The position numbers and the translations under genes were made by a program. This document shows, one piece after another, positions 1 through 64,000 of a DNA stretch of 64,000 nucleotides (positions are counted from its first letter, which is position 1; every line of letters begins with the position of its first letter). Under the pieces are notes generated by a model. The model searched no databases, was not told where the DNA came from, and saw only the letters and a list, made by a program, of their open reading frames with translations. The DNA comes from an uncultured Bacteroidales bacterium. GTDB taxonomy: Bacteria > Bacteroidota > Bacteroidia > Bacteroidales > F082. The stretch lies in assembly GCA_900317055.1 (NCBI GenBank), contig ONFF01000028.1, positions 1-64,000 on the forward strand, given 5' to 3'.

Positions 1-95
1 TATCAGAAAAACAGGGCTTTATTGATAAACCCAGAGCGGGAGACCCTCATGGCGGGCAAGGACCCGCCATCCCTCACGCTTTGGGACTTCCTGCT
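1..95. repeat. 95-bp direct repeat, copy 1
   Basis: Positions 1-95 are repeated essentially exactly at 765-859. Each copy carries a hairpin (TGGCGGG / CCCGCCA around 50-69) within the palindrome family described elsewhere in this window. Copy 1 overlaps the 3' end of the GIY-YIG gene and supplies its last codons and stop; copy 2 ends just past the stop codon of the DNA methyltransferase gene. Confidence 0.9.
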
Positions 96-439
96 ACTAG
101 CGCTTCTGTATCGTATGTTTCTTTTACGCCTTGTATATACTCTTCATCCACGCCAATGTCTTCTGTCAAATCCTTCCACTCCGGATTAAAGTCGTTTATC
201 AACGCTTCTTTCCATTCCTTATGCCACTTCTTCAATTGCTTTTCTCTATAAATTGCTGTGTCAAGTCGTTCGTATATCTCATAATAGACCAGCATCTCCA
301 AGTTGTAACGATCAGAGAAGCCTGCATTGATGTGAAGCTTATGCTCTGCAATCCGTCGCCGAAGGTCTCTTGTCACGCCAGTATAAAGAGTGGTTTTGTT
401 CTTGTTGGTAAGTATGTATACTATTCCTTGGAGAGTCAT
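74..439 (-). CDS. GIY-YIG domain nuclease family protein (small, UvrC N-domain-like)
   Basis: This 121-residue protein is of the stand-alone GIY-YIG type. The first motif is the variant GIVYIL (residues 5-10), the second is LYTG (about 18-21), followed by the arginine-rich helix RDLRRRIAEH with the expected catalytic Arg; the conserved Glu lies in YREKQLKKW. Such proteins are common in Bacteroidota and their physiological substrate is generally unknown. The last nine or so residues (ALVAGSPKA) are encoded partly by the 95-bp repeat, so the original C-terminus has probably been replaced. The 5' end abuts a 110-bp tandem repeat array and no clear -7 box is visible. Fold assignment is firm; a role in restriction or repair is not shown. 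Confidence 0.8.
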   Translation of the reverse strand: MTLQGIVYILTNKNKTTLYTGVTRDLRRRIAEHKLHINAGFSDRYNLEMLVYYEIYERLDTAIYREKQLKKWHKEWKEALINDFNPEWKDLTEDIGVDEEYIQGVKETYDTEALVAGSPKA

Positions 440-445
440 AAGAGC

Positions 446-774
446 AGTCGTTTCGTGTCAGGGATAGCGGGTCAAGCCCGCTATGAGGGGTTTGGGGGAG
501 AGATAGTCGTTTGGGTTGAGTTTTGGTTAAATACTAGCAAAAAGCTATCAGAGGTAGTCGGTTCGTGTCAGGGATAGCGGGTCAAGCCCGCTATGAGGGG
601 TTTGGGGGAGAGATAGTCTTTAGGTTGAGTTTTGGTTAAATACTAGCAAAAAGCTATCAGAGGTAGTCGGTTCGTATCAGGGATAGCGGGTCAAGCCCGC
701 TATGAGGGGTTTAGGGGTGAGTTAGTCGTTTGGGTTGAGTTTTGGTTAAGTATTAAGTAAAGGCTATCAGAAAA
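446..774. repeat. Three tandem ~110-bp repeats, each with a REP-like hairpin
   Basis: Three head-to-tail units of 109-110 bp start near 446, 556 and 665. Each contains the hairpin ATAGCGGG-TCAAG-CCCGCTAT (8-bp stem) followed by ATGAGGGG and a T/G-rich tail. The first two units are nearly identical; the third has more substitutions. This fills the gap between the GIY-YIG and methyltransferase genes; no gene is seen in it. Confidence 0.9.
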
Positions 775-859
775 ACAGGGCTTTATTGATAAACCCAGAG
801 CGGGAGACCCTCATGGCGGGCAAGGACCCGCCATCCCTCACGCTTTGGGACTTCCTGCT
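765..859. repeat. 95-bp direct repeat, copy 2
   Basis: Second copy of the repeat at 1-95. It is followed by a short local duplication of GACTTCCTGCTA (about 849-871) that is single in copy 1, so the two copies have diverged only at the edge facing the gene. Confidence 0.9.
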
Positions 860-872
860 AGACTTCCTGCTA

Positions 873-2582
873 CTAATACTCCTGTATCATATCCCTTTCT
901 TCTTTGTTAAACTGATACAAATCAATAATCATCCCATCTATCTCTTTTTGCGCTTCTTTATCCCCATTCAAGGCGCGGTCAACGAGCGCTGCGAGTTGTT
1001 GGTCTTGCTCTGGCGTTATCTTCGGGAACGGCAAGGTCGAAAGGTTGCCCTTCAATATCTTGAGGTCGTTGAATCGCTTGACATATAAGAAGTTGAACAA
1101 CGAAGAATTAAGGAAAGCCAACACTGTCTTCACACTCATGCCGTCCACCTCGGGAATGAGGATGTTGGCACTGTTGAGGAACAAACGCTGCTTGTCGTCG
1201 TAGGTAAAGCAAAGATGACCCGAGACAAACTTATACACCAACTTTTCCTTCGCCCGATACAACTCATCCTTCGCACACTGCTGAAAATCAGCGCGATTGT
1301 ATTTGACATAACGGCTTGCTTTTTTCAGGCTGTATTTGCTAATGTCCTTACCCGTATAAATGGGCTCCAAGCCTTTTCTCGGTCTGTCTTTCAGCACTTT
1401 GGCATTGTTGCCCGTAATGATGCCCAATGCCCATTGGCTATGCGAGAGGTCATCGTGACGCAAACGCTCCACCTTGCCGATGATGGCTTCATCGCGGTCA
1501 TTGAGCATGGGAATAGCACAGAAGTCGTCTTCAACAAGTTTAAACTCCTTCCTCGACACCTCGTTGTTGGCACCATACACCAAGTAATTCTGACCTCCAA
1601 AAACCGGTTTCCTGCTGACTTTCAAGCTGATGAAATCCGTAAACACACCTTTGAAACGCTCACGATAGCATTTCAGGCTCTCTATGTGCGTTTCATGGGT
1701 CACAAAACGACGCAAATCGGCATGAACCTTGATTTTCAGCACGGATGAGGGCAAAAGGAAATGTTGTATTCCGTTCTTGTTCAAGAACTTGAATGATTCG
1801 GTGAAAAACAGCGAAGCCTTTTCCTTGGATTGGATGATCTCGGAGGGATGAAGCTTGCCTTTTTCCGTGCCCCAAGGCGGGTTGGTGACGATGTAGTCGA
1901 ACTTCAAGTCGCCCAAAGCCGAGGCTGCGTGAAGCAAGAAGTCCATCTGGTAAATCTGTGGATAAACCGATGATTCATTGAACTTTACCATAAGGTTAGC
2001 TTTGGCAATCATCACGGCAAGAGGATCGTTGTCAATGCCATAGAGTTGTTCCATCTGGGCATGTTGCACTTTCAGCAGGAAGATACCGCTACCACAACAA
2101 GGGTCAAGGAATCTCTCACCGTTCAAGACCCGGATGTCGGAAAGCATCTCGTTGACAATCACAGGCTTGGTATAATAAAGTCCTTTCAAGATGCGGCTAC
2201 CTTCCGCCGTCAGCGACTGATAGACGAAACCAATCCAATCGTCTTGTCGGTTTTTCAGAATCTGACGCGGCACTTCAAGGTCCATGCGCTGATACTGCGT
2301 GTATTCCTCGAAGAAACGGCTTTTGTTGGCTTCGTTCACCTTGTTATGCTCCAAATACATGGCGCAGAGGCTGAAAATCAAGTCATTGATGGGATAGTAT
2401 GCCGCCTTCAGTTCTTCCACAAAACGGGGCAAGCTACCCGCCATCACATAACCTTCGGGAGTGATGATTTTCTGCGAACGACTCTTGTTGGCACGACGCG
2501 TCAAACGGTCAGCACCGCTGTTTTTCAGCTTGTCCCAGTTGCGTTGGGTGGCTTTTGAGATAAATATTTTTGATTCCGTCAT
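873..2582 (-). CDS. N6-adenine-type DNA methyltransferase with C-terminal specificity domain (orphan, type II/IIG-like)
   Basis: The protein has SAM-binding motif I (DPCCGSGIF, about residue 160) and catalytic motif IV NPPWG (about residue 235), the pattern of gamma-class adenine methyltransferases such as TaqI. The C-terminal half has IYTGKDISKY and YKFVSGHLCFTYDD segments typical of TaqI-like target-recognition domains. No nuclease motif (PD-ExK, HNH) is visible in the protein, and no restriction partner is adjacent except a small GIY-YIG protein that is not obviously one. An in-frame ATG lies 30 bases upstream, but MTESKIF at 2582 is preferred as the start. A -7 box TATTTTTGCA at 2674-2683 would give a leader of about 85 nt. 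Confidence 0.82.
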   Translation of the reverse strand: MTESKIFISKATQRNWDKLKNSGADRLTRRANKSRSQKIITPEGYVMAGSLPRFVEELKAAYYPINDLIFSLCAMYLEHNKVNEANKSRFFEEYTQYQRMDLEVPRQILKNRQDDWIGFVYQSLTAEGSRILKGLYYTKPVIVNEMLSDIRVLNGERFLDPCCGSGIFLLKVQHAQMEQLYGIDNDPLAVMIAKANLMVKFNESSVYPQIYQMDFLLHAASALGDLKFDYIVTNPPWGTEKGKLHPSEIIQSKEKASLFFTESFKFLNKNGIQHFLLPSSVLKIKVHADLRRFVTHETHIESLKCYRERFKGVFTDFISLKVSRKPVFGGQNYLVYGANNEVSRKEFKLVEDDFCAIPMLNDRDEAIIGKVERLRHDDLSHSQWALGIITGNNAKVLKDRPRKGLEPIYTGKDISKYSLKKASRYVKYNRADFQQCAKDELYRAKEKLVYKFVSGHLCFTYDDKQRLFLNSANILIPEVDGMSVKTVLAFLNSSLFNFLYVKRFNDLKILKGNLSTLPFPKITPEQDQQLAALVDRALNGDKEAQKEIDGMIIDLYQFNKEERDMIQEY

Positions 2583-2673
2583 GATACAGCTCCGCCTCCT
2601 AAGTCCCATCAAGATTACTTAACGAACTCTATTTCAACCATATACACAAATGCCTAAAATGGCACATTAATCT

Positions 2674-2683
2674 TGCAAAAATA
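2674..2683 (-). promoter_or_regulatory. -7 promoter box for the DNA methyltransferase
   Basis: Minus-strand TATTTTTGCA matches the Bacteroidota -7 consensus TAnnTTTGC; no strong -33 TTG is evident. Confidence 0.5.
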
Positions 2684-2766
2684 AGAATTTTTGCAGTTTT
2701 ACAACTAATTTTATTTAAATATTAATAAAAGGGCAAATGGGACGGTTCTCTTAGCCTAAAAAATAC

Positions 2767-2775
2767 TAATTTTGC
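2767..2775 (+). promoter_or_regulatory. -7 promoter box for tsaB
   Basis: TAATTTTGC matches TAnnTTTGC and sits about 20 nt before the ATG at 2796. The -33 region is weak. Confidence 0.55.
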
Positions 2776-2795
2776 CCTCATAAAAAGCATAAACT

Positions 2796-3494
2796 ATGAT
2801 CTTGTGTTTGGAAACAGCGACTCCCGTTTGTTCGGTCGCACTCAACTCGGCCTGTTGCACTTTGGCCATGCGTGAAACTGAAGGACAAAACGCTCATTCT
2901 GAAAAGATTACCAACTTCATCAAAGCGGTGATGGAGGAAACAAATATCGATTATTCCAAGTTGGATGCAGTGGCCGTGAGCCAAGGTCCTGGCTCCTACA
3001 CGGGCTTACGCATCGGTGTGAGTACCGCCAAGGGTATTTGCTATGCCGCCGATCTCCCGCTGATGGCCATCGACACGCTTGAAGCCATGGCGCACGGCAT
3101 GAAAGAGAAACTAGGCAGCCAAATCGAGCCTAATGACCTGCTCATTCCCATGATTGATGCCCGGCGCATGGAGGTGTATGCCTCGGTCTTCGATGCCAAC
3201 TTACAGAGAATCAACGATACAGCAGCAATGGTCATTGATGAGCATACATTCGACGAACTCGGTAAAGACCATCGTTTGTGGCTCTTCGGTGACGGCGCTC
3301 CAAAGTTGAGTAAACTATTTGAAAACCAACAGAATATCAATATCATCGACGGTTTTAAGCCTTCGGCAGCCTATATGCGGACTTTGGCGGAACAGGCTTT
3401 GCAAAAGCAACAGTTTGTCGATGTGGCTTATTTCGAGCCGTTTTATTTAAAGGATTTTATTGCGGGAAAGCCGCATGTTAAGGGGTTAGTTTAG
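2796..3494 (+). CDS. tsaB: tRNA threonylcarbamoyladenosine biosynthesis protein TsaB
   Basis: TsaB is the catalytically inactive paralogue of TsaD and partners with TsaD and TsaE to make t6A at position 37 of ANN-decoding tRNAs. The actin-like ATPase fold is seen in the start MILCLETATPVCSVAL and in the signature SQGPGSYTGLRIG (about residues 62-74), which is diagnostic of TsaB. The length (232 aa) fits the family. The metal-binding HxxxH of TsaD is absent, as expected. A -7 box lies directly upstream. The following M28 peptidase gene is separated by a word-repeat leader and is probably transcribed separately. Confidence 0.92.
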   Translation: MILCLETATPVCSVALNSACCTLAMRETEGQNAHSEKITNFIKAVMEETNIDYSKLDAVAVSQGPGSYTGLRIGVSTAKGICYAADLPLMAIDTLEAMAHGMKEKLGSQIEPNDLLIPMIDARRMEVYASVFDANLQRINDTAAMVIDEHTFDELGKDHRLWLFGDGAPKLSKLFENQQNINIIDGFKPSAAYMRTLAEQALQKQQFVDVAYFEPFYLKDFIAGKPHVKGLV

Positions 3495-3579
3495 AGTTGA
3501 GTGTTTAGAGTTTAGAGTCAGTTGAGAGTTGAGAGTTTAAAGTTTAGAGTAATTTGTTTCAAGTTAAGAGCTTAAAGTT
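3495..3579 (+). repeat. AGTTTAGAGTT word-repeat leader upstream of a T9SS cargo gene
   Basis: The tract is built from permutations of gagtttagagtt. Positions 3533-3554 (22 nt) are identical to the reverse complement of 52263-52284, which lies at the same relative place upstream of another T9SS-secreted protein on the minus strand. Both end in AAAGTT or AAAAGTT directly before ATG. Confidence 0.7.
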
Positions 3580-4800
3580 ATGAAGAGATTTTTGATTATC
3601 GCATTGCTTTTGGCGGTGAGCTTCGTCATCAAAGCACAGGCGCCGCATCTTTTTGAGCATACCTACCCTGTTGTCACGGAAGAGAACCCAGAGATCCGTG
3701 GGCTTATGGATTCCGTCTCCATCGACAGCATCAAGGCGAACATTGAACACCTATGTTCTTATCACACACGCCGTTACGATAGCCGCTTTATCTATGATGT
3801 ACAGGACTGGCTGTACAATCATTACCAGACCTTGCCCGTCGACACGGTCATCAAACACGACTTCAAACTCCATGACCTGAGCATCACGGAAACTGGAGAC
3901 AATATCCTTGCCATTCAATGGGGCACAAGAACACCGGAAGAATTCGTGATTTGCGGTGCTCATTACGATTCCTACGCTTGGGATGGCTACGACCCCGACA
4001 CCATCCGCTCGCCTGGTGCCGATGATAACGCCTCAGGCGTGGCGGGTATCCTCGAGACCGCCCGACTTTTAAGCCATCACACCTTCGACCGCACCATCAT
4101 CTATGCCAATTGGTGCGCTGAGGAATGTGGCCTGCTGGGCTCCGCCGCCTATGCCGAGGACTGTGCCGCACAAAACATGGACATCGTGGGCTACTTCAAC
4201 CTCGACATGACCGGCTACCTTGAAGAAGGCTCGGACATCCATGTCCATCTGATGTACACCACCCAGGATTCGCTGATTGCTGATTTCGTCTACAACTTCA
4301 GCCACATCTACTTCCCCGAGATGCCCATCTGTCAACAATGGCTGGCTTGGGGCGATAGCGACTACTCGTCGTTCAACCGCAACGGCTACCCCGCCGTGCA
4401 TCCCTTCGAAGATGTGCATGCCAGTTCCCCATTTATCCACTCGCGCAACGATGTCTTAGGACTGAGTGTCAACAACTTGGAACAATCCAAACGCTTCACC
4501 GAACTCAATCTTGGCTTGGTGGCTACCTTGGCAGGCATCAACAACGACGGCGTCACTGAAACTGAATCTGTGAATGTGGCGATGTATCCCAATCCAGCCC
4601 ATGAATCGGTCACGATTCTCACTGACGACAATATGCAGAATGTCGGCATCTATAATCTCTTGGGACAGCAAATCGAAACGATGGAATTGGGGGGCACAAG
4701 CAAGTGCACACTCAACACAAGTGATTTGGCATCAGGAATTTATGTTGTCAAAATTAGGACTGAAAAAGGGATTATTGCCAAGCAATTGATGGTTTATTGA
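3580..4800 (+). CDS. Secreted M28-family zinc peptidase with T9SS C-terminal tail
   Basis: A signal peptide (residues 1 to about 19, ending IKAQA) precedes an M28 metallopeptidase domain. The two-zinc ligand set is visible in order: His in GAHYDS (about 128), Asp in GADDNASG (about 147), the Glu pair in AEECGLLGS (about 181-182), Asp in NLDMTG (about 208) and His in HSRND (about 288). The C-terminal ~75 residues start with MYPNPAHESV and end GIIAKQLMVY, a standard por-secretion sorting domain, so the mature enzyme should be exported by T9SS and surface-attached or released. It is likely an aminopeptidase feeding peptides to the cell. The stop codon overlaps the convergent gene by 7 bp. Confidence 0.9.
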   Translation: MKRFLIIALLLAVSFVIKAQAPHLFEHTYPVVTEENPEIRGLMDSVSIDSIKANIEHLCSYHTRRYDSRFIYDVQDWLYNHYQTLPVDTVIKHDFKLHDLSITETGDNILAIQWGTRTPEEFVICGAHYDSYAWDGYDPDTIRSPGADDNASGVAGILETARLLSHHTFDRTIIYANWCAEECGLLGSAAYAEDCAAQNMDIVGYFNLDMTGYLEEGSDIHVHLMYTTQDSLIADFVYNFSHIYFPEMPICQQWLAWGDSDYSSFNRNGYPAVHPFEDVHASSPFIHSRNDVLGLSVNNLEQSKRFTELNLGLVATLAGINNDGVTETESVNVAMYPNPAHESVTILTDDNMQNVGIYNLLGQQIETMELGGTSKCTLNTSDLASGIYVVKIRTEKGIIAKQLMVY

Positions 4801-7040
4801 TCGGATTCCATATCCTCGTAGGCGACCACATGCAACTCATATCTCGAAGCCTTGCGGTAGGTTTCCAGCGAAGTGTCGTCCATCTTGGTCACAGAAACTT
4901 GATTATTTGATAATCCTTTGATATTCAACAAGTAATTGGATAGCAAAGCATTCCTTCTGTCCATCAACCTCGATATGATGGTCCTAGATTTTGCGTGATA
5001 TACAGCATGGGCAACCATTTCGACATCTCGCTTCGAGGATAGCTTTTCTTTCTCTGAAAACTGCGCTGCAAAACCACATAAGCCCTTGTCGCTCAACTTG
5101 ATGGATTGAATGGCTTCGTTGGTAAGGAAATCGATGCCCGTGGAGTCGATTTCGGGGTGTTGCGAGAGATAATAGTCGCGCTGCAACTGCATGTTACACA
5201 GGCGCTGAAGGGTCTCCTCATAGTTCACCCGCTGCTCAAAGATGACGGACAAATTGGGCTGAAGGCTCAAAGTGGCGGCCACATTGTCAAGCATGGTATA
5301 TTCCTCGGCAGTGAAATCAGGGTGAAGCAAGTCGAAAGGTACATATTGAATGTCATCATCGTCCGAAAACAGATGGAACGGCGAGGTCACCACCTTAACC
5401 AACAGGTTACCAAACACCTTCAGCAAAGCCTTACGATAAGAAAACTGTGGGTCGTTGAGGTTGCCCGAAATAGGCAGGTCGATGCTCACATTGTGGTTCT
5501 TGTCGGTGAGCAAATAAAGGCCAAGCTTCAGCGGTATCTTGGGATATTGTGGCACCACTTGCTTCATCTTGTCGCCCACTGCTGGCGAGGCCAACTGCAA
5601 CTTGTTGATACCCTCAAGGTTACCATCGACAATCTTGTTCTGGCTACGGAATGAAAGGATGCCGCTTTCCAGCGGATAACCGAACATTTGTTGGACATAG
5701 GGTGAGAAATCGGAGACTTTCACATTGCTCAGCATCAGAGTGAGGTCGTGGTTCTCCAAGCCATGGACATCCCCTTGCCATTGCACATTAAGTCGACCCT
5801 CCTTGTTCAGCAAAGCGTCCAGATGGACGGCGTTGTTGCCCGTCAAGGTAAAACCTCTGGAAGTGATTCGAATGTCGGAGATTTCATAAATGAAAGGATT
5901 GGGCAAGGTATAGTCTTGATACTCAAGATTAATCTTGTCAAGTTGGAGCTCATTGATGCCGATGGAAAGGGTTCTGCGTTCCTGCACCTCTTCGATGGCT
6001 GAGGCAACCGTGTCGATGACTTTTTCGAAGACCGTAGTGTCATGATGATGCACATGGCCGAGGAAGAGGTCGAAGTTGGTGGTGCTGTCGGCATTGACAA
6101 TATACGCCGTTTCAAGACCAGATAGTTGCAAACTATTCAGATTCAATACATTCTGGTTTAGATTGAATCGCCCAATGTTGGTCCAAATGGAATCAATATG
6201 ACCTAATCTATAGCCACCATTGTCGCATAATGAAAGGTCGTTGATGACAATATCACCTTTCATGTCGAAATCGAGAATATGCTCTGTGCGCCCCTCAGCG
6301 GAAAGGTTAAGGGAAAGCAGACCTTGCAGCGAGTCGACTGCCAAGGTTTGTTGCAGATAAGGCTCGATGATATCAATACCTAAATCGTTCACTTTTAGGT
6401 TGATAAAATACTCTTCAGCATTCTGCGACAGGTGCAAATCGGTATGTAAAGTGGCACTGTCGGCAAGGCAAAGGTCGAGGCCAACATTGGTCTTCATATC
6501 TGACAAATCGACAAAAGGCACATGGATGGCAATGTCGCGAAGGTTGAACTCACTCCCGATATCCAAATCGGAGTAACGGAGATAACTCTTCTCAATGGTT
6601 ACATCGTTGAAAATCAAGCCGAAATTGGATGAGCTTTTCTCTTCTTTGGGTTCATCGGAAGCGAAATGCTGCACCATACTATCGAAATTGAACCAAGTAC
6701 GGTCCTGCTCAATGTTGACCTTCAGCCCAGAAAGCAGGGCATGTTTCACCCAAAGGCGGTTGTCCAACAAGTCCAAAACCTTGATTCGGGTATCGAAGTG
6801 GTCAAAGCTCACGAAAGAAGTCTTGGCGTCGTCTTCATACAGTGTCAAATCATTGATTTTCACCGTTCCCGACACCACATTGACCCACAATTTCCCGATG
6901 GTCAACTCACGGCCAATCAGTTCCTTGTCGTGCTTCTCGATGTACCATTTCGCGATAGGCGACACTAAAAGTACCGCTGCCAGCAACAAAGCAAGGATGC
7001 TGCCAAGAACGATGAGCGATATTTTGATCGCTTTTTTCAT
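4794..7040 (-). CDS. AsmA/DUF748-like envelope protein
   Basis: A single N-terminal membrane helix (about residues 5-28) is followed by a long periplasmic region rich in alternating beta-strand sequence, for example GRELTIGKLWVNVVSGTVKINDLTLYE and repeated ISDIRI/NDVTI patterns. This matches the DUF748 / AsmA-like group, relatives of which act in outer-membrane lipid homeostasis or trafficking between membranes. The length (748 aa) is in the usual range. The family is assigned by sequence style rather than a catalytic motif, so the function is only tentative. It converges on and overlaps the M28 peptidase gene by 7 bp. Confidence 0.7.
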   Translation of the reverse strand: MKKAIKISLIVLGSILALLLAAVLLVSPIAKWYIEKHDKELIGRELTIGKLWVNVVSGTVKINDLTLYEDDAKTSFVSFDHFDTRIKVLDLLDNRLWVKHALLSGLKVNIEQDRTWFNFDSMVQHFASDEPKEEKSSSNFGLIFNDVTIEKSYLRYSDLDIGSEFNLRDIAIHVPFVDLSDMKTNVGLDLCLADSATLHTDLHLSQNAEEYFINLKVNDLGIDIIEPYLQQTLAVDSLQGLLSLNLSAEGRTEHILDFDMKGDIVINDLSLCDNGGYRLGHIDSIWTNIGRFNLNQNVLNLNSLQLSGLETAYIVNADSTTNFDLFLGHVHHHDTTVFEKVIDTVASAIEEVQERRTLSIGINELQLDKINLEYQDYTLPNPFIYEISDIRITSRGFTLTGNNAVHLDALLNKEGRLNVQWQGDVHGLENHDLTLMLSNVKVSDFSPYVQQMFGYPLESGILSFRSQNKIVDGNLEGINKLQLASPAVGDKMKQVVPQYPKIPLKLGLYLLTDKNHNVSIDLPISGNLNDPQFSYRKALLKVFGNLLVKVVTSPFHLFSDDDDIQYVPFDLLHPDFTAEEYTMLDNVAATLSLQPNLSVIFEQRVNYEETLQRLCNMQLQRDYYLSQHPEIDSTGIDFLTNEAIQSIKLSDKGLCGFAAQFSEKEKLSSKRDVEMVAHAVYHAKSRTIISRLMDRRNALLSNYLLNIKGLSNNQVSVTKMDDTSLETYRKASRYELHVVAYEDMESDQ

Positions 7041-7049
7041 CTATTTTAC

Positions 7050-7112
7050 TATGACTCGTGACTATGACTATGACCGCTTTACACAAGATGGAAACCAGTC
7101 ATAGTCATTTTC
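7050..7112. repeat. Degenerate GACTATGACT word repeat
   Basis: Short permutations of tgactatgact / gtcatagtcat fill the gap between two minus-strand genes. The type resembles the other intergenic word repeats in this window. No promoter or RNA is recognised in it. Confidence 0.5.
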
Positions 7113-7130
7113 ACTAGTCTTCAATTTCTT

Positions 7131-8648
7131 CTAACCTAAAACCTTAACGCCGGCGTCAATGCGCTTCAAGGTCTCTTCCTTGCCCAAAAGCTCGAGGATT
7201 TCGCCGATGTGCGGGCCCTTGCCGGCACCCACCACCATCAGACGCAAGCCATTCATTACCAGACCCATATTCAACTCATTGGAGGTAATCCAATTGTTCA
7301 AGGTCTCGTCAATGTTGGCCAAAGTAAAGGGTTCGATGCCCTTGATGACTTCCTTCACCTTGAGCATGGTCTCGGCAGAGTTCTCTTTCCAGCGTTTCTT
7401 TACGGTCACGGGGTCGTATTCCGTTGGAGCCTCGAAGAAGAAGAAACTCTGGTCCCAGATTTCCTTCACGAAGTTGACTCTATCTTTCACCAAGCCAGCG
7501 ACTTTCACAGCGAAATCGAGCGGAACATCGAGGTTCTTTTCGTCCTTCAGCCAAGCCTGATAGTCCTTACCGACTTCTTCGTTCGACTTGCGCATGAGCC
7601 ACTCGTGGTTGAACCACTTGGTTTTTTCCACATTGAACTTGGCGCCGCTCTTGCTGCAACGCTCGAGCGAGAAAGCCTGAATGAGCTCTTCCATGGTGAA
7701 GATTTCCTGTTCAGTGCCAGGATTCCAACCCAACAAAGCCAGCATGTTGATGAAGGCCTCTGGATAATAGCCAGACTGCTTGTAACCCATGGCCGTGTCG
7801 CCAGTTTTCGGGTCGACCCAATACATCGGGAAGACAGGGAAGCCAAGGCGATCACCGTCACGCTTGCTCAGCTTGCCGTTGCCATCGGGTTTAAGCAACA
7901 GGGGCAGATGGGCAAATTGGGGTGCTTCCCAGCCAAAAGCCTCATAAAGCATGACATGGAGCGGCATCGAAGGCAGCCATTCCTCACCACGAATGACATG
8001 GCTGATCTGCATCAGGTGGTCATCGACAATGTTGGCCAAATGGTAGGTCGGCATGCCGTCGCTTTTGAACAAGACCTTGTCGTCGAGGGTGTTGGTCTGC
8101 ACATGCACCTCACCACGAATCAGGTCGTGCATCACGATTTCACGATCTTCAGGAATCATGAAACGCACGGTGTAAGGTGTACCATCAGCAATCAGTTTGT
8201 CGACTTCTTCCTTGCTCATCGTTAAGCTGTTGCGCAAGTGCTTGCGGCTTTGGCAATTGTAGATGAAGGTCTGCTTGTTGGCTTCGGCTTCCTTGCGGTA
8301 TTTGTCCAACTCCTCGGCAGTGTCGAAGGCAATGTAGGCACAGCCTTTTTCCAACAACTCGTCGCTGTATTGTTTATAAAGGTGTTTGCGGTTGCTCTGC
8401 TTGTAGGGACCGAACTCGCCGCCCACATAGTCGCTCTCATCGAACTTGATGCCGCACCAGTCCAAGGACTCCACGATATATTGCTCGGCACCTGGCACGA
8501 AACGGGTTTGGTCGGTGTCCTCGATACGGAGGATCATCTTGCCGCCATTCTTTTTGGCGAACAAATAGTTATATAATGCTGTGCGCACACCCCCGATGTG
8601 CAAGGGACCCGTCGGGCTGGGGGCAAATCTTACTCTGACTTCTTTCAT
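7131..8648 (-). CDS. gltX: Glutamate--tRNA ligase
   Basis: Class I aminoacyl-tRNA synthetase charging tRNA-Glu. The HIGH-type signature is [13 protein letters not shown] near the N-terminus and the KMSKS-type signature is KLSKRDG (about residue 260); the rest follows the bacterial GluRS layout with a C-terminal anticodon-binding domain. The length (505 aa) is normal. An in-frame TTG 12 bases upstream exists, but ATG at 8648 gives the canonical [14 protein letters not shown] start and lies downstream of a -7 box at 8669-8678. glnS is also present in this window, so Gln-tRNA is probably made directly. Confidence 0.96.
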
Positions 8649-8668
8649 ATTGGATTTCAAATTGAGGG

Positions 8669-8678
8669 TGCAAAAATA
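8669..8678 (-). promoter_or_regulatory. -7 promoter box for gltX
   Basis: Minus-strand TATTTTTGCA, 20 nt before the preferred ATG at 8648; it supports that start over the upstream TTG. Confidence 0.6.
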
Positions 8679-8682
8679 ATCA

Positions 8683-8712
8683 ATTCAAAGATTCAAGATT
8701 CAAAGATTCAAT
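8683..8712. repeat. ATTCAAAG word repeat between divergent genes
   Basis: Four near-copies of attcaaag/attcaag in a row. A similar tract occurs at 16993-17025. Confidence 0.6.
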
Positions 8713-8720
8713 ATTATTCC

Positions 8721-8730
8721 TAATTTTGCA
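8721..8730 (+). promoter_or_regulatory. -7 promoter box for the RlmL-like methyltransferase
   Basis: TAATTTTGCA, 36 nt before ATG 8767. It argues for that ATG rather than the TTG at 8737, which would lie at about the transcription start. Confidence 0.6.
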
Positions 8731-8766
8731 AAAAAATTGAACCCATATTTCGACAAGCTCAACAAC

Positions 8767-9942
8767 ATGGAAGACAACTACCAACTCATCACCAAGACTG
8801 CAGCCGGACTTGAGGAAGTGCTGGCTCGGGAAATCAAAGCCCTTGGGGCGAAGAATGTGCGACCGATGCACCGCGCCGTGATTTGCGAAGGCAACAAAGA
8901 GCTGATGTACCGAATTAACTATGAGGTACGCACCGCCCTTAAGGTGCTGAAGCCCTTCAAGAACTTCTTCGCCAAGAATCCCGATGAACTTTATAAGAAA
9001 GTGAAGGAAATCAACTGGTGTGAACTGCTCCGCACCGACCAGACCTTCTGCGTCGATGCCGTGACGAGCGGGCGTTTCTTCACCCATTCGCAATATGCAG
9101 CCTTGACGGTAAAAGACGCCATAGTTGACCTGTTCCGTGATGTGTATGGTATTAGACCCAGTATCAACACTTTGAACCCCGACCTGCGCATCAGCCTGCA
9201 CATCCGCGAGGACAAGGTAACCATCCTCTTCGACAGCTCGGGCGAGTCATTGCATCATCGCGGCTACCGCAAGCAGGTCGACAAGGCACCGATGAACGAG
9301 GTGTTGGCCGCAGGTCTCATCCAGCTCACGGGGTGGAAGGCCGACTGCAACTTCCTGGACTGCATGTGCGGCTCAGGCACCTTGCCCATCGAGGCGGCTA
9401 TGTATGCCATGAAAATTCCGCCGGGCTATTACCGCAAGCAGTGGGGCTTCATGAAATGGGACGACTACGATGCTGAGCTTTGGCAGCGCATCCGTCAGGA
9501 AGCCGACGACAAAATCTGCGATTTCGAATATGAGATTTGGGCCTCCGACCGCTCGCCCAAGGCCGTCGCCATTGCTGAGGGTAACCTTAACTATGCCCAC
9601 TTGCAGCACGACATCCAGCTGATGAAGAAAGACATGCACGACCTCACTCCACCCGAAGGCGGCGGAATTATGGTCATCAACCCACCCTACGGCGACCGTT
9701 TGGAAGAAGACAACATCGACCAACTCTATGAGGAAATCGGCCACACGCTAAAGCACAATTTCCAAGGCTTCCAATGCTGGCTCATCACCGACGATGCGGT
9801 GGCTTTGCGCCATGTAGGACTGAAGCCCACGGCCAAGATTCCCGTCTGGAACGGACCTTTGGAGTGTCGCTTTGTGAGGTTCGATATTTTTGAAGGGTCG
9901 TTGAAAGATAAGAAGGCGAGGGAGGCAGAAGAAAACAATTAA
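8767..9942 (+). CDS. THUMP-domain class I RNA methyltransferase (RlmL N-domain / YpsC type)
   Basis: The N-terminus (MEDNYQLITKTAAGLEEVLARE) and the following ~150 residues match the ferredoxin-like plus THUMP module that binds RNA. The catalytic half has SAM motif I FLDCMCGSGTLP (about residue 197) and the N2-guanine/adenine-type motif NPPYGDR (about residue 303). The family methylates 23S rRNA guanines (RlmL m2G2445 in E. coli); the exact target here is inferred. The protein lacks the second RlmK domain of the E. coli fusion, as is usual in Bacteroidota. It overlaps the convergent pth gene by 4 bp. Confidence 0.87.
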   Translation: MEDNYQLITKTAAGLEEVLAREIKALGAKNVRPMHRAVICEGNKELMYRINYEVRTALKVLKPFKNFFAKNPDELYKKVKEINWCELLRTDQTFCVDAVTSGRFFTHSQYAALTVKDAIVDLFRDVYGIRPSINTLNPDLRISLHIREDKVTILFDSSGESLHHRGYRKQVDKAPMNEVLAAGLIQLTGWKADCNFLDCMCGSGTLPIEAAMYAMKIPPGYYRKQWGFMKWDDYDAELWQRIRQEADDKICDFEYEIWASDRSPKAVAIAEGNLNYAHLQHDIQLMKKDMHDLTPPEGGGIMVINPPYGDRLEEDNIDQLYEEIGHTLKHNFQGFQCWLITDDAVALRHVGLKPTAKIPVWNGPLECRFVRFDIFEGSLKDKKAREAEENN

Positions 9943-10502
9943 CGCTTATTAAACTGATTCATCGTCCTGTCCACCCCTTGCGTGACAAAGCTCTTGATGA
10001 TTTCCACGGCCTCGTCAACCTTTTGGTCGACAATGGGCTCCTCAGAGGGTTTCCATTGACCCAGAACGAAATCCACCTGACGGCCGCGCGGGAAGTCGTC
10101 GCCCAGACCAAAACGCAAGCGACAGAACACATTGGTACCCAACTTTTCGATAATGTCGGTCAGACCATTGTGGCCACCATCGGCACCTTGTTTGCGGAGG
10201 CGCAGTGTACCCAAAGGCAATGCAATATCATCGTTGACAACCAGCAAGTTCTCCATCGGAATCTTCTCTTGCTGCAGCCAGTATTTCACTGCCTTACCAC
10301 TCAAATTCATATAGGTCGTCGGCTTGATGACAAGCAAGGTCTTGCCCTTGAATTTCATCTCTGCGGTCTGGGCAAGACGGTTTGTGGTAAAGGAACCTTC
10401 AAGGTCCTTCGCCAAACGGTCAGCAATCTTGAAACCTATATTGTGGCGCGTGTTGTCGTACTCGGCACCGATATTTCCCAAACAGGCTATCAGGTATTTC
10501 AT
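9939..10502 (-). CDS. pth: Peptidyl-tRNA hydrolase
   Basis: Recycles peptidyl-tRNA released by stalled ribosomes. The expected active-site residues are visible: Asn10 in LGNIG, His20 in TRHNIGF and Asp in NDDIALP (about 92-93), plus the GGHNGL motif. The frame stays open upstream to an ATG at 10568, but a -7 box (10542-10551) lies inside that extension, and MKYLIACLGN at 10502 is the canonical Pth start, giving a normal 187 aa. The 3' end overlaps the RlmL-like gene by 4 bp. Confidence 0.94.
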   Translation of the reverse strand: MKYLIACLGNIGAEYDNTRHNIGFKIADRLAKDLEGSFTTNRLAQTAEMKFKGKTLLVIKPTTYMNLSGKAVKYWLQQEKIPMENLLVVNDDIALPLGTLRLRKQGADGGHNGLTDIIEKLGTNVFCRLRFGLGDDFPRGRQVDFVLGQWKPSEEPIVDQKVDEAVEIIKSFVTQGVDRTMNQFNKR

Positions 10503-10541
10503 TTCGTCAGGTTCGGTTTGTTTCCTTTTGCGGAATAAACG

Positions 10542-10551
10542 CGCAAAAATA
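10542..10551 (-). promoter_or_regulatory. -7 promoter box for pth (decides the start)
   Basis: Minus-strand TATTTTTGCG. Transcription would begin near 10536, so the upstream ATG at 10568 is not in the message. Confidence 0.6.
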
Positions 10552-10593
10552 CTATTAATAATCGACATAATGCATTAATCCCTACGAAGCAGG

Positions 10594-10653
10594 TTGCTGA
10601 GCCTGTCGAAGCACCGTCTATTATCTGTCGGCCCTTCGACAAGCTCAGGGACC
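10594..10653. repeat. Inverted pair of the CTGAGCCTGTCGAAG element
   Basis: CTGAGCCTGTCGAAG at 10598-10612 faces CTTCGACAAGCTCAG at 10634-10648, so the two copies form an inverted repeat with a ~21-nt spacer. The same sequence family is inserted in a coding region at 26239-26262 and degenerate at 19384-19436. Confidence 0.8.
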
Positions 10654-10668
10654 TTGGCTTTATTAACT

Positions 10669-10693
10669 AAAAAAGGCCGCCCGAAGACGGCCT
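10669..10693 (-). terminator. Rho-independent terminator of rplY
   Basis: On the minus strand a GC-rich hairpin (AGGCCG / CGGCCT arms) is followed by a run of T, just past the rplY stop. Confidence 0.75.
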
Positions 10694-10714
10694 ATTCGTA
10701 TGAGTGATAAATGA

Positions 10715-11290
10715 TTACTCTTCGGCTTCTTCAGCGACAACAGCGCCACGGGCAGCGTTGACGGCGAAGATAACGGTGTAACCAGGAGTGACGGGAGTCA
10801 CATTCTCAATGTTCAGATCCTTCACCTTGATGGCTTCGTTGATGTTCACATTGCTGATGTTGACCTTCACATAGTCCGGCAGATCCTTAATCAGACCGCA
10901 AACCTTGACCTTCTTGATACCCATCTTGGGTTTACCACCACGCATAACACCGGCAGCCGAGCCTTCGAGGGCGATAGGCAATACAACGGTGACGGGCTTG
11001 TCTTCCTTCACGATGAGGAAGTCGGCATGCAACACCTTGTCGGTCACAGGGTGATACTGGATGTCTTGAAGAATGGTCTTGTAGGTCTTTCCATTGACCT
11101 CAAAATCGATAATGTAGGTCTCAGGGGTGAAGAGAATCTTTGAGAAATTCTTCTCAGAAGTGGCGAAATGGATTTGTTGCTCGCCGCTACCGTACATGAC
11201 ACATGGAACCATCTCGGCTTGACGTAAAGCCTTAGTATCCTTTTTCCCTACGTTCTCGCGAAGAGAACCGCTCAATGATACAGTTTTCAT
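10715..11290 (-). CDS. rplY: 50S ribosomal protein L25/general stress protein Ctc
   Basis: Binds 5S rRNA. The protein has the long two-domain CTC form (191 aa): the L25 beta-barrel in the first ~95 residues (LSGSLRENVGKKDTKALRQ; VMYGSGEQQIHF) and the TL5-type C-terminal domain (PIALEGSAAGVMRGG ... NISNVNINEAI). An acidic tail (EEAEE) closes it, as usual. It lies downstream of prs, separated by a palindrome at 11338-11365, and ends at a clear terminator. Confidence 0.94.
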   Translation of the reverse strand: MKTVSLSGSLRENVGKKDTKALRQAEMVPCVMYGSGEQQIHFATSEKNFSKILFTPETYIIDFEVNGKTYKTILQDIQYHPVTDKVLHADFLIVKEDKPVTVVLPIALEGSAAGVMRGGKPKMGIKKVKVCGLIKDLPDYVKVNISNVNINEAIKVKDLNIENVTPVTPGYTVIFAVNAARGAVVAEEAEE

Positions 11291-11337
11291 TGTGTTTAAT
11301 TGTTTAATTGATTGTTAATTGATTGATTTATTTGTTG

Positions 11338-11365
11338 GTAGAGACATGCCATGGCGCGTCTCTAC
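11338..11365. repeat. GTAGAGAC...GTCTCTAC palindrome, copy 1
   Basis: GTAGAGAC at 11338 pairs with GTCTCTAC at 11358-11365. It is one of six copies of this dispersed intergenic palindrome in the window. Confidence 0.75.
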
Positions 11366-11375
11366 AGGATTTGCA

Positions 11376-12311
11376 TTATTTGAATAACGAACTGATGGAT
11401 TCATACGATTCCACGCGGTGGATGACATCGGCAAACAGCGCAGCCGTGCTCACCACATTGATCTTCTTGGATGCATTGGCGGGCAACGGGATGGAATCGG
11501 TAACCACCACCTCGCTGAACACAGAATTGTCCAAACGCTCCATGGCGGGACCGCTGCACACGGCGTGGGTGGCAAAGGCACGGACGCTCTTGGCGCCGTT
11601 GTCCATCAAAACCTGACCAGCCTTGACAATGGTGCCAGCCGTGTCGATGATGTCATCAACGAGGATGACATTCTTGTCCTTCACATCACCAATAAGCGTC
11701 ATGCTATCCACCACATTGGCGCGCGAGCGTTGCTTGTGACAGATGGCGAGATCGCAACCCAAACGTTTGGCGTAAGCCGAAGCACGCTTCGAGCCGCCCA
11801 CATCGGGCGAAGCCATCATCAAGTCCTCGATTTGCATCTTTTGGATGTAGTCAATAAAGAGGCTTGAAGCATAAAGGGCATCCACAGGGATGTCGAAGAA
11901 GCCCTGGATTTGGTCGGCATGCAGGTCGAGGGTGATGATTCGGTTCACACCGGCGGCGGTCAGCAGATTGGCCACCAACTTCGAGCCGATGCTCACACGC
12001 GGTTGGTCCTTACGATCCTGACGAGCCCATCCGAAATAAGGAATCACAGCGATAATCTTGTGAGCCGAGGCACGCTTGGCCGCGTCAATCATCAACAGGA
12101 GTTCCATAAGGTTATCAGTGGAGGGCATGGTAGACTGCACGATGAACACGTGATGGCCACGGATGCTCTCTTCGTATGAAGGCTGGAATTCGCCATCGGA
12201 GAAAACGACGACTTGTGACTTACCCAATTCAGTGCCATATGCTTCGGCAATCTTGGTGCCTAATTCCTTTGTGGCCCTACCGGCGAAAATGGAAACAAAT
12301 CTTCCTGACAT
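11376..12311 (-). CDS. prs: Ribose-phosphate pyrophosphokinase
   Basis: Makes PRPP from ribose 5-phosphate and ATP for nucleotide, His and Trp synthesis. The start MSGRFVSIFAGRATKELGTKIAE is the usual one. The PRPP-binding loop DDIIDTAGT (about residues 219-227) and the flexible-loop region YFGWARQDRKDQPR are both visible. The length (311 aa) fits class I PRPP synthetases. A -7 box lies at 12353-12362. A dispersed palindrome follows its 3' end. Confidence 0.95.
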   Translation of the reverse strand: MSGRFVSIFAGRATKELGTKIAEAYGTELGKSQVVVFSDGEFQPSYEESIRGHHVFIVQSTMPSTDNLMELLLMIDAAKRASAHKIIAVIPYFGWARQDRKDQPRVSIGSKLVANLLTAAGVNRIITLDLHADQIQGFFDIPVDALYASSLFIDYIQKMQIEDLMMASPDVGGSKRASAYAKRLGCDLAICHKQRSRANVVDSMTLIGDVKDKNVILVDDIIDTAGTIVKAGQVLMDNGAKSVRAFATHAVCSGPAMERLDNSVFSEVVVTDSIPLPANASKKINVVSTAALFADVIHRVESYESISSLFK

Positions 12312-12352
12312 TTTTGAAGGATATTATGTTGATTTAACTCCGTTTTTCGGGC

Positions 12353-12362
12353 TGCAAAATTA
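12353..12362 (-). promoter_or_regulatory. -7 promoter box for prs
   Basis: Minus-strand TAATTTTGCA, about 40 nt before the prs ATG. Confidence 0.55.
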
Positions 12363-12436
12363 GGGATTTTATTCGAGCCAACAAGGCAAAAAATAGTTTT
12401 TTTTCTCAAGTTGCTTGCTGTGAATAAAATTTTCTG

Positions 12437-12446
12437 TATTTTTGCA
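12437..12446 (+). promoter_or_regulatory. -7 promoter box for tRNA-Leu
   Basis: TATTTTTGCA with a TTG-rich -33 region (12411-12417), about 27 nt before the tRNA. Confidence 0.6.
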
Positions 12447-12472
12447 GCCGCGTTTGACGCGATGAAGCACAT

Positions 12473-12556
12473 GCCGAAGTGGCGGAATCGGTAGACGCGT
12501 CGGTCTCAAAAACCGATGAGGTAACACTCGTGCCGGTTCGATCCCGGCCTTCGGTA
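12473..12556 (+). tRNA. tRNA-Leu (anticodon CAA)
   Basis: A class II tRNA with long variable arm. Acceptor arms GCCGAAG / CTTCGGT, anticodon stem TCGGT/ACCGA with loop CTCAAAA (anticodon CAA, reads UUG), and T-arm GGTTCGATCC. The CCA end is not encoded. It has its own promoter and terminator. Confidence 0.95.
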
Positions 12557-12562
12557 CTACGA

Positions 12563-12590
12563 AAAACAGCCTCGAGTTCGAGGCTGTTTT
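12563..12590 (+). terminator. Terminator of tRNA-Leu
   Basis: A 13-bp perfect stem (AAAACAGCCTCGA and its complement) with a 2-nt loop, followed by GTTTTTG. Confidence 0.85.
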
Positions 12591-12655
12591 GTTTTTGAAA
12601 TAGCCCGCCTATGTCATTCCCTCGGGAATCTATAGGCGGGCTATTCCATAAGAAA

Positions 12656-14500
12656 TCACTCCACAGTAACCGACTTGGCGAGGTTGCGTGGTTGGTCGAC
12701 ATTGCAGCCCCGCATCACGGCGATGTGATAGGCCAAAATCTGCAAGGGCACCGTCGCCAATAAAGGTGAATAGAGGCATTCCGTCTCAGGAATCTCAATG
12801 ACATAGTCGGCCATCTTGCGCGCCAACACATCATTCTCACTAATGATGGCGATAATCTTCCCGTCACGGGCTTTCACCTCTTGGATATTGCTCAACACTT
12901 TTTCGTATGTGCTATGGTTGGTGGCAATAAAGACCACAGGCATATCCTTGTCGATCAAAGCGATGGGGCCATGCTTCATCTCAGCGGCTGGATAACCCTC
13001 AGCATGGATATAAGAGATTTCCTTCAGCTTCAAGGCACCCTCAAGAGCTACAGGATAGTTCTGCAGACGACCGAGATACAGCATGTTATGCACATCTTTG
13101 TATTTCTCAGCTATCTCTTTCACATGGCCGCTGTGGTCGAGCGTCCATTGGATCTTTTCAGGAATGCGGTCAAGTTCTTGGATGAATTCAAGGCGTTCCT
13201 CGTCTTTCATTGAGCCTTTCAACTCCGCCAGACGCAAGGCCAACATAGCCATTACCGTCACTTGCGAGGTGAAAGCCTTAGTGGAAGCCACACCGATTTC
13301 CGGACCAGCATGGGTGTAAATACCCGCATCCGTGGCTCTCGAAATGGAAGAGCCGATGACATTGCAGATACCCAAAACGATGGCACCTTTTTCTTTCGCC
13401 AACTGGATGGCTGCCAAGGTATCGGCAGTCTCGCCCGACTGCGACACCGCGATTACCACATCATGCGGCGTGACCACAGGATCGCGGTAACGGAACTCCG
13501 AGGCATACTCTACTTTTACACGAATTTTGGCCAGCTTTTCAATGAGATAACTGCCCACAAGACTGGCATGCCATGAAGTGCCGCAAGCCACAAAGACGAT
13601 ATTGTCGGCATACAGCAATTGTTTCTCATACTGAGCGATGCCACCAAGACGCACCGTGTTGGCCTCGGGATGCAGACGGCCACGCATAGTGTCGCGCACG
13701 ATGGTGGGCTGCTCGTAGATTTCCTTCATCATGAAATGGTCGAAGCCAGCCTTTTCGATGCTGTCGAGGTTCATCTTCAATTCCTGGACATAAGGCATGG
13801 CCTCCACATCCTGTATCGTCTTGATGTGCAGTTCCTCACCCAACTTGATTCTCACAACCTGCTCATCTTCAAGGTATACCACCTTTTGCGTACGACCCAC
13901 GATAGGCGTGGCATCCGAGGCAATGAAATACTCGCCCTCACCAATGCCGATGACCATAGGACTTCCCTTTCGGGCAGCAATCAGCTGATCAGGATGGTCT
14001 TTTTCCACGATGACGATAGCGTAGGCTCCCACCACATGGTTCAAGGCGATACGCACGGCCTCAAACAAATCCACATGCTCGCTGAGCTGTACATCTTCGA
14101 TGAGGTTAGTCAGTACTTCGGTGTCGGTCGACGACTTGAATGTGAAGCCACGCTTTTCCAATTCCTTGCGAAGGCTCAGATAGTTTTCGATGATGCCATT
14201 GTGAATCAGGGCAATGTTGCCCGATTGTGAGCGATGGGGGTGCGCGTTCACCTCATTAGGCTCACCATGGGTAGCCCAACGGGTATGAGCGATACCAATG
14301 TGCCCGCTGACATCCTTAGAAGAAGCGAAGGCCTCCAAGTCGGAGACCTTGCCTTTAGTTTTGTAGACATTCAGTTCGTTTGCCTCGTTGAGCAGTGCCA
14401 CACCGGCGCTGTCGTAGCCACGATATTCGAGGCGTTTCAAGCCCTCAATGAGGATAGGATAGGCCTCTTGTTGGCCCACATAAGCTACTATTCCACACAT
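12656..14500 (-). CDS. glmS: Glutamine--fructose-6-phosphate aminotransferase (isomerizing)
   Basis: First step of UDP-GlcNAc synthesis. The N-terminal nucleophile Cys follows Met (MCGIVAYVG), the glutaminase domain has GIAHTRWATHG and LIHNGIIENY, and the C-terminal half has two SIS domains (ACGTSWHASLVG; SQSGETADT; PRNLAKSVTVE at the end). The length (614 aa) is normal. A -7 box lies 20 nt upstream. No glmS ribozyme-like leader is possible in the short 5' region. Confidence 0.97.
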   Translation of the reverse strand: MCGIVAYVGQQEAYPILIEGLKRLEYRGYDSAGVALLNEANELNVYKTKGKVSDLEAFASSKDVSGHIGIAHTRWATHGEPNEVNAHPHRSQSGNIALIHNGIIENYLSLRKELEKRGFTFKSSTDTEVLTNLIEDVQLSEHVDLFEAVRIALNHVVGAYAIVIVEKDHPDQLIAARKGSPMVIGIGEGEYFIASDATPIVGRTQKVVYLEDEQVVRIKLGEELHIKTIQDVEAMPYVQELKMNLDSIEKAGFDHFMMKEIYEQPTIVRDTMRGRLHPEANTVRLGGIAQYEKQLLYADNIVFVACGTSWHASLVGSYLIEKLAKIRVKVEYASEFRYRDPVVTPHDVVIAVSQSGETADTLAAIQLAKEKGAIVLGICNVIGSSISRATDAGIYTHAGPEIGVASTKAFTSQVTVMAMLALRLAELKGSMKDEERLEFIQELDRIPEKIQWTLDHSGHVKEIAEKYKDVHNMLYLGRLQNYPVALEGALKLKEISYIHAEGYPAAEMKHGPIALIDKDMPVVFIATNHSTYEKVLSNIQEVKARDGKIIAIISENDVLARKMADYVIEIPETECLYSPLLATVPLQILAYHIAVMRGCNVDQPRNLAKSVTVE

Positions 14501-14520
14501 AATTGCGTTGATTTAAAAGG

Positions 14521-14530
14521 CGCAAAAATA
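14521..14530 (-). promoter_or_regulatory. -7 promoter box for glmS
   Basis: Minus-strand TATTTTTGCG about 20 nt before the glmS ATG. Confidence 0.55.
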
Positions 14531-14565
14531 GTAGAATGGAAAAAACGATGCAAGATTTTTTTCAA

Positions 14566-15156
14566 TTATTTAAAAAGCTCCTTCACATCTGGAGCCTTCT
14601 CGGCACCCTCGGAAGCCTCAAAATAAGGTTTCTGGTGGAAGCCAAAGAGCTTGGCAATAAGATTGGTGGGGAACATTCGAATAAAGGTATTATAGTCTTG
14701 CACCTTCTCGTTGAATTGCCTTCGGGCATTGGCTATGGAATTTTCGCAGCCCTCGAGTTGGGATTGAAGGTCAAGGTAGTTCTGGTTGGCCTTCAAGTCT
14801 GGATACTGCTCAACGGTAACCAACAAACGCGACAAAGCACCCGACATCTCATCTTGGGCAGCCTGGAAAGCTTTCAAATTTTCTTCGGTGAGATTCTCGG
14901 CATCAAGGGTGACCGAAGTGGCTTTGGCGCGGGCTTCCACCACCGCTGTCAGCGTGCCAGCTTCATATTCAGCATAGCTTTTTACTGTAGCTACAAGGTT
15001 GGGAATCAGGTCGGCACGCTTTTGATAGGCAGCCTGCAGATTACCTACAGCCGAAGTGACTGCTTCTTCTTTGGAAACCATCGTGTTATAGCCACAAGAA
15101 GAAAAACCCAAGGCCATAAACAAAGCCGCAAGGGCGATAATGATAATTCTTTTCAT
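14566..15156 (-). CDS. LemA family lipoprotein
   Basis: A lipoprotein signal peptide ends at GFSSC (Cys about 21). The body shows the LemA signature: YQKRADLIPNLVATVKSYAEYEAGTL, a long helical hairpin, and the C-terminal FNEKVQDYNTFIRMFPTNLIAKLFGF. LemA proteins are widespread membrane-anchored helical proteins with no settled function. It is transcribed divergently from ricT, with separate -7 boxes about 15 nt apart. Confidence 0.92.
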   Translation of the reverse strand: MKRIIIIALAALFMALGFSSCGYNTMVSKEEAVTSAVGNLQAAYQKRADLIPNLVATVKSYAEYEAGTLTAVVEARAKATSVTLDAENLTEENLKAFQAAQDEMSGALSRLLVTVEQYPDLKANQNYLDLQSQLEGCENSIANARRQFNEKVQDYNTFIRMFPTNLIAKLFGFHQKPYFEASEGAEKAPDVKELFK

Positions 15157-15197
15157 AATACAATCAGGATTAATTAATCAACTTGGTATAATTCGAC

Positions 15198-15207
15198 CGC
15201 AAAGGTA
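15198..15207 (-). promoter_or_regulatory. -7 promoter box for lemA
   Basis: Minus-strand TACCTTTGCG, about 41 nt before the lemA ATG. Confidence 0.55.
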
Positions 15208-15220
15208 AACAATTTTTTCG

Positions 15221-15230
15221 TAATTTTGCG
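15221..15230 (+). promoter_or_regulatory. -7 promoter box for the ricT-gldH-pbp1A operon
   Basis: TAATTTTGCG, 34 nt before ATG 15264; divergent to the lemA promoter. Confidence 0.55.
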
Positions 15231-15263
15231 TTTTATTTGCACTTACAAAATTGAATCTATCAA

Positions 15264-16382
15264 ATGACTGATAATCAACATAAAAACAACAATAATTCCA
15301 TTGAAAGACAATTGATTAACCGAGGCTGCCGGTTGGATGAACCTTACAATACAGGTCAGCATGTGCTTTCATGCGGTCGCTGCAAACTAAGCCAGTTTGA
15401 CTGGTTGAAAGACTATGAAAACCAAGAGATCACTGGAAATGTTTGCTTGGCTGAGGTACGTTTCAAGAATGACCGAAAGGATTATTTTTCATACCCTGAG
15501 GATTTGGAACTGGAAGTGGGCGAACTAGTAGCTGTAGAGACCGCCATCGGACACGACATCGGCATTGTCACCCTCTTGGGCGACATAGTGAAACGTCAAC
15601 TGAAGCGCAAGAAATACCGCACGCCGATTAACGAGTTGAAGAAAATCTATCGTCGGGCGCGCCCCAACGATGTGGAGAAATGGCTGGCTGCCATCAAGTT
15701 GGAAGACAGCACTTTGGCACGCACGCGCACCATTGCCGAAAACCTTGGATTAGAGATGAAGCTGAACGATGTTGAATACCAAGGCGACAAGACCAAAGCC
15801 ATATTCTATTACACTGCTGACGGACGCGTCGACTTCCGTGAGCTCATCAAGAAACTCGCCGAGGAATTCCACATCAGGATTGAGATGCGTCAGATTGGTG
15901 TGCGCCAAGAGTCGGCCAAATTGGGTGGCATTGGCTCATGCGGTCGCGAGTTGTGCTGTGCCTCATGGATTTGTGATTTCCAATCGGTGACAACAGGAGT
16001 GGCTCGTGTGCAACAACTTTCACCCAATCCACAAAAACTGGCTGGACAATGTGGCAAGCTGAAATGCTGCCTCAACTTCGAGTACGAAGCATATGTGGAA
16101 GCCTTGAAGGCTTTCTCCGACCCCAACATCGTATTGCATTTTGAGAGCGGTGATGCCGTGCATCAGAAAAACGATGTCTTCAAAGGCATCATGTGGTACT
16201 CCTACACCACCGACAAGAGCAATATCATGGCCGTGCCCGTCGACAAGGTGAAAGATATCATCGCCATGAACAAAAAAGGACAAAAGCCCAAGAAGCTGGA
16301 AGACTTTGCCGTGACTCAGGAAGCCCATACCAACACCAACGAAGGCTACGGCGAAGCTGACCTCAAGAAAATGAGTGACTGA
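15264..16382 (+). CDS. ricT: PSP1/RicT-family protein
   Basis: The protein carries the PSP1 C-terminal domain, including the conserved cysteine clusters CGRELCCASWICDF and CGKLKCCLNFE, and an N-terminal CGRCK. In Bacillus, RicT is part of the Y-complex that modulates RNase Y and binds Fe-S clusters; in Bacteroidota the same gene sits next to gldH, so its role may differ. The symbol follows the Bacillus homologue. It is the first gene of the operon and its stop is one base before the ATG of gldH. Confidence 0.85.
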   Translation: MTDNQHKNNNNSIERQLINRGCRLDEPYNTGQHVLSCGRCKLSQFDWLKDYENQEITGNVCLAEVRFKNDRKDYFSYPEDLELEVGELVAVETAIGHDIGIVTLLGDIVKRQLKRKKYRTPINELKKIYRRARPNDVEKWLAAIKLEDSTLARTRTIAENLGLEMKLNDVEYQGDKTKAIFYYTADGRVDFRELIKKLAEEFHIRIEMRQIGVRQESAKLGGIGSCGRELCCASWICDFQSVTTGVARVQQLSPNPQKLAGQCGKLKCCLNFEYEAYVEALKAFSDPNIVLHFESGDAVHQKNDVFKGIMWYSYTTDKSNIMAVPVDKVKDIIAMNKKGQKPKKLEDFAVTQEAHTNTNEGYGEADLKKMSD

Positions 16383-16383
16383 T

Positions 16384-16989
16384 ATGATGACAATACAAAA
16401 CCAAACAACAAACACAAAACCCACGCCCCGTACCCTCATGGCGGGCTTGACCCGCCATCCCTCAAGCAGGAAAGCCACCCATGTGCTCGGGAGATTGCGG
16501 GTCTTCGCCCGCAATGAGGGTCTCTCACGCAGGGTTTGTGTTTTATTGGCTCTGTTGACCCTAGGGGCGTTCTTCTCTGCCTGCAACAATGATTCATTCG
16601 ACAAGCGCACTGTCATCCCTGAAGCCGAATGGAGGCAAGAGGACCGCGTGACTTTTGATGTCGACATCAACGACACCATCAGTCCTTACGAGTTCGGCAT
16701 TGGGTTGCGCCACCTTGAGAACTACCGCTACAGCAATCTCTTTGTCTTCCTGCATACAACAATGCCCAACGGCAACCGCACCCACGATACCATAGAATGC
16801 ACCCTCGCCACGCCCGAAGGCCGTTGGATTGGCAAGAGCAGCGGCAGCATGCGCGACCTGACCGTTCCGCTCAACGAGAACCTTCTCTTCCCTCTTTCGG
16901 GAACCTACCATTTCGAAATCGAGCAAGCCATGCGCGAACCCGTGCTGAAAGGCATTTCCGACATTGGACTTTACATCGAAAAACATTAG
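16384..16989 (+). CDS. gldH: Gliding motility lipoprotein GldH, with an in-frame repeat insertion at the N-terminus
   Basis: The region after the lipobox (GAFFSACNN) matches GldH: EFGIGLRHLENYRYSNLFVF, TTMPNGNRTHDTIECTLA, and the end GISDIGLYIEK. GldH is a lipoprotein of the gliding/T9SS machinery. The odd part is the first ~50 codons: ATG 16384 follows the ricT stop directly, but bases 16411-16543 are a palindromic repeat element that encodes TLMAGLTRHPSSRKA... and pushes the signal peptide to about residues 48-65. GTG within HVLGRLRV could serve as a new start closer to the signal. Whether lipidation still occurs is unknown. Confidence 0.85.
   Translation: MMTIQNQTTNTKPTPRTLMAGLTRHPSSRKATHVLGRLRVFARNEGLSRRVCVLLALLTLGAFFSACNNDSFDKRTVIPEAEWRQEDRVTFDVDINDTISPYEFGIGLRHLENYRYSNLFVFLHTTMPNGNRTHDTIECTLATPEGRWIGKSSGSMRDLTVPLNENLLFPLSGTYHFEIEQAMREPVLKGISDIGLYIEKH
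16411..16543. repeat. MITE-like composite palindrome inserted in gldH
   Basis: The outer arms AACACAAAACCC (16411-16422) and GGGTTTGTGTT (16533-16543) are inverted. Inside them ACCCTCAT pairs with ATGAGGGT, and two hairpins (GGCGGG..CCCGCC at 16441-16456; TTGCGGGT..GCCCGCAA at about 16496-16513) follow the GCGGGTC/GACCCGC family. The whole tract can fold as one branched stem. Confidence 0.8.
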
Positions 16990-16992
16990 GTC

Positions 16993-17025
16993 CATTCAAA
17001 GATTCATAATTCAAAGTTTAAGATC
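16993..17025. repeat. ATTCAAAG word repeat
   Basis: Near-copies of attcaaag/attcataa between gldH and pbp1A, like the tract at 8683-8712. Confidence 0.5.
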
Positions 17026-17051
17026 CTTGGACACAAAGAAAGATTAAAAAT

Positions 17052-19379
17052 ATGAAAGATAAAAAGACATCAAAAACTGGCCAATCACATGCCATCAGGA
17101 ATTTGTGGATTATCTTCGGGTCACTGTTGGGGCTTCTCATCCTGTTTTTCATCTGTGTCGCATTGGGTGTCTTTGGCACCATGCCCACTTTCGAAGAATT
17201 GGAGAACCCAAGAACCAACTTGGCCACTGAGATCATCTCGGCTGACGGCAAGATTTTGGGTACCTATTATGTGGAAAACCGGAGCAATGTGCGCTATGCC
17301 GAACTCCCGCATTACATGCCTGAAGCCCTCATCAGCATTGAGGACGAACGCTTCACCCAACACTCCGGCATCGACGAAAAAGCTTTGTTCCGCGTGGCTT
17401 TTGGTGTGCTGACGGGCAACAAGAAAGGCGGTGGTTCGACCATCACACAACAGTTGGCCAAAAACCTCTTCCCCCGTGGTGAGAACCTCAGCAAGCCCAA
17501 GCTCGTGCTGCGTAAGTTCCAAGAATGGATAACGGCCACCAAACTGGAGCATAATTACTCCAAAGAAGAGATTGTGGCCATGTATCTGAACACAGTTGCC
17601 TTTGGTCACAATGCCTTTGGCATTCGTGCCGCAGCCAGTACTTTCTTTGACAAGAAACCCATCGACATGACCATTGAGGAATGTGCCTTGATGGCTGGTG
17701 TGGTGAATGCCCCTACACGCTACAGCCCCATTCGCAATCCCGAAAATTCTTTAGGACGACGCAATTTGGTTCTCAGAAAGATGGCTGAAAACGGCTACAT
17801 CACCCAAGACGAATACGACTCCATCTCGCAGATTCCCTTGGACATGACGCATTTCAACATCAGGGACCACAACACAGGACAAGCCACTTATTTCAGAGAG
17901 TATCTTCGCTCGGTGATGAACGCTTCAGAACCTGAGCGCGATAACTATGAGTCGAAAGAACAATATGAATTGGAATTGGCGGATTGGAAAGATAACAAAC
18001 TGAGAGGCTGGTGTAAACGAAATCTCAAGTCCGATGGCACACCATACAATATCTATACAGACGGACTAAGAATCTACACCACCATCGACTCGCGCATGCA
18101 AAGTTATGCCGAAGAGGCTGTGAAAGAGTTTATGGGAAAAGAACTGCAACCCATGTTTTACAGCCACTGGAAAGGGCACAAAAACGCACCTTTCTCCAAT
18201 CTGACCGCCGACCAAATCGACCATCTCTTGGAGACTTCCATAAAACGCTCAGAGCGCTACCGTGTCCTTAAAAACGAAGGCATGCCTTGGGATTCTATCA
18301 AAGCCGTATTTGATCGTCCTGTGCGAATGACAGTTTTCTCATGGAACGGCCCCATTGACACGGTGATGACTCCTTTGGACTCTATCCGCTACTACAAGTG
18401 GTTCCTGCAAGCCAGCTTGGTTTCCATCGAGACACATACGGGCCATGTGAAAGCTTATGTAGGCGGTTTGGATTACCGTTTCTTCAAATACGACCATGTC
18501 ACGCAAGCGCGCCGTCAAGTAGGCTCCACCTTTAAGCCTTTCTTGTATTCGTATGCCATGGGAGACCCTGAATTCACACCCTGCACAAAGATTCCCAACA
18601 TCCCATACAACATCGAGCTTCCTGGCGGTCGTTTTTGGTCGCCTAGCAACGGTGGTGGCGGTGGCGGTGAGATTACCTTAAAGAGTGCCTTGGCGCAATC
18701 CAACAACTGGATTTCGGCCTATTTGATGAATCACTATGGTCCTGAAGCCATTATCACCCATGTTCGTCGTATGGGTGTGAGGTCACCCATCGAAGCCGTA
18801 CCATCCATCTGTCTGGGTTCCTGCGACTTGAAACTGATCGAAATGGTTGGTGCCATGAGTACCTTTGCCAACCAAGGCGTCTATGTTGCACCTGTAATCG
18901 TCACCCGCATCGAAGACAAGAACGGCAATGTCATCTACCGTAATGCGCCAATAGAAAAAGAAGCCATGAACGAAGTGGCTGCTTATAAGACCATCGAACT
19001 GATGAAGGGCGTGGTGCAAAGTGGTACTGGTGTGCGTCTGCGCTCCAAGTACGGTTTTACAAACCCCATCGCTGGCAAGACGGGCACGACGCAGAAGAAC
19101 AGTGACGGTTACTTCATGGGCATCACCCCCGACCTCACCACTGGCGTTTGGGTGGGTGCCGAAGACCGTAGCGTGCACTTCCGTTCGACACGTTTGGGAC
19201 AAGGTTCACACACTGGATTGCCGATTTGGGCACTGTATATGAAAAAGGTTTACAACAACCCGAATCTCAAAGTTAGCAAGGGTGATTTTCCAAAGCCGTA
19301 TGCTCCTGGCGTAGATTTGGATTTCAACTGTTGGCATTATGAAAATGAAGAACGTGATGAATTCATAGATGAGTTTTAA
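17052..19379 (+). CDS. mrcA: Penicillin-binding protein 1A (bifunctional transglycosylase/transpeptidase)
   Basis: Polymerises and cross-links peptidoglycan. One N-terminal membrane helix (about 18-42) precedes the GT51 domain with EDERFTQHSGID (about 97; catalytic Glu) and GGSTITQQLAKNLF. The transpeptidase has the SxxK motif in GSTFKPF (about 491), SNN (in AQSNNWISAY) and KTGTTQ (about 676). The length (775 aa) is usual. It follows ricT-gldH and precedes obg in the same direction. Confidence 0.95.
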   Translation: MKDKKTSKTGQSHAIRNLWIIFGSLLGLLILFFICVALGVFGTMPTFEELENPRTNLATEIISADGKILGTYYVENRSNVRYAELPHYMPEALISIEDERFTQHSGIDEKALFRVAFGVLTGNKKGGGSTITQQLAKNLFPRGENLSKPKLVLRKFQEWITATKLEHNYSKEEIVAMYLNTVAFGHNAFGIRAAASTFFDKKPIDMTIEECALMAGVVNAPTRYSPIRNPENSLGRRNLVLRKMAENGYITQDEYDSISQIPLDMTHFNIRDHNTGQATYFREYLRSVMNASEPERDNYESKEQYELELADWKDNKLRGWCKRNLKSDGTPYNIYTDGLRIYTTIDSRMQSYAEEAVKEFMGKELQPMFYSHWKGHKNAPFSNLTADQIDHLLETSIKRSERYRVLKNEGMPWDSIKAVFDRPVRMTVFSWNGPIDTVMTPLDSIRYYKWFLQASLVSIETHTGHVKAYVGGLDYRFFKYDHVTQARRQVGSTFKPFLYSYAMGDPEFTPCTKIPNIPYNIELPGGRFWSPSNGGGGGGEITLKSALAQSNNWISAYLMNHYGPEAIITHVRRMGVRSPIEAVPSICLGSCDLKLIEMVGAMSTFANQGVYVAPVIVTRIEDKNGNVIYRNAPIEKEAMNEVAAYKTIELMKGVVQSGTGVRLRSKYGFTNPIAGKTGTTQKNSDGYFMGITPDLTTGVWVGAEDRSVHFRSTRLGQGSHTGLPIWALYMKKVYNNPNLKVSKGDFPKPYAPGVDLDFNCWHYENEERDEFIDEF

Positions 19380-19383
19380 TCAT

Positions 19384-19436
19384 ATGGGTCGCTGAGCCTG
19401 CGGTTGCTGAACGCAGCCAAAGTATCGAAGCGCCCT
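19384..19436. repeat. Degenerate GCTGAGCCTG...TCGAAGCG element
   Basis: A broken relative of the CTGAGCCTGTCGAAG family, interrupted by GGTTGCTGAACGCAGCC, between pbp1A and obg. Confidence 0.55.
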
Positions 19437-19452
19437 TTAACAACTTCTTATT

Positions 19453-20463
19453 ATGACCTCAAATTTCGTTGATTACGTCAAGATATTCTGTCGCTCAGGC
19501 AAGGGCGGTGCAGGTTCGTTACATTTCCGTAGGGAAAAGTATATCCCAAAAGGTGGTCCCGACGGCGGTGACGGCGGACGTGGCGGCAATGTCATCTTGC
19601 GTGGCAATGCTCAACTTTGGACCTTGCTCCATCTTCGCTATACCAAGCATGTTTATGCCGGTGATGGTGTGCCTGGAGGCAAAAACCAACTTACGGGTGC
19701 CGCCGGTGATGATATATACATTGATGTGCCTTTGGGAACGGTGGCTTACCGTTCGGAAGACCACACCTTGTTAGGCGAAATCACCGAAGACAAACAAGAA
19801 GTCGTCTTGCTTAAAGGTGGTCGCGGTGGTAAGGGCAATGCTTTCTTCAAGACAGCCACCTTGCAAGCGCCCAAGTTTGCCCAACCTGGCGAACCCAATC
19901 AAGAAGAATGGATCACTTTGGAACTGAAGCTGTTGGCTGATGTCGGATTGGTGGGCTTCCCCAATGCAGGCAAGTCGACATTGCTCTCTGTCGTTTCGGC
20001 AGCCAAGCCTGAGATTGCCGATTATCCGTTTACGACTTTGGTACCCAACCTCGGCATTGTCAGCTATCGTGGACATCGAAGCTTTGTCATGGCCGACATT
20101 CCCGGCATTATCGAAGGTGCTTCTGAAGGCAAAGGATTGGGCATCAGGTTCTTGAGACATATTGAACGCAATTCTACCTTACTCTTCATGGTGCCTGCCA
20201 TCACTGAGGATGTGAAAAAGGAATACGACATCCTACTCAACGAGTTGAAGAAATACAACCCCGAGTTGATGGACAAAGACCGCATCTTGGCCATCACGAA
20301 ATGCGACCTCGCTGACGAAGACACCATCAAGGAAATCAAAAAGCACTTGCCCAAGAAGGTGCCACATGTTTTCATCAGCTCCGTGGCACAACAAGGCATC
20401 GACGAACTGAAGGACTTGATTTGGCTGACGCTGAACAAGGGGGATGAAGGGGAAGACTGGTAA
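19453..20463 (+). CDS. obg: GTPase Obg/CgtA
   Basis: Ribosome-associated GTPase of 50S assembly and stress control. The glycine-rich Obg fold (about 1-158; [17 protein letters not shown]) is followed by the G domain with G1 GFPNAGKST (about 171), G3 DIPGIIEGA and G4 TKCDL. The C-terminal Obg extension is short, so the protein (336 aa) is the compact form common in Bacteroidota. The next gene follows after 12 bp. Confidence 0.95.
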
Positions 20464-20475
20464 TCTTTTCAATGT

Positions 20476-21054
20476 ATGGAAACCCTCTCTCACATCGACT
20501 CTGACCTTTTCCTTTTCCTCAATGGCCTCCATGTCAAATGGTTAGACAAGGTCATGGTGCTTGTCACCGACATGTGGGTATGGATTCCCTTATACCTATT
20601 ATTAATATATTGGACGGTGAAGCAGTATGGCAAGCGTTGCTGGTGGGTGTTTTTTGCCCTCGGATTGGTAGTACTCTGCACCGACCAGCTTGCCTCTCAT
20701 GTGTGCAAACCTGTTTTCCAACGTTTAAGACCATGCTATAATACTGATTTTCAATACTTAATACATCTTCCCAAAGGGCTGGCAGGGGGAAGATATGGTT
20801 TCGTCTCCTCCCATGCCGCCAACACATTTGGAGTAGCTACATTTTTGACTCCTGTCTTGAAAAGATTCAATCCTTGGATGGCCATCGTGCTGTTTTTGTG
20901 GGCTTTTATTTCAAGCTACAGCCGCATATATATTGGTTATCACTACCCAGGCGACATCCTCTGTGGTGCCATTTTAGGCACACTCATAGGGCTGATACTT
21001 TGGAAAATATTTCAGCTCGTTGTAGTAAGAAAAATATGGAAATCAGAACAATGA
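20476..21054 (+). CDS. PAP2-family membrane phosphatase
   Basis: A multi-helix membrane protein with the three PAP2/acid phosphatase motifs: KPVFQRLRP, SSHA (in YGFVSSHAANTFG) and SRIYIGYHYPGDILCG. Such proteins dephosphorylate undecaprenyl pyrophosphate, phosphatidylglycerol phosphate or lipid A; the substrate cannot be told from the sequence. Its position after pbp1A and obg suggests an undecaprenyl-pyrophosphate role, but this is inference. It overlaps the convergent SAM hydrolase gene by 12 bp. Confidence 0.88.
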   Translation: METLSHIDSDLFLFLNGLHVKWLDKVMVLVTDMWVWIPLYLLLIYWTVKQYGKRCWWVFFALGLVVLCTDQLASHVCKPVFQRLRPCYNTDFQYLIHLPKGLAGGRYGFVSSHAANTFGVATFLTPVLKRFNPWMAIVLFLWAFISSYSRIYIGYHYPGDILCGAILGTLIGLILWKIFQLVVVRKIWKSEQ

Positions 21055-21858
21055 ATCAAGTTGTGGCGTTTTTTCCTCATCGTGAAAAACCACTTTGATG
21101 GTCGATTTTGGTTCGATGCCACAAAGTGAAGCCAACTTGGCCTTGTTCAAAGCGAGTTCAAGATAGCCATGTGTGCCGAAGATGGCCACCAAATCCACTA
21201 CATCGACATCCAAATAACTATCGGAAATCTCATCCACGGTGTAAAGGTCGCCTTTCACCATGATGGTGAAGTCGCGACCACGGCGTTCACGCTCAAAGAG
21301 TTCCTTGGAAATATTGGTAATCAAGTTGTCGTAGGAATCGATGTGCATCACCACGCCTTCTATGGTATTGTCGCGAGCAACGGCACAGAAAGTGCCTCCT
21401 GGATTCAACTTCAGTCTAGGCTCACCGATACTTGAGAGTGGCTCGCCATTGGCAATCATCACCGCCACTTTGGCAAAACGGTCTCGTGAAGCAAACGTAA
21501 AAAAATCAGAGTCTTGCATCACATCGATGCAATAGGCTTCATCAAATTTTCCATCAAGGATATGGCTGAAAATACCATTATCAGTGGAGATAAAATACTG
21601 TCCTTCAGCCTTCACGACAACATGGGGGCATTCCGTCGATTCAATTGTGTCGACTGCGATGATGTGAATTGTACCTTGAGGGAAGCATTGATAGCAGTTT
21701 TTCAGTGTAAAACCCGCCTGTGCAACGTTAAATGGTTCGATTTCATGGGTAACATCAACAATGGTCGCTGACGGTAGCATGGACAAAATCTTGCCCTTTA
21801 CCGCAGCAGCATAATAATCCTTCGTCCCCCAATCGCTTGTTATTGTGATAATTGCCAT
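21043..21858 (-). CDS. SAM hydrolase / SAM hydroxide adenosyltransferase (DUF62)
   Basis: The start ITITSDWGTKDYYAAAVKGKI and VDVTHEIEPFNVAQAGFTL match the DUF62 family, relatives of fluorinases and chlorinases that in most bacteria hydrolyse SAM to adenosine and methionine. The adenosine-binding STDNGIF is also present. The length (271 aa) is normal. A -7 box lies at 21886-21895, divergent from phoH. Confidence 0.87.
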   Translation of the reverse strand: MAIITITSDWGTKDYYAAAVKGKILSMLPSATIVDVTHEIEPFNVAQAGFTLKNCYQCFPQGTIHIIAVDTIESTECPHVVVKAEGQYFISTDNGIFSHILDGKFDEAYCIDVMQDSDFFTFASRDRFAKVAVMIANGEPLSSIGEPRLKLNPGGTFCAVARDNTIEGVVMHIDSYDNLITNISKELFERERRGRDFTIMVKGDLYTVDEISDSYLDVDVVDLVAIFGTHGYLELALNKAKLASLCGIEPKSTIKVVFHDEEKTPQLDSLF

Positions 21859-21885
21859 CGTTTCTTATTAGCCCTTTTGTGATTT

Positions 21886-21895
21886 TGCAAAGGTA
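21886..21895 (-). promoter_or_regulatory. -7 promoter box for the SAM hydrolase
   Basis: Minus-strand TACCTTTGCA, 28 nt before the ATG. Confidence 0.55.
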
Positions 21896-21965
21896 TATCA
21901 TTTATGTCAATTTTAAGATAGGTTTTTGAAAAAAATATTCGTTTTTTTCATTCTGAAAAATAGTC

Positions 21966-21974
21966 TATCTTTGC
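21966..21974 (+). promoter_or_regulatory. -7 promoter box for phoH
   Basis: TATCTTTGC, about 16 nt before ATG 21991. Confidence 0.55.
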
Positions 21975-21990
21975 GACCAAATAAAGAGCT

Positions 21991-22968
21991 ATGGCAGAGC
22001 AGATTCTTCAGATAGAAAATGTTGACCCTAAGGAACTTCACGGACCCAATGACAAATATTTGGAGCTAGTGAAGAGTATGTTCCCCAAGTTGAAAATCAT
22101 CGCGCGTGGCGACTTTGTGAAAGTGATTGGCGATGACGATGAAATCGAGTATTTCGCCAGCCGTTATGAGACCTTGATGGTGCAGTTGGAGCGTTTTGGC
22201 AAACTCACCGCCCAGACCGTGGAAGACGTGATGATGGCCAGCACCGACAGCGAGTTACAACGGAAAATGTCGGAGAGCGATGTATTGGTGTTTGGTCGCA
22301 GCGGTGTGCCCATCAAAGCCATCACGGCCAACCAAAAACGCATGGTGACGGCCTCTGAACAGAAAGACTTGGTTTTTGCCATCGGCCCTGCCGGAACCGG
22401 AAAGACCTATACTGCTGTGGCTTTGGCGGTCAGGGCCTTGAAAGCCAAGCAGGTAAGAAGAATCATTTTGACCCGACCCGCCGTCGAAGCTGATGAACAT
22501 CTGGGCTTCCTCCCTGGCGACTTGAAAGACAAACTCGACCCCTATCTGCAGCCGCTTTATGATGCCTTGCGCGATATGATACCTTCCACTAAACTAGAAA
22601 GTTACATGGAAGACCACACCATTGAGATTGCGCCTTTAGCCTTCATGCGCGGTCGTACCTTGGATCATGCTTTTGTCATCCTCGACGAGGCACAAAACGC
22701 CACCCGCAGCCAGCTGAAGATGTTCCTCACCCGCATGGGACGCTCGGCCAAGTTCATCGTCACCGGCGACATCACCCAAATCGACCTACCGCCTAAGACC
22801 CCTTCGGGATTGCCGCAGGCCATGGAGGTTTTGAAGGATGTGAAAGGCATTGAATTCATCTATCTGGACGATAAGGATGTAGTGAGGCATAAATTGGTCA
22901 CTGACATTATTAATGCCTATAAAAAACATCTTACGGGAAAAGAAGAAGAGCAAAATGAATCAATATGA
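21991..22968 (+). CDS. PhoH-like ATPase
   Basis: A P-loop NTPase of the PhoH family, linked to RNA metabolism and YbeY. Walker A is GPAGTGKT (about 131-138), followed by LTRPAVEADEHLGFLPGDLKDK, and Walker B is VILDEAQN (about 229). An N-terminal KH-like region precedes it. The length (325 aa) is typical. Its stop overlaps the start of the next gene by 4 bp (ATGA), so the two are translationally coupled. Confidence 0.93.
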   Translation: MAEQILQIENVDPKELHGPNDKYLELVKSMFPKLKIIARGDFVKVIGDDDEIEYFASRYETLMVQLERFGKLTAQTVEDVMMASTDSELQRKMSESDVLVFGRSGVPIKAITANQKRMVTASEQKDLVFAIGPAGTGKTYTAVALAVRALKAKQVRRIILTRPAVEADEHLGFLPGDLKDKLDPYLQPLYDALRDMIPSTKLESYMEDHTIEIAPLAFMRGRTLDHAFVILDEAQNATRSQLKMFLTRMGRSAKFIVTGDITQIDLPPKTPSGLPQAMEVLKDVKGIEFIYLDDKDVVRHKLVTDIINAYKKHLTGKEEEQNESI

Positions 22969-23414
22969 ATAGGTATTTGACATTTTTAAACAATTACTTG
23001 GGTAATGAAAGATCAAGAGACAGACTATATACTGCCTTGGATTTGTTTGAATATCCAGAATTGATAGATACAGTTAAGCATAAATCTGGGATATATATCA
23101 TAATGAGCCCCTCGCAAAAATTCATATATCCTTTAGGAGCCTCACCTATTATTTATATTGGTACTTCAAACGATTTACATCGGAGATTAAAAGAGCATAT
23201 CAAATACTACGGAATTGCCGTCGAACATTGGAAAGACCATACCCGTTGGATTTATGGCAGATACAACTATATTATTTCCTATGGAGGTAAAGTGTATTAT
23301 ATGCTAACCCAAGGAAGAGAGACAAACAAAGCGCTTGAAAGTAAAGCATTAGAAGGGTTTTATGACAGATTTGGAGCATTACCTGTTGGAAATGGAGCTT
23401 TTTCATTTAGATAG
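22965..23414 (+). CDS. GIY-YIG domain protein coupled to phoH
   Basis: A 149-residue protein with GIY-YIG signatures SGIYIIMSP (about 41) and IYIGTSNDLHRRLKEH (about 64-79), and a conserved FYDRFGALPVGNGAFSFR tail. It is visibly more AT-rich than phoH, suggesting a later arrival. It starts inside the phoH stop and is immediately followed by REP-like palindromes and the RAYT gene, so it may have entered or be maintained with them; this link is inference. Substrate unknown. Confidence 0.75.
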   Translation: MNRYLTFLNNYLGNERSRDRLYTALDLFEYPELIDTVKHKSGIYIIMSPSQKFIYPLGASPIIYIGTSNDLHRRLKEHIKYYGIAVEHWKDHTRWIYGRYNYIISYGGKVYYMLTQGRETNKALESKALEGFYDRFGALPVGNGAFSFR

Positions 23415-23416
23415 TC

Positions 23417-23535
23417 CATCCCGTAGGGATGTTCGTTCGGTAAAAGCATAACAAAAGAGCCACCTGCATCCCGTAGGGATGTTCGTTCGGTAAAAGCATA
23501 ACAAAAGAGCCACCTGCATCCCGTAGGGATGTTCC
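23417..23535 (+). repeat. REP-like palindromes in a 50-bp tandem array upstream of the RAYT gene
   Basis: CATCCC-GTA-GGGATG hairpins occur at 23417-23431, 23467-23481 and 23517-23531, period exactly 50 bp. The first two are followed by TTCGTTCGGTAAAA and an identical spacer. This is the layout expected of REP elements served by the adjacent Y1 transposase. Confidence 0.85.
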
Positions 23536-23548
23536 ATAAGAAGAAAAC

Positions 23549-24010
23549 ATGCCAAACACATACACACAGATACACATACATACCGTGTTCGCGGTTCAAA
23601 ACAGGCTCTGCCTGATTGATAAAAGCTGGAGAGATAGGCTTTACCAGTACATCGTTTCAATCATACAGAACAATGGTCATAAGGTGCTTGCCATAGGTGG
23701 TGTTGGCGACCATGTGCATATCTTGTTTGGCTTCCGTCCGACAGAATCGTTGTCTCATCTTATGCAAGAGGTGAAACGTGATTCGTCAGCATGGATAAAT
23801 ACCAATCATTTTGTGAAAGGGAAATTCTCATGGCAAGAAGGATTTGGAGCCTTTTCTTATAGCAAGAGCCAAATCCCAAATGTGTGCAGATATATTGAAA
23901 CCCAAGAAGAACATCATAGAAAAAGAACATTTACAGAAGAATACATTGATTTTTTGGAAAAATTCGGAATTGAATATGATAAACGTTATATATTTCAACC
24001 CATCGAATAA
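23549..24010 (+). mobile_element. REP-associated tyrosine transposase (RAYT, Y1/IS200-like)
   Basis: The 153-residue protein has the Y1 transposase fold: HTVFAVQNR at the N-terminus, the HUH metal motif GDHVHILF (about 52-59), and a catalytic Tyr in CRYIETQEEHHRK (about 114). These enzymes cut and join single-stranded DNA at REP hairpins rather than mobilising as classic insertion sequences. Both sides carry CATCCC/GGGATG hairpins with a TCGGTAAAA flank, in both orientations. The gene is intact and has an ATG within 20 bp of the last upstream palindrome. No terminal inverted repeats or TnpB are seen. Confidence 0.85.
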
Positions 24011-24020
24011 AAATTTGGAG

Positions 24021-24198
24021 CATCCCGATGGGAAGCAATTAAACCCGTACCTTGTTTCTACCGAGCGAGTTTCCCTACGGGAAACAGCCCTGTGAATACA
24101 ACATTTGGCAAAACAACAAACGGCTTCTACCGCATCCCATATGGATGGGCGCTCGGTAAAAACAACACAATAGAGAACAAACGCATCCCATCGGGATG
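24021..24198. repeat. REP-like palindromes downstream of the RAYT gene
   Basis: Four further members: an imperfect one at 24021-24035; GTTTCCC-TAC-GGGAAAC at 24069-24085, preceded by TACCGAGCGA, which is the upstream flank in reverse orientation; 24133-24150 followed by TCGGTAAAAA; and CATCCC-ATC-GGGATG at 24184-24198. No gene is seen in this stretch. Confidence 0.8.
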
Positions 24199-24233
24199 TA
24201 CCAATTGAAAAACAACAACAAAACTCAACAGAT

Positions 24234-25178
24234 ATGAAAGCTCTAACTAGAACAGATTACCAATTCCCTGGCCAGACCAAGGTGTATCACGGCAAGGTCC
24301 GCGATTGTTATTTCATCAACGACGAGTACATGGTGATGGTCGCCACCGACCGCATCTCGGCTTTCGATGTTATCCTGCCTAAAGGCATTCCTTATAAGGG
24401 ACAGGTGCTCAACCAGATTGCCGCCATGTTCCTCGATGCCACCGCCGACATCGTCCCTAACTGGAAGCTCGCCACCCCCGACCCAATGGTCACTGTGGGG
24501 CGCCTCTGCAAGCCCTTCCCGATTGAGATGATCATCCGTGGTTATCTCACCGGAAGCTCGTGGCGCACCTACAAGAGCGGCCAACACACCATCTGCGGCG
24601 TGCAGATCCCTGACGGCATGAAGGAGCACCAGCGCTTTGCCGAACCCATCATCACCCCGACCACGAAGGCCGAGGAAGGCCATGACGAAGACATCTCCCG
24701 CGAAGAAATCATCAGCCGTGGACTCATCAGCGAGAGCGATTATGTGCAAATTGAGGACATAACTAGAAAGCTCTTCCAGCGAGGCACCGAAATTGCCGCC
24801 AAGCAGGGCTTGATTCTCGTCGACACCAAGTACGAGTTCGGCAAGATTGGCGACCAAATCGTGCTGATGGATGAGATCCATACCCCCGACTCATCGCGTT
24901 ACTTCATCGCCGACCAATACGAGGAACACTTCGCCAAGGGTGAGCCACAGGTGCAACTCTCGAAGGAATTCGTCCGCGAGTGGCTCATGGCCAACGGCTT
25001 CCAAGGCAAGGAAGGCCAGCAAGTGCCTGAGATGACGCCCGAATACGTCAACAGCGTTTCGGAGCGCTACATTGAGCTTTACGAGAAGGTCACGGGACAC
25101 AAATTCGAGAAGGCTCCCGATTCGGAAGATCTTTTGAAACGGATTGAAAATAATGTGATGAATTACTTGAAACTATAA
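24234..25178 (+). CDS. purC: Phosphoribosylaminoimidazole-succinocarboxamide synthase
   Basis: Purine synthesis, joining CAIR and aspartate. The protein shows the SAICAR synthetase N-domain [26 protein letters not shown], then [15 protein letters not shown] and [11 protein letters not shown], and the [11 protein letters not shown] motif. At 314 aa it is of the longer, eukaryote/Bacteroidota-like length. It is monocistronic: REP-like elements lie upstream and a bidirectional terminator follows. Confidence 0.95.
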
Positions 25179-25204
25179 CGCTTCAGTATTGACTTTTATC
25201 ACAA

Positions 25205-25245
25205 AAAACTCCCCCAATCTTTTAGGTTGAGGGAGTTGTTTTTTA
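25205..25245. terminator. Bidirectional terminator between purC and hicBA
   Basis: AACTCCC / GGGAGTT arms (25207-25213 and 25231-25237) with A-rich sequence before and T-rich sequence after, so it works on both strands. Confidence 0.85.
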
Positions 25246-25434
25246 TTCAATTCCTGCCTGTTTCAAAATGGCCATAAAAGTTCCTTTCTTTAAATCCTTC
25301 CCATTATGATAAGGCACAATAATAGTCTTGTTGTTAATCGGATTATAGTATACTTGATGCGAGCCTTTTGCCCTCTTAAAGATATAGCCATTTTCTTCAA
25401 GCAACTGGATCAAGTATTTAGGACTCAGATTCAT
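25243..25434 (-). CDS. hicA: HicA-type mRNA interferase toxin
   Basis: A 63-residue dsRBD-like protein with the HicA signature: SPKYLIQLLEENGY, then KGSHQVYY with the catalytic His (residue 26), and VPYHNGKDLKKGT. HicA toxins cleave mRNA when not neutralised by HicB. It is translated from an ATG overlapping the hicB stop by 4 bp, so antitoxin comes first. Confidence 0.9.
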   Translation of the reverse strand: MNLSPKYLIQLLEENGYIFKRAKGSHQVYYNPINNKTIIVPYHNGKDLKKGTFMAILKQAGIE

Positions 25435-25658
25435 ACAGCCATCAAATTCAAAGAGTATTCCAACAAATTGCTGTCATCAGGAATACTTTCGCCCCTATCT
25501 TGCAATTCCTCGATATAGAGTTCGATGGCTTCCTTTGCCATATCAATGGCTTCATCGACAGTTTCTCCATAAGTGATGCAACCCGGCAAAGAAGGCACAA
25601 ATACCGTATAACCTCCTTCTTTTTCCTTTCTCAGATTGATTCTGTATGTCCTATTCAT
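25431..25658 (-). CDS. hicB: HicB-family antitoxin
   Basis: The 75-residue protein has the partial RNase H fold typical of HicB: GGYTVFVPSLPGCITYGETVDEAIDMAKEA. A C-terminal DNA-binding domain is missing, which is the short class, so autoregulation, if any, would need another factor or the HicA-HicB complex. It is the first gene of the pair, behind a -7 box at 25682-25691. Confidence 0.9.
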   Translation of the reverse strand: MNRTYRINLRKEKEGGYTVFVPSLPGCITYGETVDEAIDMAKEAIELYIEELQDRGESIPDDSNLLEYSLNLMAV

Positions 25659-25681
25659 AACTTTAACTTATTGTTTCCATC

Positions 25682-25691
25682 TGCAAAAATA
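25682..25691 (-). promoter_or_regulatory. -7 promoter box for hicBA
   Basis: Minus-strand TATTTTTGCA, about 24 nt before hicB. Confidence 0.6.
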
Positions 25692-25727
25692 GCAAAAATC
25701 CTGAAAACAGGTCATCTTATAACTTTT

Positions 25728-26600
25728 TTAAGCCAGCGGAACGTCAATCCACTGTCCATTCTTGAAATTGACAACACTGCGATAGCCCGCTTTCTTCAAA
25801 GCTTCCTCTGCAGTGGCAAATTCGAGCGTGATTTCGCTGAAATGGTGCGCATCGGCTGAGATGATGGCGGGAACGCCCATCTTGCAAGCCTCTTCCATCA
25901 GCCAAGGCGAGGGATAGAAGCCGTTGTAGCGTTTCTTGTAGATACCGCGCGTGTTGATTTCCATCACGAGACCTTTCTCGCGGATGAGGTCGAGGGTTTC
26001 AAGAGCGAGCTTGCGATACCATGGCTCGTCTTCGTGGAAATAACGGTCGCGGTTGTGCATCTTGATTTTGTCGAAGTGGGCGATGATGTCAAACTGTTCA
26101 TTTTCGATCATTTCGTTCGATTGTTCGAAGAATCTACGCACGGCACGGCGGATGTCGCCATTAAAGAACTTCTGCAGGCCTTCATCGTAGACTTCCCATT
26201 TCGGGCCATCGATGAACCAGATTTTTTCTGAAAGTGCCGGCCCTTCGACAGGCTCAGGGACCTTGTCTACTACTAAATGCACTCCACCAATCAGATAATC
26301 AAGGTGATACTTTTCCTTGGTCACGGCAAAAGGCTCGGAAACGCCTGTAAGGTAATCTGCCTCCAAGGCGCAGTAGATGTCGATTTTGTCCTTGAATTCC
26401 GCTTTCAGCTGGGCGATTTCCGCCACATAACGCGGCATGTCGGCTGACTTCACCGAAAATGTATTGTCGAAAGGTAGCGGACTATGTTCCGAAAAACCAA
26501 TCGTAGTTAAGCCTTGACGGATGGCCTCCTCTACGATTTCGCGAGGTTGGGATTTACCATCGCTATAAACGCTGTGGGTATGGAGATTAAAACTTTGCAT
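25728..26600 (-). CDS. PHP-domain histidinol-phosphatase-like protein with an in-frame repeat insertion
   Basis: The PHP metal-binding motifs are in place: HTHSVYSDG (His7, His9), SEHSP (about 38-42), a central GVHLVVD, AHFDK and ADAHHF near the C-terminus. This fits HisK-type histidinol phosphatases (trinuclear metal site), though a related PHP phosphoesterase cannot be excluded. Around residues 113-120 the sequence KVPEPVEGP is encoded by a dispersed repeat (26239-26262) in the loop after GGVHLVVD, without breaking the frame. No other his genes are adjacent. Confidence 0.83.
   Translation of the reverse strand: MQSFNLHTHSVYSDGKSQPREIVEEAIRQGLTTIGFSEHSPLPFDNTFSVKSADMPRYVAEIAQLKAEFKDKIDIYCALEADYLTGVSEPFAVTKEKYHLDYLIGGVHLVVDKVPEPVEGPALSEKIWFIDGPKWEVYDEGLQKFFNGDIRRAVRRFFEQSNEMIENEQFDIIAHFDKIKMHNRDRYFHEDEPWYRKLALETLDLIREKGLVMEINTRGIYKKRYNGFYPSPWLMEEACKMGVPAIISADAHHFSEITLEFATAEEALKKAGYRSVVNFKNGQWIDVPLA
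26239..26262. repeat. CTTCGACAGGCTCAGGGAC element inside a coding region
   Basis: The repeat is a copy of the family at 10594-10653. On the minus strand it reads as VPEPVEGP. It lies in frame within the PHP phosphatase gene. Confidence 0.85.
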
Positions 26601-26662
26601 GATTTGAAATCTTTTCTTTACTGACTATGTACGGCTGCCACAGTGTGACAGCTCTACAAGCC

Positions 26663-27898
26663 CTAATTATTCACCACCTTATAGACTTTGTCACCGCGCC
26701 TGACCAACGACTTCACGGGAATGGAGCAATACTCGCCTTTCACGGTCTGCTGGACATTACCCAAGTCCACGCGGATTTCGGTAAGTGTGTCCTCGTAAAC
26801 GCCAGTTGTCGGACCGATGATCATAATCTGTTCACCGAGTTTGAGGTCGTTGCTGTCCATGCGGATTTCGGCCACGCCCAATTTGCTGTAATAATTGGTA
26901 ATGAGTCCGATATATTCCTTGCTTTGCGTGGCGTGTGAGCCATATTGTTTCGACCATTCAAAGGTGCGGCGGCCCAAATAATAGCCATCCCAAAAACCAC
27001 GATTATAAACGCTCTTCAACCGTTCCATCCAAGCATCGATCTTCTCTTGCGTGAAAGTACCTTCCTGAATGGCTTTCACCGCCTCGCTATAGACTGAAAC
27101 TGTCAGCTTGGTGTATTCCGGCGAACGACCTCGACCTTCAATCTTCAGCACTTCCACACCTGCATCCAAGACCCTGTCCAAGAAAGGCAATGTACAAAGG
27201 TCTTTCGGCGACATAATGTATTCATTGTCAAGGGTCAACTCGTAGCCTTCCTCGCGCTCGCGCACATCGTAACCGCGACGGCAAAGTTGCAGGCAAGCAC
27301 CACGGTTGGAAGAGGAATTGAACAAATCCTGACTCAGGTTACACTTACCCGAAATAGCCATGCACAAGGCACCGTGACAGAACACCTCAATGCGGACCAA
27401 ATTACCATGGGGACCGCGAATTTGTTGGCGTTCAATCTCCTCGGTGATATGGCGCACCTGGTCGATATTTAACTCACGGGCGGTCACCATCACATCGGCA
27501 AACTGGGAATAGTAGCGCACCGCCTCAAGGTTGGTAATATTGCATTGCGTCGACATGTGAACCTCAACGCCAATCTGTCGGGCATACTGGATTACGCTTT
27601 GGTCGGAGGCAATGATGGCCGAGATGCCGTTGGCCTTGATGGCATCGAGCAGCTGATGCATCTCTTCCATCTCCTCATCGTAGATGATGGTATTGACTGT
27701 AACATAGCTTTTTACATTATGTTCTTTGCAAGTTTCAGCCAATTGGTGCAAGTCATCAAGGGTGAAGTTCTTCGCCGAGCGTGAGCGCATATTGAGTTTG
27801 CCGATGCCGAAGTAGACGCTACCAGCGCCAGCTTGTATGGCGGCTGCGAGGGCTTCGTAAGAGCCCACAGGGGCCATGATTTCGATGTTTCGTTTCAT
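26663..27898 (-). CDS. U32-family protein (TrhP/YegQ-like tRNA hydroxylation factor)
   Basis: The start IMAPVGSYEALAAAIQAGAGSVYFG and the diagnostic U32 stretch EVFCHGALCMAISGKCNLS place it in peptidase family U32; further cysteines (CLQLCRRGYD) complete the expected Fe-S ligands. Members such as TrhP add the hydroxyl of 5-hydroxyuridine at tRNA wobble 34 and are not known to be true peptidases. The length (411 aa) fits the short form. The -7 box ends only 3 nt before the ATG, so the message may be leaderless. Confidence 0.87.
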   Translation of the reverse strand: MKRNIEIMAPVGSYEALAAAIQAGAGSVYFGIGKLNMRSRSAKNFTLDDLHQLAETCKEHNVKSYVTVNTIIYDEEMEEMHQLLDAIKANGISAIIASDQSVIQYARQIGVEVHMSTQCNITNLEAVRYYSQFADVMVTARELNIDQVRHITEEIERQQIRGPHGNLVRIEVFCHGALCMAISGKCNLSQDLFNSSSNRGACLQLCRRGYDVREREEGYELTLDNEYIMSPKDLCTLPFLDRVLDAGVEVLKIEGRGRSPEYTKLTVSVYSEAVKAIQEGTFTQEKIDAWMERLKSVYNRGFWDGYYLGRRTFEWSKQYGSHATQSKEYIGLITNYYSKLGVAEIRMDSNDLKLGEQIMIIGPTTGVYEDTLTEIRVDLGNVQQTVKGEYCSIPVKSLVRRGDKVYKVVNN

Positions 27899-27901
27899 GG
27901 C

Positions 27902-27911
27902 TGCAAAGGTA
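27902..27911 (-). promoter_or_regulatory. -7 promoter box adjoining the U32 start codon
   Basis: Minus-strand TACCTTTGCA directly before GCC ATG, implying little or no 5' leader. Confidence 0.5.
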
Positions 27912-27931
27912 CGACTTATTCCAAAAGCATC

Positions 27932-29008
27932 TTACTGCTTCATGAACTTTTGTGTGACCACACAACCATTCTTCGTAGTTGCTTTCAACAAATAGCAACC
28001 AGATGCCAGACCTCTTATATTAACTGATTCTAAACTATTTGCAATTGTCATAATGCATTTTCCGTCCAAACTGAAGATTTCTATTTGTTGCAATTCCTCT
28101 GCTTCAAGATAAAGCACTTCGTCAACGGGATTTGGCCAAATATTCAATAGGATTTCAGACATTTCATCAATTCCTGTAATAGTCGAATAATAGAATATCT
28201 TTTGACTTCTTTCAGATTGACCATCATGTTTTCCCCACCCATCATCGCTATACAATAATTTGTTGCGGCAAAACTTATTGATGCCGTTGATATTATACAA
28301 ATTGTAAAAATAGAAATCAAGACCCGCAATATTACTGCTAAGAACTGTCGTATCATAATAATTACTGATTTCATTTTCAAGCCACCATTCCTCAGCATCA
28401 TAATAGTATTGTTTTGAAACTATACAGTTTTGATGATTGTCATAGGTGTGTACAATTTTACTTTCAGGAATCCAAACCCCAAGCGAATTAGTACCCCAAA
28501 AAACAATTTCATCAATATCAAGTTGGTCATCATAAAAAAACTTTTTCTTACTCTCTTCTCGCCAACTTCCATTATTAAGAAACAATTCCGTTACAATTGA
28601 AACATTGTTATCTTCATTGTATTCATAAACGGTTTTCGCTTCATCAGTTACGGCTCCGTTTTCCAAAAAACAAAGCAATGCTTCCGACCTTCTACCTAAA
28701 TTGTCGTAAACATATTCTGTACGATAACTATAATCAGGATCGATATCTGTTTGAGTAGCACTACTAAGTCTATTCAGACTATCATACGTAAACTCAAAAT
28801 AGAATAAATCACCGCCTTCTTTAATTTCCATTTTCTCTACATTGTATTGATTGTCATACACAAAATGGTATTTATACCTTCCTGCATCAATACTATCAAG
28901 TTTTTCGGTATATGCATTCATTTGTTTTGAAAAACCTTCTTTTGGCATCTGAGCCATTGCCGAAATCATGCAACATAAAACAGCTGCAACAAGTAAATAC
29001 TTCTTCAT
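27932..29008 (-). CDS. Secreted protein with T9SS C-terminal tail, function unknown
   Basis: A signal peptide ends at SAMAQ. The middle is made of tyrosine-rich strands resembling degenerate YD/RHS-like repeats, for example YVYDNLGRRSEA, VYEYNEDNN and KFFYDDQ. The last ~75 residues (IWPNPVDEVLYL ... LLKATTKNGCVVTQKFMKQ) form a T9SS sorting domain. No enzymatic motif is recognised. Its base composition is clearly more AT-rich than the flanking genes, which suggests recent acquisition or a fast-evolving surface protein. tRNA-Pro lies just upstream. Confidence 0.75.
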   Translation of the reverse strand: MKKYLLVAAVLCCMISAMAQMPKEGFSKQMNAYTEKLDSIDAGRYKYHFVYDNQYNVEKMEIKEGGDLFYFEFTYDSLNRLSSATQTDIDPDYSYRTEYVYDNLGRRSEALLCFLENGAVTDEAKTVYEYNEDNNVSIVTELFLNNGSWREESKKKFFYDDQLDIDEIVFWGTNSLGVWIPESKIVHTYDNHQNCIVSKQYYYDAEEWWLENEISNYYDTTVLSSNIAGLDFYFYNLYNINGINKFCRNKLLYSDDGWGKHDGQSERSQKIFYYSTITGIDEMSEILLNIWPNPVDEVLYLEAEELQQIEIFSLDGKCIMTIANSLESVNIRGLASGCYLLKATTKNGCVVTQKFMKQ

Positions 29009-29089
29009 GGGGCTAATTTTAGAGTTAATACAAACGCAAAAATAAATAAAAAAACAGCTCGACTGATATTCAAGCTGATTTTTTCAAAG

Positions 29090-29163
29090 TCGGGATGACA
29101 AGATTCGAACTTGCGGCCTCTTCGTCCCGAACGAAGCGCGCTACCGGGCTGCGCTACATCCCG
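29090..29163 (-). tRNA. tRNA-Pro (anticodon CGG)
   Basis: Minus-strand cloverleaf with acceptor arms CGGGATG / CATCCCG, D-arm GCGCAGCCCGGTAGCGC, anticodon loop TTCGGGA (CGG, reads CCG) in a CTTCG/CGAAG stem, and T-arm GTTCGAAT. CCA is not encoded. Confidence 0.95.
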
Positions 29164-29197
29164 AACCGTTTTGCGCTGCAAAAATTTTTCTTTTCAG

Positions 29198-29770
29198 TCA
29201 AAAACTGATAATGCCCAAATGCTCCAACAATATCTTCAATCCAATGAGAATCAATATGATACCACCAATAACCCCAGCCGACTTCTCATATTTCGATCCG
29301 AACACATTGCCAATCTTCACGCCCAAGACCGAGAAAACAAAGGTGGTCAGGCCGATGACAAGCACCGAAGACCACAGCTTCACTTGGATACAAGCAAACG
29401 AAACACCCACCGCCAAGGCATCGATGCTGGTGGCGATGGCCAAAAACAGCATGGTCTTGAAATCAATGGCACCGTTTTCTTTACCCTCTTCTTCCTTAAC
29501 CCAAATGGCTTCCCGAATCATGTTGGCACCGATGAGAAACAATAATCCGAAGGCAATCCAGTGGTCGTAAGCTTCAATCATTTCCTGAAACTGCGCACCC
29601 AAAAAATAGCCAATCGTAGGCATCAAGGCCTGGAATCCACCGAACCAGAGACCACAGACCAAAGCCATACGCCATGAAAACCGCTTGGTGGTCAGGCCTT
29701 TGCAGATGGAGACCGAGAAGGCGTCCATGGAAAGGCCAATGGCGATGAGTAATAGTTCGAGGAAGGACAT
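29198..29770 (-). CDS. mntP: Manganese efflux pump MntP
   Basis: Six predicted helices in two repeats. The MntP signatures are AIGLSMDAFSVSICKGL near the start and AIATSIDALAVGVSFA in the second repeat, each with the conserved Asp in the membrane. It exports Mn2+. The length (190 aa) is standard. No manganese riboswitch is seen; a -7 box lies 19 nt upstream. Confidence 0.93.
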   Translation of the reverse strand: MSFLELLLIAIGLSMDAFSVSICKGLTTKRFSWRMALVCGLWFGGFQALMPTIGYFLGAQFQEMIEAYDHWIAFGLLFLIGANMIREAIWVKEEEGKENGAIDFKTMLFLAIATSIDALAVGVSFACIQVKLWSSVLVIGLTTFVFSVLGVKIGNVFGSKYEKSAGVIGGIILILIGLKILLEHLGIISF

Positions 29771-29788
29771 TTGCGTCAGGATTATGGC

Positions 29789-29798
29789 GCAAAAATAG
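29789..29798 (-). promoter_or_regulatory. -7 promoter box for mntP
   Basis: Minus-strand TATTTTTGCG, 19 nt before the ATG. Confidence 0.55.
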
Positions 29799-29829
29799 CA
29801 CTATTTTTCGCTATTGTTGATAAAAAACC

Positions 29830-29839
29830 TATTTTTGCA
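29830..29839 (+). promoter_or_regulatory. -7 promoter box for the outer-membrane barrel gene
   Basis: TATTTTTGCA with TTGTTG at about 29815-29820 as a -33 element. The start codon is 160 nt further on, so the leader includes the hairpins at 29868-29946. Confidence 0.6.
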
Positions 29840-29867
29840 CGATGAGTAGAACCTCAAGCCTCTAGCC

Positions 29868-29946
29868 TCATGGCGGAGGGACATCCGCCATCTCCTATGC
29901 GAAAGGGTGTCCCTATCGCTTAGGAGATCGCGGATCAAGTCCGCGA
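29868..29946. repeat. Composite of three hairpins in the leader of the barrel gene
   Basis: TGGCGGA..TCCGCCA (29869-29888), a middle inverted repeat with CTCCTA/TAGGAG arms, and CGCGGA..TCCGCG (about 29927-29944). The outer parts TAGCCTCAT and ATGACGCTA also pair imperfectly. It is a member of the GCGGGTC/GACCCGC family with altered stems. Confidence 0.75.
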
Positions 29947-30001
29947 TGACGCTATAGGGTTAGGGATTACTCTTTGTAAGAAGTATATCAACATCAATAA
30001 T

Positions 30002-31342
30002 ATGAAAAAAACCATAGTATTAATGCTTGCCCTGCTGTTGGCAGTGGGCGGCATGGCTCAAGAAAAGAAAGCCAAAAAAGAAAAGACCTACAACGAAAAA
30101 GGTGAAATCATCAAGAAAGGCTGGAACTTCGGTCCACTGCCTGTGGTGGGCTATGATGCCGACCTGGGCTTCCAGTACGGCGTGACTTGCGACATCTTCA
30201 ACTTCGGCGATGGCTCTCGTTATCCCCGCTACAACTACAAGTTCAATGTGGAGGCCTCGCGTTACACCAAAGGCTCAGGTGTGTTCCGCTTCTACAGCGA
30301 CATGCCGTATGTCGTGAAAGACACCAAACTCTTCTTCGACATGACCTATTTCTACGCCAAGAAATACGAGTTCTTCGGCTTCAACGGCTTCGAAGCCAGC
30401 ACATTCGATCCTTATGCTGGTTTAGAAGGCATTAAGAGTGGCTATCATTTTATCAACCGCAACCAGTTCCGCTTTGTGGGCAGCATGCAACGACCTTTCT
30501 TTGGCGTGCCTAATCTCTATTGGACGGCAGGCTTAGCATACTACAACACCAAGGTCGACCGAATTAACCTGAAAGGCTACGAAGACCAAGTGACATTGTA
30601 TGAAAACTATGTGAACAATAATATCATCAAGGAAGATGAGGCCCATGGCGGCAACACTACGCAAATTCGCCTCGGCATGGTTTACGACAGCCGCGACCAC
30701 AACAGCGACCCGACGAAGGGCATCTATGCTGAAGCCACTCTTGTCGGCGCCCCCGACTTCATCGACCGCAAGGGCTACAGCAACCTGTCGTACACCTTCT
30801 TGTGGAGACACTACATCCCTGTTTATAAAGACAAACTGACCTTCGCCTACCGCTTGGGTGCCCAAAACCGCATCGCAGGCAAGACCCCGTGGTATATGAT
30901 CAACAACCTGAACACTATGTTCTTCCAGAAGATGTACACCGAGGGTTTGGGCGGCAGTGTGACCATGCGTGGCGTGAATCGTAACGGTGTCATCGGCGAA
31001 GGCTTTGCCTTTGCCAATCTGGAAATGCGCTGGCGCATCGTTGGCTTCCAATTTATCAACCAAAACTGGTTAGTGGCCTTGAATCCTTTCTTCGATGCCG
31101 GTATGGTGACACAACCTTTCAGAGAGGAAGAAATGAAGGTGGCTGGCGGTTCTGGCATACCTAACTACGAACCTGCTTTTGAATGCTATGCTGGCAAAGA
31201 AGGCCTTCACATGAGCGCAGGCTGTGGCCTCAAACTCATCATGAACCGCAACCTCGTCGTGTCCGTCGACTTGGGCAAAGCCTTGGACAAGCGCGACGGC
31301 GAGAAACTGAAGACGTTTGTCGGATTTAACTATATCTTCTGA
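30002..31342 (+). CDS. Omp85/BamA-type outer-membrane beta-barrel protein
   Basis: A signal peptide ends GGMAQ. The mature protein has a short charged linker (EKKAKKEKTYNEKG), then a barrel with alternating aromatic strands, RLGMVYDSRDHNSDPTKGIYAEA (the surface-antigen/Omp85 hallmark) and GGSVTMRGV, and an FVGFNYIF end (aromatic last residue). POTRA domains are absent, so it is a barrel-only member rather than BamA itself. The transported or bound substrate is unknown. A strong bidirectional terminator follows. Confidence 0.82.
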   Translation: MKKTIVLMLALLLAVGGMAQEKKAKKEKTYNEKGEIIKKGWNFGPLPVVGYDADLGFQYGVTCDIFNFGDGSRYPRYNYKFNVEASRYTKGSGVFRFYSDMPYVVKDTKLFFDMTYFYAKKYEFFGFNGFEASTFDPYAGLEGIKSGYHFINRNQFRFVGSMQRPFFGVPNLYWTAGLAYYNTKVDRINLKGYEDQVTLYENYVNNNIIKEDEAHGGNTTQIRLGMVYDSRDHNSDPTKGIYAEATLVGAPDFIDRKGYSNLSYTFLWRHYIPVYKDKLTFAYRLGAQNRIAGKTPWYMINNLNTMFFQKMYTEGLGGSVTMRGVNRNGVIGEGFAFANLEMRWRIVGFQFINQNWLVALNPFFDAGMVTQPFREEEMKVAGGSGIPNYEPAFECYAGKEGLHMSAGCGLKLIMNRNLVVSVDLGKALDKRDGEKLKTFVGFNYIF

Positions 31343-31394
31343 TTTTTTTCGGAAGCAAATCTTACACAAATCTTACATAAATAGACTATAAAAC

Positions 31395-31432
31395 AATCGG
31401 TCGGCGAGGAAATCCCTTGCCGACCGATTCTT
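31395..31432. terminator. Bidirectional terminator between the barrel gene and gpmA
   Basis: An 11-bp perfect stem AATCGGTCGGC / GCCGACCGATT with an A-rich 5' side and T-rich 3' side. Confidence 0.85.
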
Positions 31433-31465
31433 ATTTGTAACAGATTTGTGATAGATTTGTTTCCC

Positions 31466-32212
31466 TTATTTTGCTTTACCTTGGTTGGCGACGGCGGCCA
31501 TCAGCGCGGCCACCTTCTCGGGATCTCCGAGGAAGAAGTCTTTCTGGAGCTTCATGTTGTCGTCAAACTCGAAGACATACGGGATGCCCGTCGGAATGTT
31601 GAAAGCGATGATTTCGTCATTGCTCATGCCTTTCAGCACCTTCACCACACCGCGCAAACTATTGCCGTGGGCCACCACCAGCACCTGGTCGTGGGTCTCG
31701 AAGGCTTTCATGATGTTGTTTTCATAATAAGGCATCACACGCTCAATGGTGTCGCAAAGGGCTTCGGTGAGCGGGATTTGCTCATCGGTGAGCTCGGCAT
31801 AGCGCGGGTCCATGCGAGGGCTCTTGGGGTCGTTCATGTCCAACGCGGGCGGACGCACATCGAAGGCACGGCGCCACAAGCGCACTTGCTCGTCGCCATA
31901 TTTCTCAGCAGTCATCTTCTTGTCGAGGCCTTGCAGCTGGCCATACGACTTCTCATTAAGTCTCCATGACTTGTACACCGGCAACCAGTCCATGTCCATG
32001 GCCTCAAGGGCGAGGTTCAAGGTCTTGATGGCGCGCTTCAGGTAAGAAGTGAAGCAGATTTCAGGTTTGTAACCGTTCTCTTTCAGCGTTTTGCCTGCTT
32101 CGATGGCTTCTTGTACGCCTTTCTCCGAAAGGTCAACATTGGTCCACCCCGTAAAGAGGTTCAATTTGTTCCATTCACTTTCTCCGTGACGGATTAAAAT
32201 CAGTTTTTTCAT
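31466..32212 (-). CDS. gpmA: 2,3-bisphosphoglycerate-dependent phosphoglycerate mutase
   Basis: Interconverts 3- and 2-phosphoglycerate in glycolysis. The phosphohistidine motif is LIRHGESEWN (His9), followed by NLFTGWTNVDLSEKG, SYLKRAIKT, and the second catalytic His in VAHGNSLRG. The 248-aa length and the C-terminal NIPTGIPYVFEFD are standard for dPGM. It lies 28 bp downstream of the OstA-like gene on the same strand. Confidence 0.96.
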   Translation of the reverse strand: MKKLILIRHGESEWNKLNLFTGWTNVDLSEKGVQEAIEAGKTLKENGYKPEICFTSYLKRAIKTLNLALEAMDMDWLPVYKSWRLNEKSYGQLQGLDKKMTAEKYGDEQVRLWRRAFDVRPPALDMNDPKSPRMDPRYAELTDEQIPLTEALCDTIERVMPYYENNIMKAFETHDQVLVVAHGNSLRGVVKVLKGMSNDEIIAFNIPTGIPYVFEFDDNMKLQKDFFLGDPEKVAALMAAVANQGKAK

Positions 32213-32240
32213 TGTTGTTGATTGATTATTGTTGAACTGT

Positions 32241-33905
32241 TTAATTGTTGTCTTTTTTTGCCCGATGCCGTTTGGGCTGCTTTTCTTTAATTACCGTTTC
32301 TTCAGTAGCTTCTGTTGACGGCTCAATTGGCATTTCCTTTGGCGTGACTTCAGCTTGGGGCATTTCGGCCTCAATGCGGCGGAAAATGTCATCCTTATCC
32401 TTTGGCCGGGCCTCCTCATGCCACTTAAAACCTTGCAGATAGCGACTGCTTTCACTCAAGTCTTCCTTAGGATACATTGTCTCATCTATGCCCTTGTACG
32501 ATTTGATGATGGAAACATTTTGTTTTTCCATCTCGATAACCATGGTTTCCGACTTCGACACATCGATGCCGATAAACCCTCCATCATCGTCACGAATCCA
32601 ATAGATGGTCTCGGCTTGGTCGCCGTCCACATTGACATGATGAATGTCGCCATCCTTAAAAAGTGAGGTGATGTCCTTGCCCTTGATTTGGTTGAAACCT
32701 TCAATCGTATCTTGGGAAATGATGAAGGCATTTCCTTTTTGCAGCACCCACTCTACCGTACTTTCCTTGATTTTAATGTCGATGTCGGTGCCTGACATTT
32801 GGCTGTCTTCGGCCCAAAGGATCGGTGACACACGCATACGGATAATCGAGTCTTCCATCAGATAAGTGAGCGTGTCGCATTTGCCTTGCAAGTCTGACTT
32901 GAAGAAACGCACATGGCGGCGGGCAATGAGTTTCTTGGCCTCCTCTTTCTGCTTGTCGAAGTACATGAACAATGTGTCACCATGGATATAAAGCGAGTCG
33001 CCGCCATCGTAACTGATGGCATAAGCGCTATCGGTGGCAAAGGAAAGACCTTTGTTTTCCCACATCTCCACATAATCACCTCGCATGACGACTTTGTATG
33101 AAGTGTCAATCATGTCCACCTGACTATAGGCCTGCGCCACACCTCGATTGCGGTCATAAAAGATAGAGTCAGACCACATCAGTTGGGTTTCGTTATGCAT
33201 GAATGGCCGTTGGTCAAGATATACATGGTCTTCATTTACAAGATAATAACCATGCTTGCCCTCTAATACATTTTCTTTATTAATAATGGTTGTCGGCCCT
33301 TGGAACCACATCTTTTCGATGCCCGTGTTGTAATACAAAGTATCAGTATACAACTGATACTTAGGACTATAAACCTCAACATTCTTAAAAAACGAGAACT
33401 CTTTGAGTCTGTCGCGGTAATAGCCATAACGGCTTTTTAAGGTCTTATCACCACGGATTGTAATTGCGCTGTCGGGATAACAAGCCAAATGTAGGTTACG
33501 GTCATATGTGAGGTATTCAGTGTAAAGGTTGGTGGAATCATCTCGCAGGTGAACATTATTATGGAACTCTGCAAAACGGGTATCACCGTCGTAATTCAGC
33601 AAGTCGCTAAAAACCTCCACGCTGTCATTGACAATAATATGAACATTTTGATAGGCATCGAAACTGTTGTTCTCTTGGTAGTAATAGGCACTGTCGCAGA
33701 AGAAATAGGCCGAGTCGTGACGCATCTTCACATGACCGATGAGCCGTTGCACATCGCCCATGCTCTTTGAGTAAGTGGCTATGTCATAATGCAAAATGTT
33801 GATGCGGGTTTTCTTGCGTTGCACAGTGTCTTGCTCTTGAGCCACAACGAGTTGCGACAGCAGGAGGAACAAGGATACTATGAACAACACTTTACCTTTC
33901 ATCAT
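32241..33905 (-). CDS. OstA/LptA-like secreted protein
   Basis: After a signal peptide (ends VVAQEQ) the protein has repeated OstA-type strands such as IGHVKMRHDSAYFFCDSAYYY, VEVFSDLLNYDGDTRFAEFHNNVHLRDDSTNLYTEYLTYD. LptA/OstA domains form beta-jellyroll bridges that carry LPS to the outer membrane. At ~554 aa it is the long Bacteroidota version with a charged C-terminus (KRHRAKKDNN). The open frame extends 45 codons upstream but a -7 box lies in that extension, so the start is MMKGKVLFI. Confidence 0.8.
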   Translation of the reverse strand: MMKGKVLFIVSLFLLLSQLVVAQEQDTVQRKKTRINILHYDIATYSKSMGDVQRLIGHVKMRHDSAYFFCDSAYYYQENNSFDAYQNVHIIVNDSVEVFSDLLNYDGDTRFAEFHNNVHLRDDSTNLYTEYLTYDRNLHLACYPDSAITIRGDKTLKSRYGYYRDRLKEFSFFKNVEVYSPKYQLYTDTLYYNTGIEKMWFQGPTTIINKENVLEGKHGYYLVNEDHVYLDQRPFMHNETQLMWSDSIFYDRNRGVAQAYSQVDMIDTSYKVVMRGDYVEMWENKGLSFATDSAYAISYDGGDSLYIHGDTLFMYFDKQKEEAKKLIARRHVRFFKSDLQGKCDTLTYLMEDSIIRMRVSPILWAEDSQMSGTDIDIKIKESTVEWVLQKGNAFIISQDTIEGFNQIKGKDITSLFKDGDIHHVNVDGDQAETIYWIRDDDGGFIGIDVSKSETMVIEMEKQNVSIIKSYKGIDETMYPKEDLSESSRYLQGFKWHEEARPKDKDDIFRRIEAEMPQAEVTPKEMPIEPSTEATEETVIKEKQPKRHRAKKDNN

Positions 33906-33918
33906 GATAGAATAACGT

Positions 33919-33928
33919 GCAAAATTAC
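33919..33928 (-). promoter_or_regulatory. -7 promoter box for the OstA-like gene (decides the start)
   Basis: Minus-strand TAATTTTGCA only about 14 nt before the ATG pair at 33902-33905. The leader is very short. Confidence 0.6.
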
Positions 33929-33996
33929 GATTATTGTTGGATTTGGGCGAAGGAAACGAAAAATCCCCTAATTTTACCCCATCAAAACACTTCATC

Positions 33997-34335
33997 ATGA
34001 CCCTAAAACAAGCCCAAACCGCCGTTGATAAATGGATCAAGACCTACGGCGTGCGTTATTTCAGTGAATTGACCAACATGGTTCTGTTGACCGAGGAAGT
34101 CGGTGAATTAGCCCGCATCATCGCCCGCACCTATGGCGACCAATCCTTCAAGGAATCAGACAAGAACCGCAACATGGCTGACGAAATGGCCGACATCCTC
34201 TGGGTGTTGCTTTGCCTAGCCAATCAAACTGGGGTCGATCTCACAGAAGCCTTTGCCAAGAATATGGAGAAGAAAACCATGCGCGACCGAGAGCGGCATA
34301 TCCACAACGACAAATTGCGCGACCCCATCGCATAA
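33997..34335 (+). CDS. MazG-like nucleotide pyrophosphohydrolase
   Basis: A 112-residue all-alpha NTP-PPase. The metal-binding pattern is visible as LTEEVGELARII (ExxE) and DEMADILWVLLCLAN (ExxD-type), the layout of MazG/YpjD proteins that hydrolyse non-canonical or excess NTPs. The preferred start is MTLKQAQTAV at 33997; an upstream in-frame ATG would overlap the divergent promoter region. A hairpin at 34342-34369 follows the stop at once and may terminate it. Confidence 0.82.
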   Translation: MTLKQAQTAVDKWIKTYGVRYFSELTNMVLLTEEVGELARIIARTYGDQSFKESDKNRNMADEMADILWVLLCLANQTGVDLTEAFAKNMEKKTMRDRERHIHNDKLRDPIA

Positions 34336-34341
34336 AAAAAT

Positions 34342-34369
34342 GTGGAGACGGTGTGCACTCCGTCTCCAC
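34342..34369. repeat. GTGGAGACGG...CCGTCTCCAC palindrome, copy 2
   Basis: Variant of the GTAGAGAC family with a 10-bp stem, followed by AAAAC. It sits 7 nt past the MazG-like stop. Confidence 0.75.
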
Positions 34370-34418
34370 AAAACAATGTGAATTCAAGATGATTACAAAT
34401 TACATTGTCGGTTTCGCA

Positions 34419-34446
34419 GTAGAGACATGGCGCGCCGCGTCTCTAC
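34419..34446. repeat. GTAGAGAC...GTCTCTAC palindrome, copy 3
   Basis: Arms GTAGAGAC and GTCTCTAC with a GC-rich centre, followed by AAAGG, next to the glnS stop. Confidence 0.75.
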
Positions 34447-34455
34447 AAAGGTTTT

Positions 34456-36201
34456 TTACATGGTTTTCGCCCAAGTGTCTTTCAACGCCACAGTGCGATT
34501 GAAGACCAGATGTCCTGCCGTACTGTCTTTGTCGACAGTGAAATAACCTATGCGCTGGAACTGGAAGTGGTCGAGCGGCTTGGCATCGGCCAAGTATTCT
34601 TCCACATAGCACACGGGACGCACCTCTAACGAGTTGGGATTCATCATTTCCTTCATGGCTTCCAACGCGGTCTTGCCTTCGTTTTGCAGGCGAGCGAGTT
34701 CATCGCGCGGGTTCTCCACCTTCCAGAGGCGGTCGTACATGCGCACCTCGGCTTCGAGGCAACGCTCGCAACTCACCCAATGGATGGTGCCCTTCACCTT
34801 ACGGTTGGCACCTGGTAGGCCACTCTTCGTGTCGGGATCATATTCGGCATAGACTTCAACGACTTCTCCATTTTCATCCTTCTTGCAGCCTGTGCATTTC
34901 ACGATGTAAGCGTTCTTCAGGCGCACTTCGTTGCCTGGGGTCATGCGGAAATATTTTTTCGGTGCGTCTTCCATAAAGTCTTCCTTCTCAATCCACAGTT
35001 CACGGCTGAAGGCAATCTTGTGGCTGCCGGCTGTTTCGTCCTCGGGGTTGTTGATGGCTTCCATTTCTTCCACTTGTCCTTCAGGATAGTTGGTGATGAC
35101 CAACTTCACAGGGTTGACTACAGCGGCCACGCGGGTGGCGGTGGCGTTGAGGTCCTCGCGGATGGCGCTCTCCATCAAGGCGAAGTCGTTCAAGGCATCA
35201 TAAGTGGTGTAGCCAATCTTGTCGATGAATTTGTGAATACCGCTCGGAGTGTAGCCACGGCGACGGAAGCCGCAAATCGTGGGCATGCGCGGGTCATCCC
35301 AGCCGCTCACCAAGCCCTCGTTGACAAGGACGAGCAGGTTGCGTTTGCTCAGCAAAATATAATTAAGGTTCAGCTTATTGAACTCGGTTTGGCGCGGACG
35401 GTTGTCGTCCATGTTGTCACCCTCGCCACGGATTTCCTTCAACCAGTCGACAAAGAGATCGTAGAGCGGACGGTGCACCACAAACTCCAGGGTGCAAAGC
35501 GAGTGGGTGACACCCTCGAAGTAGTCACTTTGTCCATGGGCGAAGTCGTACATCGGATAGGCGTGCCACTTGGTGCCCGTGCGGTGGTGAGGTGTGTCGA
35601 CCACGCGATAGATGATGGGGTCACGGAAGTGCATGTTCGGGTTGGCCATGTCAATCTTGGCACGAAGCACCATCTTGCCCTCGCCAATCTCACCATTGTT
35701 CATCTTGTTGAACAAATCGAGCGATTCTTCGATGGGACGGTTGCGATAGGGGCTCTCGATGCCAGGTTGCGTAGGCGTACCCTTCTGTGCAGCAATCTCC
35801 TCGGAGCTTTGCTCATCGATGTAGGCTTTGCCGCGTTTAATCAGTTCTATGGCAAAATCCCAGAGTTGCTGGAAGTAATCGGAGGCGTAGTATTCGTTAC
35901 CCCACTGGTAACCAAGCCATTGGATATCCTCTTTGATGGCATCGACATACTCCATGTTCTCCTTGGTGGGGTTGGTGTCGTCGAAGCGCAAATTGCACAC
36001 ACCGCCATGTTGGGCAGCGATGCCGAAATCGAGGCAGATGGCCTTGGCGTGACCGATATGGAGATAACCGTTCGGCTCTGGAGGAAAACGTGTCTGCACG
36101 CGACCGCCATTCTTGCCGTTGGCGAGATCTTCTTCCACTTTCGCTTCAATGAAATTGAGCGATTTCTTTTCCGTTACTTTTTCTTCTTCCGGGTTTGTCA
36201 T
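34456..36201 (-). CDS. glnS: Glutamine--tRNA ligase
   Basis: Class I synthetase of the Gln-specific type. The HIGH signature is RFPPEPNGYLHIGHAKA, the KMSKS-equivalent is ILLSKRNLL, and the C-terminal beta-barrels bind the anticodon (GTIHWVSCERCLEAEVRMYDRL). The length (581 aa) fits bacterial GlnRS. A -7 box lies 25 nt upstream. With gltX also present, the indirect GatCAB route is not required for Gln-tRNA. Confidence 0.96.
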   Translation of the reverse strand: MTNPEEEKVTEKKSLNFIEAKVEEDLANGKNGGRVQTRFPPEPNGYLHIGHAKAICLDFGIAAQHGGVCNLRFDDTNPTKENMEYVDAIKEDIQWLGYQWGNEYYASDYFQQLWDFAIELIKRGKAYIDEQSSEEIAAQKGTPTQPGIESPYRNRPIEESLDLFNKMNNGEIGEGKMVLRAKIDMANPNMHFRDPIIYRVVDTPHHRTGTKWHAYPMYDFAHGQSDYFEGVTHSLCTLEFVVHRPLYDLFVDWLKEIRGEGDNMDDNRPRQTEFNKLNLNYILLSKRNLLVLVNEGLVSGWDDPRMPTICGFRRRGYTPSGIHKFIDKIGYTTYDALNDFALMESAIREDLNATATRVAAVVNPVKLVITNYPEGQVEEMEAINNPEDETAGSHKIAFSRELWIEKEDFMEDAPKKYFRMTPGNEVRLKNAYIVKCTGCKKDENGEVVEVYAEYDPDTKSGLPGANRKVKGTIHWVSCERCLEAEVRMYDRLWKVENPRDELARLQNEGKTALEAMKEMMNPNSLEVRPVCYVEEYLADAKPLDHFQFQRIGYFTVDKDSTAGHLVFNRTVALKDTWAKTM

Positions 36202-36225
36202 AGTTAAAATAGGATTAAAACAAGG

Positions 36226-36235
36226 TGCAAAATTA
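36226..36235 (-). promoter_or_regulatory. -7 promoter box for glnS
   Basis: Minus-strand TAATTTTGCA, 25 nt before the ATG. Confidence 0.6.
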
Positions 36236-36342
36236 ATAAAATGTTCAATACACTGAAAAGGCTTTTATGTTTTTTGATTAAGTTACATGACATGACGATG
36301 GCATGTTATTCTCACCTGCAGTGTGAGGAACTAGCTGATGTA

Positions 36343-36432
36343 GCGTGTCTCCGACACGCCGAGTACCCGCATTGGATGTGTCTCAGCCCCACACTTGTGT
36401 GGGGTAAAAAGGATAGTGTGTCTTCGACACAC
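36343..36432. repeat. Three successive hairpins between glnS and tRNA-Cys
   Basis: GCGTGTC-TCC-GACACGC (36343-36359), CCCCACAC-TT-GTGTGGGG (36387-36404) and GTGTGTC-TTC-GACACAC (36416-36432). The first and third share the core GTGTC/GACAC. No protein gene is seen in 36236-36465. Confidence 0.75.
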
Positions 36433-36433
36433 G

Positions 36434-36461
36434 AAAAAAGCCTGCCGAAACTCAGCAGGCT
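36434..36461 (-). terminator. Terminator of tRNA-Cys
   Basis: On the minus strand AGCCTGC / GCAGGCT arms followed by a run of T, 5 nt past the tRNA. Confidence 0.85.
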
Positions 36462-36465
36462 TTTG

Positions 36466-36536
36466 AGGTACCTGGCGGACTCGAACCGCCGTCCCCGGTT
36501 TTGCAGACCGATCCCTAACCACTCGGGCAAGGTACC
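36466..36536 (-). tRNA. tRNA-Cys (anticodon GCA)
   Basis: Minus-strand cloverleaf with acceptor arms GGTACCT / AGGTACC, discriminator U73 as expected for tRNA-Cys, anticodon loop CTGCAAA (GCA) and T-arm GGTTCGAGTCC. Confidence 0.95.
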
Positions 36537-36546
36537 CTTTTGCGGC

Positions 36547-36556
36547 TGCAAAGATA
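36547..36556 (-). promoter_or_regulatory. -7 promoter box for tRNA-Cys
   Basis: Minus-strand TATCTTTGCA, 11 nt before the tRNA. Confidence 0.55.
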
Positions 36557-36597
36557 CGACTTTTTGGCGAACCGCAATATATTTTCAAAGTTTTTTT

Positions 36598-38007
36598 TCA
36601 AACCAAGCCTCGTGCCGACAATTTCAACCAATTCCATGCAATCAGGGCAACGAAAAGCACACCACAGTATACATAGAAGAGTTTCAAGTCTTTACGACGC
36701 AAATGGGTCATCGCGTATGCTGCCATAATGATTAATAATGGTATGGCTGGTTCGTGATACCGTTCCATATTGGCTGCAAAAGAAAACATAATAATAGCCA
36801 AATACGACAATTCGTAAGCCCCAATCAGGCTGAAATCACGCCATTTTTTCTGCCGAAAAGCAATAACAATGGCCAACATGGCAAAGAATGCCAAATAGTT
36901 CTTTACGAATGTGCTACCATGCAACATCTTGTTGTTGTCAGGGCTCTCCTCCACCATAGGCGACAAAGGAAGCACAAAAGCCCCTGGAGCCAAAACCCAA
37001 CTTTGAGCCAACTCACCATGTTTCATGCCCATGGATTCGTATTTCTCAGACTGATAAGTCAAATCAGTAAACTTCCAACGGTAGATATTACTCATTTCGT
37101 TTCCCACAGGAGAAAACAGGAAGACCAAAAAAACGACCACAACGGATGCCGAAATGATGGTTTTGCCTTTTTTGCCCACCAAATCCTTTGAAGACAAAAG
37201 CACAAAAACAAGGAAAGCAAAAATCAAGCACATGCCGATGATGGTGCGAAAACCGAAAGACAATCCCGTTAAAACAATGGGAACCAAGATGTTCCAAAAA
37301 GTATATTTCTTGCTCCGAATAAGATAATCCATACGCTCAAGAGCAAGGATGGAAAGAAAAATCATCTCCAATTCCTTGGTATGCAAGCCGCATATCTGTA
37401 TGAGGATTGGCATAAATGCGCATAGCACCGCAGCCAAGCGACCCGTGCGTTCACCAAAAGTTCGCGAACCCAGCTTCCAAACCACGATACAAAGATAGGC
37501 ACTCATCAAAGCCTTGAAAAGCCTTGGCACCAACCAGATACGGCCAAAAATACTATATATCAAAGTCAGCCAAAGCACATATCCGTGTTCAGAAAAGCCC
37601 ATGGTATAAGCGTTCAAATAACGAAATATGTAGGAAACATATCCTTCCCGAAGAGCTCTCGAAAAATGAACTGCAGTTGCATGATACCATAGGCTGTCGG
37701 CCGCATCATACTCGAACCCGACACCCGTCTCAAGATAATAATAGTAACACATCACAACGGCATACACAACCCTGATACCCAAGGCGGTCCAAAACACCTT
37801 ATGCTTAAACCTTTTGGTCTCAGCGTTTTTCCATCGGGGATAAAAAACAGCGGTCAAAACGAAGAAAAACAAAACTTCACCAATGCCCCATAGCATCCAT
37901 TTCAGTTGCAAGGCGTGACTTCTGAACGCCAAACTCACTGTCAGCAAGGCTGCCAGATACAACCCTATACCAATAAAAGAAATATGCCGAACTAGTTTAT
38001 TTCCCAT
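36598..38007 (-). CDS. Polytopic membrane protein, GT-C glycosyltransferase-like (paralogue B)
   Basis: About 11-12 hydrophobic segments. The loop after the early helices has acidic and aromatic residues (FEYDAADSLWYHATA) and then FSEHGYVLWLTLIYSIFG, like the first periplasmic loop of GT-C (family 39-like) enzymes that use lipid-linked sugars. It is a tandem duplicate of the next upstream gene: RTFGERTGRLAAV, ALERMDYLIRSKKYTFWNIL and the C-terminal AWNWLKLSARG are shared, and the lengths are 469 and 468 aa. The substrate is unknown and the glycosyltransferase call is tentative. Confidence 0.6.
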   Translation of the reverse strand: MGNKLVRHISFIGIGLYLAALLTVSLAFRSHALQLKWMLWGIGEVLFFFVLTAVFYPRWKNAETKRFKHKVFWTALGIRVVYAVVMCYYYYLETGVGFEYDAADSLWYHATAVHFSRALREGYVSYIFRYLNAYTMGFSEHGYVLWLTLIYSIFGRIWLVPRLFKALMSAYLCIVVWKLGSRTFGERTGRLAAVLCAFMPILIQICGLHTKELEMIFLSILALERMDYLIRSKKYTFWNILVPIVLTGLSFGFRTIIGMCLIFAFLVFVLLSSKDLVGKKGKTIISASVVVVFLVFLFSPVGNEMSNIYRWKFTDLTYQSEKYESMGMKHGELAQSWVLAPGAFVLPLSPMVEESPDNNKMLHGSTFVKNYLAFFAMLAIVIAFRQKKWRDFSLIGAYELSYLAIIMFSFAANMERYHEPAIPLLIIMAAYAMTHLRRKDLKLFYVYCGVLFVALIAWNWLKLSARGLV

Positions 38008-38031
38008 ATTCTTATGACATTTTATCCAACA

Positions 38032-39438
38032 TTAAACCGCCCCTCGTGCCGCTAGCTTCAACCAATTCCATGATAACAAAGCCACGACAAGCAAGCCGCT
38101 ATACACATAGAACAAAACCAAATCCTTACGCCGCAAACGGGTCATAGCGTATGCCGCCATGACCAAAATCAAGGGTATGGCTGGCTCGTGGAACCGTTCC
38201 GAATTGGAGGTGAAAGTGAACATGATTATGGCCAGATAAGAAAGCTCGTAAGCGCCAATCAAGCTGAACTCGCGCCATTTTTTCTGCCTTATGGCAATCA
38301 CTATGGCCATCATGGCAAAGAAGGCCATGAAGTTTTTAATGTATGTACTACCGTGTATCAGTTTATTATGGACAGGAGTTTCTTCTATCATGGGCGACAA
38401 AGGCAGAACAAACGCACCCGGAAACAAATACTTGCTCTTTGAGAGCTCACCATATTTCAAACCCATCGCCTCATATCGTTTGGCCATATAATCCGTGCCG
38501 CTGAAATTGATTCTATAGATGATTTTCATCTCACTACCAATCGTCGTGAAAAGGAATACCAGAAAAACAGCAGCAGTGATTGACAATGTGATGATTTTGC
38601 CCTTTCTGCTCACCAAATTGCCGGGTGACAAGATGACGAAAACCAAAAACGCGAAAAGCAGGCACATGCCGATGACCGTCCTGAAACCAAAGCTCAAGCC
38701 TATGAGCAATATGGGAAACAAGATGTTCCAGAAGGTGTATTTCTTGCTCCGAATAAGATAATCCATGCGTTCGAGGGCAAGAATGGATAGAAAAATCATT
38801 TCCATCTCTTTGGTGTGCATTCCTGTCAACTGAATCAGGATGGGCATGAAGACACACATCACGGCAGCCAAACGACCTGTGCGTTCACCAAAAGTTCGCG
38901 AAGCCAGTTTGTAGACCACAATGCACAAATAGGCGCTCATCAAAGCCTTGAAAACCCGCGCCACCAACACACCACGACCGAATAGGGTATGAAGAAAGGT
39001 GAGCCAAATCAAATAGCCGTGATCGGAATAGCCAAATGAATACTTCCTGATGAAATCAATGACATACCCGAAATCGCCTCTCCGAATGTATCTCGACAGT
39101 CTTACGCTCCTGTTATAATACCCAACCCCATCGCCAGGACTATCGAAGGGAAATCCCATATTGTGGTTAAAATAAAAGTATGAAAAGATGATATAAAGCA
39201 GCCGTATGGCCAAAGCCACCCAAAACACCTTGCGCCAAAAACTCTTGGGATCATCGTTTTTCCAACGGGGATAAAAAACGGTGGTCAACACAAAGAAAAA
39301 CAGCACCTCACCTATCCCCCACAACATCCATCTCAGCTGGAGGGCATGCTCGCGAAAGGCCACACTGATGACAACAAGCGCAAGTAGATACAGCGCAACG
39401 CCAATGAGGGAGATATGTCTCAGCAGTTTGGTGCTCAT
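38032..39438 (-). CDS. Polytopic membrane protein, GT-C glycosyltransferase-like (paralogue A)
   Basis: Paralogue of the downstream gene, 24 bp away on the same strand. The same helices and motifs are present (RTFGERTGRLAAV; ALERMDYLIRSKK; SYLAIIMFTFTSNSERFHEPAIP). The loop differs: FPFDSPGDGVGYYNRSVRLSR, so the two may accept different substrates. The frame is open 29 codons upstream, but MSTKLLRHIS at 39438 aligns with the MGNKLVRHIS start of the paralogue, and the extension runs through a dispersed palindrome and into the BACON gene. Confidence 0.6.
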   Translation of the reverse strand: MSTKLLRHISLIGVALYLLALVVISVAFREHALQLRWMLWGIGEVLFFFVLTTVFYPRWKNDDPKSFWRKVFWVALAIRLLYIIFSYFYFNHNMGFPFDSPGDGVGYYNRSVRLSRYIRRGDFGYVIDFIRKYSFGYSDHGYLIWLTFLHTLFGRGVLVARVFKALMSAYLCIVVYKLASRTFGERTGRLAAVMCVFMPILIQLTGMHTKEMEMIFLSILALERMDYLIRSKKYTFWNILFPILLIGLSFGFRTVIGMCLLFAFLVFVILSPGNLVSRKGKIITLSITAAVFLVFLFTTIGSEMKIIYRINFSGTDYMAKRYEAMGLKYGELSKSKYLFPGAFVLPLSPMIEETPVHNKLIHGSTYIKNFMAFFAMMAIVIAIRQKKWREFSLIGAYELSYLAIIMFTFTSNSERFHEPAIPLILVMAAYAMTRLRRKDLVLFYVYSGLLVVALLSWNWLKLAARGAV

Positions 39439-39447
39439 GTTTTTGAT

Positions 39448-39476
39448 AGCAGAGACGTAGCGCGCTACTTTTCTAC
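39448..39476. repeat. AGAGACGTAGCGCGCTAC palindrome, copy 4 (imperfect)
   Basis: The centre GTAGCGCGCTAC is perfect and the outer arms AGAGAC/TTTTCTAC partly paired. It lies in the 40-bp gap between a BACON lipoprotein and a membrane protein. Confidence 0.65.
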
Positions 39477-39478
39477 AA

Positions 39479-40291
39479 TTAATCCGTTTTGAAAATACCA
39501 CCGTTGCCTTTACGGTTTTTGACAACGCGCATCAACATTGATTTCTCACCTGGCGTAATCGTTCCCACCTTACGCATGTCGGCACGTTCCCACCAGTTGG
39601 GCTTGTATTCGTGGAAAATACGATAAAGAGAATCTGAAGCACAAAGTACCTCGGGATTGTAAGGCTCAAGAGTGCCATCCTCTAAATGGAACACGATATG
39701 AAAAATGCTGCTGTCGCTGTCATAATCATACTCAAAAGCAAAATAAAAGACGCTGTCATCACGCTCACGAACACGACGTTGTATACCTTGACCATCTTCT
39801 AAGAAATACATCCGTTGACCTTTCGTGGTGTCATAAGGGTCATATTCATAAAGATCATACTCATCCTCTATGATTTGCCCGTAAAAATCTGTATTCCAAT
39901 GCTCTAAGGTGGTCAAGCCAAACACCTTGTTGACCATATCAAAATCAAGTTTGTTTTGGCTGATGAAAACCGTACGATAAACATGACCGCCAGGCGAATT
40001 GATAACAAAAGAAGAACCACGGAAATCGCCTCCACTAAAATCCTTAACAGTGACCGTAACAATACTGTCTTTGGCGCGACCCGACATGGGAGAAATGGTG
40101 TACCAGTCGGCATCGTCGTTTTTGGATATCGTCCATTTGCAATTGGCATTGATGGTAATAGTTTGGCTCTCAGACTGCAACCCAAAACGAAGGTCTTGAG
40201 ATGAAACCAAAATACTATAGTCCTTGACACAACCCGTAAGGCACAACAAAGCCATAACTAGGACAAAAAGGTATCTTTTTTTTGTTTTCAT
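39479..40291 (-). CDS. BACON-domain lipoprotein (paralogue B)
   Basis: A lipoprotein signal peptide ends LCLTGC. A BACON domain follows (NANCKWTISKNDDADWYTISPMSG ... VKDFSGGDFRGSSFVINSPGG), then a unique region with EHWNTDFYGQIIEDEYD and a conserved end YKPNWWERADMRKVGTI. BACON domains are found on Bacteroidota surface glycan-binding proteins, often with mucin or glycan ligands. The start is MKTKKRYLF; the open frame upstream is made by the palindrome at 40310-40336. It is exactly 270 aa, like its upstream paralogue. Confidence 0.85.
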   Translation of the reverse strand: MKTKKRYLFVLVMALLCLTGCVKDYSILVSSQDLRFGLQSESQTITINANCKWTISKNDDADWYTISPMSGRAKDSIVTVTVKDFSGGDFRGSSFVINSPGGHVYRTVFISQNKLDFDMVNKVFGLTTLEHWNTDFYGQIIEDEYDLYEYDPYDTTKGQRMYFLEDGQGIQRRVRERDDSVFYFAFEYDYDSDSSIFHIVFHLEDGTLEPYNPEVLCASDSLYRIFHEYKPNWWERADMRKVGTITPGEKSMLMRVVKNRKGNGGIFKTD

Positions 40292-40309
40292 AGGTCTTGA
40301 TTTATATGG

Positions 40310-40336
40310 GTAGAGACGGTGTGACACCGTCTCTAC
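40310..40336. repeat. GTAGAGACGG...CCGTCTCTAC palindrome, copy 5
   Basis: Arms GTAGAGACGGTGT and ACACCGTCTCTAC around a single base: a near-perfect 27-bp palindrome, followed by AAAAC. Confidence 0.85.
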
Positions 40337-40347
40337 AAAACATATCA

Positions 40348-41160
40348 TTAGAATTGGAAAATCGGTTCGTCGCCCTTGCGCTTAATGGCCTTTTGCTTAA
40401 TGATAGCTCTGGCATCAGGATTGATGGTACCGATCTTACGCATGTCAGCGCGTTCCCACCAGTGTTCCTTGTATTCGTGGATGAAACGGAATAGCGAGTC
40501 GCTGGCTGTCAATACTTGAGGATCGTAGTTTTCAGGAGCGTCTTCAACCGTCTCAAATTCAATATGCAGAATCTGATTCATGGGATCATATTCATAGGAG
40601 AAAGCATAGTAGGCTGCCGTATCACTATGATGGTCCATCTGAACTCCCGTTCCGTCGGCAAGGAAAAACATGGTATAACCGGTAGCCGTGTCGTAAGGGT
40701 CAAATTCATTGTGCTTGTACGAATCCTCAATCATCTGATCATAATAGTCAGTGTTCCAATACTCTACACTTGACACCCCAAATATCTTATTATAAAGGCC
40801 GTCAAAATCCATCTTGTTTTGTGTGACGAAAACTGTGCGGTTCACTTTGCCATCAGGAGAGTTGATGACAAAGGAGGATCCACGGAAATCAGCATCTTCC
40901 AAAGCTTCAACAGTGATGATAATTGTGGCATCGTTTTCACCACTCATCGTGCTAATCGTGTACCAATCGGCATCACCGTTTTTAGAGATGGTCCACTTGC
41001 AATTGGCTGTAAAGTCAAAAGCCTGGGAGCCAGCATCCATGCTAAACCAAAGGTTATTGGTAGGAACTTTGATTTCGTAAGCTTTCCTGCAGCTTGTGAA
41101 TCCAGCTGCCACAATAAGCAGCAAAGCTGCCATGGTCAAAAAAGGGATATGTTTTTTCAT
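40348..41160 (-). CDS. BACON-domain lipoprotein (paralogue A)
   Basis: Start MKKHIPFLT with lipobox GFTSC. The BACON segment (TANCKWTISKNGDADWYTISTMSG ... RGSSFVINSPDG) and the C-terminal YKEHWWERADMRKIGTI are shared with the downstream copy, so the pair is a tandem duplication (270 aa each). The first gene of the apparent four-gene unit, behind a -7 box at 41178-41187. Ligand unknown. Confidence 0.85.
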   Translation of the reverse strand: MKKHIPFLTMAALLLIVAAGFTSCRKAYEIKVPTNNLWFSMDAGSQAFDFTANCKWTISKNGDADWYTISTMSGENDATIIITVEALEDADFRGSSFVINSPDGKVNRTVFVTQNKMDFDGLYNKIFGVSSVEYWNTDYYDQMIEDSYKHNEFDPYDTATGYTMFFLADGTGVQMDHHSDTAAYYAFSYEYDPMNQILHIEFETVEDAPENYDPQVLTASDSLFRFIHEYKEHWWERADMRKIGTINPDARAIIKQKAIKRKGDEPIFQF

Positions 41161-41177
41161 TTCGATTAATTTTAAAA

Positions 41178-41187
41178 TGCAAAAGTA
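41178..41187 (-). promoter_or_regulatory. -7 promoter box for the BACON/membrane-protein unit
   Basis: Minus-strand TACTTTTGCA, 18 nt before ATG 41160. Confidence 0.55.
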
Positions 41188-41197
41188 CAATATTTTC

Positions 41198-43396
41198 TTA
41201 ATACCTTCTTCTTTGTTTCGACTTCTTGGGCAGCGTATCGGCCAACATCTCGAAGTCCATCTTGTGCTTGAAAAGGTCGACGGCTTTCACGCGGATGCGC
41301 ACCTCGTCGCCCAATTGGATGACACGACCCGTCTCCTGTCCGATGACACGGAAGTTGTCGTCATCGAGATAATAATAGTCGCCGGGAAGGTCTTCGTAGC
41401 GCACCAAGCCTTCGCATTTGTTGCCTTTCAGTTCCACAAACAAACCCCATTTGCTGACACCCGACACCAGACCCTCAAACACTTGTCCAATCTTATCTTG
41501 CAGGTATTCAGCTTGTTTGTATTTAATACTCTGACGTTCCATCTCCTCGGCCTGTTTTTCCATTTCACTGGCATGGACACACATCTCCTCGTATTCCTTC
41601 TTGTTGACCGAACCTTGGTTTTCGATGAGATACCTTTCTATCAGTCGGTGTACCATCAAGTCGGGGTAACGGCGGATGGGCGAAGTGAAGTGGGTGTAAT
41701 AGTCAAAGGCCAAGCCGTAGTGCCCAATGTTATCAGTACTATAGACCGCCTTAGCCATGGTACGCAAGGCGACGGTCTGGATGAGATTTTTCTCTCCCTT
41801 GCCTTCCACATCCTCAAAGAGTTTGTTGTAGGAGTTGACCAATGTGCTGCGGTTGCTAATATTCATTGAGTAACCCAAGCGCGAAATCAGCAACATGAAC
41901 TTGTTGAGTTTCTCGGGATTAGGTTCATCGTGAACACGATAGACAAAGGTGTCGTTATGCCATTTGCTTTCCGGCTTGCCGAAGGTCTCGGCCACAGTGC
42001 GGTTGGCCAACAACATGAAGTCTTCGATGAGTTCGTGCGACTCGTTCTGCACACGCACATAGGTGTCAATAGGTTTCTTGTTCTCGTCAAGGATGAACTT
42101 CACCTCCTCCGAGTGGAAATTGATGCTACCTGCCTCCATGCGTTTTTCACGGAGTTTGGTAGCCAAACTATTGAATGTCAGAATCTCATCCTTGTAGTCG
42201 CCCTCGCCACCTTCTATCATGGTCTGCACCTCTTCGTAATTATAGCGGCGGCACGATTTTATGATGGTTTTGCCAATCCATTTATCGTAAATCTTGGCAT
42301 CATCGTCCATTTCGAAGACCACAGAGAAGGTGAGTTTCTCCTCGTCGGGACGGAGCGAGCAGACATTGTTACAGAGTTTCTCGGGCAGCATGGGGATTGT
42401 GCGGTCGACAAGATAGACAGAAGTACCTCGGTCGAGGGCTTCCTTGTCGATGGCAGAACCTTTGCGTACATAGTGCGACACATCGGCGATATGAACCCCC
42501 ACTTCCCAATGGCCGTTCGTTAGTTTTTGCAATGAAATGGCGTCATCGAAGTCCTTGGCGTCGGCCGGGTCGATGGTAATGGTGAATACCTTACGGAAGT
42601 CGCGGCGTTTTTTGATTTCGTCTTTACTGATGGTAACTGGAATCCTATCCGCTTCTTTTTCAACCTCTTCAGGAAATTCTATCGGATAATCATGCGCCGC
42701 CAAGATGGATTCCATCTCCACATCGTTCTCGCCGGGTTTGCCGAGCACGCGGACAATTTCGCCGAAAGGATTACCCGATCCGTCAGGCCAATCTGTGAGG
42801 TGGACGATGACTTTCTGCCCGTCTATGGCACCGTTGAGGTCGCCGCGAGGGATAAAGATATCCACTGGCATCCAGTCCACATCGGGGCGGACAAAAACAT
42901 AGCCATGCGAGATACTGAGTACACCTACAAACTCGGTATGCTTGCGTTCCAGCACTTCGACAATCTCACCTTCAGGTTTGCTGTTGTTGCGCTTGGGGAA
43001 CATGGCCACGCGCACACGGTCGCCATGCAAGGCCTTGTAGGTATCCTGTGCCGCAATGAAGATGTCCTCGCCTTCGCCATCGTCGCGAACCACATAGGCC
43101 TTGCCCGTCGACTTCATCTCCACCGTACCCTCCACATACTTCGTCTTGGGCCCGAACTGCGCCATACCCTCGGGACCCATCACATAGCTGTAGGGCCGCA
43201 CTTCTTGCAGCAAGCCTTTGTCTTTTAAATCAATAAGCAAATTGTAGACCACATCTTTTCCGGCTTGGTCTTTGATACCCATGATCTTGCAGACCTGCTT
43301 GTAGTTCTTCGGGCGGAAAGGCTGGTCGGCAAAGATGCCTAAAATCACACTTGTGAAAGTGCTGAGTTTATTCTCGATTTTTTTCTTTTTAGCCAT
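41198..43396 (-). CDS. rnr: Ribonuclease R
   Basis: A 3'-5' exoribonuclease of the RNB family. The catalytic cluster is visible in TIDPADAKDFDDAISL, followed by VGVHIADVSHYV and the RNB domain end YTHFTSPIRRYPDL. N-terminal cold-shock-like domains and a C-terminal S1 domain (GLVSGVSKWGLFVELKG) flank it. Start MAKKKKIENK at 43396 is preferred; the open extension of 14 codons contains a -7 box. The gene is divergent from nrdD. Confidence 0.95.
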   Translation of the reverse strand: MAKKKKIENKLSTFTSVILGIFADQPFRPKNYKQVCKIMGIKDQAGKDVVYNLLIDLKDKGLLQEVRPYSYVMGPEGMAQFGPKTKYVEGTVEMKSTGKAYVVRDDGEGEDIFIAAQDTYKALHGDRVRVAMFPKRNNSKPEGEIVEVLERKHTEFVGVLSISHGYVFVRPDVDWMPVDIFIPRGDLNGAIDGQKVIVHLTDWPDGSGNPFGEIVRVLGKPGENDVEMESILAAHDYPIEFPEEVEKEADRIPVTISKDEIKKRRDFRKVFTITIDPADAKDFDDAISLQKLTNGHWEVGVHIADVSHYVRKGSAIDKEALDRGTSVYLVDRTIPMLPEKLCNNVCSLRPDEEKLTFSVVFEMDDDAKIYDKWIGKTIIKSCRRYNYEEVQTMIEGGEGDYKDEILTFNSLATKLREKRMEAGSINFHSEEVKFILDENKKPIDTYVRVQNESHELIEDFMLLANRTVAETFGKPESKWHNDTFVYRVHDEPNPEKLNKFMLLISRLGYSMNISNRSTLVNSYNKLFEDVEGKGEKNLIQTVALRTMAKAVYSTDNIGHYGLAFDYYTHFTSPIRRYPDLMVHRLIERYLIENQGSVNKKEYEEMCVHASEMEKQAEEMERQSIKYKQAEYLQDKIGQVFEGLVSGVSKWGLFVELKGNKCEGLVRYEDLPGDYYYLDDDNFRVIGQETGRVIQLGDEVRIRVKAVDLFKHKMDFEMLADTLPKKSKQRRRY

Positions 43397-43414
43397 ATCA
43401 AATGCGAAATTTTT

Positions 43415-43424
43415 TGCAAAGATA
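43415..43424 (-). promoter_or_regulatory. -7 promoter box for rnr (decides the start)
   Basis: Minus-strand TATCTTTGCA, 19 nt before ATG 43396. Confidence 0.6.
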
Positions 43425-43507
43425 ATGAAATCACCCAATTAACCCTGTTGATAATTTTGTTGACAAAAAAATAAAGAATTAATTTGCGCTGTGAAACCAA
43501 AATGCTA

Positions 43508-43517
43508 TACCTTTGCA
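43508..43517 (+). promoter_or_regulatory. -7 promoter box for nrdDG
   Basis: TACCTTTGCA just ahead of the riboswitch; transcription should begin near 43520, the first base of the aptamer. Confidence 0.65.
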
Positions 43518-43735
43518 AAACAAGGTTCTTGGGAGAAGATGAAAAGGGAACCCCGTGAAAATCAGGGACTATACCCGTAGCTGTGAGCTCTGAAACATGC
43601 CGAACACCCCATGCCACTGTCCGACCATGAGGACGGGAAGGCCGTTCGGAAGGGAGTAAGTCAGAAGACCTGCCTTGTGAACTGAAGCATGCCCTCCCTC
43701 GGGATAAGGGAAACATGCCGAACCATTGAAAACGA
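43518..43735 (+). ncRNA. Cobalamin (B12) riboswitch upstream of nrdD
   Basis: The aptamer features are in order. P1 arms ACAAGG (43520) and CCTTGT (43673-43678). The conserved GGGAACCCCGTGAAAATC... followed by CCCGTAGCTGT (43546-43583), corresponding to the GGTGxxAAxxCC and CxGxCCCGCxACTGT blocks. The B12 box AAGTCAGAAGACCTGCC is at 43658-43674. Further hairpins (about 43691-43712) lie before the nrdD ATG and could form the expression platform. In this position B12 would repress the downstream genes. Confidence 0.9.
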
Positions 43736-43789
43736 CAACTATACTAGGCATCAGTTTTTGATGCAACAAACAGAAAACGAGCACATTAT

Positions 43790-45901
43790 ATGAGCAACGG
43801 AGGATTGTACATTACCAAAAGGGACGGCAAGCAGGAAGCCTTCTCTCTTGACAAAATTAAAATCGCCATTAGCAAGGCTTTTCTCGCTTCAGGCTTCTAC
43901 GCCACCGATGAGGATTTGAACTCCATCTTGAGTCGCGTCCGCGTGACCAACGGCATTACCGTAGAGGAAATCCAAAACCAGGTGGAGACGGCATTAATGG
44001 CCGAGCAGTACTACACTGTAGCCAAAAACTACATCTTGTACCGCCAGAAGCACACCGAAGACCGTGAGATTCGTGAAAAGATTGATTTCTTGAGCAACTA
44101 TGTCAATGCTTCGAATGCTGCAACAGGCTCAAAGTACGACGCCAACGCCAATGTGGAGAAGAAGAACATCGCCACTTTGATTGGTGAGTTGCCCAAGTCG
44201 AGCTTCATTCGCATCAACCGCCGCCTGCTGACGGACCGCATCAAAGAAATGTTTGGCAAAGAACTTGCCGACCGTTACCTCTACTTGCTCAACAACCATT
44301 TTATCTACAAGAACGACGAGACCAGTCTGGCCAACTACTGCGCTTCCATCACTATGTATCCATGGCTCAACGAAGGCACGGCTTCCATCGGTGGCAACTC
44401 AACCGCCCCCACCAAGCTCCGTTCCTTCTGCGGCGGCTTTATTAATATGGTGTTCATGGTTTCGTCACAATTGTCGGGTGCCTGCGCCACGCCTGAGTTC
44501 CTGATGTATATGAACTACTTCATCGCCAAGGACTACGGCCAAGACTATTACAAACGCGCCGACGAAGTGGTTGACTTTTCGTTGAAACCACGCACCATCG
44601 ACAAGGTCATTACCGACTGCTTCCAGCAAATCGTCTATTCCTTGAACCAACCTGCGGGCGCAAGGAATTACCAATCGGTGTTCTGGAACATCGCTTACTA
44701 TGACAAGAATTATTTTGAGTCTCTGTTCGGCAACTTCTACTTCCCTGACGGCACAAAACCCGACTGGGAATCGCTGAGCTGGCTCCAGAAGCGCTTCATG
44801 AAGTGGTTCAATGCCGAACGCTTGAGAAGTGTGCTTACCTTCCCTGTGGAGACGATGGCCTTGCTCTCGAAAGACGGTGATGTCATCGACCAGGAATGGG
44901 GCGACTTCACCGCAGAGATGTACGCCGAAGGACACTCCTTCTTCACCTACCTCAGCGACAACGCTGACTCACTTTCTTCGTGCTGCCGTCTGCGCAACGA
45001 AATCCAGGACAACGGCTTCAGTTATACCCTTGGTGCCGGTGGCGTTTCTACAGGCTCCAAGAGCGTGCTGACCATCAACCTGAACCGTTGCATCCAGTAT
45101 GCCGCACGCAACAACATGCACTATCTCACCTTCCTTGAGGAAATCGTCGACCTCTGCCACAAAGTGCAGATTTGTTACAACGAGAACCTGAAGGAGTTGC
45201 AGAAAAAGGGTATGTTACCACTGTTTGACGCGGGTTACATTAATCTTGGTCGCCAGTATCTTACCATTGGCGTAAACGGCCTTGTGGAAGCTGCTGAATT
45301 CTTAAAAATCAAGATCTCTGACAACCCAGAATATGAAAAGTTTGTGCAGGATGTACTCGGGCTCATCGAGCGTTACAACAAAAAGTACTACTCGAAGAAA
45401 GACGGCCTGATGTTCAACTGCGAGATGATTCCTGCCGAGAATGTGGGTGTGAAACACTCCAAGTGGGACAGAGAGGATGGTTACGAGGTTCACCGCGATT
45501 GCTACAACAGCTATTTCTACATCGTGGAAGACCCCAACACCAATGTCCTCGACAAGTTCCGCCTCCACGGCGAGAAGTACATCAAGCACCTCACCGGCGG
45601 CTCGGCGCTCCACTGTAACTTAGAGGAACACCTCACCAAGGAACAGTACCGCCAGCTGCTGCGTGTGGCTGCCCGCGAAGGCTGCAACTATTTCACCTTC
45701 AACATCCCGAATACAATCTGCAACGACTGCGGCCACATCGACAAGCGTTACCTGAAGGAATGCCCCGAGTGCCACAGCCACAACATCGACTACCTGACCC
45801 GCATCATCGGTTACCTGAAGCGCGTCAGCAATTTCAGCGAGCCACGCCAAGAGGAAGCCGCCCGCCGTTACTATGGAAAAATGGAGATGGACAGATGTTA
45901 A
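43790..45901 (+). CDS. nrdD: Anaerobic ribonucleoside-triphosphate reductase (class III)
   Basis: Glycyl-radical enzyme making dNTPs without oxygen or B12. The N-terminal ~95 residues are an ATP-cone (ITKRDGKQEAFSLDKI). Substrate-site cysteines lie in SFCGGF and LSSCCRLRNE. The C-terminus has a zinc site CNDCGHIDKRYLKECPEC and the radical loop TRIIGYLKRVSNFSEPRQEE with the Gly about 679. The length (703 aa) is normal. The message starts with a B12 riboswitch. nrdG overlaps its stop by 7 bp. Confidence 0.96.
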   Translation: MSNGGLYITKRDGKQEAFSLDKIKIAISKAFLASGFYATDEDLNSILSRVRVTNGITVEEIQNQVETALMAEQYYTVAKNYILYRQKHTEDREIREKIDFLSNYVNASNAATGSKYDANANVEKKNIATLIGELPKSSFIRINRRLLTDRIKEMFGKELADRYLYLLNNHFIYKNDETSLANYCASITMYPWLNEGTASIGGNSTAPTKLRSFCGGFINMVFMVSSQLSGACATPEFLMYMNYFIAKDYGQDYYKRADEVVDFSLKPRTIDKVITDCFQQIVYSLNQPAGARNYQSVFWNIAYYDKNYFESLFGNFYFPDGTKPDWESLSWLQKRFMKWFNAERLRSVLTFPVETMALLSKDGDVIDQEWGDFTAEMYAEGHSFFTYLSDNADSLSSCCRLRNEIQDNGFSYTLGAGGVSTGSKSVLTINLNRCIQYAARNNMHYLTFLEEIVDLCHKVQICYNENLKELQKKGMLPLFDAGYINLGRQYLTIGVNGLVEAAEFLKIKISDNPEYEKFVQDVLGLIERYNKKYYSKKDGLMFNCEMIPAENVGVKHSKWDREDGYEVHRDCYNSYFYIVEDPNTNVLDKFRLHGEKYIKHLTGGSALHCNLEEHLTKEQYRQLLRVAAREGCNYFTFNIPNTICNDCGHIDKRYLKECPECHSHNIDYLTRIIGYLKRVSNFSEPRQEEAARRYYGKMEMDRC

Positions 45902-46395
45902 AGTATGCTAATTTTGATATCGTCTTTCAGGAAGTTCCTGAAGAGGTGACGCTTGCCATTAATATCTCCAACTGTCCCAACCAATGCCCTGGTTGCCACA
46001 GCAAGTATTTGTGGGAAAACAAAGGCAACCCATTAGACACCAAAGAGTTATATCGCCTTGTAGAACAATACAAGACGGGCATCACCTGCGTGTGTTTCAT
46101 GGGCGGCGACAACGAACCCGAGTCGGTGGCCCAATTGGCCAACCAAGTGAAAAAAGACTACGGGGTCAAAGTGGCTTGGTATTCTGGCAAGAACGACCTG
46201 CCACAAAATGTCTCCACCGACCATTTCGACTACATCAAGTTAGGCCGATATGTGGCTGAACTGGGTGCCTTGGACAGTGCAACCACCAACCAGCGCATGA
46301 TGAAACGCTTGGCCGACGGCCGTGTGAAGGACATCACGGAGTGGTTCCGAAAGAACAAGAAAGTCACAGAGGTAGAAAAAAATCCGGCAGAGTGA
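45895..46395 (+). CDS. nrdG: Anaerobic ribonucleotide reductase activating protein
   Basis: A radical-SAM activase that installs the glycyl radical on NrdD. The cluster motif is NCPNQCPGCHS (CxxxCxxC). The start MLKYANFDIVFQ at 45895 overlaps the nrdD stop by 7 bp, so translation is coupled; the longer upstream frame overlaps nrdD coding sequence and is not used. A terminator starts at its stop codon. Confidence 0.94.
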   Translation: MLKYANFDIVFQEVPEEVTLAINISNCPNQCPGCHSKYLWENKGNPLDTKELYRLVEQYKTGITCVCFMGGDNEPESVAQLANQVKKDYGVKVAWYSGKNDLPQNVSTDHFDYIKLGRYVAELGALDSATTNQRMMKRLADGRVKDITEWFRKNKKVTEVEKNPAE

Positions 46396-46412
46396 TTCTG
46401 TCGGTTTTTTTT
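46384..46412 (+). terminator. Terminator of nrdDG
   Basis: Arms CCGGCAG / CTGTCGG (one G-T pair) followed by T8; the hairpin overlaps the last codons of nrdG. Confidence 0.85.
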
Positions 46413-46454
46413 GTCATTCCATTGCTGAGCCATGGCTCATCGAGGTTCAACAAG

Positions 46455-47666
46455 TTATTCTTTTACAAAACCCTCACCATTCCAAAGATATTTCGGTGTT
46501 TTGTCACCCCTATAAGAACTCCATCTAGTTTCATCCATACCCGCGTAAGTGTCCTCGCAATCGTAAGGATAAAGCTCAACATTCAAAAAAAGAGGTGGTG
46601 TGAAATCAAAATTGACATGGTAAAGTGGTGCCTTGTCATAATAATTCTCTTTAAAATCAGCGATTTCAGCTTTGTATGGATCTGTTTTCGAGGGATTGAG
46701 CAACAACTCCAATTCAGGCAATGGCAAAATGTCGGATATGGTATCGAAAACGCCATCCTTATAAGTGTGAGTAGCATAAGTATAGTTCCCTGCACAGCCT
46801 GGACCAGCAAAACAACTTTCAGATATCACAAGGAATCCGCCATCCTTCAATGGATAACAATAAACGCCTTCACTAGAGTAGCAACCTTCACAACCAGGAT
46901 CGTAACCACCTGAGTAAGAAAGAGGATAGTAGCCCGACGCTTCTTCAATGTTTGGGAATCGTTGTGTGAAGATATCTTCCGCAATCGTTGCTGTTTCCAG
47001 AGGTTGGAGGACAAACTTTTCGCCATCCCATTGGTACACGATATCTCTCATGAGTTCCAAATCAATCTCGCCCCATTGTTCGCAGCCGTTGCCCTTAGCA
47101 CTGACAATAAGTGCGCCATTATCTTTAAGACCATAAAGAAGATACCATTGGGGGTGTTTGTTGTACTGAGCAATGATGTCTTGAACTTGCGCCTCGCGTC
47201 CTTTGCATTTCTCGCTGTCGAGCATGAGACGCATCTCAGGCACTGGCAAGATGTTACCTACTTTGTTGATTTCTCCGTTTTTGCAAATGAAGGTACTATC
47301 ATACCATTCCATAGTCGCCTCACATTGCGAATTGTAACTGTACATCGCCATATAACCGCCGTCTTTCATCGGCAAGGCGTAACTATCCTCATTGATTTCG
47401 CAGAATTGTTCCTCTATCTCGTATGAATCGTAGACATGATAAACCTGCTGGTCAGGTGTTTGGGGAAGGTTTTTTACAAACTCGAAGAAACTGTCGGGAA
47501 CGCTCGGAAGCTGATATATGTCATCATCTTCTTCAATCGCTTCCACATTTTCCGTTGTTACTGTGTCAACGGTCGGTTGATTGTTACTGCTGTTGTGGTT
47601 TCCCTTTCCTGCGCAACCGAAGAGGATGAGTGCGGAGAGGGATAGGATTAGGATTTGTTTTTTCAT
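46455..47666 (-). CDS. Lipoprotein with two internal repeats, function unknown
   Basis: Lipobox LFGC; an Asn/Thr/Glu-rich linker leads to two similar halves. Half 1 (about 55-225) has YALPMKDGGYMAMYS, NILPVPEMRLMLD and VYQWDGEKFVLQ; half 2 (about 235-403) has YCYPLKDGGFLVIS, DILPLPELELLLN and KYLWNGEGFVKE in the same order. No known domain is recognised. It is alone between the nrdG terminator and a palindrome, so it is probably monocistronic. A surface or periplasmic binding role is only a guess. Confidence 0.7.
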   Translation of the reverse strand: MKKQILILSLSALILFGCAGKGNHNSSNNQPTVDTVTTENVEAIEEDDDIYQLPSVPDSFFEFVKNLPQTPDQQVYHVYDSYEIEEQFCEINEDSYALPMKDGGYMAMYSYNSQCEATMEWYDSTFICKNGEINKVGNILPVPEMRLMLDSEKCKGREAQVQDIIAQYNKHPQWYLLYGLKDNGALIVSAKGNGCEQWGEIDLELMRDIVYQWDGEKFVLQPLETATIAEDIFTQRFPNIEEASGYYPLSYSGGYDPGCEGCYSSEGVYCYPLKDGGFLVISESCFAGPGCAGNYTYATHTYKDGVFDTISDILPLPELELLLNPSKTDPYKAEIADFKENYYDKAPLYHVNFDFTPPLFLNVELYPYDCEDTYAGMDETRWSSYRGDKTPKYLWNGEGFVKE

Positions 47667-47688
47667 GTTGTTTATTTTTTTAAATAAT

Positions 47689-47716
47689 GTAGAGACGTAG
47701 CGCGCTACGTCTCTAC
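47689..47716. repeat. GTAGAGACGTAGCG palindrome, copy 6 (perfect)
   Basis: A perfect 28-bp palindrome, 14 bases per arm, followed by AAAGG; the cleanest copy of the GTAGAGAC family here. Confidence 0.9.
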
Positions 47717-47727
47717 AAAGGTTTTCA

Positions 47728-49455
47728 TTAATCTTCAGGCGTCAATGCCGCAATCATTTCAGCAATCTTGGCCTTCACCTCGCCAACCACATTGTCGGGG
47801 CTGAGGTCGGCCTTGAAGCTCTTGTCGCGGGCTGCGAACTCAATGGCATTGCGTTCCAGCGTCTTCGGGCTGACCACGATGCGCAGCGGCACACCGAGCA
47901 GGTCAGCATCGGAGAACATCACGCCCGCGCTGATGTTGCGGTCGTCGTAGATGACCTCCACACCCGCCTTCTTCAGGTCTTCGTAGAGCTTGTCGGCCAC
48001 GCGGCGCACATTCTCATCAGCGATGCGCAGGGCGCAAATCTGCACCTGCCAAGGGGCGATGGTGATGGGCCAAATCGGACCGTAGTCGTCGTGGCTCACC
48101 TCGCAGACCGAGGCAATCAGACGACCCACGCCGATGCCGTAGCAACCCATGATGGGGTATTTCAAGGTATTGTCGCTGTCGAGGTACTGCATGTTCATCG
48201 ACTCGGTGTACTTGGTGCCGAGCTGGAAGATGTTACCCACCTCGATGCCGCGACTGATGGTGATGCTGTGCTTGCCGCACACAGGGCAGATGCCGCCGGC
48301 GGTGGCCTTAGCAACGCTGTCGTACTTCACCTCGCCGAGGTCGCGGGCCATGTTCATGCCTTTGTAGTGGTAGTTCTCCTTGTTGGCACCCGCCACGAAG
48401 CTGTTTAAGGTCTTCAGCGACTCGTCATAGACCACGGTGATGCCTTCCGGCAAACCCTTAGGACCAATGAAGCCAGGGCAAATACCCATCTCGGGGGTGA
48501 CGGTGGCGGCATGTACCTCAGCGCAAAGCAGGTTGCGCAGCTTGGTCTCGTTCACCTCAAGGTCACCACGCAAGAACACGATGACCAACGAGTCATCCAT
48601 GTTGCGCTGATAGAGCACGGCCTTGCAAGACTGAAGAGGCGACTTGTGCAGGTAGTTGCACACATCCTCAATGGTCTTCTGGTCGGGGGTATAGACCTCT
48701 TCCAGAGGCTCAATGGGGTATTCCTCGTTGTGGACGATGCAGTCAGCGGCTTCGCTGTTGGAGCGGTAGCCGCATTCAGGGCAGATGACGATGGTGTCCT
48801 CGCCAATGTCGGTGAGCAGCATAAACTCATGCGAGATGCGGCCACCCATCATGCCCGAGTCGGACTTGACGGCCACGACTTGCGGCACGCCAGCACGGGC
48901 GAAGATTCGGTCGTAGGCATGGTAAGCCTTGGCATAGTATTGCTCCAAGTCCTCTTGCGAGGTGTGGAAACTGTAGGCGTCCTTCATCGTGAATTCGCGG
49001 GTGCGGATCAAGCCACCGCGTGAACGAGGTTCATCGCGGAACTTGGTCTGGATCTGGTAGATCATGAAGGGATATTGTGTGTAGCTCTTTGCGGCGTCGC
49101 GAGCCAGCTGCACAGCGGCTTCCTCATGGGTCATACCCAGCACCATGTCGATTCCGTTACGGTCCTTGAAGCGGAGCAGTTCCGAGCCGATGCTGTTGTA
49201 ACGCCCAGACTCCTGCCACAATGAACCTGGCATCACGACGGGGAACATCACTTCCTGACCGTCAATGCGGTCCATCTCCTCACGGATGATATTCTCGATC
49301 TTCTTCGCGATGCGCTTGGCCGGCATGAAGAAAGAAAACAGACCGGTACCTACCGACTTGATATATCCACCACGCACCATCAACGCCTGACTGTCGAATA
49401 CGCAGTCGGCTGGTGCCTTCTTGAATCGTTCGCCTAATAATGTTGCAACTTTCAT
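47728..49455 (-). CDS. proS: Proline--tRNA ligase, bacterial type with editing insertion
   Basis: Class II synthetase. Motif 2 (KFRDEPRSRGGLIRTREFTMKDAYSFH) and motif 3 (GCYGIGVGRLIASVCE) are clear. Between them (about 224-407) is the INS domain that deacylates Ala-tRNA-Pro (FLRGDLEVNETKLRNLL; GPKGLPEGITVVYDES). Zinc-like cysteine pairs (CPECG, CPVCG) flank it. At 575 aa it is the bacterial form, whereas, as I recall, well-known Bacteroides and Porphyromonas use the shorter archaeal/eukaryotic type. Confidence 0.95.
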   Translation of the reverse strand: MKVATLLGERFKKAPADCVFDSQALMVRGGYIKSVGTGLFSFFMPAKRIAKKIENIIREEMDRIDGQEVMFPVVMPGSLWQESGRYNSIGSELLRFKDRNGIDMVLGMTHEEAAVQLARDAAKSYTQYPFMIYQIQTKFRDEPRSRGGLIRTREFTMKDAYSFHTSQEDLEQYYAKAYHAYDRIFARAGVPQVVAVKSDSGMMGGRISHEFMLLTDIGEDTIVICPECGYRSNSEAADCIVHNEEYPIEPLEEVYTPDQKTIEDVCNYLHKSPLQSCKAVLYQRNMDDSLVIVFLRGDLEVNETKLRNLLCAEVHAATVTPEMGICPGFIGPKGLPEGITVVYDESLKTLNSFVAGANKENYHYKGMNMARDLGEVKYDSVAKATAGGICPVCGKHSITISRGIEVGNIFQLGTKYTESMNMQYLDSDNTLKYPIMGCYGIGVGRLIASVCEVSHDDYGPIWPITIAPWQVQICALRIADENVRRVADKLYEDLKKAGVEVIYDDRNISAGVMFSDADLLGVPLRIVVSPKTLERNAIEFAARDKSFKADLSPDNVVGEVKAKIAEMIAALTPED

Positions 49456-49484
49456 ATCTGATTTTTTTTGTTCTCAATTGAAGC

Positions 49485-49494
49485 CGCAAAGTTA
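49485..49494 (-). promoter_or_regulatory. -7 promoter box for proS
   Basis: Minus-strand TAACTTTGCG, about 30 nt before the ATG. Confidence 0.55.
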
Positions 49495-49514
49495 CGCTTT
49501 TTTTTGGTATGTAT

Positions 49515-49547
49515 ATAAAAAACCTCCCGTCGTTGCCAACAGGAGGT
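49515..49547 (-). terminator. Terminator of the susCD-PNGase unit
   Basis: On the minus strand ACCTCC / GGAGGT arms, then T6, just past the PNGase-like stop. Confidence 0.8.
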
Positions 49548-49572
49548 CTTGCAGTTTAAGGTTTTGGTGTTC

Positions 49573-52242
49573 TTAGTTCTGAATCATCACCTTCTTCGTC
49601 ACCACCTTGCCACCGATGACATGGACAAAGTACATACCTGAAGGAAGGTCGCTCACATCGACAGTGGTCGAGCCCTTCATGCTGAACTGGCGCACCTGTA
49701 CACCCTGGGCGTTAATGATACGAACAGTGGCGCGACCCTTCTCATAATCCGTGGAGATGGTCATATTGCTTCTCACAGGATTGGGAGCGATGTTGACTTG
49801 GAAAGCATCGTCATCGACATCAAACAGCTCAGAAACATCGGTAAGGATATCGGTGTTGTGGCTGTAGGTCACCAATTTACCAGAGACCCTCAAAATCGGG
49901 TTGCTGGAGTTGTCGCAATCCGGGCAACTATTTTGGCCGCTCACGCAGTCGGGATAGTTGGGGTGGCATTGGTCGACATAGGTAGGATCGAATTCATAAA
50001 GCACGTCGGCATGGCCATCGGCGAGATAGTCGTCGAGACTGTAGTCCCAAACCATACTCATGCTACCCGGGCACCAGCCGGCACGGTTGTAGGTCCAGGT
50101 GCCGTTTTGGGGTTGGCAGTCTGCGGGGTTAGGCGTGCAGGTTTGCCAGAGATCCTGGGTGTAGGTCGTGCCACCGTTGATATTGATATTGTGGTGGGCA
50201 TGATAGAACTCGGCGGCGTTGCCTGTATTGTATGCGCCGTTCTGCGTATCGCTCCAGTTGTGGCCAGAGGTCGTGATTTGCAGTTTTGCCTTCTCAACAC
50301 ATGGGTCAAACACGACATTGCGAGTCGGGATGGGACAAGGGTCTGAATAGTCGCCGAAGGCATAGTTGCCATACCAAATCTCCTGCATATCTACATAAGG
50401 ATACTCAGGTGTGCCCTTGGTGTATTCAAAGATAGCGGTGGGATTGTAACCATCGCCTGTTGCATATTGTTCGCTATAGTACTCGAATTCGACAAGTCCC
50501 TGCAGCACGGAGGTGAAGTCGGTCACATCGAGGTCGTCAACGCATTGCACACCAAACGGAGTGATGTAACGGCAGAGTTCCACCCATTCGCCACGGTAGT
50601 TTTTCACACGGACATAACTAATGTGGTCGTAGGTGTTGCAGTTGCCGTTCACGCAGTTGTGCAGATAATGCAGATTGATGGCTTTGAAAGCATTGACATG
50701 GGTCGGGAAGGCGTATTCGCCATGGTCTGTAAACTGTGAGGTAGTAGCCACCATCTCGCCATTCATTGCGGAAACTACCATGTCATCGTAGTCGGTAGTC
50801 ACCTCAAAGGTGTTGGAGGCTGTAGTAACCTTGCCACCCGTCTGCGTAATGCTTACCGTCATGTTGTAGGTACCTACGCTCGAGGGAGTCCAAGTGGTAT
50901 ACCAATAGCCGTTTTCCGGTTTGTTGGGATAATCTGTCTTCAAATACAACTCTTGTCCGTCAACCTCACATTTCACTTGCTCAAACTTGATGGCATTGGC
51001 ATGTTCGATATAAGCACTCAACACGATCATCACGGGATTCTCGAAGTCGGGCATAAACACCTTGGTTCCTTCGTAGGGACGACGAATGGTAATCTCAGGT
51101 TCATAGTTTTCGGGATCCACCACATAGAAAGTACGGGTCACCGTGGGAGCAGGCTGCCATTGTGTGCCGTCGCCACCTTGGATGGCTTTCACCTTCACGG
51201 TACCTTCCTCACCCGTGAGGGTCAGGATGTTGCCTTCAACGGTGGCCGGACCTTGGGCAACCTCGAAGGTCACAGGGAGACCGGAGGTTGAAGTGGCTTC
51301 AAGGATAATAGGTGCATTATAGACCAACTGGTCGGGGATTTCAGCGAAGTCGATAAACTGTGCAGCCAGTCCACCAGGGATATGGCGTACGGTGAAGTTG
51401 TCGAAACCGCCCCAGCCGCTGTTGAGCATATAAATGTAATGCCACATGGCAGGGTCGTACTTGTCGCCACTGCCGGGAGTGAGACCAGCATTGACGCCTT
51501 GGCATTCCGGCACGGCTTCCCATTCGGCATCAAGGTCGTCATACTTCATAAAGAGGGTGACGGCACCTTGACCATTGTTGGCGTCAAGGTCGATGGAGAC
51601 CTTCCAACGGTACCAATGGCTTTCAGCTCCGATGGGCTGGATATTGCTGGTGATGGTATTGTTGGGAAGCACCACACCGTTCATGAAGAGCGGGTTGCTC
51701 GGGTTGACACCCGTCATCATCAGGTAGATACCACCATCGGGAATCGTGCTGTTCTCATCGGGATAGACAGGTTCGCAGATGGCGTTGGCAGAGGAGGCCT
51801 TGCGCAATGGAGGAAGGACCGAGCCGTCGCCGTCACCGTCATAGCCGATGCCGAAGAAGTCGCCCCACCATTGGCGCAGGATGTCGCACTCAAACTCGAT
51901 GATACCGCCATTTGAGAAGTCGAAACCATATTGGGTGATGTCGTGCGTGGCGATGTCGCCAAAAGCAGTACCAGAGGCATCAGAGAACACACCGATGGTC
52001 TCGTCGGCCGTCGGGATGGGCGGTGTGGTGCCCCAGAAGTGGCCCATATAGTCGGTGTACAAGGGAGTGAAGGCTCCATTGCCTGCGTGGTGCACGCGGA
52101 CATACCAGCCGTCCTGGCCATTGAGGAGATGGTTCGGGTTCTCTCCATACTCATAATCGTTGAAGTCGAAGGTCTTTTCGACTTGGGCATTCATCCCAAA
52201 GGAGAAGGCCAAAAGCATAAGGACTAGTGATAGTTTTTTCAT
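49573..52242 (-). CDS. T9SS-secreted peptide-N-glycosidase F-like protein
   Basis: A signal peptide (about 1-19) is followed by an N-terminal lectin-like beta region, an Ig-like/bacterial repeat region (about 300-480), and from about 486 to 790 a PNGase F-type catalytic module. Its marks are CNTYDHISYVRV (about 541), LCRYITPFG (about 560), DVTDFTSVLQGLVEFE, SGHNW (about 661), NAAEFYHAHHN (about 678) and NRAGWCPGS (about 720). PNGase F cleaves Asn-GlcNAc bonds of N-glycoproteins. The last ~75 residues (NIAPNPVRSNM ... GKVVTKKVMIQN) are a T9SS sorting tail. It is the third gene after susC and susD. Confidence 0.75.
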   Translation of the reverse strand: MKKLSLVLMLLAFSFGMNAQVEKTFDFNDYEYGENPNHLLNGQDGWYVRVHHAGNGAFTPLYTDYMGHFWGTTPPIPTADETIGVFSDASGTAFGDIATHDITQYGFDFSNGGIIEFECDILRQWWGDFFGIGYDGDGDGSVLPPLRKASSANAICEPVYPDENSTIPDGGIYLMMTGVNPSNPLFMNGVVLPNNTITSNIQPIGAESHWYRWKVSIDLDANNGQGAVTLFMKYDDLDAEWEAVPECQGVNAGLTPGSGDKYDPAMWHYIYMLNSGWGGFDNFTVRHIPGGLAAQFIDFAEIPDQLVYNAPIILEATSTSGLPVTFEVAQGPATVEGNILTLTGEEGTVKVKAIQGGDGTQWQPAPTVTRTFYVVDPENYEPEITIRRPYEGTKVFMPDFENPVMIVLSAYIEHANAIKFEQVKCEVDGQELYLKTDYPNKPENGYWYTTWTPSSVGTYNMTVSITQTGGKVTTASNTFEVTTDYDDMVVSAMNGEMVATTSQFTDHGEYAFPTHVNAFKAINLHYLHNCVNGNCNTYDHISYVRVKNYRGEWVELCRYITPFGVQCVDDLDVTDFTSVLQGLVEFEYYSEQYATGDGYNPTAIFEYTKGTPEYPYVDMQEIWYGNYAFGDYSDPCPIPTRNVVFDPCVEKAKLQITTSGHNWSDTQNGAYNTGNAAEFYHAHHNININGGTTYTQDLWQTCTPNPADCQPQNGTWTYNRAGWCPGSMSMVWDYSLDDYLADGHADVLYEFDPTYVDQCHPNYPDCVSGQNSCPDCDNSSNPILRVSGKLVTYSHNTDILTDVSELFDVDDDAFQVNIAPNPVRSNMTISTDYEKGRATVRIINAQGVQVRQFSMKGSTTVDVSDLPSGMYFVHVIGGKVVTKKVMIQN

Positions 52243-52251
52243 AACTTTTAA

Positions 52252-52288
52252 CTTTAAATTATAATTACTCTAAACTTTAAACTCTAAA
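52252..52288 (-). repeat. AGTTTAGAGTTT word repeat upstream of the PNGase-like gene
   Basis: The 22 nt at 52263-52284 are the reverse complement of 3533-3554. On the minus strand the tract reads toward the ATG, in the same orientation as at the M28 peptidase gene. Confidence 0.75.
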
Positions 52289-53977
52289 CTAAAACTCGTT
52301 CCACCACACCTTGGTTTGCCTCGTGTCGCCATGCGACATCCTTGCCAATTCTTTGGTGTAGTTCTCATAATTGTATTCGATTTCCTTCTGGGGATATTCC
52401 ATGCGGAACGAAGTCAACTTGGCATGGTCGGTGGTGGTCGGCGTCGCCATGGTGCGGCGTGCCAAGGCCCAGGCTTCCCAAGGCTGACGGAAAAGGTTGA
52501 GCCAACGCTGTTGATAGATGAGCTCCAGATAAGCCTCGTTAGAATAATCGAAGTCGAAGTTCATATACACGGCATTGTTCATCACATTAGAAGCCATATT
52601 GTTACAGTAAGACCAGATATCTAGGTTCCCAATAAAGCTGGTATACTCTGGATAGAAAAAGGTCCAACGATTTGTGTTTTGGGGCATGTGGGTCCAAAAT
52701 AGACAAGACTGGTAGATGCCTTGGAAGATCATCTGGTCAAGGTCCATGCCCGAGAGGGTAATGCCACCGATGCCGCGTGCGCCAATCTCAGCCTTCATGA
52801 AAAGCACATCGGCATAGGTAACCAGGATTTGCGGCACATATTTCTCATCACGGGTGAGATAGTAGTTGAAGGGCGAGAAGAGGCACGAAGGGCCTTTGAA
52901 GGTATAGTTGCCGTCGCGGCTTTGGGCGTAGGGAGAACCACCTTCGGTGGGCGTCTCGAGAGTGCGTATCTGCGGATAAGGCCGCCAGGCACCATCGGGG
53001 AAGCTGTCGTTTTTGTGGCTCGTGTCGAAGAAGAGGTAGGTACGGTAGTCGAAGATGCCGCTGCCGTCCATGTCGTCAGTCGAAGAGAGACAGCTCCAGA
53101 TGGTCTCGCCCATGCGCAGATGCTTATGTTCGCGGAACGACCAGTTGTTGTCCCAACTCGTACCTAATACACTAGGCCACAAACAGATACCTCCTCCCGT
53201 AACTCCACCGCCAGATGTACTTATTTTGGAGTAGATATAGTTGTAGGCCTCCACCAACAAAGGCGTGGCGTAATCAGGGTCCTTGTCATACATACGCAGA
53301 CCGTGACGCAGGATGAGCGAGTTGGCAAACTCAGCCCAAAGCGTGTAGTCGTTGTTGAGCAGCACTTCGTAGGGCAGCTTGTAATACTCGTTGCCGCTAG
53401 CGGTGGTGACAGAGTCAGCATGCAAGAGGTCACGCGACCAAACCAGCTCTTCCAAAAGCGATTTGTAGATGCTCTCTTGGGTATCCCATTCAGGTTTCAT
53501 TGTTGCCTGTGAAGAGGCATTTTCCCAGATTCGCCCAGCTTGAGTATAAGGCATGTCACCAAAGATATCCGTGACTTTAAAAGTCTGGTAAGCTTTCAAT
53601 ATGTTGAGTTGGGCGCGTGCTTTGTCACAAACGGCACTGTCGGCCTGCTCCTCGCAGTAGCTGTCGAAACGCCTCTCCAGCTCACGGATATTGGACAGCA
53701 TAAGATAGTAATCGGACCAAACATTTGAGGTTCCTATTTGGGAGTTGCCCCAAGCCTCAGATGTCAGGGCTCCGAGTTCCGTTTCGGGATACCAAATCTC
53801 GTTTTGCAGGTAGAACTGCTCGTTCATGCTCTGCTGCAAGGAACTGACCACGCCATTAAACAAGGCCTCGACAGTCGTCCCCGTTGGCGAGAACGGGTTT
53901 TGGTTCATCTCTTCGAAGTTCTTTGTACATGATGCCAAGGCAAATACTGCACAAACTATAAATAAGCTTCTTTTCAT
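52289..53977 (-). CDS. SusD-like outer-membrane lipoprotein
   Basis: Lipobox ALASC. The N-terminal FNGVVSSLQQSMNEQ and the TPR-like helices (ARAQLNILKAYQTFKVTDIFGDMPYTQAGRIWENA) are typical of the SusD/RagB family that caps SusC and binds oligosaccharide or peptide at the surface. The length (562 aa) is typical. It directly follows susC and precedes the PNGase-like gene on the same strand. The ligand cannot be read from sequence; the neighbour suggests N-glycan or glycopeptide. Confidence 0.9.
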   Translation of the reverse strand: MKRSLFIVCAVFALASCTKNFEEMNQNPFSPTGTTVEALFNGVVSSLQQSMNEQFYLQNEIWYPETELGALTSEAWGNSQIGTSNVWSDYYLMLSNIRELERRFDSYCEEQADSAVCDKARAQLNILKAYQTFKVTDIFGDMPYTQAGRIWENASSQATMKPEWDTQESIYKSLLEELVWSRDLLHADSVTTASGNEYYKLPYEVLLNNDYTLWAEFANSLILRHGLRMYDKDPDYATPLLVEAYNYIYSKISTSGGGVTGGGICLWPSVLGTSWDNNWSFREHKHLRMGETIWSCLSSTDDMDGSGIFDYRTYLFFDTSHKNDSFPDGAWRPYPQIRTLETPTEGGSPYAQSRDGNYTFKGPSCLFSPFNYYLTRDEKYVPQILVTYADVLFMKAEIGARGIGGITLSGMDLDQMIFQGIYQSCLFWTHMPQNTNRWTFFYPEYTSFIGNLDIWSYCNNMASNVMNNAVYMNFDFDYSNEAYLELIYQQRWLNLFRQPWEAWALARRTMATPTTTDHAKLTSFRMEYPQKEIEYNYENYTKELARMSHGDTRQTKVWWNEF

Positions 53978-53997
53978 GGTGATTCTATTCTTTTTGA

Positions 53998-54068
53998 CGC
54001 GAGACTTCGGGACACGGGACTTCGGGACATTGTCCGTCTCGCAGTCTCGTAGTCTCGCAGTCTCGTGT
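53998..54068. repeat. CTTCGGGACACGGGA / AGTCTCGCAGTCTCG word repeat between susC and susD
   Basis: Two short word families, acttcgggaca and gtctcgcagtctcgta, repeated in the 120-bp gap. No promoter seen; the gap may be transcribed through. Confidence 0.6.
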
Positions 54069-54097
54069 CATATTGTTTTGCATTGTTTTGTGATTAA

Positions 54098-57000
54098 TTA
54101 CAAACTGACTTTAAGGTTTATCATAAAGGATCGTGAGCCTGGATAGGAGGCATACTCGAGGCCTTGGGCGTTGCCTGAGCCTTGGGTGCCTTCGGGGTTG
54201 ATATTGTCAGGCAAGGTCTTGTAGAAATAGAACAGGTCACGACCCACGAGGGAGATGGATGCCTGCTTGAAGAAGTTCTGCTTGTCGAGCCACTTACGAG
54301 GGAAGTCGTAAGTCAACGAAAGTTCACGCATCTTGATCCAAGTGTTGTTCACGATGCCCGGGGTGCTGAGGATATTGCCCCAGCCACCGAAATTGGGCAT
54401 GTATTTGTAGAGGTAATGCACCACATGGTCGTTCTCAACGGCCTCGCCCGTCTCGGTGTTGATGCAATAACCCGGTAGAATGATGCCGTAGTTGCCGAGC
54501 AGCTCACCGTTTTCTTCATAGGGCAAACCGTTGCCTTCGCGTTCATAAAGGGTTTCGGGGCTTTGGCCGGTCTGCATACCCACCACATAAGAGGCGCAGT
54601 AAATCTGGCCTCCCAACTTGGCATCGACCAAAGCATAGAGCGACCAGTTCTTATAGGAAGCCCTCAGGTTGATACCGCCCGTCACCAAAGGTGCGCAGTT
54701 ACCCACCGGCACGCGATTGTCGGTCTTCAGATAAGTGGTACCCGTCTCATTGAGCAAAGGCATGGGTTTGCCATTGACATCGTAGAATGGTCCCACGACG
54801 GAGCCATCGGGCATGGTGTATTCATATACATAATCCCATCCGTAGATGGTGCCGTACTCCTCTCCTTCTTCCACAGCGATAGCAGGGCCATTGGAGCCCC
54901 AAATCTCGGAAAGCAGATACATATCGGAGCCTGCCAGGTCGACAATGCGGTTCTTGTTGCGGGCGAGGTTCATGCCCACCTGAACGCCATAATCCTTGCC
55001 TTGGGCAATGTCGTAAGTCAAAATGGCCTCAATACCCTTGTTGGTCACCACACCTGTGTTAATGGTCACGTTGTTGGCACCCGATGAGGGAGCAAGCGGC
55101 GAGGAAAGGATCTGGTCCCAGGAATAGATGTCGTAATAAGTGAAGTCCATATTGAACCTCGCACCCAGTCCGAGATCAAAGCCTAACTCATAGGCGCGTT
55201 GACGTTGGGGTTTCAGCTCCAAAGGCGGCACAACGGTGGGCAAGGCGGCCGATAGCTGATGACCAAAAGAGCCTGTACTGTAGGTATAAGTTAGCTGGTA
55301 CGGATCGGTGTCGCTGGCGGTCTGTGCCCACGAACCGCGTAACTTGAGGTAATTCACCGGACCCCAGTTCCAGTTCTTGAAAGCCGAGGTCGGGATAAAA
55401 CTCAAGGTGGCGGAGGGATAGAAATAGCTGTTGTTGGTGATGGGCAAGGTCGACGACCAGTCGTTACGACCTGTAACATCCAAGAACAACCAATCGCTGT
55501 AGCTCATGTTGAAGAAGGCATAAACCGAGTTGACTTGCTTCTCCCACCGCGATTCACCAAAGGTGCGTTCCGTGGCGTTGGAGTAGTTGCTTATGGCGTA
55601 CAGATTGGCATAAGCCCATTTACCCGAAGTGCCATTGAGGCCGTCGCGGTAACCATAATACTGTTCGCCACCCATCGAGAAGCGCACATTGAACTTCGAA
55701 CCGAAGATCTTGTCCTTGTATGCCGTGAGCAAGAAGTCCATGTCTCGGGTCACTGAATTCGACTTACTCTTTGAGTAATAGCCGCCCGCCATGCCATCGA
55801 GGGTGGTGGGCTTATGCTTGGTAGTGTAGTCGTCGGCAGTCCAGTCCAAGGCTACCTTTGCGGAAGCACTCAACCAAGGCGTGATGTCGTACATCAGGCG
55901 GACGGAGCCGTACATCTTGTCGCGGTCGAGGGTGGTATTGTTGTTGTAGAATGTCCAGAATGTACTGTTGTAGATGTACATATAAGGATAACCGTCAAAC
56001 TGGTTCATCGTACCGTCTTCATTTTCGTATGAAGTGACCTCAAGGCCTTTCCAACTACGAGGCCAGCTGTAAAGCAAACCTTTGTTGAAGTTGCTGTTCG
56101 ACTCACCGATTTCAGGCGAGTTGAGGCGGAAGTAGTCTAAATAGTTAAACGAAACATCGACCTTGATTTTCTCTGATACATTAATCAAGGTACCCACATT
56201 GACTGTGGTCTGCTTCAGGTTGCAGTTGTCGATGATGGCGTCGGTGCGTGAGTCGGTGAAAGAGACGCGGACGCTACCGAAGTCACCGGCATTTTGGAAG
56301 GCCACATTGTGATTCATCGTGTGACCGTTCTTGAAGAGCATCTTCAGGTTGTCGGGCTGGGGGTCGTACTTCCGCACCTCGCCATCCCACCAAAGAACGC
56401 TCTCGCCGTTCATCGCAGGACCCCAGCTTTGGGCACCGCCGTAGTAGCCAAAAGTAGTGTTGGTAGGCTCGCCAGCAGGACCATTGTCGACGCTATAAAT
56501 GCCTGGATATTCATAGACTTGGTTTCCATTTTCATCTGTCATACCCTCAATGGGTTTCAAAGTAGGAGTATGGAAAGTGATAGGTCCTCCTGCACCATAT
56601 TTGTTTTGCACATCGCGATAGAGATAAGGTGTAGTAATCTTGAAGCCAGCCGAATAGCTGATACCCAAGCCGCGTTGTTTCGAACCTTTCTTGGTGGTGA
56701 TGAGCACCACGCCGTTGCCGCCACGCGAGCCATAAAGAGCCGCTGCCGTAGGGCCTTTCAGGATGTCGAGGCTCTCAATGTCTTCTTGGTTGATGTTATT
56801 AAGGGCAGTACCCCAGTCGCGGCCACCGCTCCAATCGGTGACACCACCTTCGTTGGTCATCGGCACACCGTCGACCACGATGAGGGGTTGGTTGTCACCA
56901 AAGATGCTGTTGTTACCACGGATGGTGATACGTGATGAGCCACCATCGACACCGTTTGGGTTGATGATTTGCACACCCGCCGAACGACCACTCAAAGCAC

Positions 57001-57424
57001 TGATGACGCTTCCCGAACCAGATTTGGCAATAAGTTCGCCGCCGATTTCCTCGGTGGCATAACCCAATTCACGTTTCTGACGCTTGATGCCGAGTGCGGT
57101 AACCACCACATCATCAAGCGTTTGTGAGTCTACCTCAAGGGTGACATTGATTTTGTTCTTGCCTTTGATGGCCACTTCTTTGGTCTTGTAACCTACAAAG
57201 CTGAACACCAGCACATCTTTGCTGTCGGCATTCAAGCTGTAGTTGCCATCCATGTCGGTCACGGTGCCGTTAGACGAATTCTTCACCTGAATGGTGACAC
57301 CTGGCAAACCGTAGCCATCATCGCTTGACACGACCTTACCGCTCACCGTAATGCTTTGTGCAAGGGCGGCAAAAGGTGAAATTATCAGAGCGAGAAAAAG
57401 TAAAAGTAGAGTTTTTCTTTTCAT
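54098..57424 (-). CDS. SusC-like TonB-dependent outer-membrane transporter
   Basis: After the signal peptide come a carboxypeptidase-D-like domain (SGKVVSSDDGYGLPGVTIQVKN), the SusC-specific plug (VVVTALGIKRQKRELGYATEE; RGNNSIFGDNQPLIVVDG) and a 22-strand barrel ending in KVSL. It imports the ligand captured by SusD using TonB energy. No extra N-terminal anti-sigma-interacting STN domain is seen, and no sigma/anti-sigma pair lies nearby. The length (1108 aa) is normal. Confidence 0.95.
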   Translation of the reverse strand: MKRKTLLLLFLALIISPFAALAQSITVSGKVVSSDDGYGLPGVTIQVKNSSNGTVTDMDGNYSLNADSKDVLVFSFVGYKTKEVAIKGKNKINVTLEVDSQTLDDVVVTALGIKRQKRELGYATEEIGGELIAKSGSGSVISALSGRSAGVQIINPNGVDGGSSRITIRGNNSIFGDNQPLIVVDGVPMTNEGGVTDWSGGRDWGTALNNINQEDIESLDILKGPTAAALYGSRGGNGVVLITTKKGSKQRGLGISYSAGFKITTPYLYRDVQNKYGAGGPITFHTPTLKPIEGMTDENGNQVYEYPGIYSVDNGPAGEPTNTTFGYYGGAQSWGPAMNGESVLWWDGEVRKYDPQPDNLKMLFKNGHTMNHNVAFQNAGDFGSVRVSFTDSRTDAIIDNCNLKQTTVNVGTLINVSEKIKVDVSFNYLDYFRLNSPEIGESNSNFNKGLLYSWPRSWKGLEVTSYENEDGTMNQFDGYPYMYIYNSTFWTFYNNNTTLDRDKMYGSVRLMYDITPWLSASAKVALDWTADDYTTKHKPTTLDGMAGGYYSKSKSNSVTRDMDFLLTAYKDKIFGSKFNVRFSMGGEQYYGYRDGLNGTSGKWAYANLYAISNYSNATERTFGESRWEKQVNSVYAFFNMSYSDWLFLDVTGRNDWSSTLPITNNSYFYPSATLSFIPTSAFKNWNWGPVNYLKLRGSWAQTASDTDPYQLTYTYSTGSFGHQLSAALPTVVPPLELKPQRQRAYELGFDLGLGARFNMDFTYYDIYSWDQILSSPLAPSSGANNVTINTGVVTNKGIEAILTYDIAQGKDYGVQVGMNLARNKNRIVDLAGSDMYLLSEIWGSNGPAIAVEEGEEYGTIYGWDYVYEYTMPDGSVVGPFYDVNGKPMPLLNETGTTYLKTDNRVPVGNCAPLVTGGINLRASYKNWSLYALVDAKLGGQIYCASYVVGMQTGQSPETLYEREGNGLPYEENGELLGNYGIILPGYCINTETGEAVENDHVVHYLYKYMPNFGGWGNILSTPGIVNNTWIKMRELSLTYDFPRKWLDKQNFFKQASISLVGRDLFYFYKTLPDNINPEGTQGSGNAQGLEYASYPGSRSFMINLKVSL

Positions 57425-57426
57425 AT

Positions 57427-57440
57427 ATTAAACGTTTAAT
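57427..57440. promoter_or_regulatory. Perfect 14-bp palindrome in the susC leader
   Basis: ATTAAACGTTTAAT lies between the putative -7 box and the susC ATG, a position suited to a dimeric regulator or to an mRNA feature. Confidence 0.4.
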
Positions 57441-57448
57441 ACTTTGGG

Positions 57449-57458
57449 GACAAAAATA
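57449..57458 (-). promoter_or_regulatory. Weak -7 box for susC
   Basis: Minus-strand TATTTTTGTC, matching TAnnTTTG but not the usual C; divergent from the zinc-ribbon gene promoter. Confidence 0.45.
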
Positions 57459-57500
57459 GAAATTATTCTCGTTGATTGCTCAAAAGATTAAAATAAACCT

Positions 57501-57510
57501 TATTTTTGCA
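57501..57510 (+). promoter_or_regulatory. -7 box for the zinc-ribbon gene
   Basis: TATTTTTGCA with TTG repeats at 57472-57478 near -33; 31 nt before the ATG. Confidence 0.6.
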
Positions 57511-57540
57511 TTGCTATTTCTGCAATAACACATAAAACTT

Positions 57541-58644
57541 ATGTCAGAACACTACGACAACCCAGAAGAACAAATCTTTTCTGAAAGAACTGAAAAAGAA
57601 ACAGATAAGAAATGCCCTAACTGTGGCGCTACGGTCGTCTTCGACCCTGCTACAGGTGGTATGCATTGTGAATATTGTGGCTACACTTGTGAGTTGCCTA
57701 AGGCTGACAGTGAGAATGAAATCTGCGAAATGGATTTCGAAGCGGCTCTTCACACCGAAAGTTTCAACTGGGGTGAGCAGAAAAAAGAAGTGCAATGCAA
57801 GCAATGCGGTGCAGTGACGGTTTACGATGCTCTCGAAACCGCTGCCGTGTGCCCCTTTTGCGGCTCCACCAGTGTGATGCCAGCTTCTAACGAGAACACC
57901 ATTGCTCCTGGAGCGGTTTGCCCCTTCGCCATCACCAAAGACCAAGCCGGCGAACGCTTCACTAAATGGCTCAAAGGCAAGCTGTTTACACCCAGAAAAG
58001 CCAAGCGGAGCGCCCGCCCCGAATCTTTCACAGGCGTGTATCTCCCCTATTGGACCTACGATGCACAGACCACATCCAATTTTACTGCACGCGCTGGTTA
58101 TGACCGCATTGTGAAAGATAAAGACGGCAATAGAAAAACGGTTACCGATTGGCGACATGTTAGCGGAATCTATCAGGAGTTTTTCGACGATGTGACCGTC
58201 ATGGCCTCGAAACGTCAGACTGACTCGGGCGTGAGTGCCTGCGAACCATTCGATTTCTCGAAACTAGTGCCTTATTCCCCACAAGTGGTGGCAGGCTTCA
58301 TTGCAGAACGCTATTCTATTGGCCTTAAGGAAGGCTGGGAATCAGCGCAAAAAACCATCCAGTCGCGACTGCATTCCGACATTTCCTCTTATGTCCGCAG
58401 GCATTGGAATGCCAGCCGTGCCGATTCGGTCAGATTCTCCACACTCTACAGCAACATCACCTATAAATACCTCCTTGTCCCCACTTGGATTTCCTCGTTT
58501 AAATACAAGGACAAAGTGTATCAGTTTGCGGTGAATGGCCAAACTGGCAAAGTGGGCGGCAAGGCTCCTGTCTCGGTATGGAGAGTACTCATTGCTATCG
58601 CTCTCGGTATTGCTCTTATCGCCCTCCTGGCCTATCTGGCTTGA
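57541..58644 (+). CDS. Zinc-ribbon (TFIIB-type) protein with C-terminal membrane helix
   Basis: Two tandem zinc ribbons: CPNCG...CEYCG (about residues 25-47) and CKQCG...CPFCG (about 87-108). A beta-rich region with FTGVYLPYWTYDAQTTS and KYLLVPTWISSFKYKDKVYQFAVNGQTGKVGG follows, and the protein ends in one strong membrane helix (VLIAIALGIALIALLAYLA). Similar proteins are common in gut bacteria and of unknown function; they are sometimes linked to helicase-like annotations without evidence. Confidence 0.8.
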   Translation: MSEHYDNPEEQIFSERTEKETDKKCPNCGATVVFDPATGGMHCEYCGYTCELPKADSENEICEMDFEAALHTESFNWGEQKKEVQCKQCGAVTVYDALETAAVCPFCGSTSVMPASNENTIAPGAVCPFAITKDQAGERFTKWLKGKLFTPRKAKRSARPESFTGVYLPYWTYDAQTTSNFTARAGYDRIVKDKDGNRKTVTDWRHVSGIYQEFFDDVTVMASKRQTDSGVSACEPFDFSKLVPYSPQVVAGFIAERYSIGLKEGWESAQKTIQSRLHSDISSYVRRHWNASRADSVRFSTLYSNITYKYLLVPTWISSFKYKDKVYQFAVNGQTGKVGGKAPVSVWRVLIAIALGIALIALLAYLA

Positions 58645-58657
58645 TGGATTTCAACCT

Positions 58658-59668
58658 TTATTCCAAAAGGCTCTCAAGGTCTTTCAAGGCCTTGCGGGCA
58701 GACATGCCCTGATGCAGCACTTGGTAGGTTTTCTCGGCAATGGGGAGCTGTCGGCGTTGTTCCTCAGGAAGGAATGGTAACAAGGCGGAAGAATAATAAC
58801 CTTCGGCCACCATAGTCATCTCGTTGAGGGCAGTCTTTACCGTGTTGCCACGACCAATCAACACACCCAGCTGGCGGTTGCGACTGTGGCTGGAATAACA
58901 TGACACCAACAAGTCGCCAAAGAAATTGGAGGGATTGAACTTGGTGAGGTCGTTGACGCTCTGCGGGGCGAGCAAGAAATACATTTCCTTGATGCAGTTT
59001 GAGACCAATACAGCGATGAAATTGTCGCCATAGCCCAAACCCATCGCCATACCTACCATCACGGAATAAATGTTTTTCAGTACTGAGGAATGCTCCAAAT
59101 AGTGCATGTCTCTCAGACAGTTGACCTTTATGAAAGGCGTCTTCAGTTTTTCACCCACAACGCGGGCATTGCCTATGTTGGAACATGCGAAAGTCATATA
59201 GGTAAGCCTTCCATGGCCCACCTCCTCAGCATGAGTGGGACCGCTAATGCAGCATAACTGCGCATCCGTTAAACCATAGTTTTGTTTCAGATAATCCGTA
59301 ACAAACTGATTTTCTTCGGGAATGATGCCCTTGATGGCAGAAACCACCATCTTGTCTTGCAAAGGGGTTTTCAAATCGGAGAGATAACACTTCAGATAAG
59401 GTGCAGGCGTCACCAAAAAGATGATGTCGGCCTTGTCGACAGTTTCATTCACATCGTCGGTAAGATGGATGCGGCTCATGTCGAACTCAACATCGGAGAG
59501 ATAACGACAGTTGCGGCCTTCGGTGCGCAACGATTCAAGCACTTCCTGATTGCGGACATACCAGCACACCGACGACTCATTCATAATCAACACTTTGGTG
59601 ATGGCTGTAGCCCAACTGCCGTGTCCGATGACGGCGCAACGCGATGTCTTTTGTATCAGGGGACCCAT
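58658..59668 (-). CDS. gpsA: Glycerol-3-phosphate dehydrogenase [NAD(P)+]
   Basis: Makes sn-glycerol 3-phosphate for glycerolipids. The nucleotide fold is CAVIGHGSWATAITKVL, then VSAIKGI, SGPTHAEEV, and the C-terminal helical core GLGYGDNF ... HSRNRQLGVLIGRG. The length (336 aa) is normal; the first ~8 residues may be slightly over-long. It lies 18 bp after the BtrH-like gene on the same strand, so the two are probably co-transcribed. Confidence 0.94.
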   Translation of the reverse strand: MGPLIQKTSRCAVIGHGSWATAITKVLIMNESSVCWYVRNQEVLESLRTEGRNCRYLSDVEFDMSRIHLTDDVNETVDKADIIFLVTPAPYLKCYLSDLKTPLQDKMVVSAIKGIIPEENQFVTDYLKQNYGLTDAQLCCISGPTHAEEVGHGRLTYMTFACSNIGNARVVGEKLKTPFIKVNCLRDMHYLEHSSVLKNIYSVMVGMAMGLGYGDNFIAVLVSNCIKEMYFLLAPQSVNDLTKFNPSNFFGDLLVSCYSSHSRNRQLGVLIGRGNTVKTALNEMTMVAEGYYSSALLPFLPEEQRRQLPIAEKTYQVLHQGMSARKALKDLESLLE

Positions 59669-59686
59669 AGCTTTTGCTCTGTTTAT

Positions 59687-60736
59687 TTATGCATACTTTA
59701 GTGCCGAACTGGACTTGAGAAACTCCGAATCGATTCGGGTGAAAATCTCTTTCTCCTGCTGCCCGATGGTCTCCAAAATGTCAGCCATCTCGTTCAAGGT
59801 CACATTTTCGCTTTTCATATAGCGACGGCAATCCAAGGAGAATTGGCGCCAGGTGTCGGCATCCTTGTTCATCAATGTCGAACAGTCATCAAGTACCTCA
59901 TTTTGGAACACTGTAGCGGCTTCTTTCAAAAAGTCGGAATAGATGTAACGGTAACCGGCGCCACCTGTTCCCGCCGTTTCAATCAGCCTATAAAACCATA
60001 GCAGGATATATCCTCTCAATTCATCTGAAAAATAAGCCTTCCATCGCTTCAGGTTCTTGGCAAAACGATGCAAGCCCGTATATCCGTAATAAGAAAGAGG
60101 CATCCGCAACATACGGTAGCACGACTCCTCCAATCCCTGCACAATGGCCGGTTTCAGGTCGACTTTCTCGGTAAAATCAGTCGATGGCGGGTCAAGATAG
60201 AACATACGTCCTTCGGGAGCTGCCAGACCTTTGGCAAAACGAATCTTGCGCATAGTCTCTTCATCGATGTAGACATAGTCGTCGGTATATAGGCGACTGT
60301 CGGAATCAGCGATGGTATAGTTAGAACCCTCTTTGCCGATAACCGTCAACACATGGCCATTGAAATGCGACTCATTGACAATTTTCCCGAAATAAGTCAA
60401 GCCGCTCACGCTGACCACCACCCCGACTGGAATTTTTTTCTCCACCAGTTCATCGAGATCGCGCATCGATTTGTTCACTTTGCAACCATATCTCATGCCA
60501 TGATAGCCAATATGCATCCTTTCGGCAAAATTCTTCACAATGCAAGCAGGCTTGATGCGAAGCATGGGTAAAACGACACCGCGCATCCGCAAAAAAGGCG
60601 AATAAAGAAAATAAATACCCGAACCTATACCAAAAGCCATAGGCTCACTGATCTGATATCCGTAATATTCCAACATATTCAGAAAAGTGCCTGTCTCACA
60701 ATGCTTTCTTCTCGGATTGGGATAGCTTTCTATCAT
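59687..60736 (-). CDS. BtrH N-terminal domain protein (DUF4872-type), possible acyl transfer enzyme
   Basis: The conserved N-terminus is HCETGTFLNMLEYYGYQISEP (Cys about 14), then GIGSGIYFLY and LRMRGVVLPMLRIKP, the pattern of BtrH_N proteins with a C39-like papain fold; GHVLTVIG and YTIADSDS follow. A helical C-terminal part fits DUF4872. In butirosin synthesis BtrH moves an acyl group from a carrier protein to the aminoglycoside. Here gpsA is downstream and an acyl ligase is divergent, so an acyl transfer to a small or lipid substrate is plausible but unproven. Start MIESYPNPRRK is downstream of a -7 box. Confidence 0.7.
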   Translation of the reverse strand: MIESYPNPRRKHCETGTFLNMLEYYGYQISEPMAFGIGSGIYFLYSPFLRMRGVVLPMLRIKPACIVKNFAERMHIGYHGMRYGCKVNKSMRDLDELVEKKIPVGVVVSVSGLTYFGKIVNESHFNGHVLTVIGKEGSNYTIADSDSRLYTDDYVYIDEETMRKIRFAKGLAAPEGRMFYLDPPSTDFTEKVDLKPAIVQGLEESCYRMLRMPLSYYGYTGLHRFAKNLKRWKAYFSDELRGYILLWFYRLIETAGTGGAGYRYIYSDFLKEAATVFQNEVLDDCSTLMNKDADTWRQFSLDCRRYMKSENVTLNEMADILETIGQQEKEIFTRIDSEFLKSSSALKYA

Positions 60737-60766
60737 CGTGTTTTTTTGACTTTGGAAAATAATGCG

Positions 60767-60776
60767 TGCAAAAATA
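60767..60776 (-). promoter_or_regulatory. -7 box for the BtrH-like/gpsA unit
   Basis: Minus-strand TATTTTTGCA, about 31 nt before ATG 60736; it excludes the longer open frame. Confidence 0.6.
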
Positions 60777-60856
60777 CGACTTTTTCTTTTTATGACTCCA
60801 CTTGCCAGTATTTTCCAACGAAACACGCTCTTTTCTAAATTTTTATGAAGTTTTTG

Positions 60857-60865
60857 TATCTTTGC
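60857..60865 (+). promoter_or_regulatory. -7 box for the acyl ligase (decides the start)
   Basis: TATCTTTGC falls inside the open frame that begins at ATG 60845, so the true start is the ATG at 60905, about 39 nt downstream. Confidence 0.6.
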
Positions 60866-60904
60866 CGCTCAATTTTGAAAAGAACATCGCTCATATCCGC
60901 CATT

Positions 60905-62500
60905 ATGGAAGAAACCTTAGGTCTATACGAAACATTCAAGGAAGCTGCAAAAAAGTATTCCGATAAGGTTGCCTTGAGTTATTTTAAGACGGATACGAGG
61001 TTTAGAGTTTTATTGGAACGCGTCGACATAACAGCCTTGGCTTTCAGGAAACATGGGGTGAAAAAAGGCGATATCATCTGTCTTGCATTGCCTTCGATGC
61101 CCGAGTCGTTGATGTGTTTCCTGGCACTGAACAAAATCGGTGCCATCCCCTGCATGATCGATGTCAGATACACACCTGAAGAATACTGCAAAATCATCGA
61201 CAGGACACAATCGAAGATGCTCTTTGTCATGGGGCTTTATGCAGCCAACTTGGCCACTGTGGATGCCCAACTCAATGTGGAGAAAGTCGTGGTATGTTCA
61301 GGTGCCGATTCCATTCCTGGGATTTCTTTCTGGTTCAGCCTAGGCGAAAGGTTCAATGGTAGAAGAAAGGTGTTTCGCAAACACAAGAAATTCTGCCACT
61401 GGAAAGACTTCTACAACACAGCGCAAGGCAAAGACGAAACCGAGCCTTACCATTGGTTGCCCGACGAGATGGCCGCCTTGTTCCAGACCTCTGGCACAAC
61501 CGGTACGGTGAAAAGTGTAATGCTCTCCACCGAAAATATCATGCACTCCGTGTTTCCCAACCCGCCCGTGCTCAACAACCTTTCAAGCAACGACACTGCA
61601 CTATGCATCTTGCCTATTTTCGCTTTCTTCGGGGCGAATACTTTGTTGCTGCCTTTATTCAATGGCTTGCGGGTTATTGTCATCCCCATTGCACCACGGA
61701 AAGAATTCTTGAAACTGCTGACCCAATATAAACCTCAGCATGTCTTCTCGGTGCCAGCCTATTGGGATTTCGTCAACGAGGAAAAAGTGGTCAAGGAAGA
61801 CTTCTCCTACTTGAAATCCATCAATGTGGCGGGTGACATCTTGAACACCGCTTTTGAGAAGCGCATCAACGAGTGTCTGCACCAAGGTGGGTGCCGCTAC
61901 GACCTCACGAAAGCCTACGGTATGACCGAAACGGCAGGTGTCATTTCATTTACTCCTCAAGGCAGCGAGAAACAATATGTACAAGGCTTTTCTGGTAAAC
62001 CTGTGACATGTTACGAGGTCAAGACCTTTGACGATGAGATTTGCGTGAACTCGGAGATGAAGTTCCTCGGTTACTATAAAAACGAAGAAGCCACACAACA
62101 ACTTATCCAAACCCACGCTGACGGCAGAAAATGGCTACACACGGGCGATATGGGCTATGTGGACAAGGAAGGCAATATTTTCGTGATCGGCCGCAAAAAG
62201 CGCATGATTGTCCGTCACGACGGCTCCAAGGTCTTTCCCGTAGAGATTGAGGACTGCTTAATGCACCATCCCTTAGTGGCGGCTTGTGCTGTGGTGCCCA
62301 TGCAAGACCCCGACCATTCGGAGAGCCATTTGCCCAAGGCATTTTTGGTGCTGAAGGATTCCGACACCCAGACCACCATAAAAGAACTGATGGCCTACTG
62401 TGAGGCGAACTTACCAGTTCACCTCGTTCCAGCGGCCATCGAGTTGATTGATGCCTTGCCGATGAAATGCCTTGCCGATGAACGGCAACGGAAAGGTTGA
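60905..62500 (+). pseudogene. AMP-forming acyl-CoA/acyl-ACP ligase with a frameshifted C-terminus
   Basis: ANL-superfamily adenylation enzyme. A3 FQTSGTTGTVKSV (about 197-209), A5 KAYGMTETAG, A7 WLHTGDMGYVD and A8 GRKKRMIVRHDGSKVFPVEIE are intact. The A10 lysine motif is missing: at 62451-62482 the 16-mer ATGCCTTGCCGATGAA occurs twice in tandem. Removing one copy restores the family-typical ending LPMNGNGKVDYQKLIRN with stop at 62523-62525; as it stands the reading ends KCLADERQRKG. It may be dead for acyl adenylation, switchable by slippage, or an assembly error. It is divergent from the BtrH-like gene. Confidence 0.85.
62451..62482 (+). repeat. 16-bp perfect tandem duplication causing a frameshift
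   Basis: ATGCCTTGCCGATGAA at 62451-62466 and 62467-62482. Sixteen bases shift the frame by one and remove the ligase A10 motif. Confidence 0.95.
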
Positions 62501-62514
62501 TTACCAAAAACTGA

Positions 62515-63078
62515 TCAGAAATTGACACTAAAGGTCATGCCCACACCCAGATTGGCTTGATCAGGCATAGTGTTGCAACGCATGACTGATGGCGAGAGGT
62601 TGAACGAAACCGATTTGCTGTTGTTGTATTCGTTAGCCACCCAGTTCATACGACCCTTGCCTATGCTCGAGAAAACAATCCACAACGGAAGGCTGACATC
62701 GGCAGCAATGGCTGGGATATAGCCCAAATATACCAAATCCATATTATCGGTGGCAGCACCAGTTACCATAATAGCAGCAGCGGCAGCAGCCGTTCCGATA
62801 AAGACACCCATGAAAACATTTCCCGTTGTGATTTGCTTTTGCGCACCGAGATAAGTCTCAAAGTTTTGTGAACCGACAAGTTGCTTGACTTCCGCATCCG
62901 AAAGTTGGCGACCGTCGAGGGTTAGATGTCTGCCATCACGTTCCATGTGACCGCCCGCCAGAGTAGATAGCGTCAGTTGGTTGGACACATTGATGGTTTC
63001 CGTTTCATTGTAGTTGCATTGTGCAAACATGGAGATACCTGCCAAGACAAGCATCATCGATAAGAATAACTTCTTCAT
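62515..63078 (-). CDS. Small secreted protein, function unknown
   Basis: A signal peptide ends SMFAQ. Two hydrophobic Ala/Gly-rich segments in the middle (GVFIGTAAAAAAIMVTGAA; GYIPAIAADVSLPLWIVFSS) and a beta-like C-terminus (ANLGVGMTFSVNF) suggest an envelope protein. Proteins with a DGRxLSDAEVKQLVG segment are frequent in Bacteroidales and uncharacterised. It starts 18 bp after the acyltransferase gene and is probably in one unit with it. The unshifted ligase stop would overlap its 3' end. Confidence 0.65.
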   Translation of the reverse strand: MKKLFLSMMLVLAGISMFAQCNYNETETINVSNQLTLSTLAGGHMERDGRHLTLDGRQLSDAEVKQLVGSQNFETYLGAQKQITTGNVFMGVFIGTAAAAAAIMVTGAATDNMDLVYLGYIPAIAADVSLPLWIVFSSIGKGRMNWVANEYNNSKSVSFNLSPSVMRCNTMPDQANLGVGMTFSVNF

Positions 63079-63096
63079 AATTATTAGTGTTTTAAG

Positions 63097-64000
63097 TTAA
63101 TATTGTGATTTCACATTCACCGGATTGGCATAAATCCCTAAGAAAATCTCCTCCAATTCCGAACGGTCAAAATCAAGATAGTCGTTCATCCAATCCATAT
63201 ATTTGATGAACATTGCTTTTTGCTCCTTGGTATAATGATCAGCATAGGCATCACTGCCGCTCCGTAGGTCATGGGCAATATAATTGTTCGGGTGGAGATA
63301 GAAATGCGGATTGATGCGGCTGTCCATCAGCTCGGCCACACGCTTGTAGAACTCGCCCGAAGGACAGTCATTCAAAGCAATCAGATCATCTTCAGTAACC
63401 TGAGGACAAATGTGGAAATGCACATGACCCTTAGGCTGCATGATGCCAGTCAAGATACTGTTAAGATCTTCGCCTGGTTTCTTTTCGTAATGGCCGTTTT
63501 TCTTGGTCATGTACAACTCCAAGGTCTTCAATTTGTCGCATGACTCCCATTCGTAGGACACCGCTACAGGTACAATATTGAGCTCGGCCAACGAGATCAC
63601 CCTGTCGTCGCGGCGGCTCATGCCGAACATCTTGATGATGGCAGGGTCGGTAGCATCGATGCCGTTTTTGGTGCGACCATTGCGCTGCGCAATCCACACC
63701 GACTCATGCACTTCGGTAATGACATGACGCATATATTCCGACATATGCATCATGCTGTTGTAGAACTCTTTGGGCGAACCTCCGCGCTCTGTGCGGAACA
63801 TCTTGTTGACCTTACCGAAGTCGATGACAAAAGGATGCGACATCAGGTTGCTGCCGAAAGTGATTTGGCAGGTGTTTTGTCCAGCTTTAGTCAGTATATA
63901 TTGCAAGAACATAGCATCGAGCACAATGTCGCGGTGATTGGAAACGAAAAGATAGGGTTTCTTCTCCTCAATGTTTTCCAAACCCGCCCAATCGAACTGC
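63097..64000 (-). CDS. PlsC-like acyltransferase, 5' end outside the window
   Basis: The N-terminal part seen has SNHRDIVLDAMFL, a variant of the NHxxxxD acyltransferase motif (one extra residue between His and Asp), then FGSNLMSHPF, and VWIAQRNGRTKNG, the substrate-loop region of lysophosphatidate-type acyltransferases. The frame stays open (QFDWAGLENIEE) to the window edge, so the start lies upstream. It probably acylates a glycerolipid; the exact acceptor is not shown. gpsA and an acyl ligase are nearby. Confidence 0.7.
   Translation of the reverse strand, partial: QFDWAGLENIEEKKPYLFVSNHRDIVLDAMFLQYILTKAGQNTCQITFGSNLMSHPFVIDFGKVNKMFRTERGGSPKEFYNSMMHMSEYMRHVITEVHESVWIAQRNGRTKNGIDATDPAIIKMFGMSRRDDRVISLAELNIVPVAVSYEWESCDKLKTLELYMTKKNGHYEKKPGEDLNSILTGIMQPKGHVHFHICPQVTEDDLIALNDCPSGEFYKRVAELMDSRINPHFYLHPNNYIAHDLRSGSDAYADHYTKEQKAMFIKYMDWMNDYLDFDRSELEEIFLGIYANPVNVKSQY

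Follow-up and report, generated by a model that had tools for sequence, protein, structure and literature searches.

A 16-bp tandem duplication, private to one Bacteroidales assembly, in the last codons of an AMP-forming acyl ligase gene

The window, the whole 64-kb stretch of DNA that was analysed, comes from what is probably a gut Bacteroidales bacterium and contains near its 3′ end a gene for an AMP-forming acyl ligase whose last codons hold a short tandem repeat (Table 1). The ligase carries both PF00501 (1e-55) and PF13193 (1.4e-12), that is, the N-terminal AMP-binding domain and the small C-terminal domain by which members of the ANL superfamily are recognised. Its start at 60905 (ATG) was picked from that of its relatives, an upstream ATG at 60845 also being possible. 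From 60905, the open reading frame runs to a stop codon at 62498–62500 and ends in LPMKCLADERQRKG.

Table 1. Genes and sequence features around the duplication, in window coordinates
Feature	Coordinates	Strand	Basis or remark
Glycerol-3-phosphate dehydrogenase-like neighbour	58658..59668	-	Pfam PF07479 and PF01210
BtrH/DarH-like acyltransferase, divergent neighbour	59687..60826	-	Pfam BtrH_N and DUF4872; DarH model 255.5 bits, below the cut-off of 300
AMP-forming acyl ligase (ANL superfamily), current reading, 531 aa, ends LPMKCLADERQRKG	60905..62500	+	Pfam AMP-binding 1e-55, AMP-binding_C 1.4e-12; identity to relatives up to 95%
First copy of the 16-bp unit ATGCCTTGCCGATGAA	62451..62466	+	Sequence inspection
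Second 16-bp copy, exact, abutting the first	62467..62482	+	Unit ATGCCTTGCCGATGAA matched only here genome-wide
Out-of-frame remainder, reads ALPMNGNGKVDYQKLIRN and stop, holds the A10 Gly-Lys	62469..62525	+	Translation; all 12 other genomes have a like ending in frame
Small inverted repeat TTGCCG-ATGAA-CGGCAA	62472..62488	+	6-bp arms, 5-base loop; 3′ arm directly abuts the second copy
Uncharacterised gene, convergent with the ligase, overlaps the out-of-frame remainder	62515..63078	-	Relatives carry two allele types
Acyltransferase (PF01553), still open where the window ends	63097..63999	-	Pfam

Beyond the terminal acyltransferase, just outside the window, lies FlxY (G000:C3:64227–65501), which scores about 702 bits against NF053551 (cut-off 520) and is the only gene in the genome that this model matches at E 0.001 (five candidates scored). 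According to the available part of PMC3992019, FlxY acts in flexirubin biosynthesis as its 4-coumarate-CoA ligase. The damaged ligase is a different gene, as it has no match to NF053551, for which more than 520 bits is required. The flexirubin-type genes are split over two contigs, with FlxY on C3 and FlxA (843.9 bits, cut-off 700), FlxB (408.1, cut-off 340), FlxJ (595.0, cut-off 560) and ketosynthases on C8. There, the stretch G000:C8:70000–86030 (L088) makes up the core of a flexirubin-type pathway, with the FlxA, FlxB and FlxJ homologues and several ketosynthases. With a FlxA tyrosine ammonia-lyase, FlxY and ketosynthases, the genome has the genes expected of a flexirubin-type pigment locus. 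Some named relatives of this genome were obtained from the abomasum of goat and yak. All nine relatives compared have the DarH-like neighbour, and the idea that it always travels as a pair with the ligase was rejected on the evidence of G023 and G100, where the ligase directly adjoins the dehydrogenase (the stretch from G007 is too short to reach the dehydrogenase).

Two exact, abutting copies of the unit ATGCCTTGCCGATGAA occupy 62451–62482. The earlier note had described two perfect 16-bp copies in tandem at the 3′ end of the ligase, and the sequence at the positions of both copies (Table 1) agrees with this description without error. The duplication shifts the ligase frame ~35 bases ahead of its stop. 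One base on in the frame, from 62469 to a stop at 62523–62525, the DNA reads ALPMNGNGKVDYQKLIRN, and the conserved GKVDYQKL ending of the ligase is kept only in this other frame. The A10 motif with its catalytic Gly-Lys is absent from the current product and present in one-copy relatives. The gene belongs to the ANL superfamily by descent, as judged from relatives that are up to 95% identical, with a predicted product that lacks A10.

The repeat is specific to this site, as the unit has two exact matches in the 3,525,557-base assembly, both within the array; a repeat used elsewhere in the genome was rejected for want of any further match. A chance origin was also rejected. Among 60 order-2 Markov sequences of 64 kb each, scanned for units of 10–60 bp, there were nine exact arrays with a unit of at least 10 bp, one with at least 12 bp and none with at least 14 bp. 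The 16-bp array is therefore a real duplication in the assembly. A wider background was taken from 281,674 bases of the same genome, a non-random sample made up of the window and 12 stretches, which cover what remains of C3 and the opening 20 kb of contigs (one stretch is a complete 3-kb contig), and this sample contains 12 exact tandem arrays with units of 10–200 bp. Judged from the flanking ORFs, the 16-bp array is the only one of the 12 that clearly interrupts the interior of a gene of a recognised family; nine are found between or at the ends of ORFs, and two (L068:19220 and L071:445) are of ambiguous coding state. Two longer repeats are also present in the window: a 50-bp unit repeated 2.4 times at 100% identity between two ORFs (23417–23534), which contains the palindrome CATCCC-GTA-GGGATG, and a 109-bp unit repeated three times with 93% matches (446–771).

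Relatives were compared in two overlapping sets, the genus genomes (G numbers) and the loci L033–L041. A close homologue of the ligase (66–95% identity) is found in 12 other genomes of the genus, one of which, G007, has a partial gene that includes the end. The 40% homologue in G070, ~65 kb from the FlxY of that genome, was left out of the 12. All 12 have a single copy of the unit, exact in seven and as variants in five, and the ending NGKVDYxKL followed by one or three residues. Two copies occur in none of them, in a comparison between species with one genome each, and the duplication is private to one genome among those compared. The ending KCLADERQRKG, named in the earlier note as the observation that would count against a lesion, is seen in none of the 12 homologues, and the possibility that it is normal for the family was rejected. 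The expectation that removal of one copy brings back the family-typical ending with its A10 lysine was borne out, as the like ending stands in frame in all 12 one-copy relatives.

In alignments with PDB entries for 4-coumarate-CoA ligase and luciferases (four among those listed), the Gly-Lys pair of the relatives falls on the A10 Gly-Lys. The available parts of PMC8388817 and PMC11255334, a review and a structural paper, describe the A10 lysine as an essential or key residue of the adenylation step; when this residue is mutated in luciferase and PrpE, the first half-reaction is reduced and the second is hardly affected. Since the residues lost here include this lysine, loss of ligase function is likely. 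The frameshift replaces the 14 terminal residues of the relatives with 11 unrelated ones, the A10 Gly-Lys being among those lost. We propose that it most likely abolishes adenylation and that the rest of the ligase could still fold. The claim that the catalytic C terminus is knocked out is, as a deduction from sequence, well supported by the 12 NGKVDYxKL endings and the alignment with solved ANL enzymes. A close paralogue that might replace the ligase does not appear among the ten best matches listed for its own genome, the next best being at E 1.9e-15 and 28% identity.

The gene might nevertheless not be broken, if the altered ending were functional or were rescued by recoding. The foreign residues are the last 11 only and the body of the ligase is constrained (see below), as could suit a working product, but the A10 Gly-Lys is gone and no homologue among the 12 shares the ending. 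Rescue would need a +1 shift before 62492. The codons from 62450 to 62491 hold no stop and, to our knowledge, no +1 shift site, and from these codons recoding was judged unlikely. We find a working product very hard to credit.

The distribution of the ligase suggests how such a loss could be borne. FlxY is present in 43 of 99 genus genomes, the present one counted. With a threshold of E 1e-60, the ligase is detected in 14 of the 99 (including the present genome and the 40% homologue in G070), and each of these 14 is also one of the 43 (Fisher p = 2e-6, ignoring shared descent). In the 12 other genomes with a close homologue, the ligase sits 1.1–2.0 kb from FlxY. The remaining 29 of the 43 FlxY-bearing genomes have no ligase at E 1e-60, where many genomes are incomplete and some absences may be gaps. 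In three of the five genomes fetched around FlxY (G066, G097 and G094), the dehydrogenase and the gene that follows the ligase adjoin with the ligase absent, the FlxY of G094 being on another contig than this pair. The stretch from G060, also among the five, breaks off within the gene for the acyltransferase. In G070, with its distant ligase homologue elsewhere, none of the queried genes lies within about 7 kb after the acyltransferase. Because 29 of 43 FlxY genomes lack the ligase and the flanking genes abut in three, the ligase is regarded as an accessory gene whose absence is tolerated. Its accessory status to the flexirubin-type locus in the genus may help to find its role.

Over its body, the ligase seems to be under constraint. 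Comparison with the two nearest relatives gives a dS of 0.27–0.28 and a dN/dS of 0.086–0.089; six pairs of relatives have slightly lower dN/dS values, 0.053–0.073. At sites fixed in eight relatives, the window has six synonymous and seven non-synonymous private changes; the corresponding ratios in three relatives are 6:5, 3:2 and 6:2. Any relaxation of constraint would therefore be slight at most. It may have preceded the duplication, which would then have arisen later in an already idle gene. The remainder 3′ of the duplication still differs very little from the one found in relatives of the same allele type, and together with the dN/dS of 0.086–0.089 this indicates little decay since the duplication. 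Either the lesion is young, or the ligase gene is not truly broken in cells. Decay of the locus as a whole is unsupported: 12 of 14 other genes are at least 90% identical in at least one compared locus (the acyltransferase being compared to the window's edge only), though these genes were drawn from ORFs already open here, so that their openness proves little. The remaining two are a FabZ-like gene at 84–85% identity and DUFb, with distant matches only.

A gene that still works is also what one would expect if contig ends overlapping by 16 bp had been joined end to end, the organism itself having one copy and an intact gene. Blunt joining of this kind would yield exactly the doubled sequence. 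An assembly error would thus give a sequence identical to that of a private mutation, and both a fresh mutation and an assembly error fit what is seen. In addition to the low dN/dS and the unaltered remainder, the confinement of the duplication to one assembly and its junction, which lacks microhomology, are in accordance with an assembly or scaffolding artefact. Further, the nine close named relatives all come from uncultured material (seven are titled MAG), and neighbouring genes match in split pieces in two of the nine, L033 and L034. The start of the DarH-like gene is affected in both, and in L033 so are the acyltransferase and radical SAM genes. Within L033 (RUG11691), the acyltransferase and radical SAM genes each lie in two pieces (8193–9064 and 11899–13241), which suggests frame breaks or assembly errors in that relative. 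On the other hand, the 32-bp array is shorter than one short read; a single read spans such an array, and ordinary assembly should resolve it correctly. Moreover, in the 281,674 bases sampled, no other exact tandem with a unit of at least 10 bp was seen to break a gene of a recognised family (two of the 12 arrays being ambiguous), and hence there is no sign of a systematic assembly fault. On balance, we consider an artefact unlikely, albeit an explanation that deserves weight.

As to how a true duplication would have formed, the flanking bases differ across the junction and microhomology is absent, so that simple slippage is no obvious cause. The small inverted repeat is also predicted to form a hairpin in the one-copy relatives L040 and L006, and we can speculate that this hairpin could promote polymerase pausing. 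A second candidate lies just downstream. Across L033–L041, two allele types are seen over 62505–63150. The transition to them is abrupt and falls at the 3′ end of the ligase, where its last residues change alongside (KKLIKD or QKLIRN). The convergent gene, which has no Pfam or NCBIfam match at 0.001, is 25–31% identical in L033–L037 and 91–97% identical in L038–L040, with no entry for L041; these differences represent two allele types and not a break in the present genome. The allele boundary is ~20–70 bases downstream of the array (about 62505–62550). The duplication may have been made there, but this boundary is shared with one-copy relatives. The allele type of the present genome is common to the one-copy genomes L038–L040, and the boundary is therefore older than the duplication. 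Conceivably, the array might also be the footprint of an insertion element that has since excised, with a target duplication of 16 bp.

Directly adjacent exact repeats can revert by slippage, and the array here could lose one copy in this way. In theory, it could act as a reversible on/off switch, with ligase-on and ligase-off cells coexisting as the repeat gains or loses a copy. The short hairpin touches the duplication junction, and reversible inactivation has precedents in the tandem duplications of fission yeast (PMC13207564) and the indels of Mycobacterium tuberculosis (PMC8339072), as far as the available parts of these sources go. None of the 12 other gene-bearing genomes has two copies (one genome per species), which is not the copy-number variation expected of a phase-variable repeat, and there are two copies only, at a place where the protein code dictates the sequence and where relatives have no repeat tract. 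A contrast is provided by a 14-bp tandem repeat of CATTCAGCATTCCT around the stop codon of the B12-binding radical SAM gene, an example of real copy-number variation in the locus. This repeat is found in the present genome (L065:2818–2845 in G000:C3, just past the window) and at L036:11968 and is longer in L039 (11938–12016); no exact tandem of this unit was seen in the remaining seven of the nine relatives. The switch suggested in the earlier note thus finds no support, given two copies in a single genome, no variation among 12 and a junction without microhomology, and we regard it as improbable. That a live slippage switch toggles an accessory ligase of the flexirubin-type locus in a gut population, altering lipid or pigment, seems more improbable still. 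If both states did exist in one population, a bacterium with uncultured close relatives would offer a simple example of a pigment or lipid gene that is silenced reversibly.

Overall, we think it probable that the array is a true private duplication, recent, present in the lineage or in part of the population, and situated at the 3′ end of an accessory ligase from which it most likely removes adenylation. The cell would tolerate this loss because the ligase lies outside the core pigment pathway.

Frame-breaking short tandem duplications are ordinary spontaneous mutations in bacterial genes. The present case resembles them in that one exact duplicate abuts the original, shifts the frame and is private to one genome; it differs in that its ends lack microhomology and in being known from an assembly alone. 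Our search of the literature on reversible short tandem duplications turned up no like bacterial case that we recognised among the matches listed, which does not exclude one in print. From what the available parts report, the tandem duplications of fission yeast (PMC13207564) and the frameshift scars of M. tuberculosis (PMC8339072) are alike in that they silence a gene through a small duplication or indel, a change that could in principle be undone. Those changes are reported as reversible or recurring in populations, whereas ours is known from one assembly, and the fission yeast duplications are marked by microhomology, unlike the 16-bp junction. Compared with the flxA–flxY locus of Chitinophaga pinensis, as described in part of PMC3992019, the present genome likewise has FlxA, FlxB, FlxJ and FlxY above the NCBIfam cut-offs, but the damaged ligase is distinct from FlxY, and 29 of the 43 FlxY-bearing genomes of the genus lack it. 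Set beside these systems, the duplication is an ordinary event in an accessory gene, and it serves as a caution that a single private 16-bp duplication may make a gene appear lost in an assembly.
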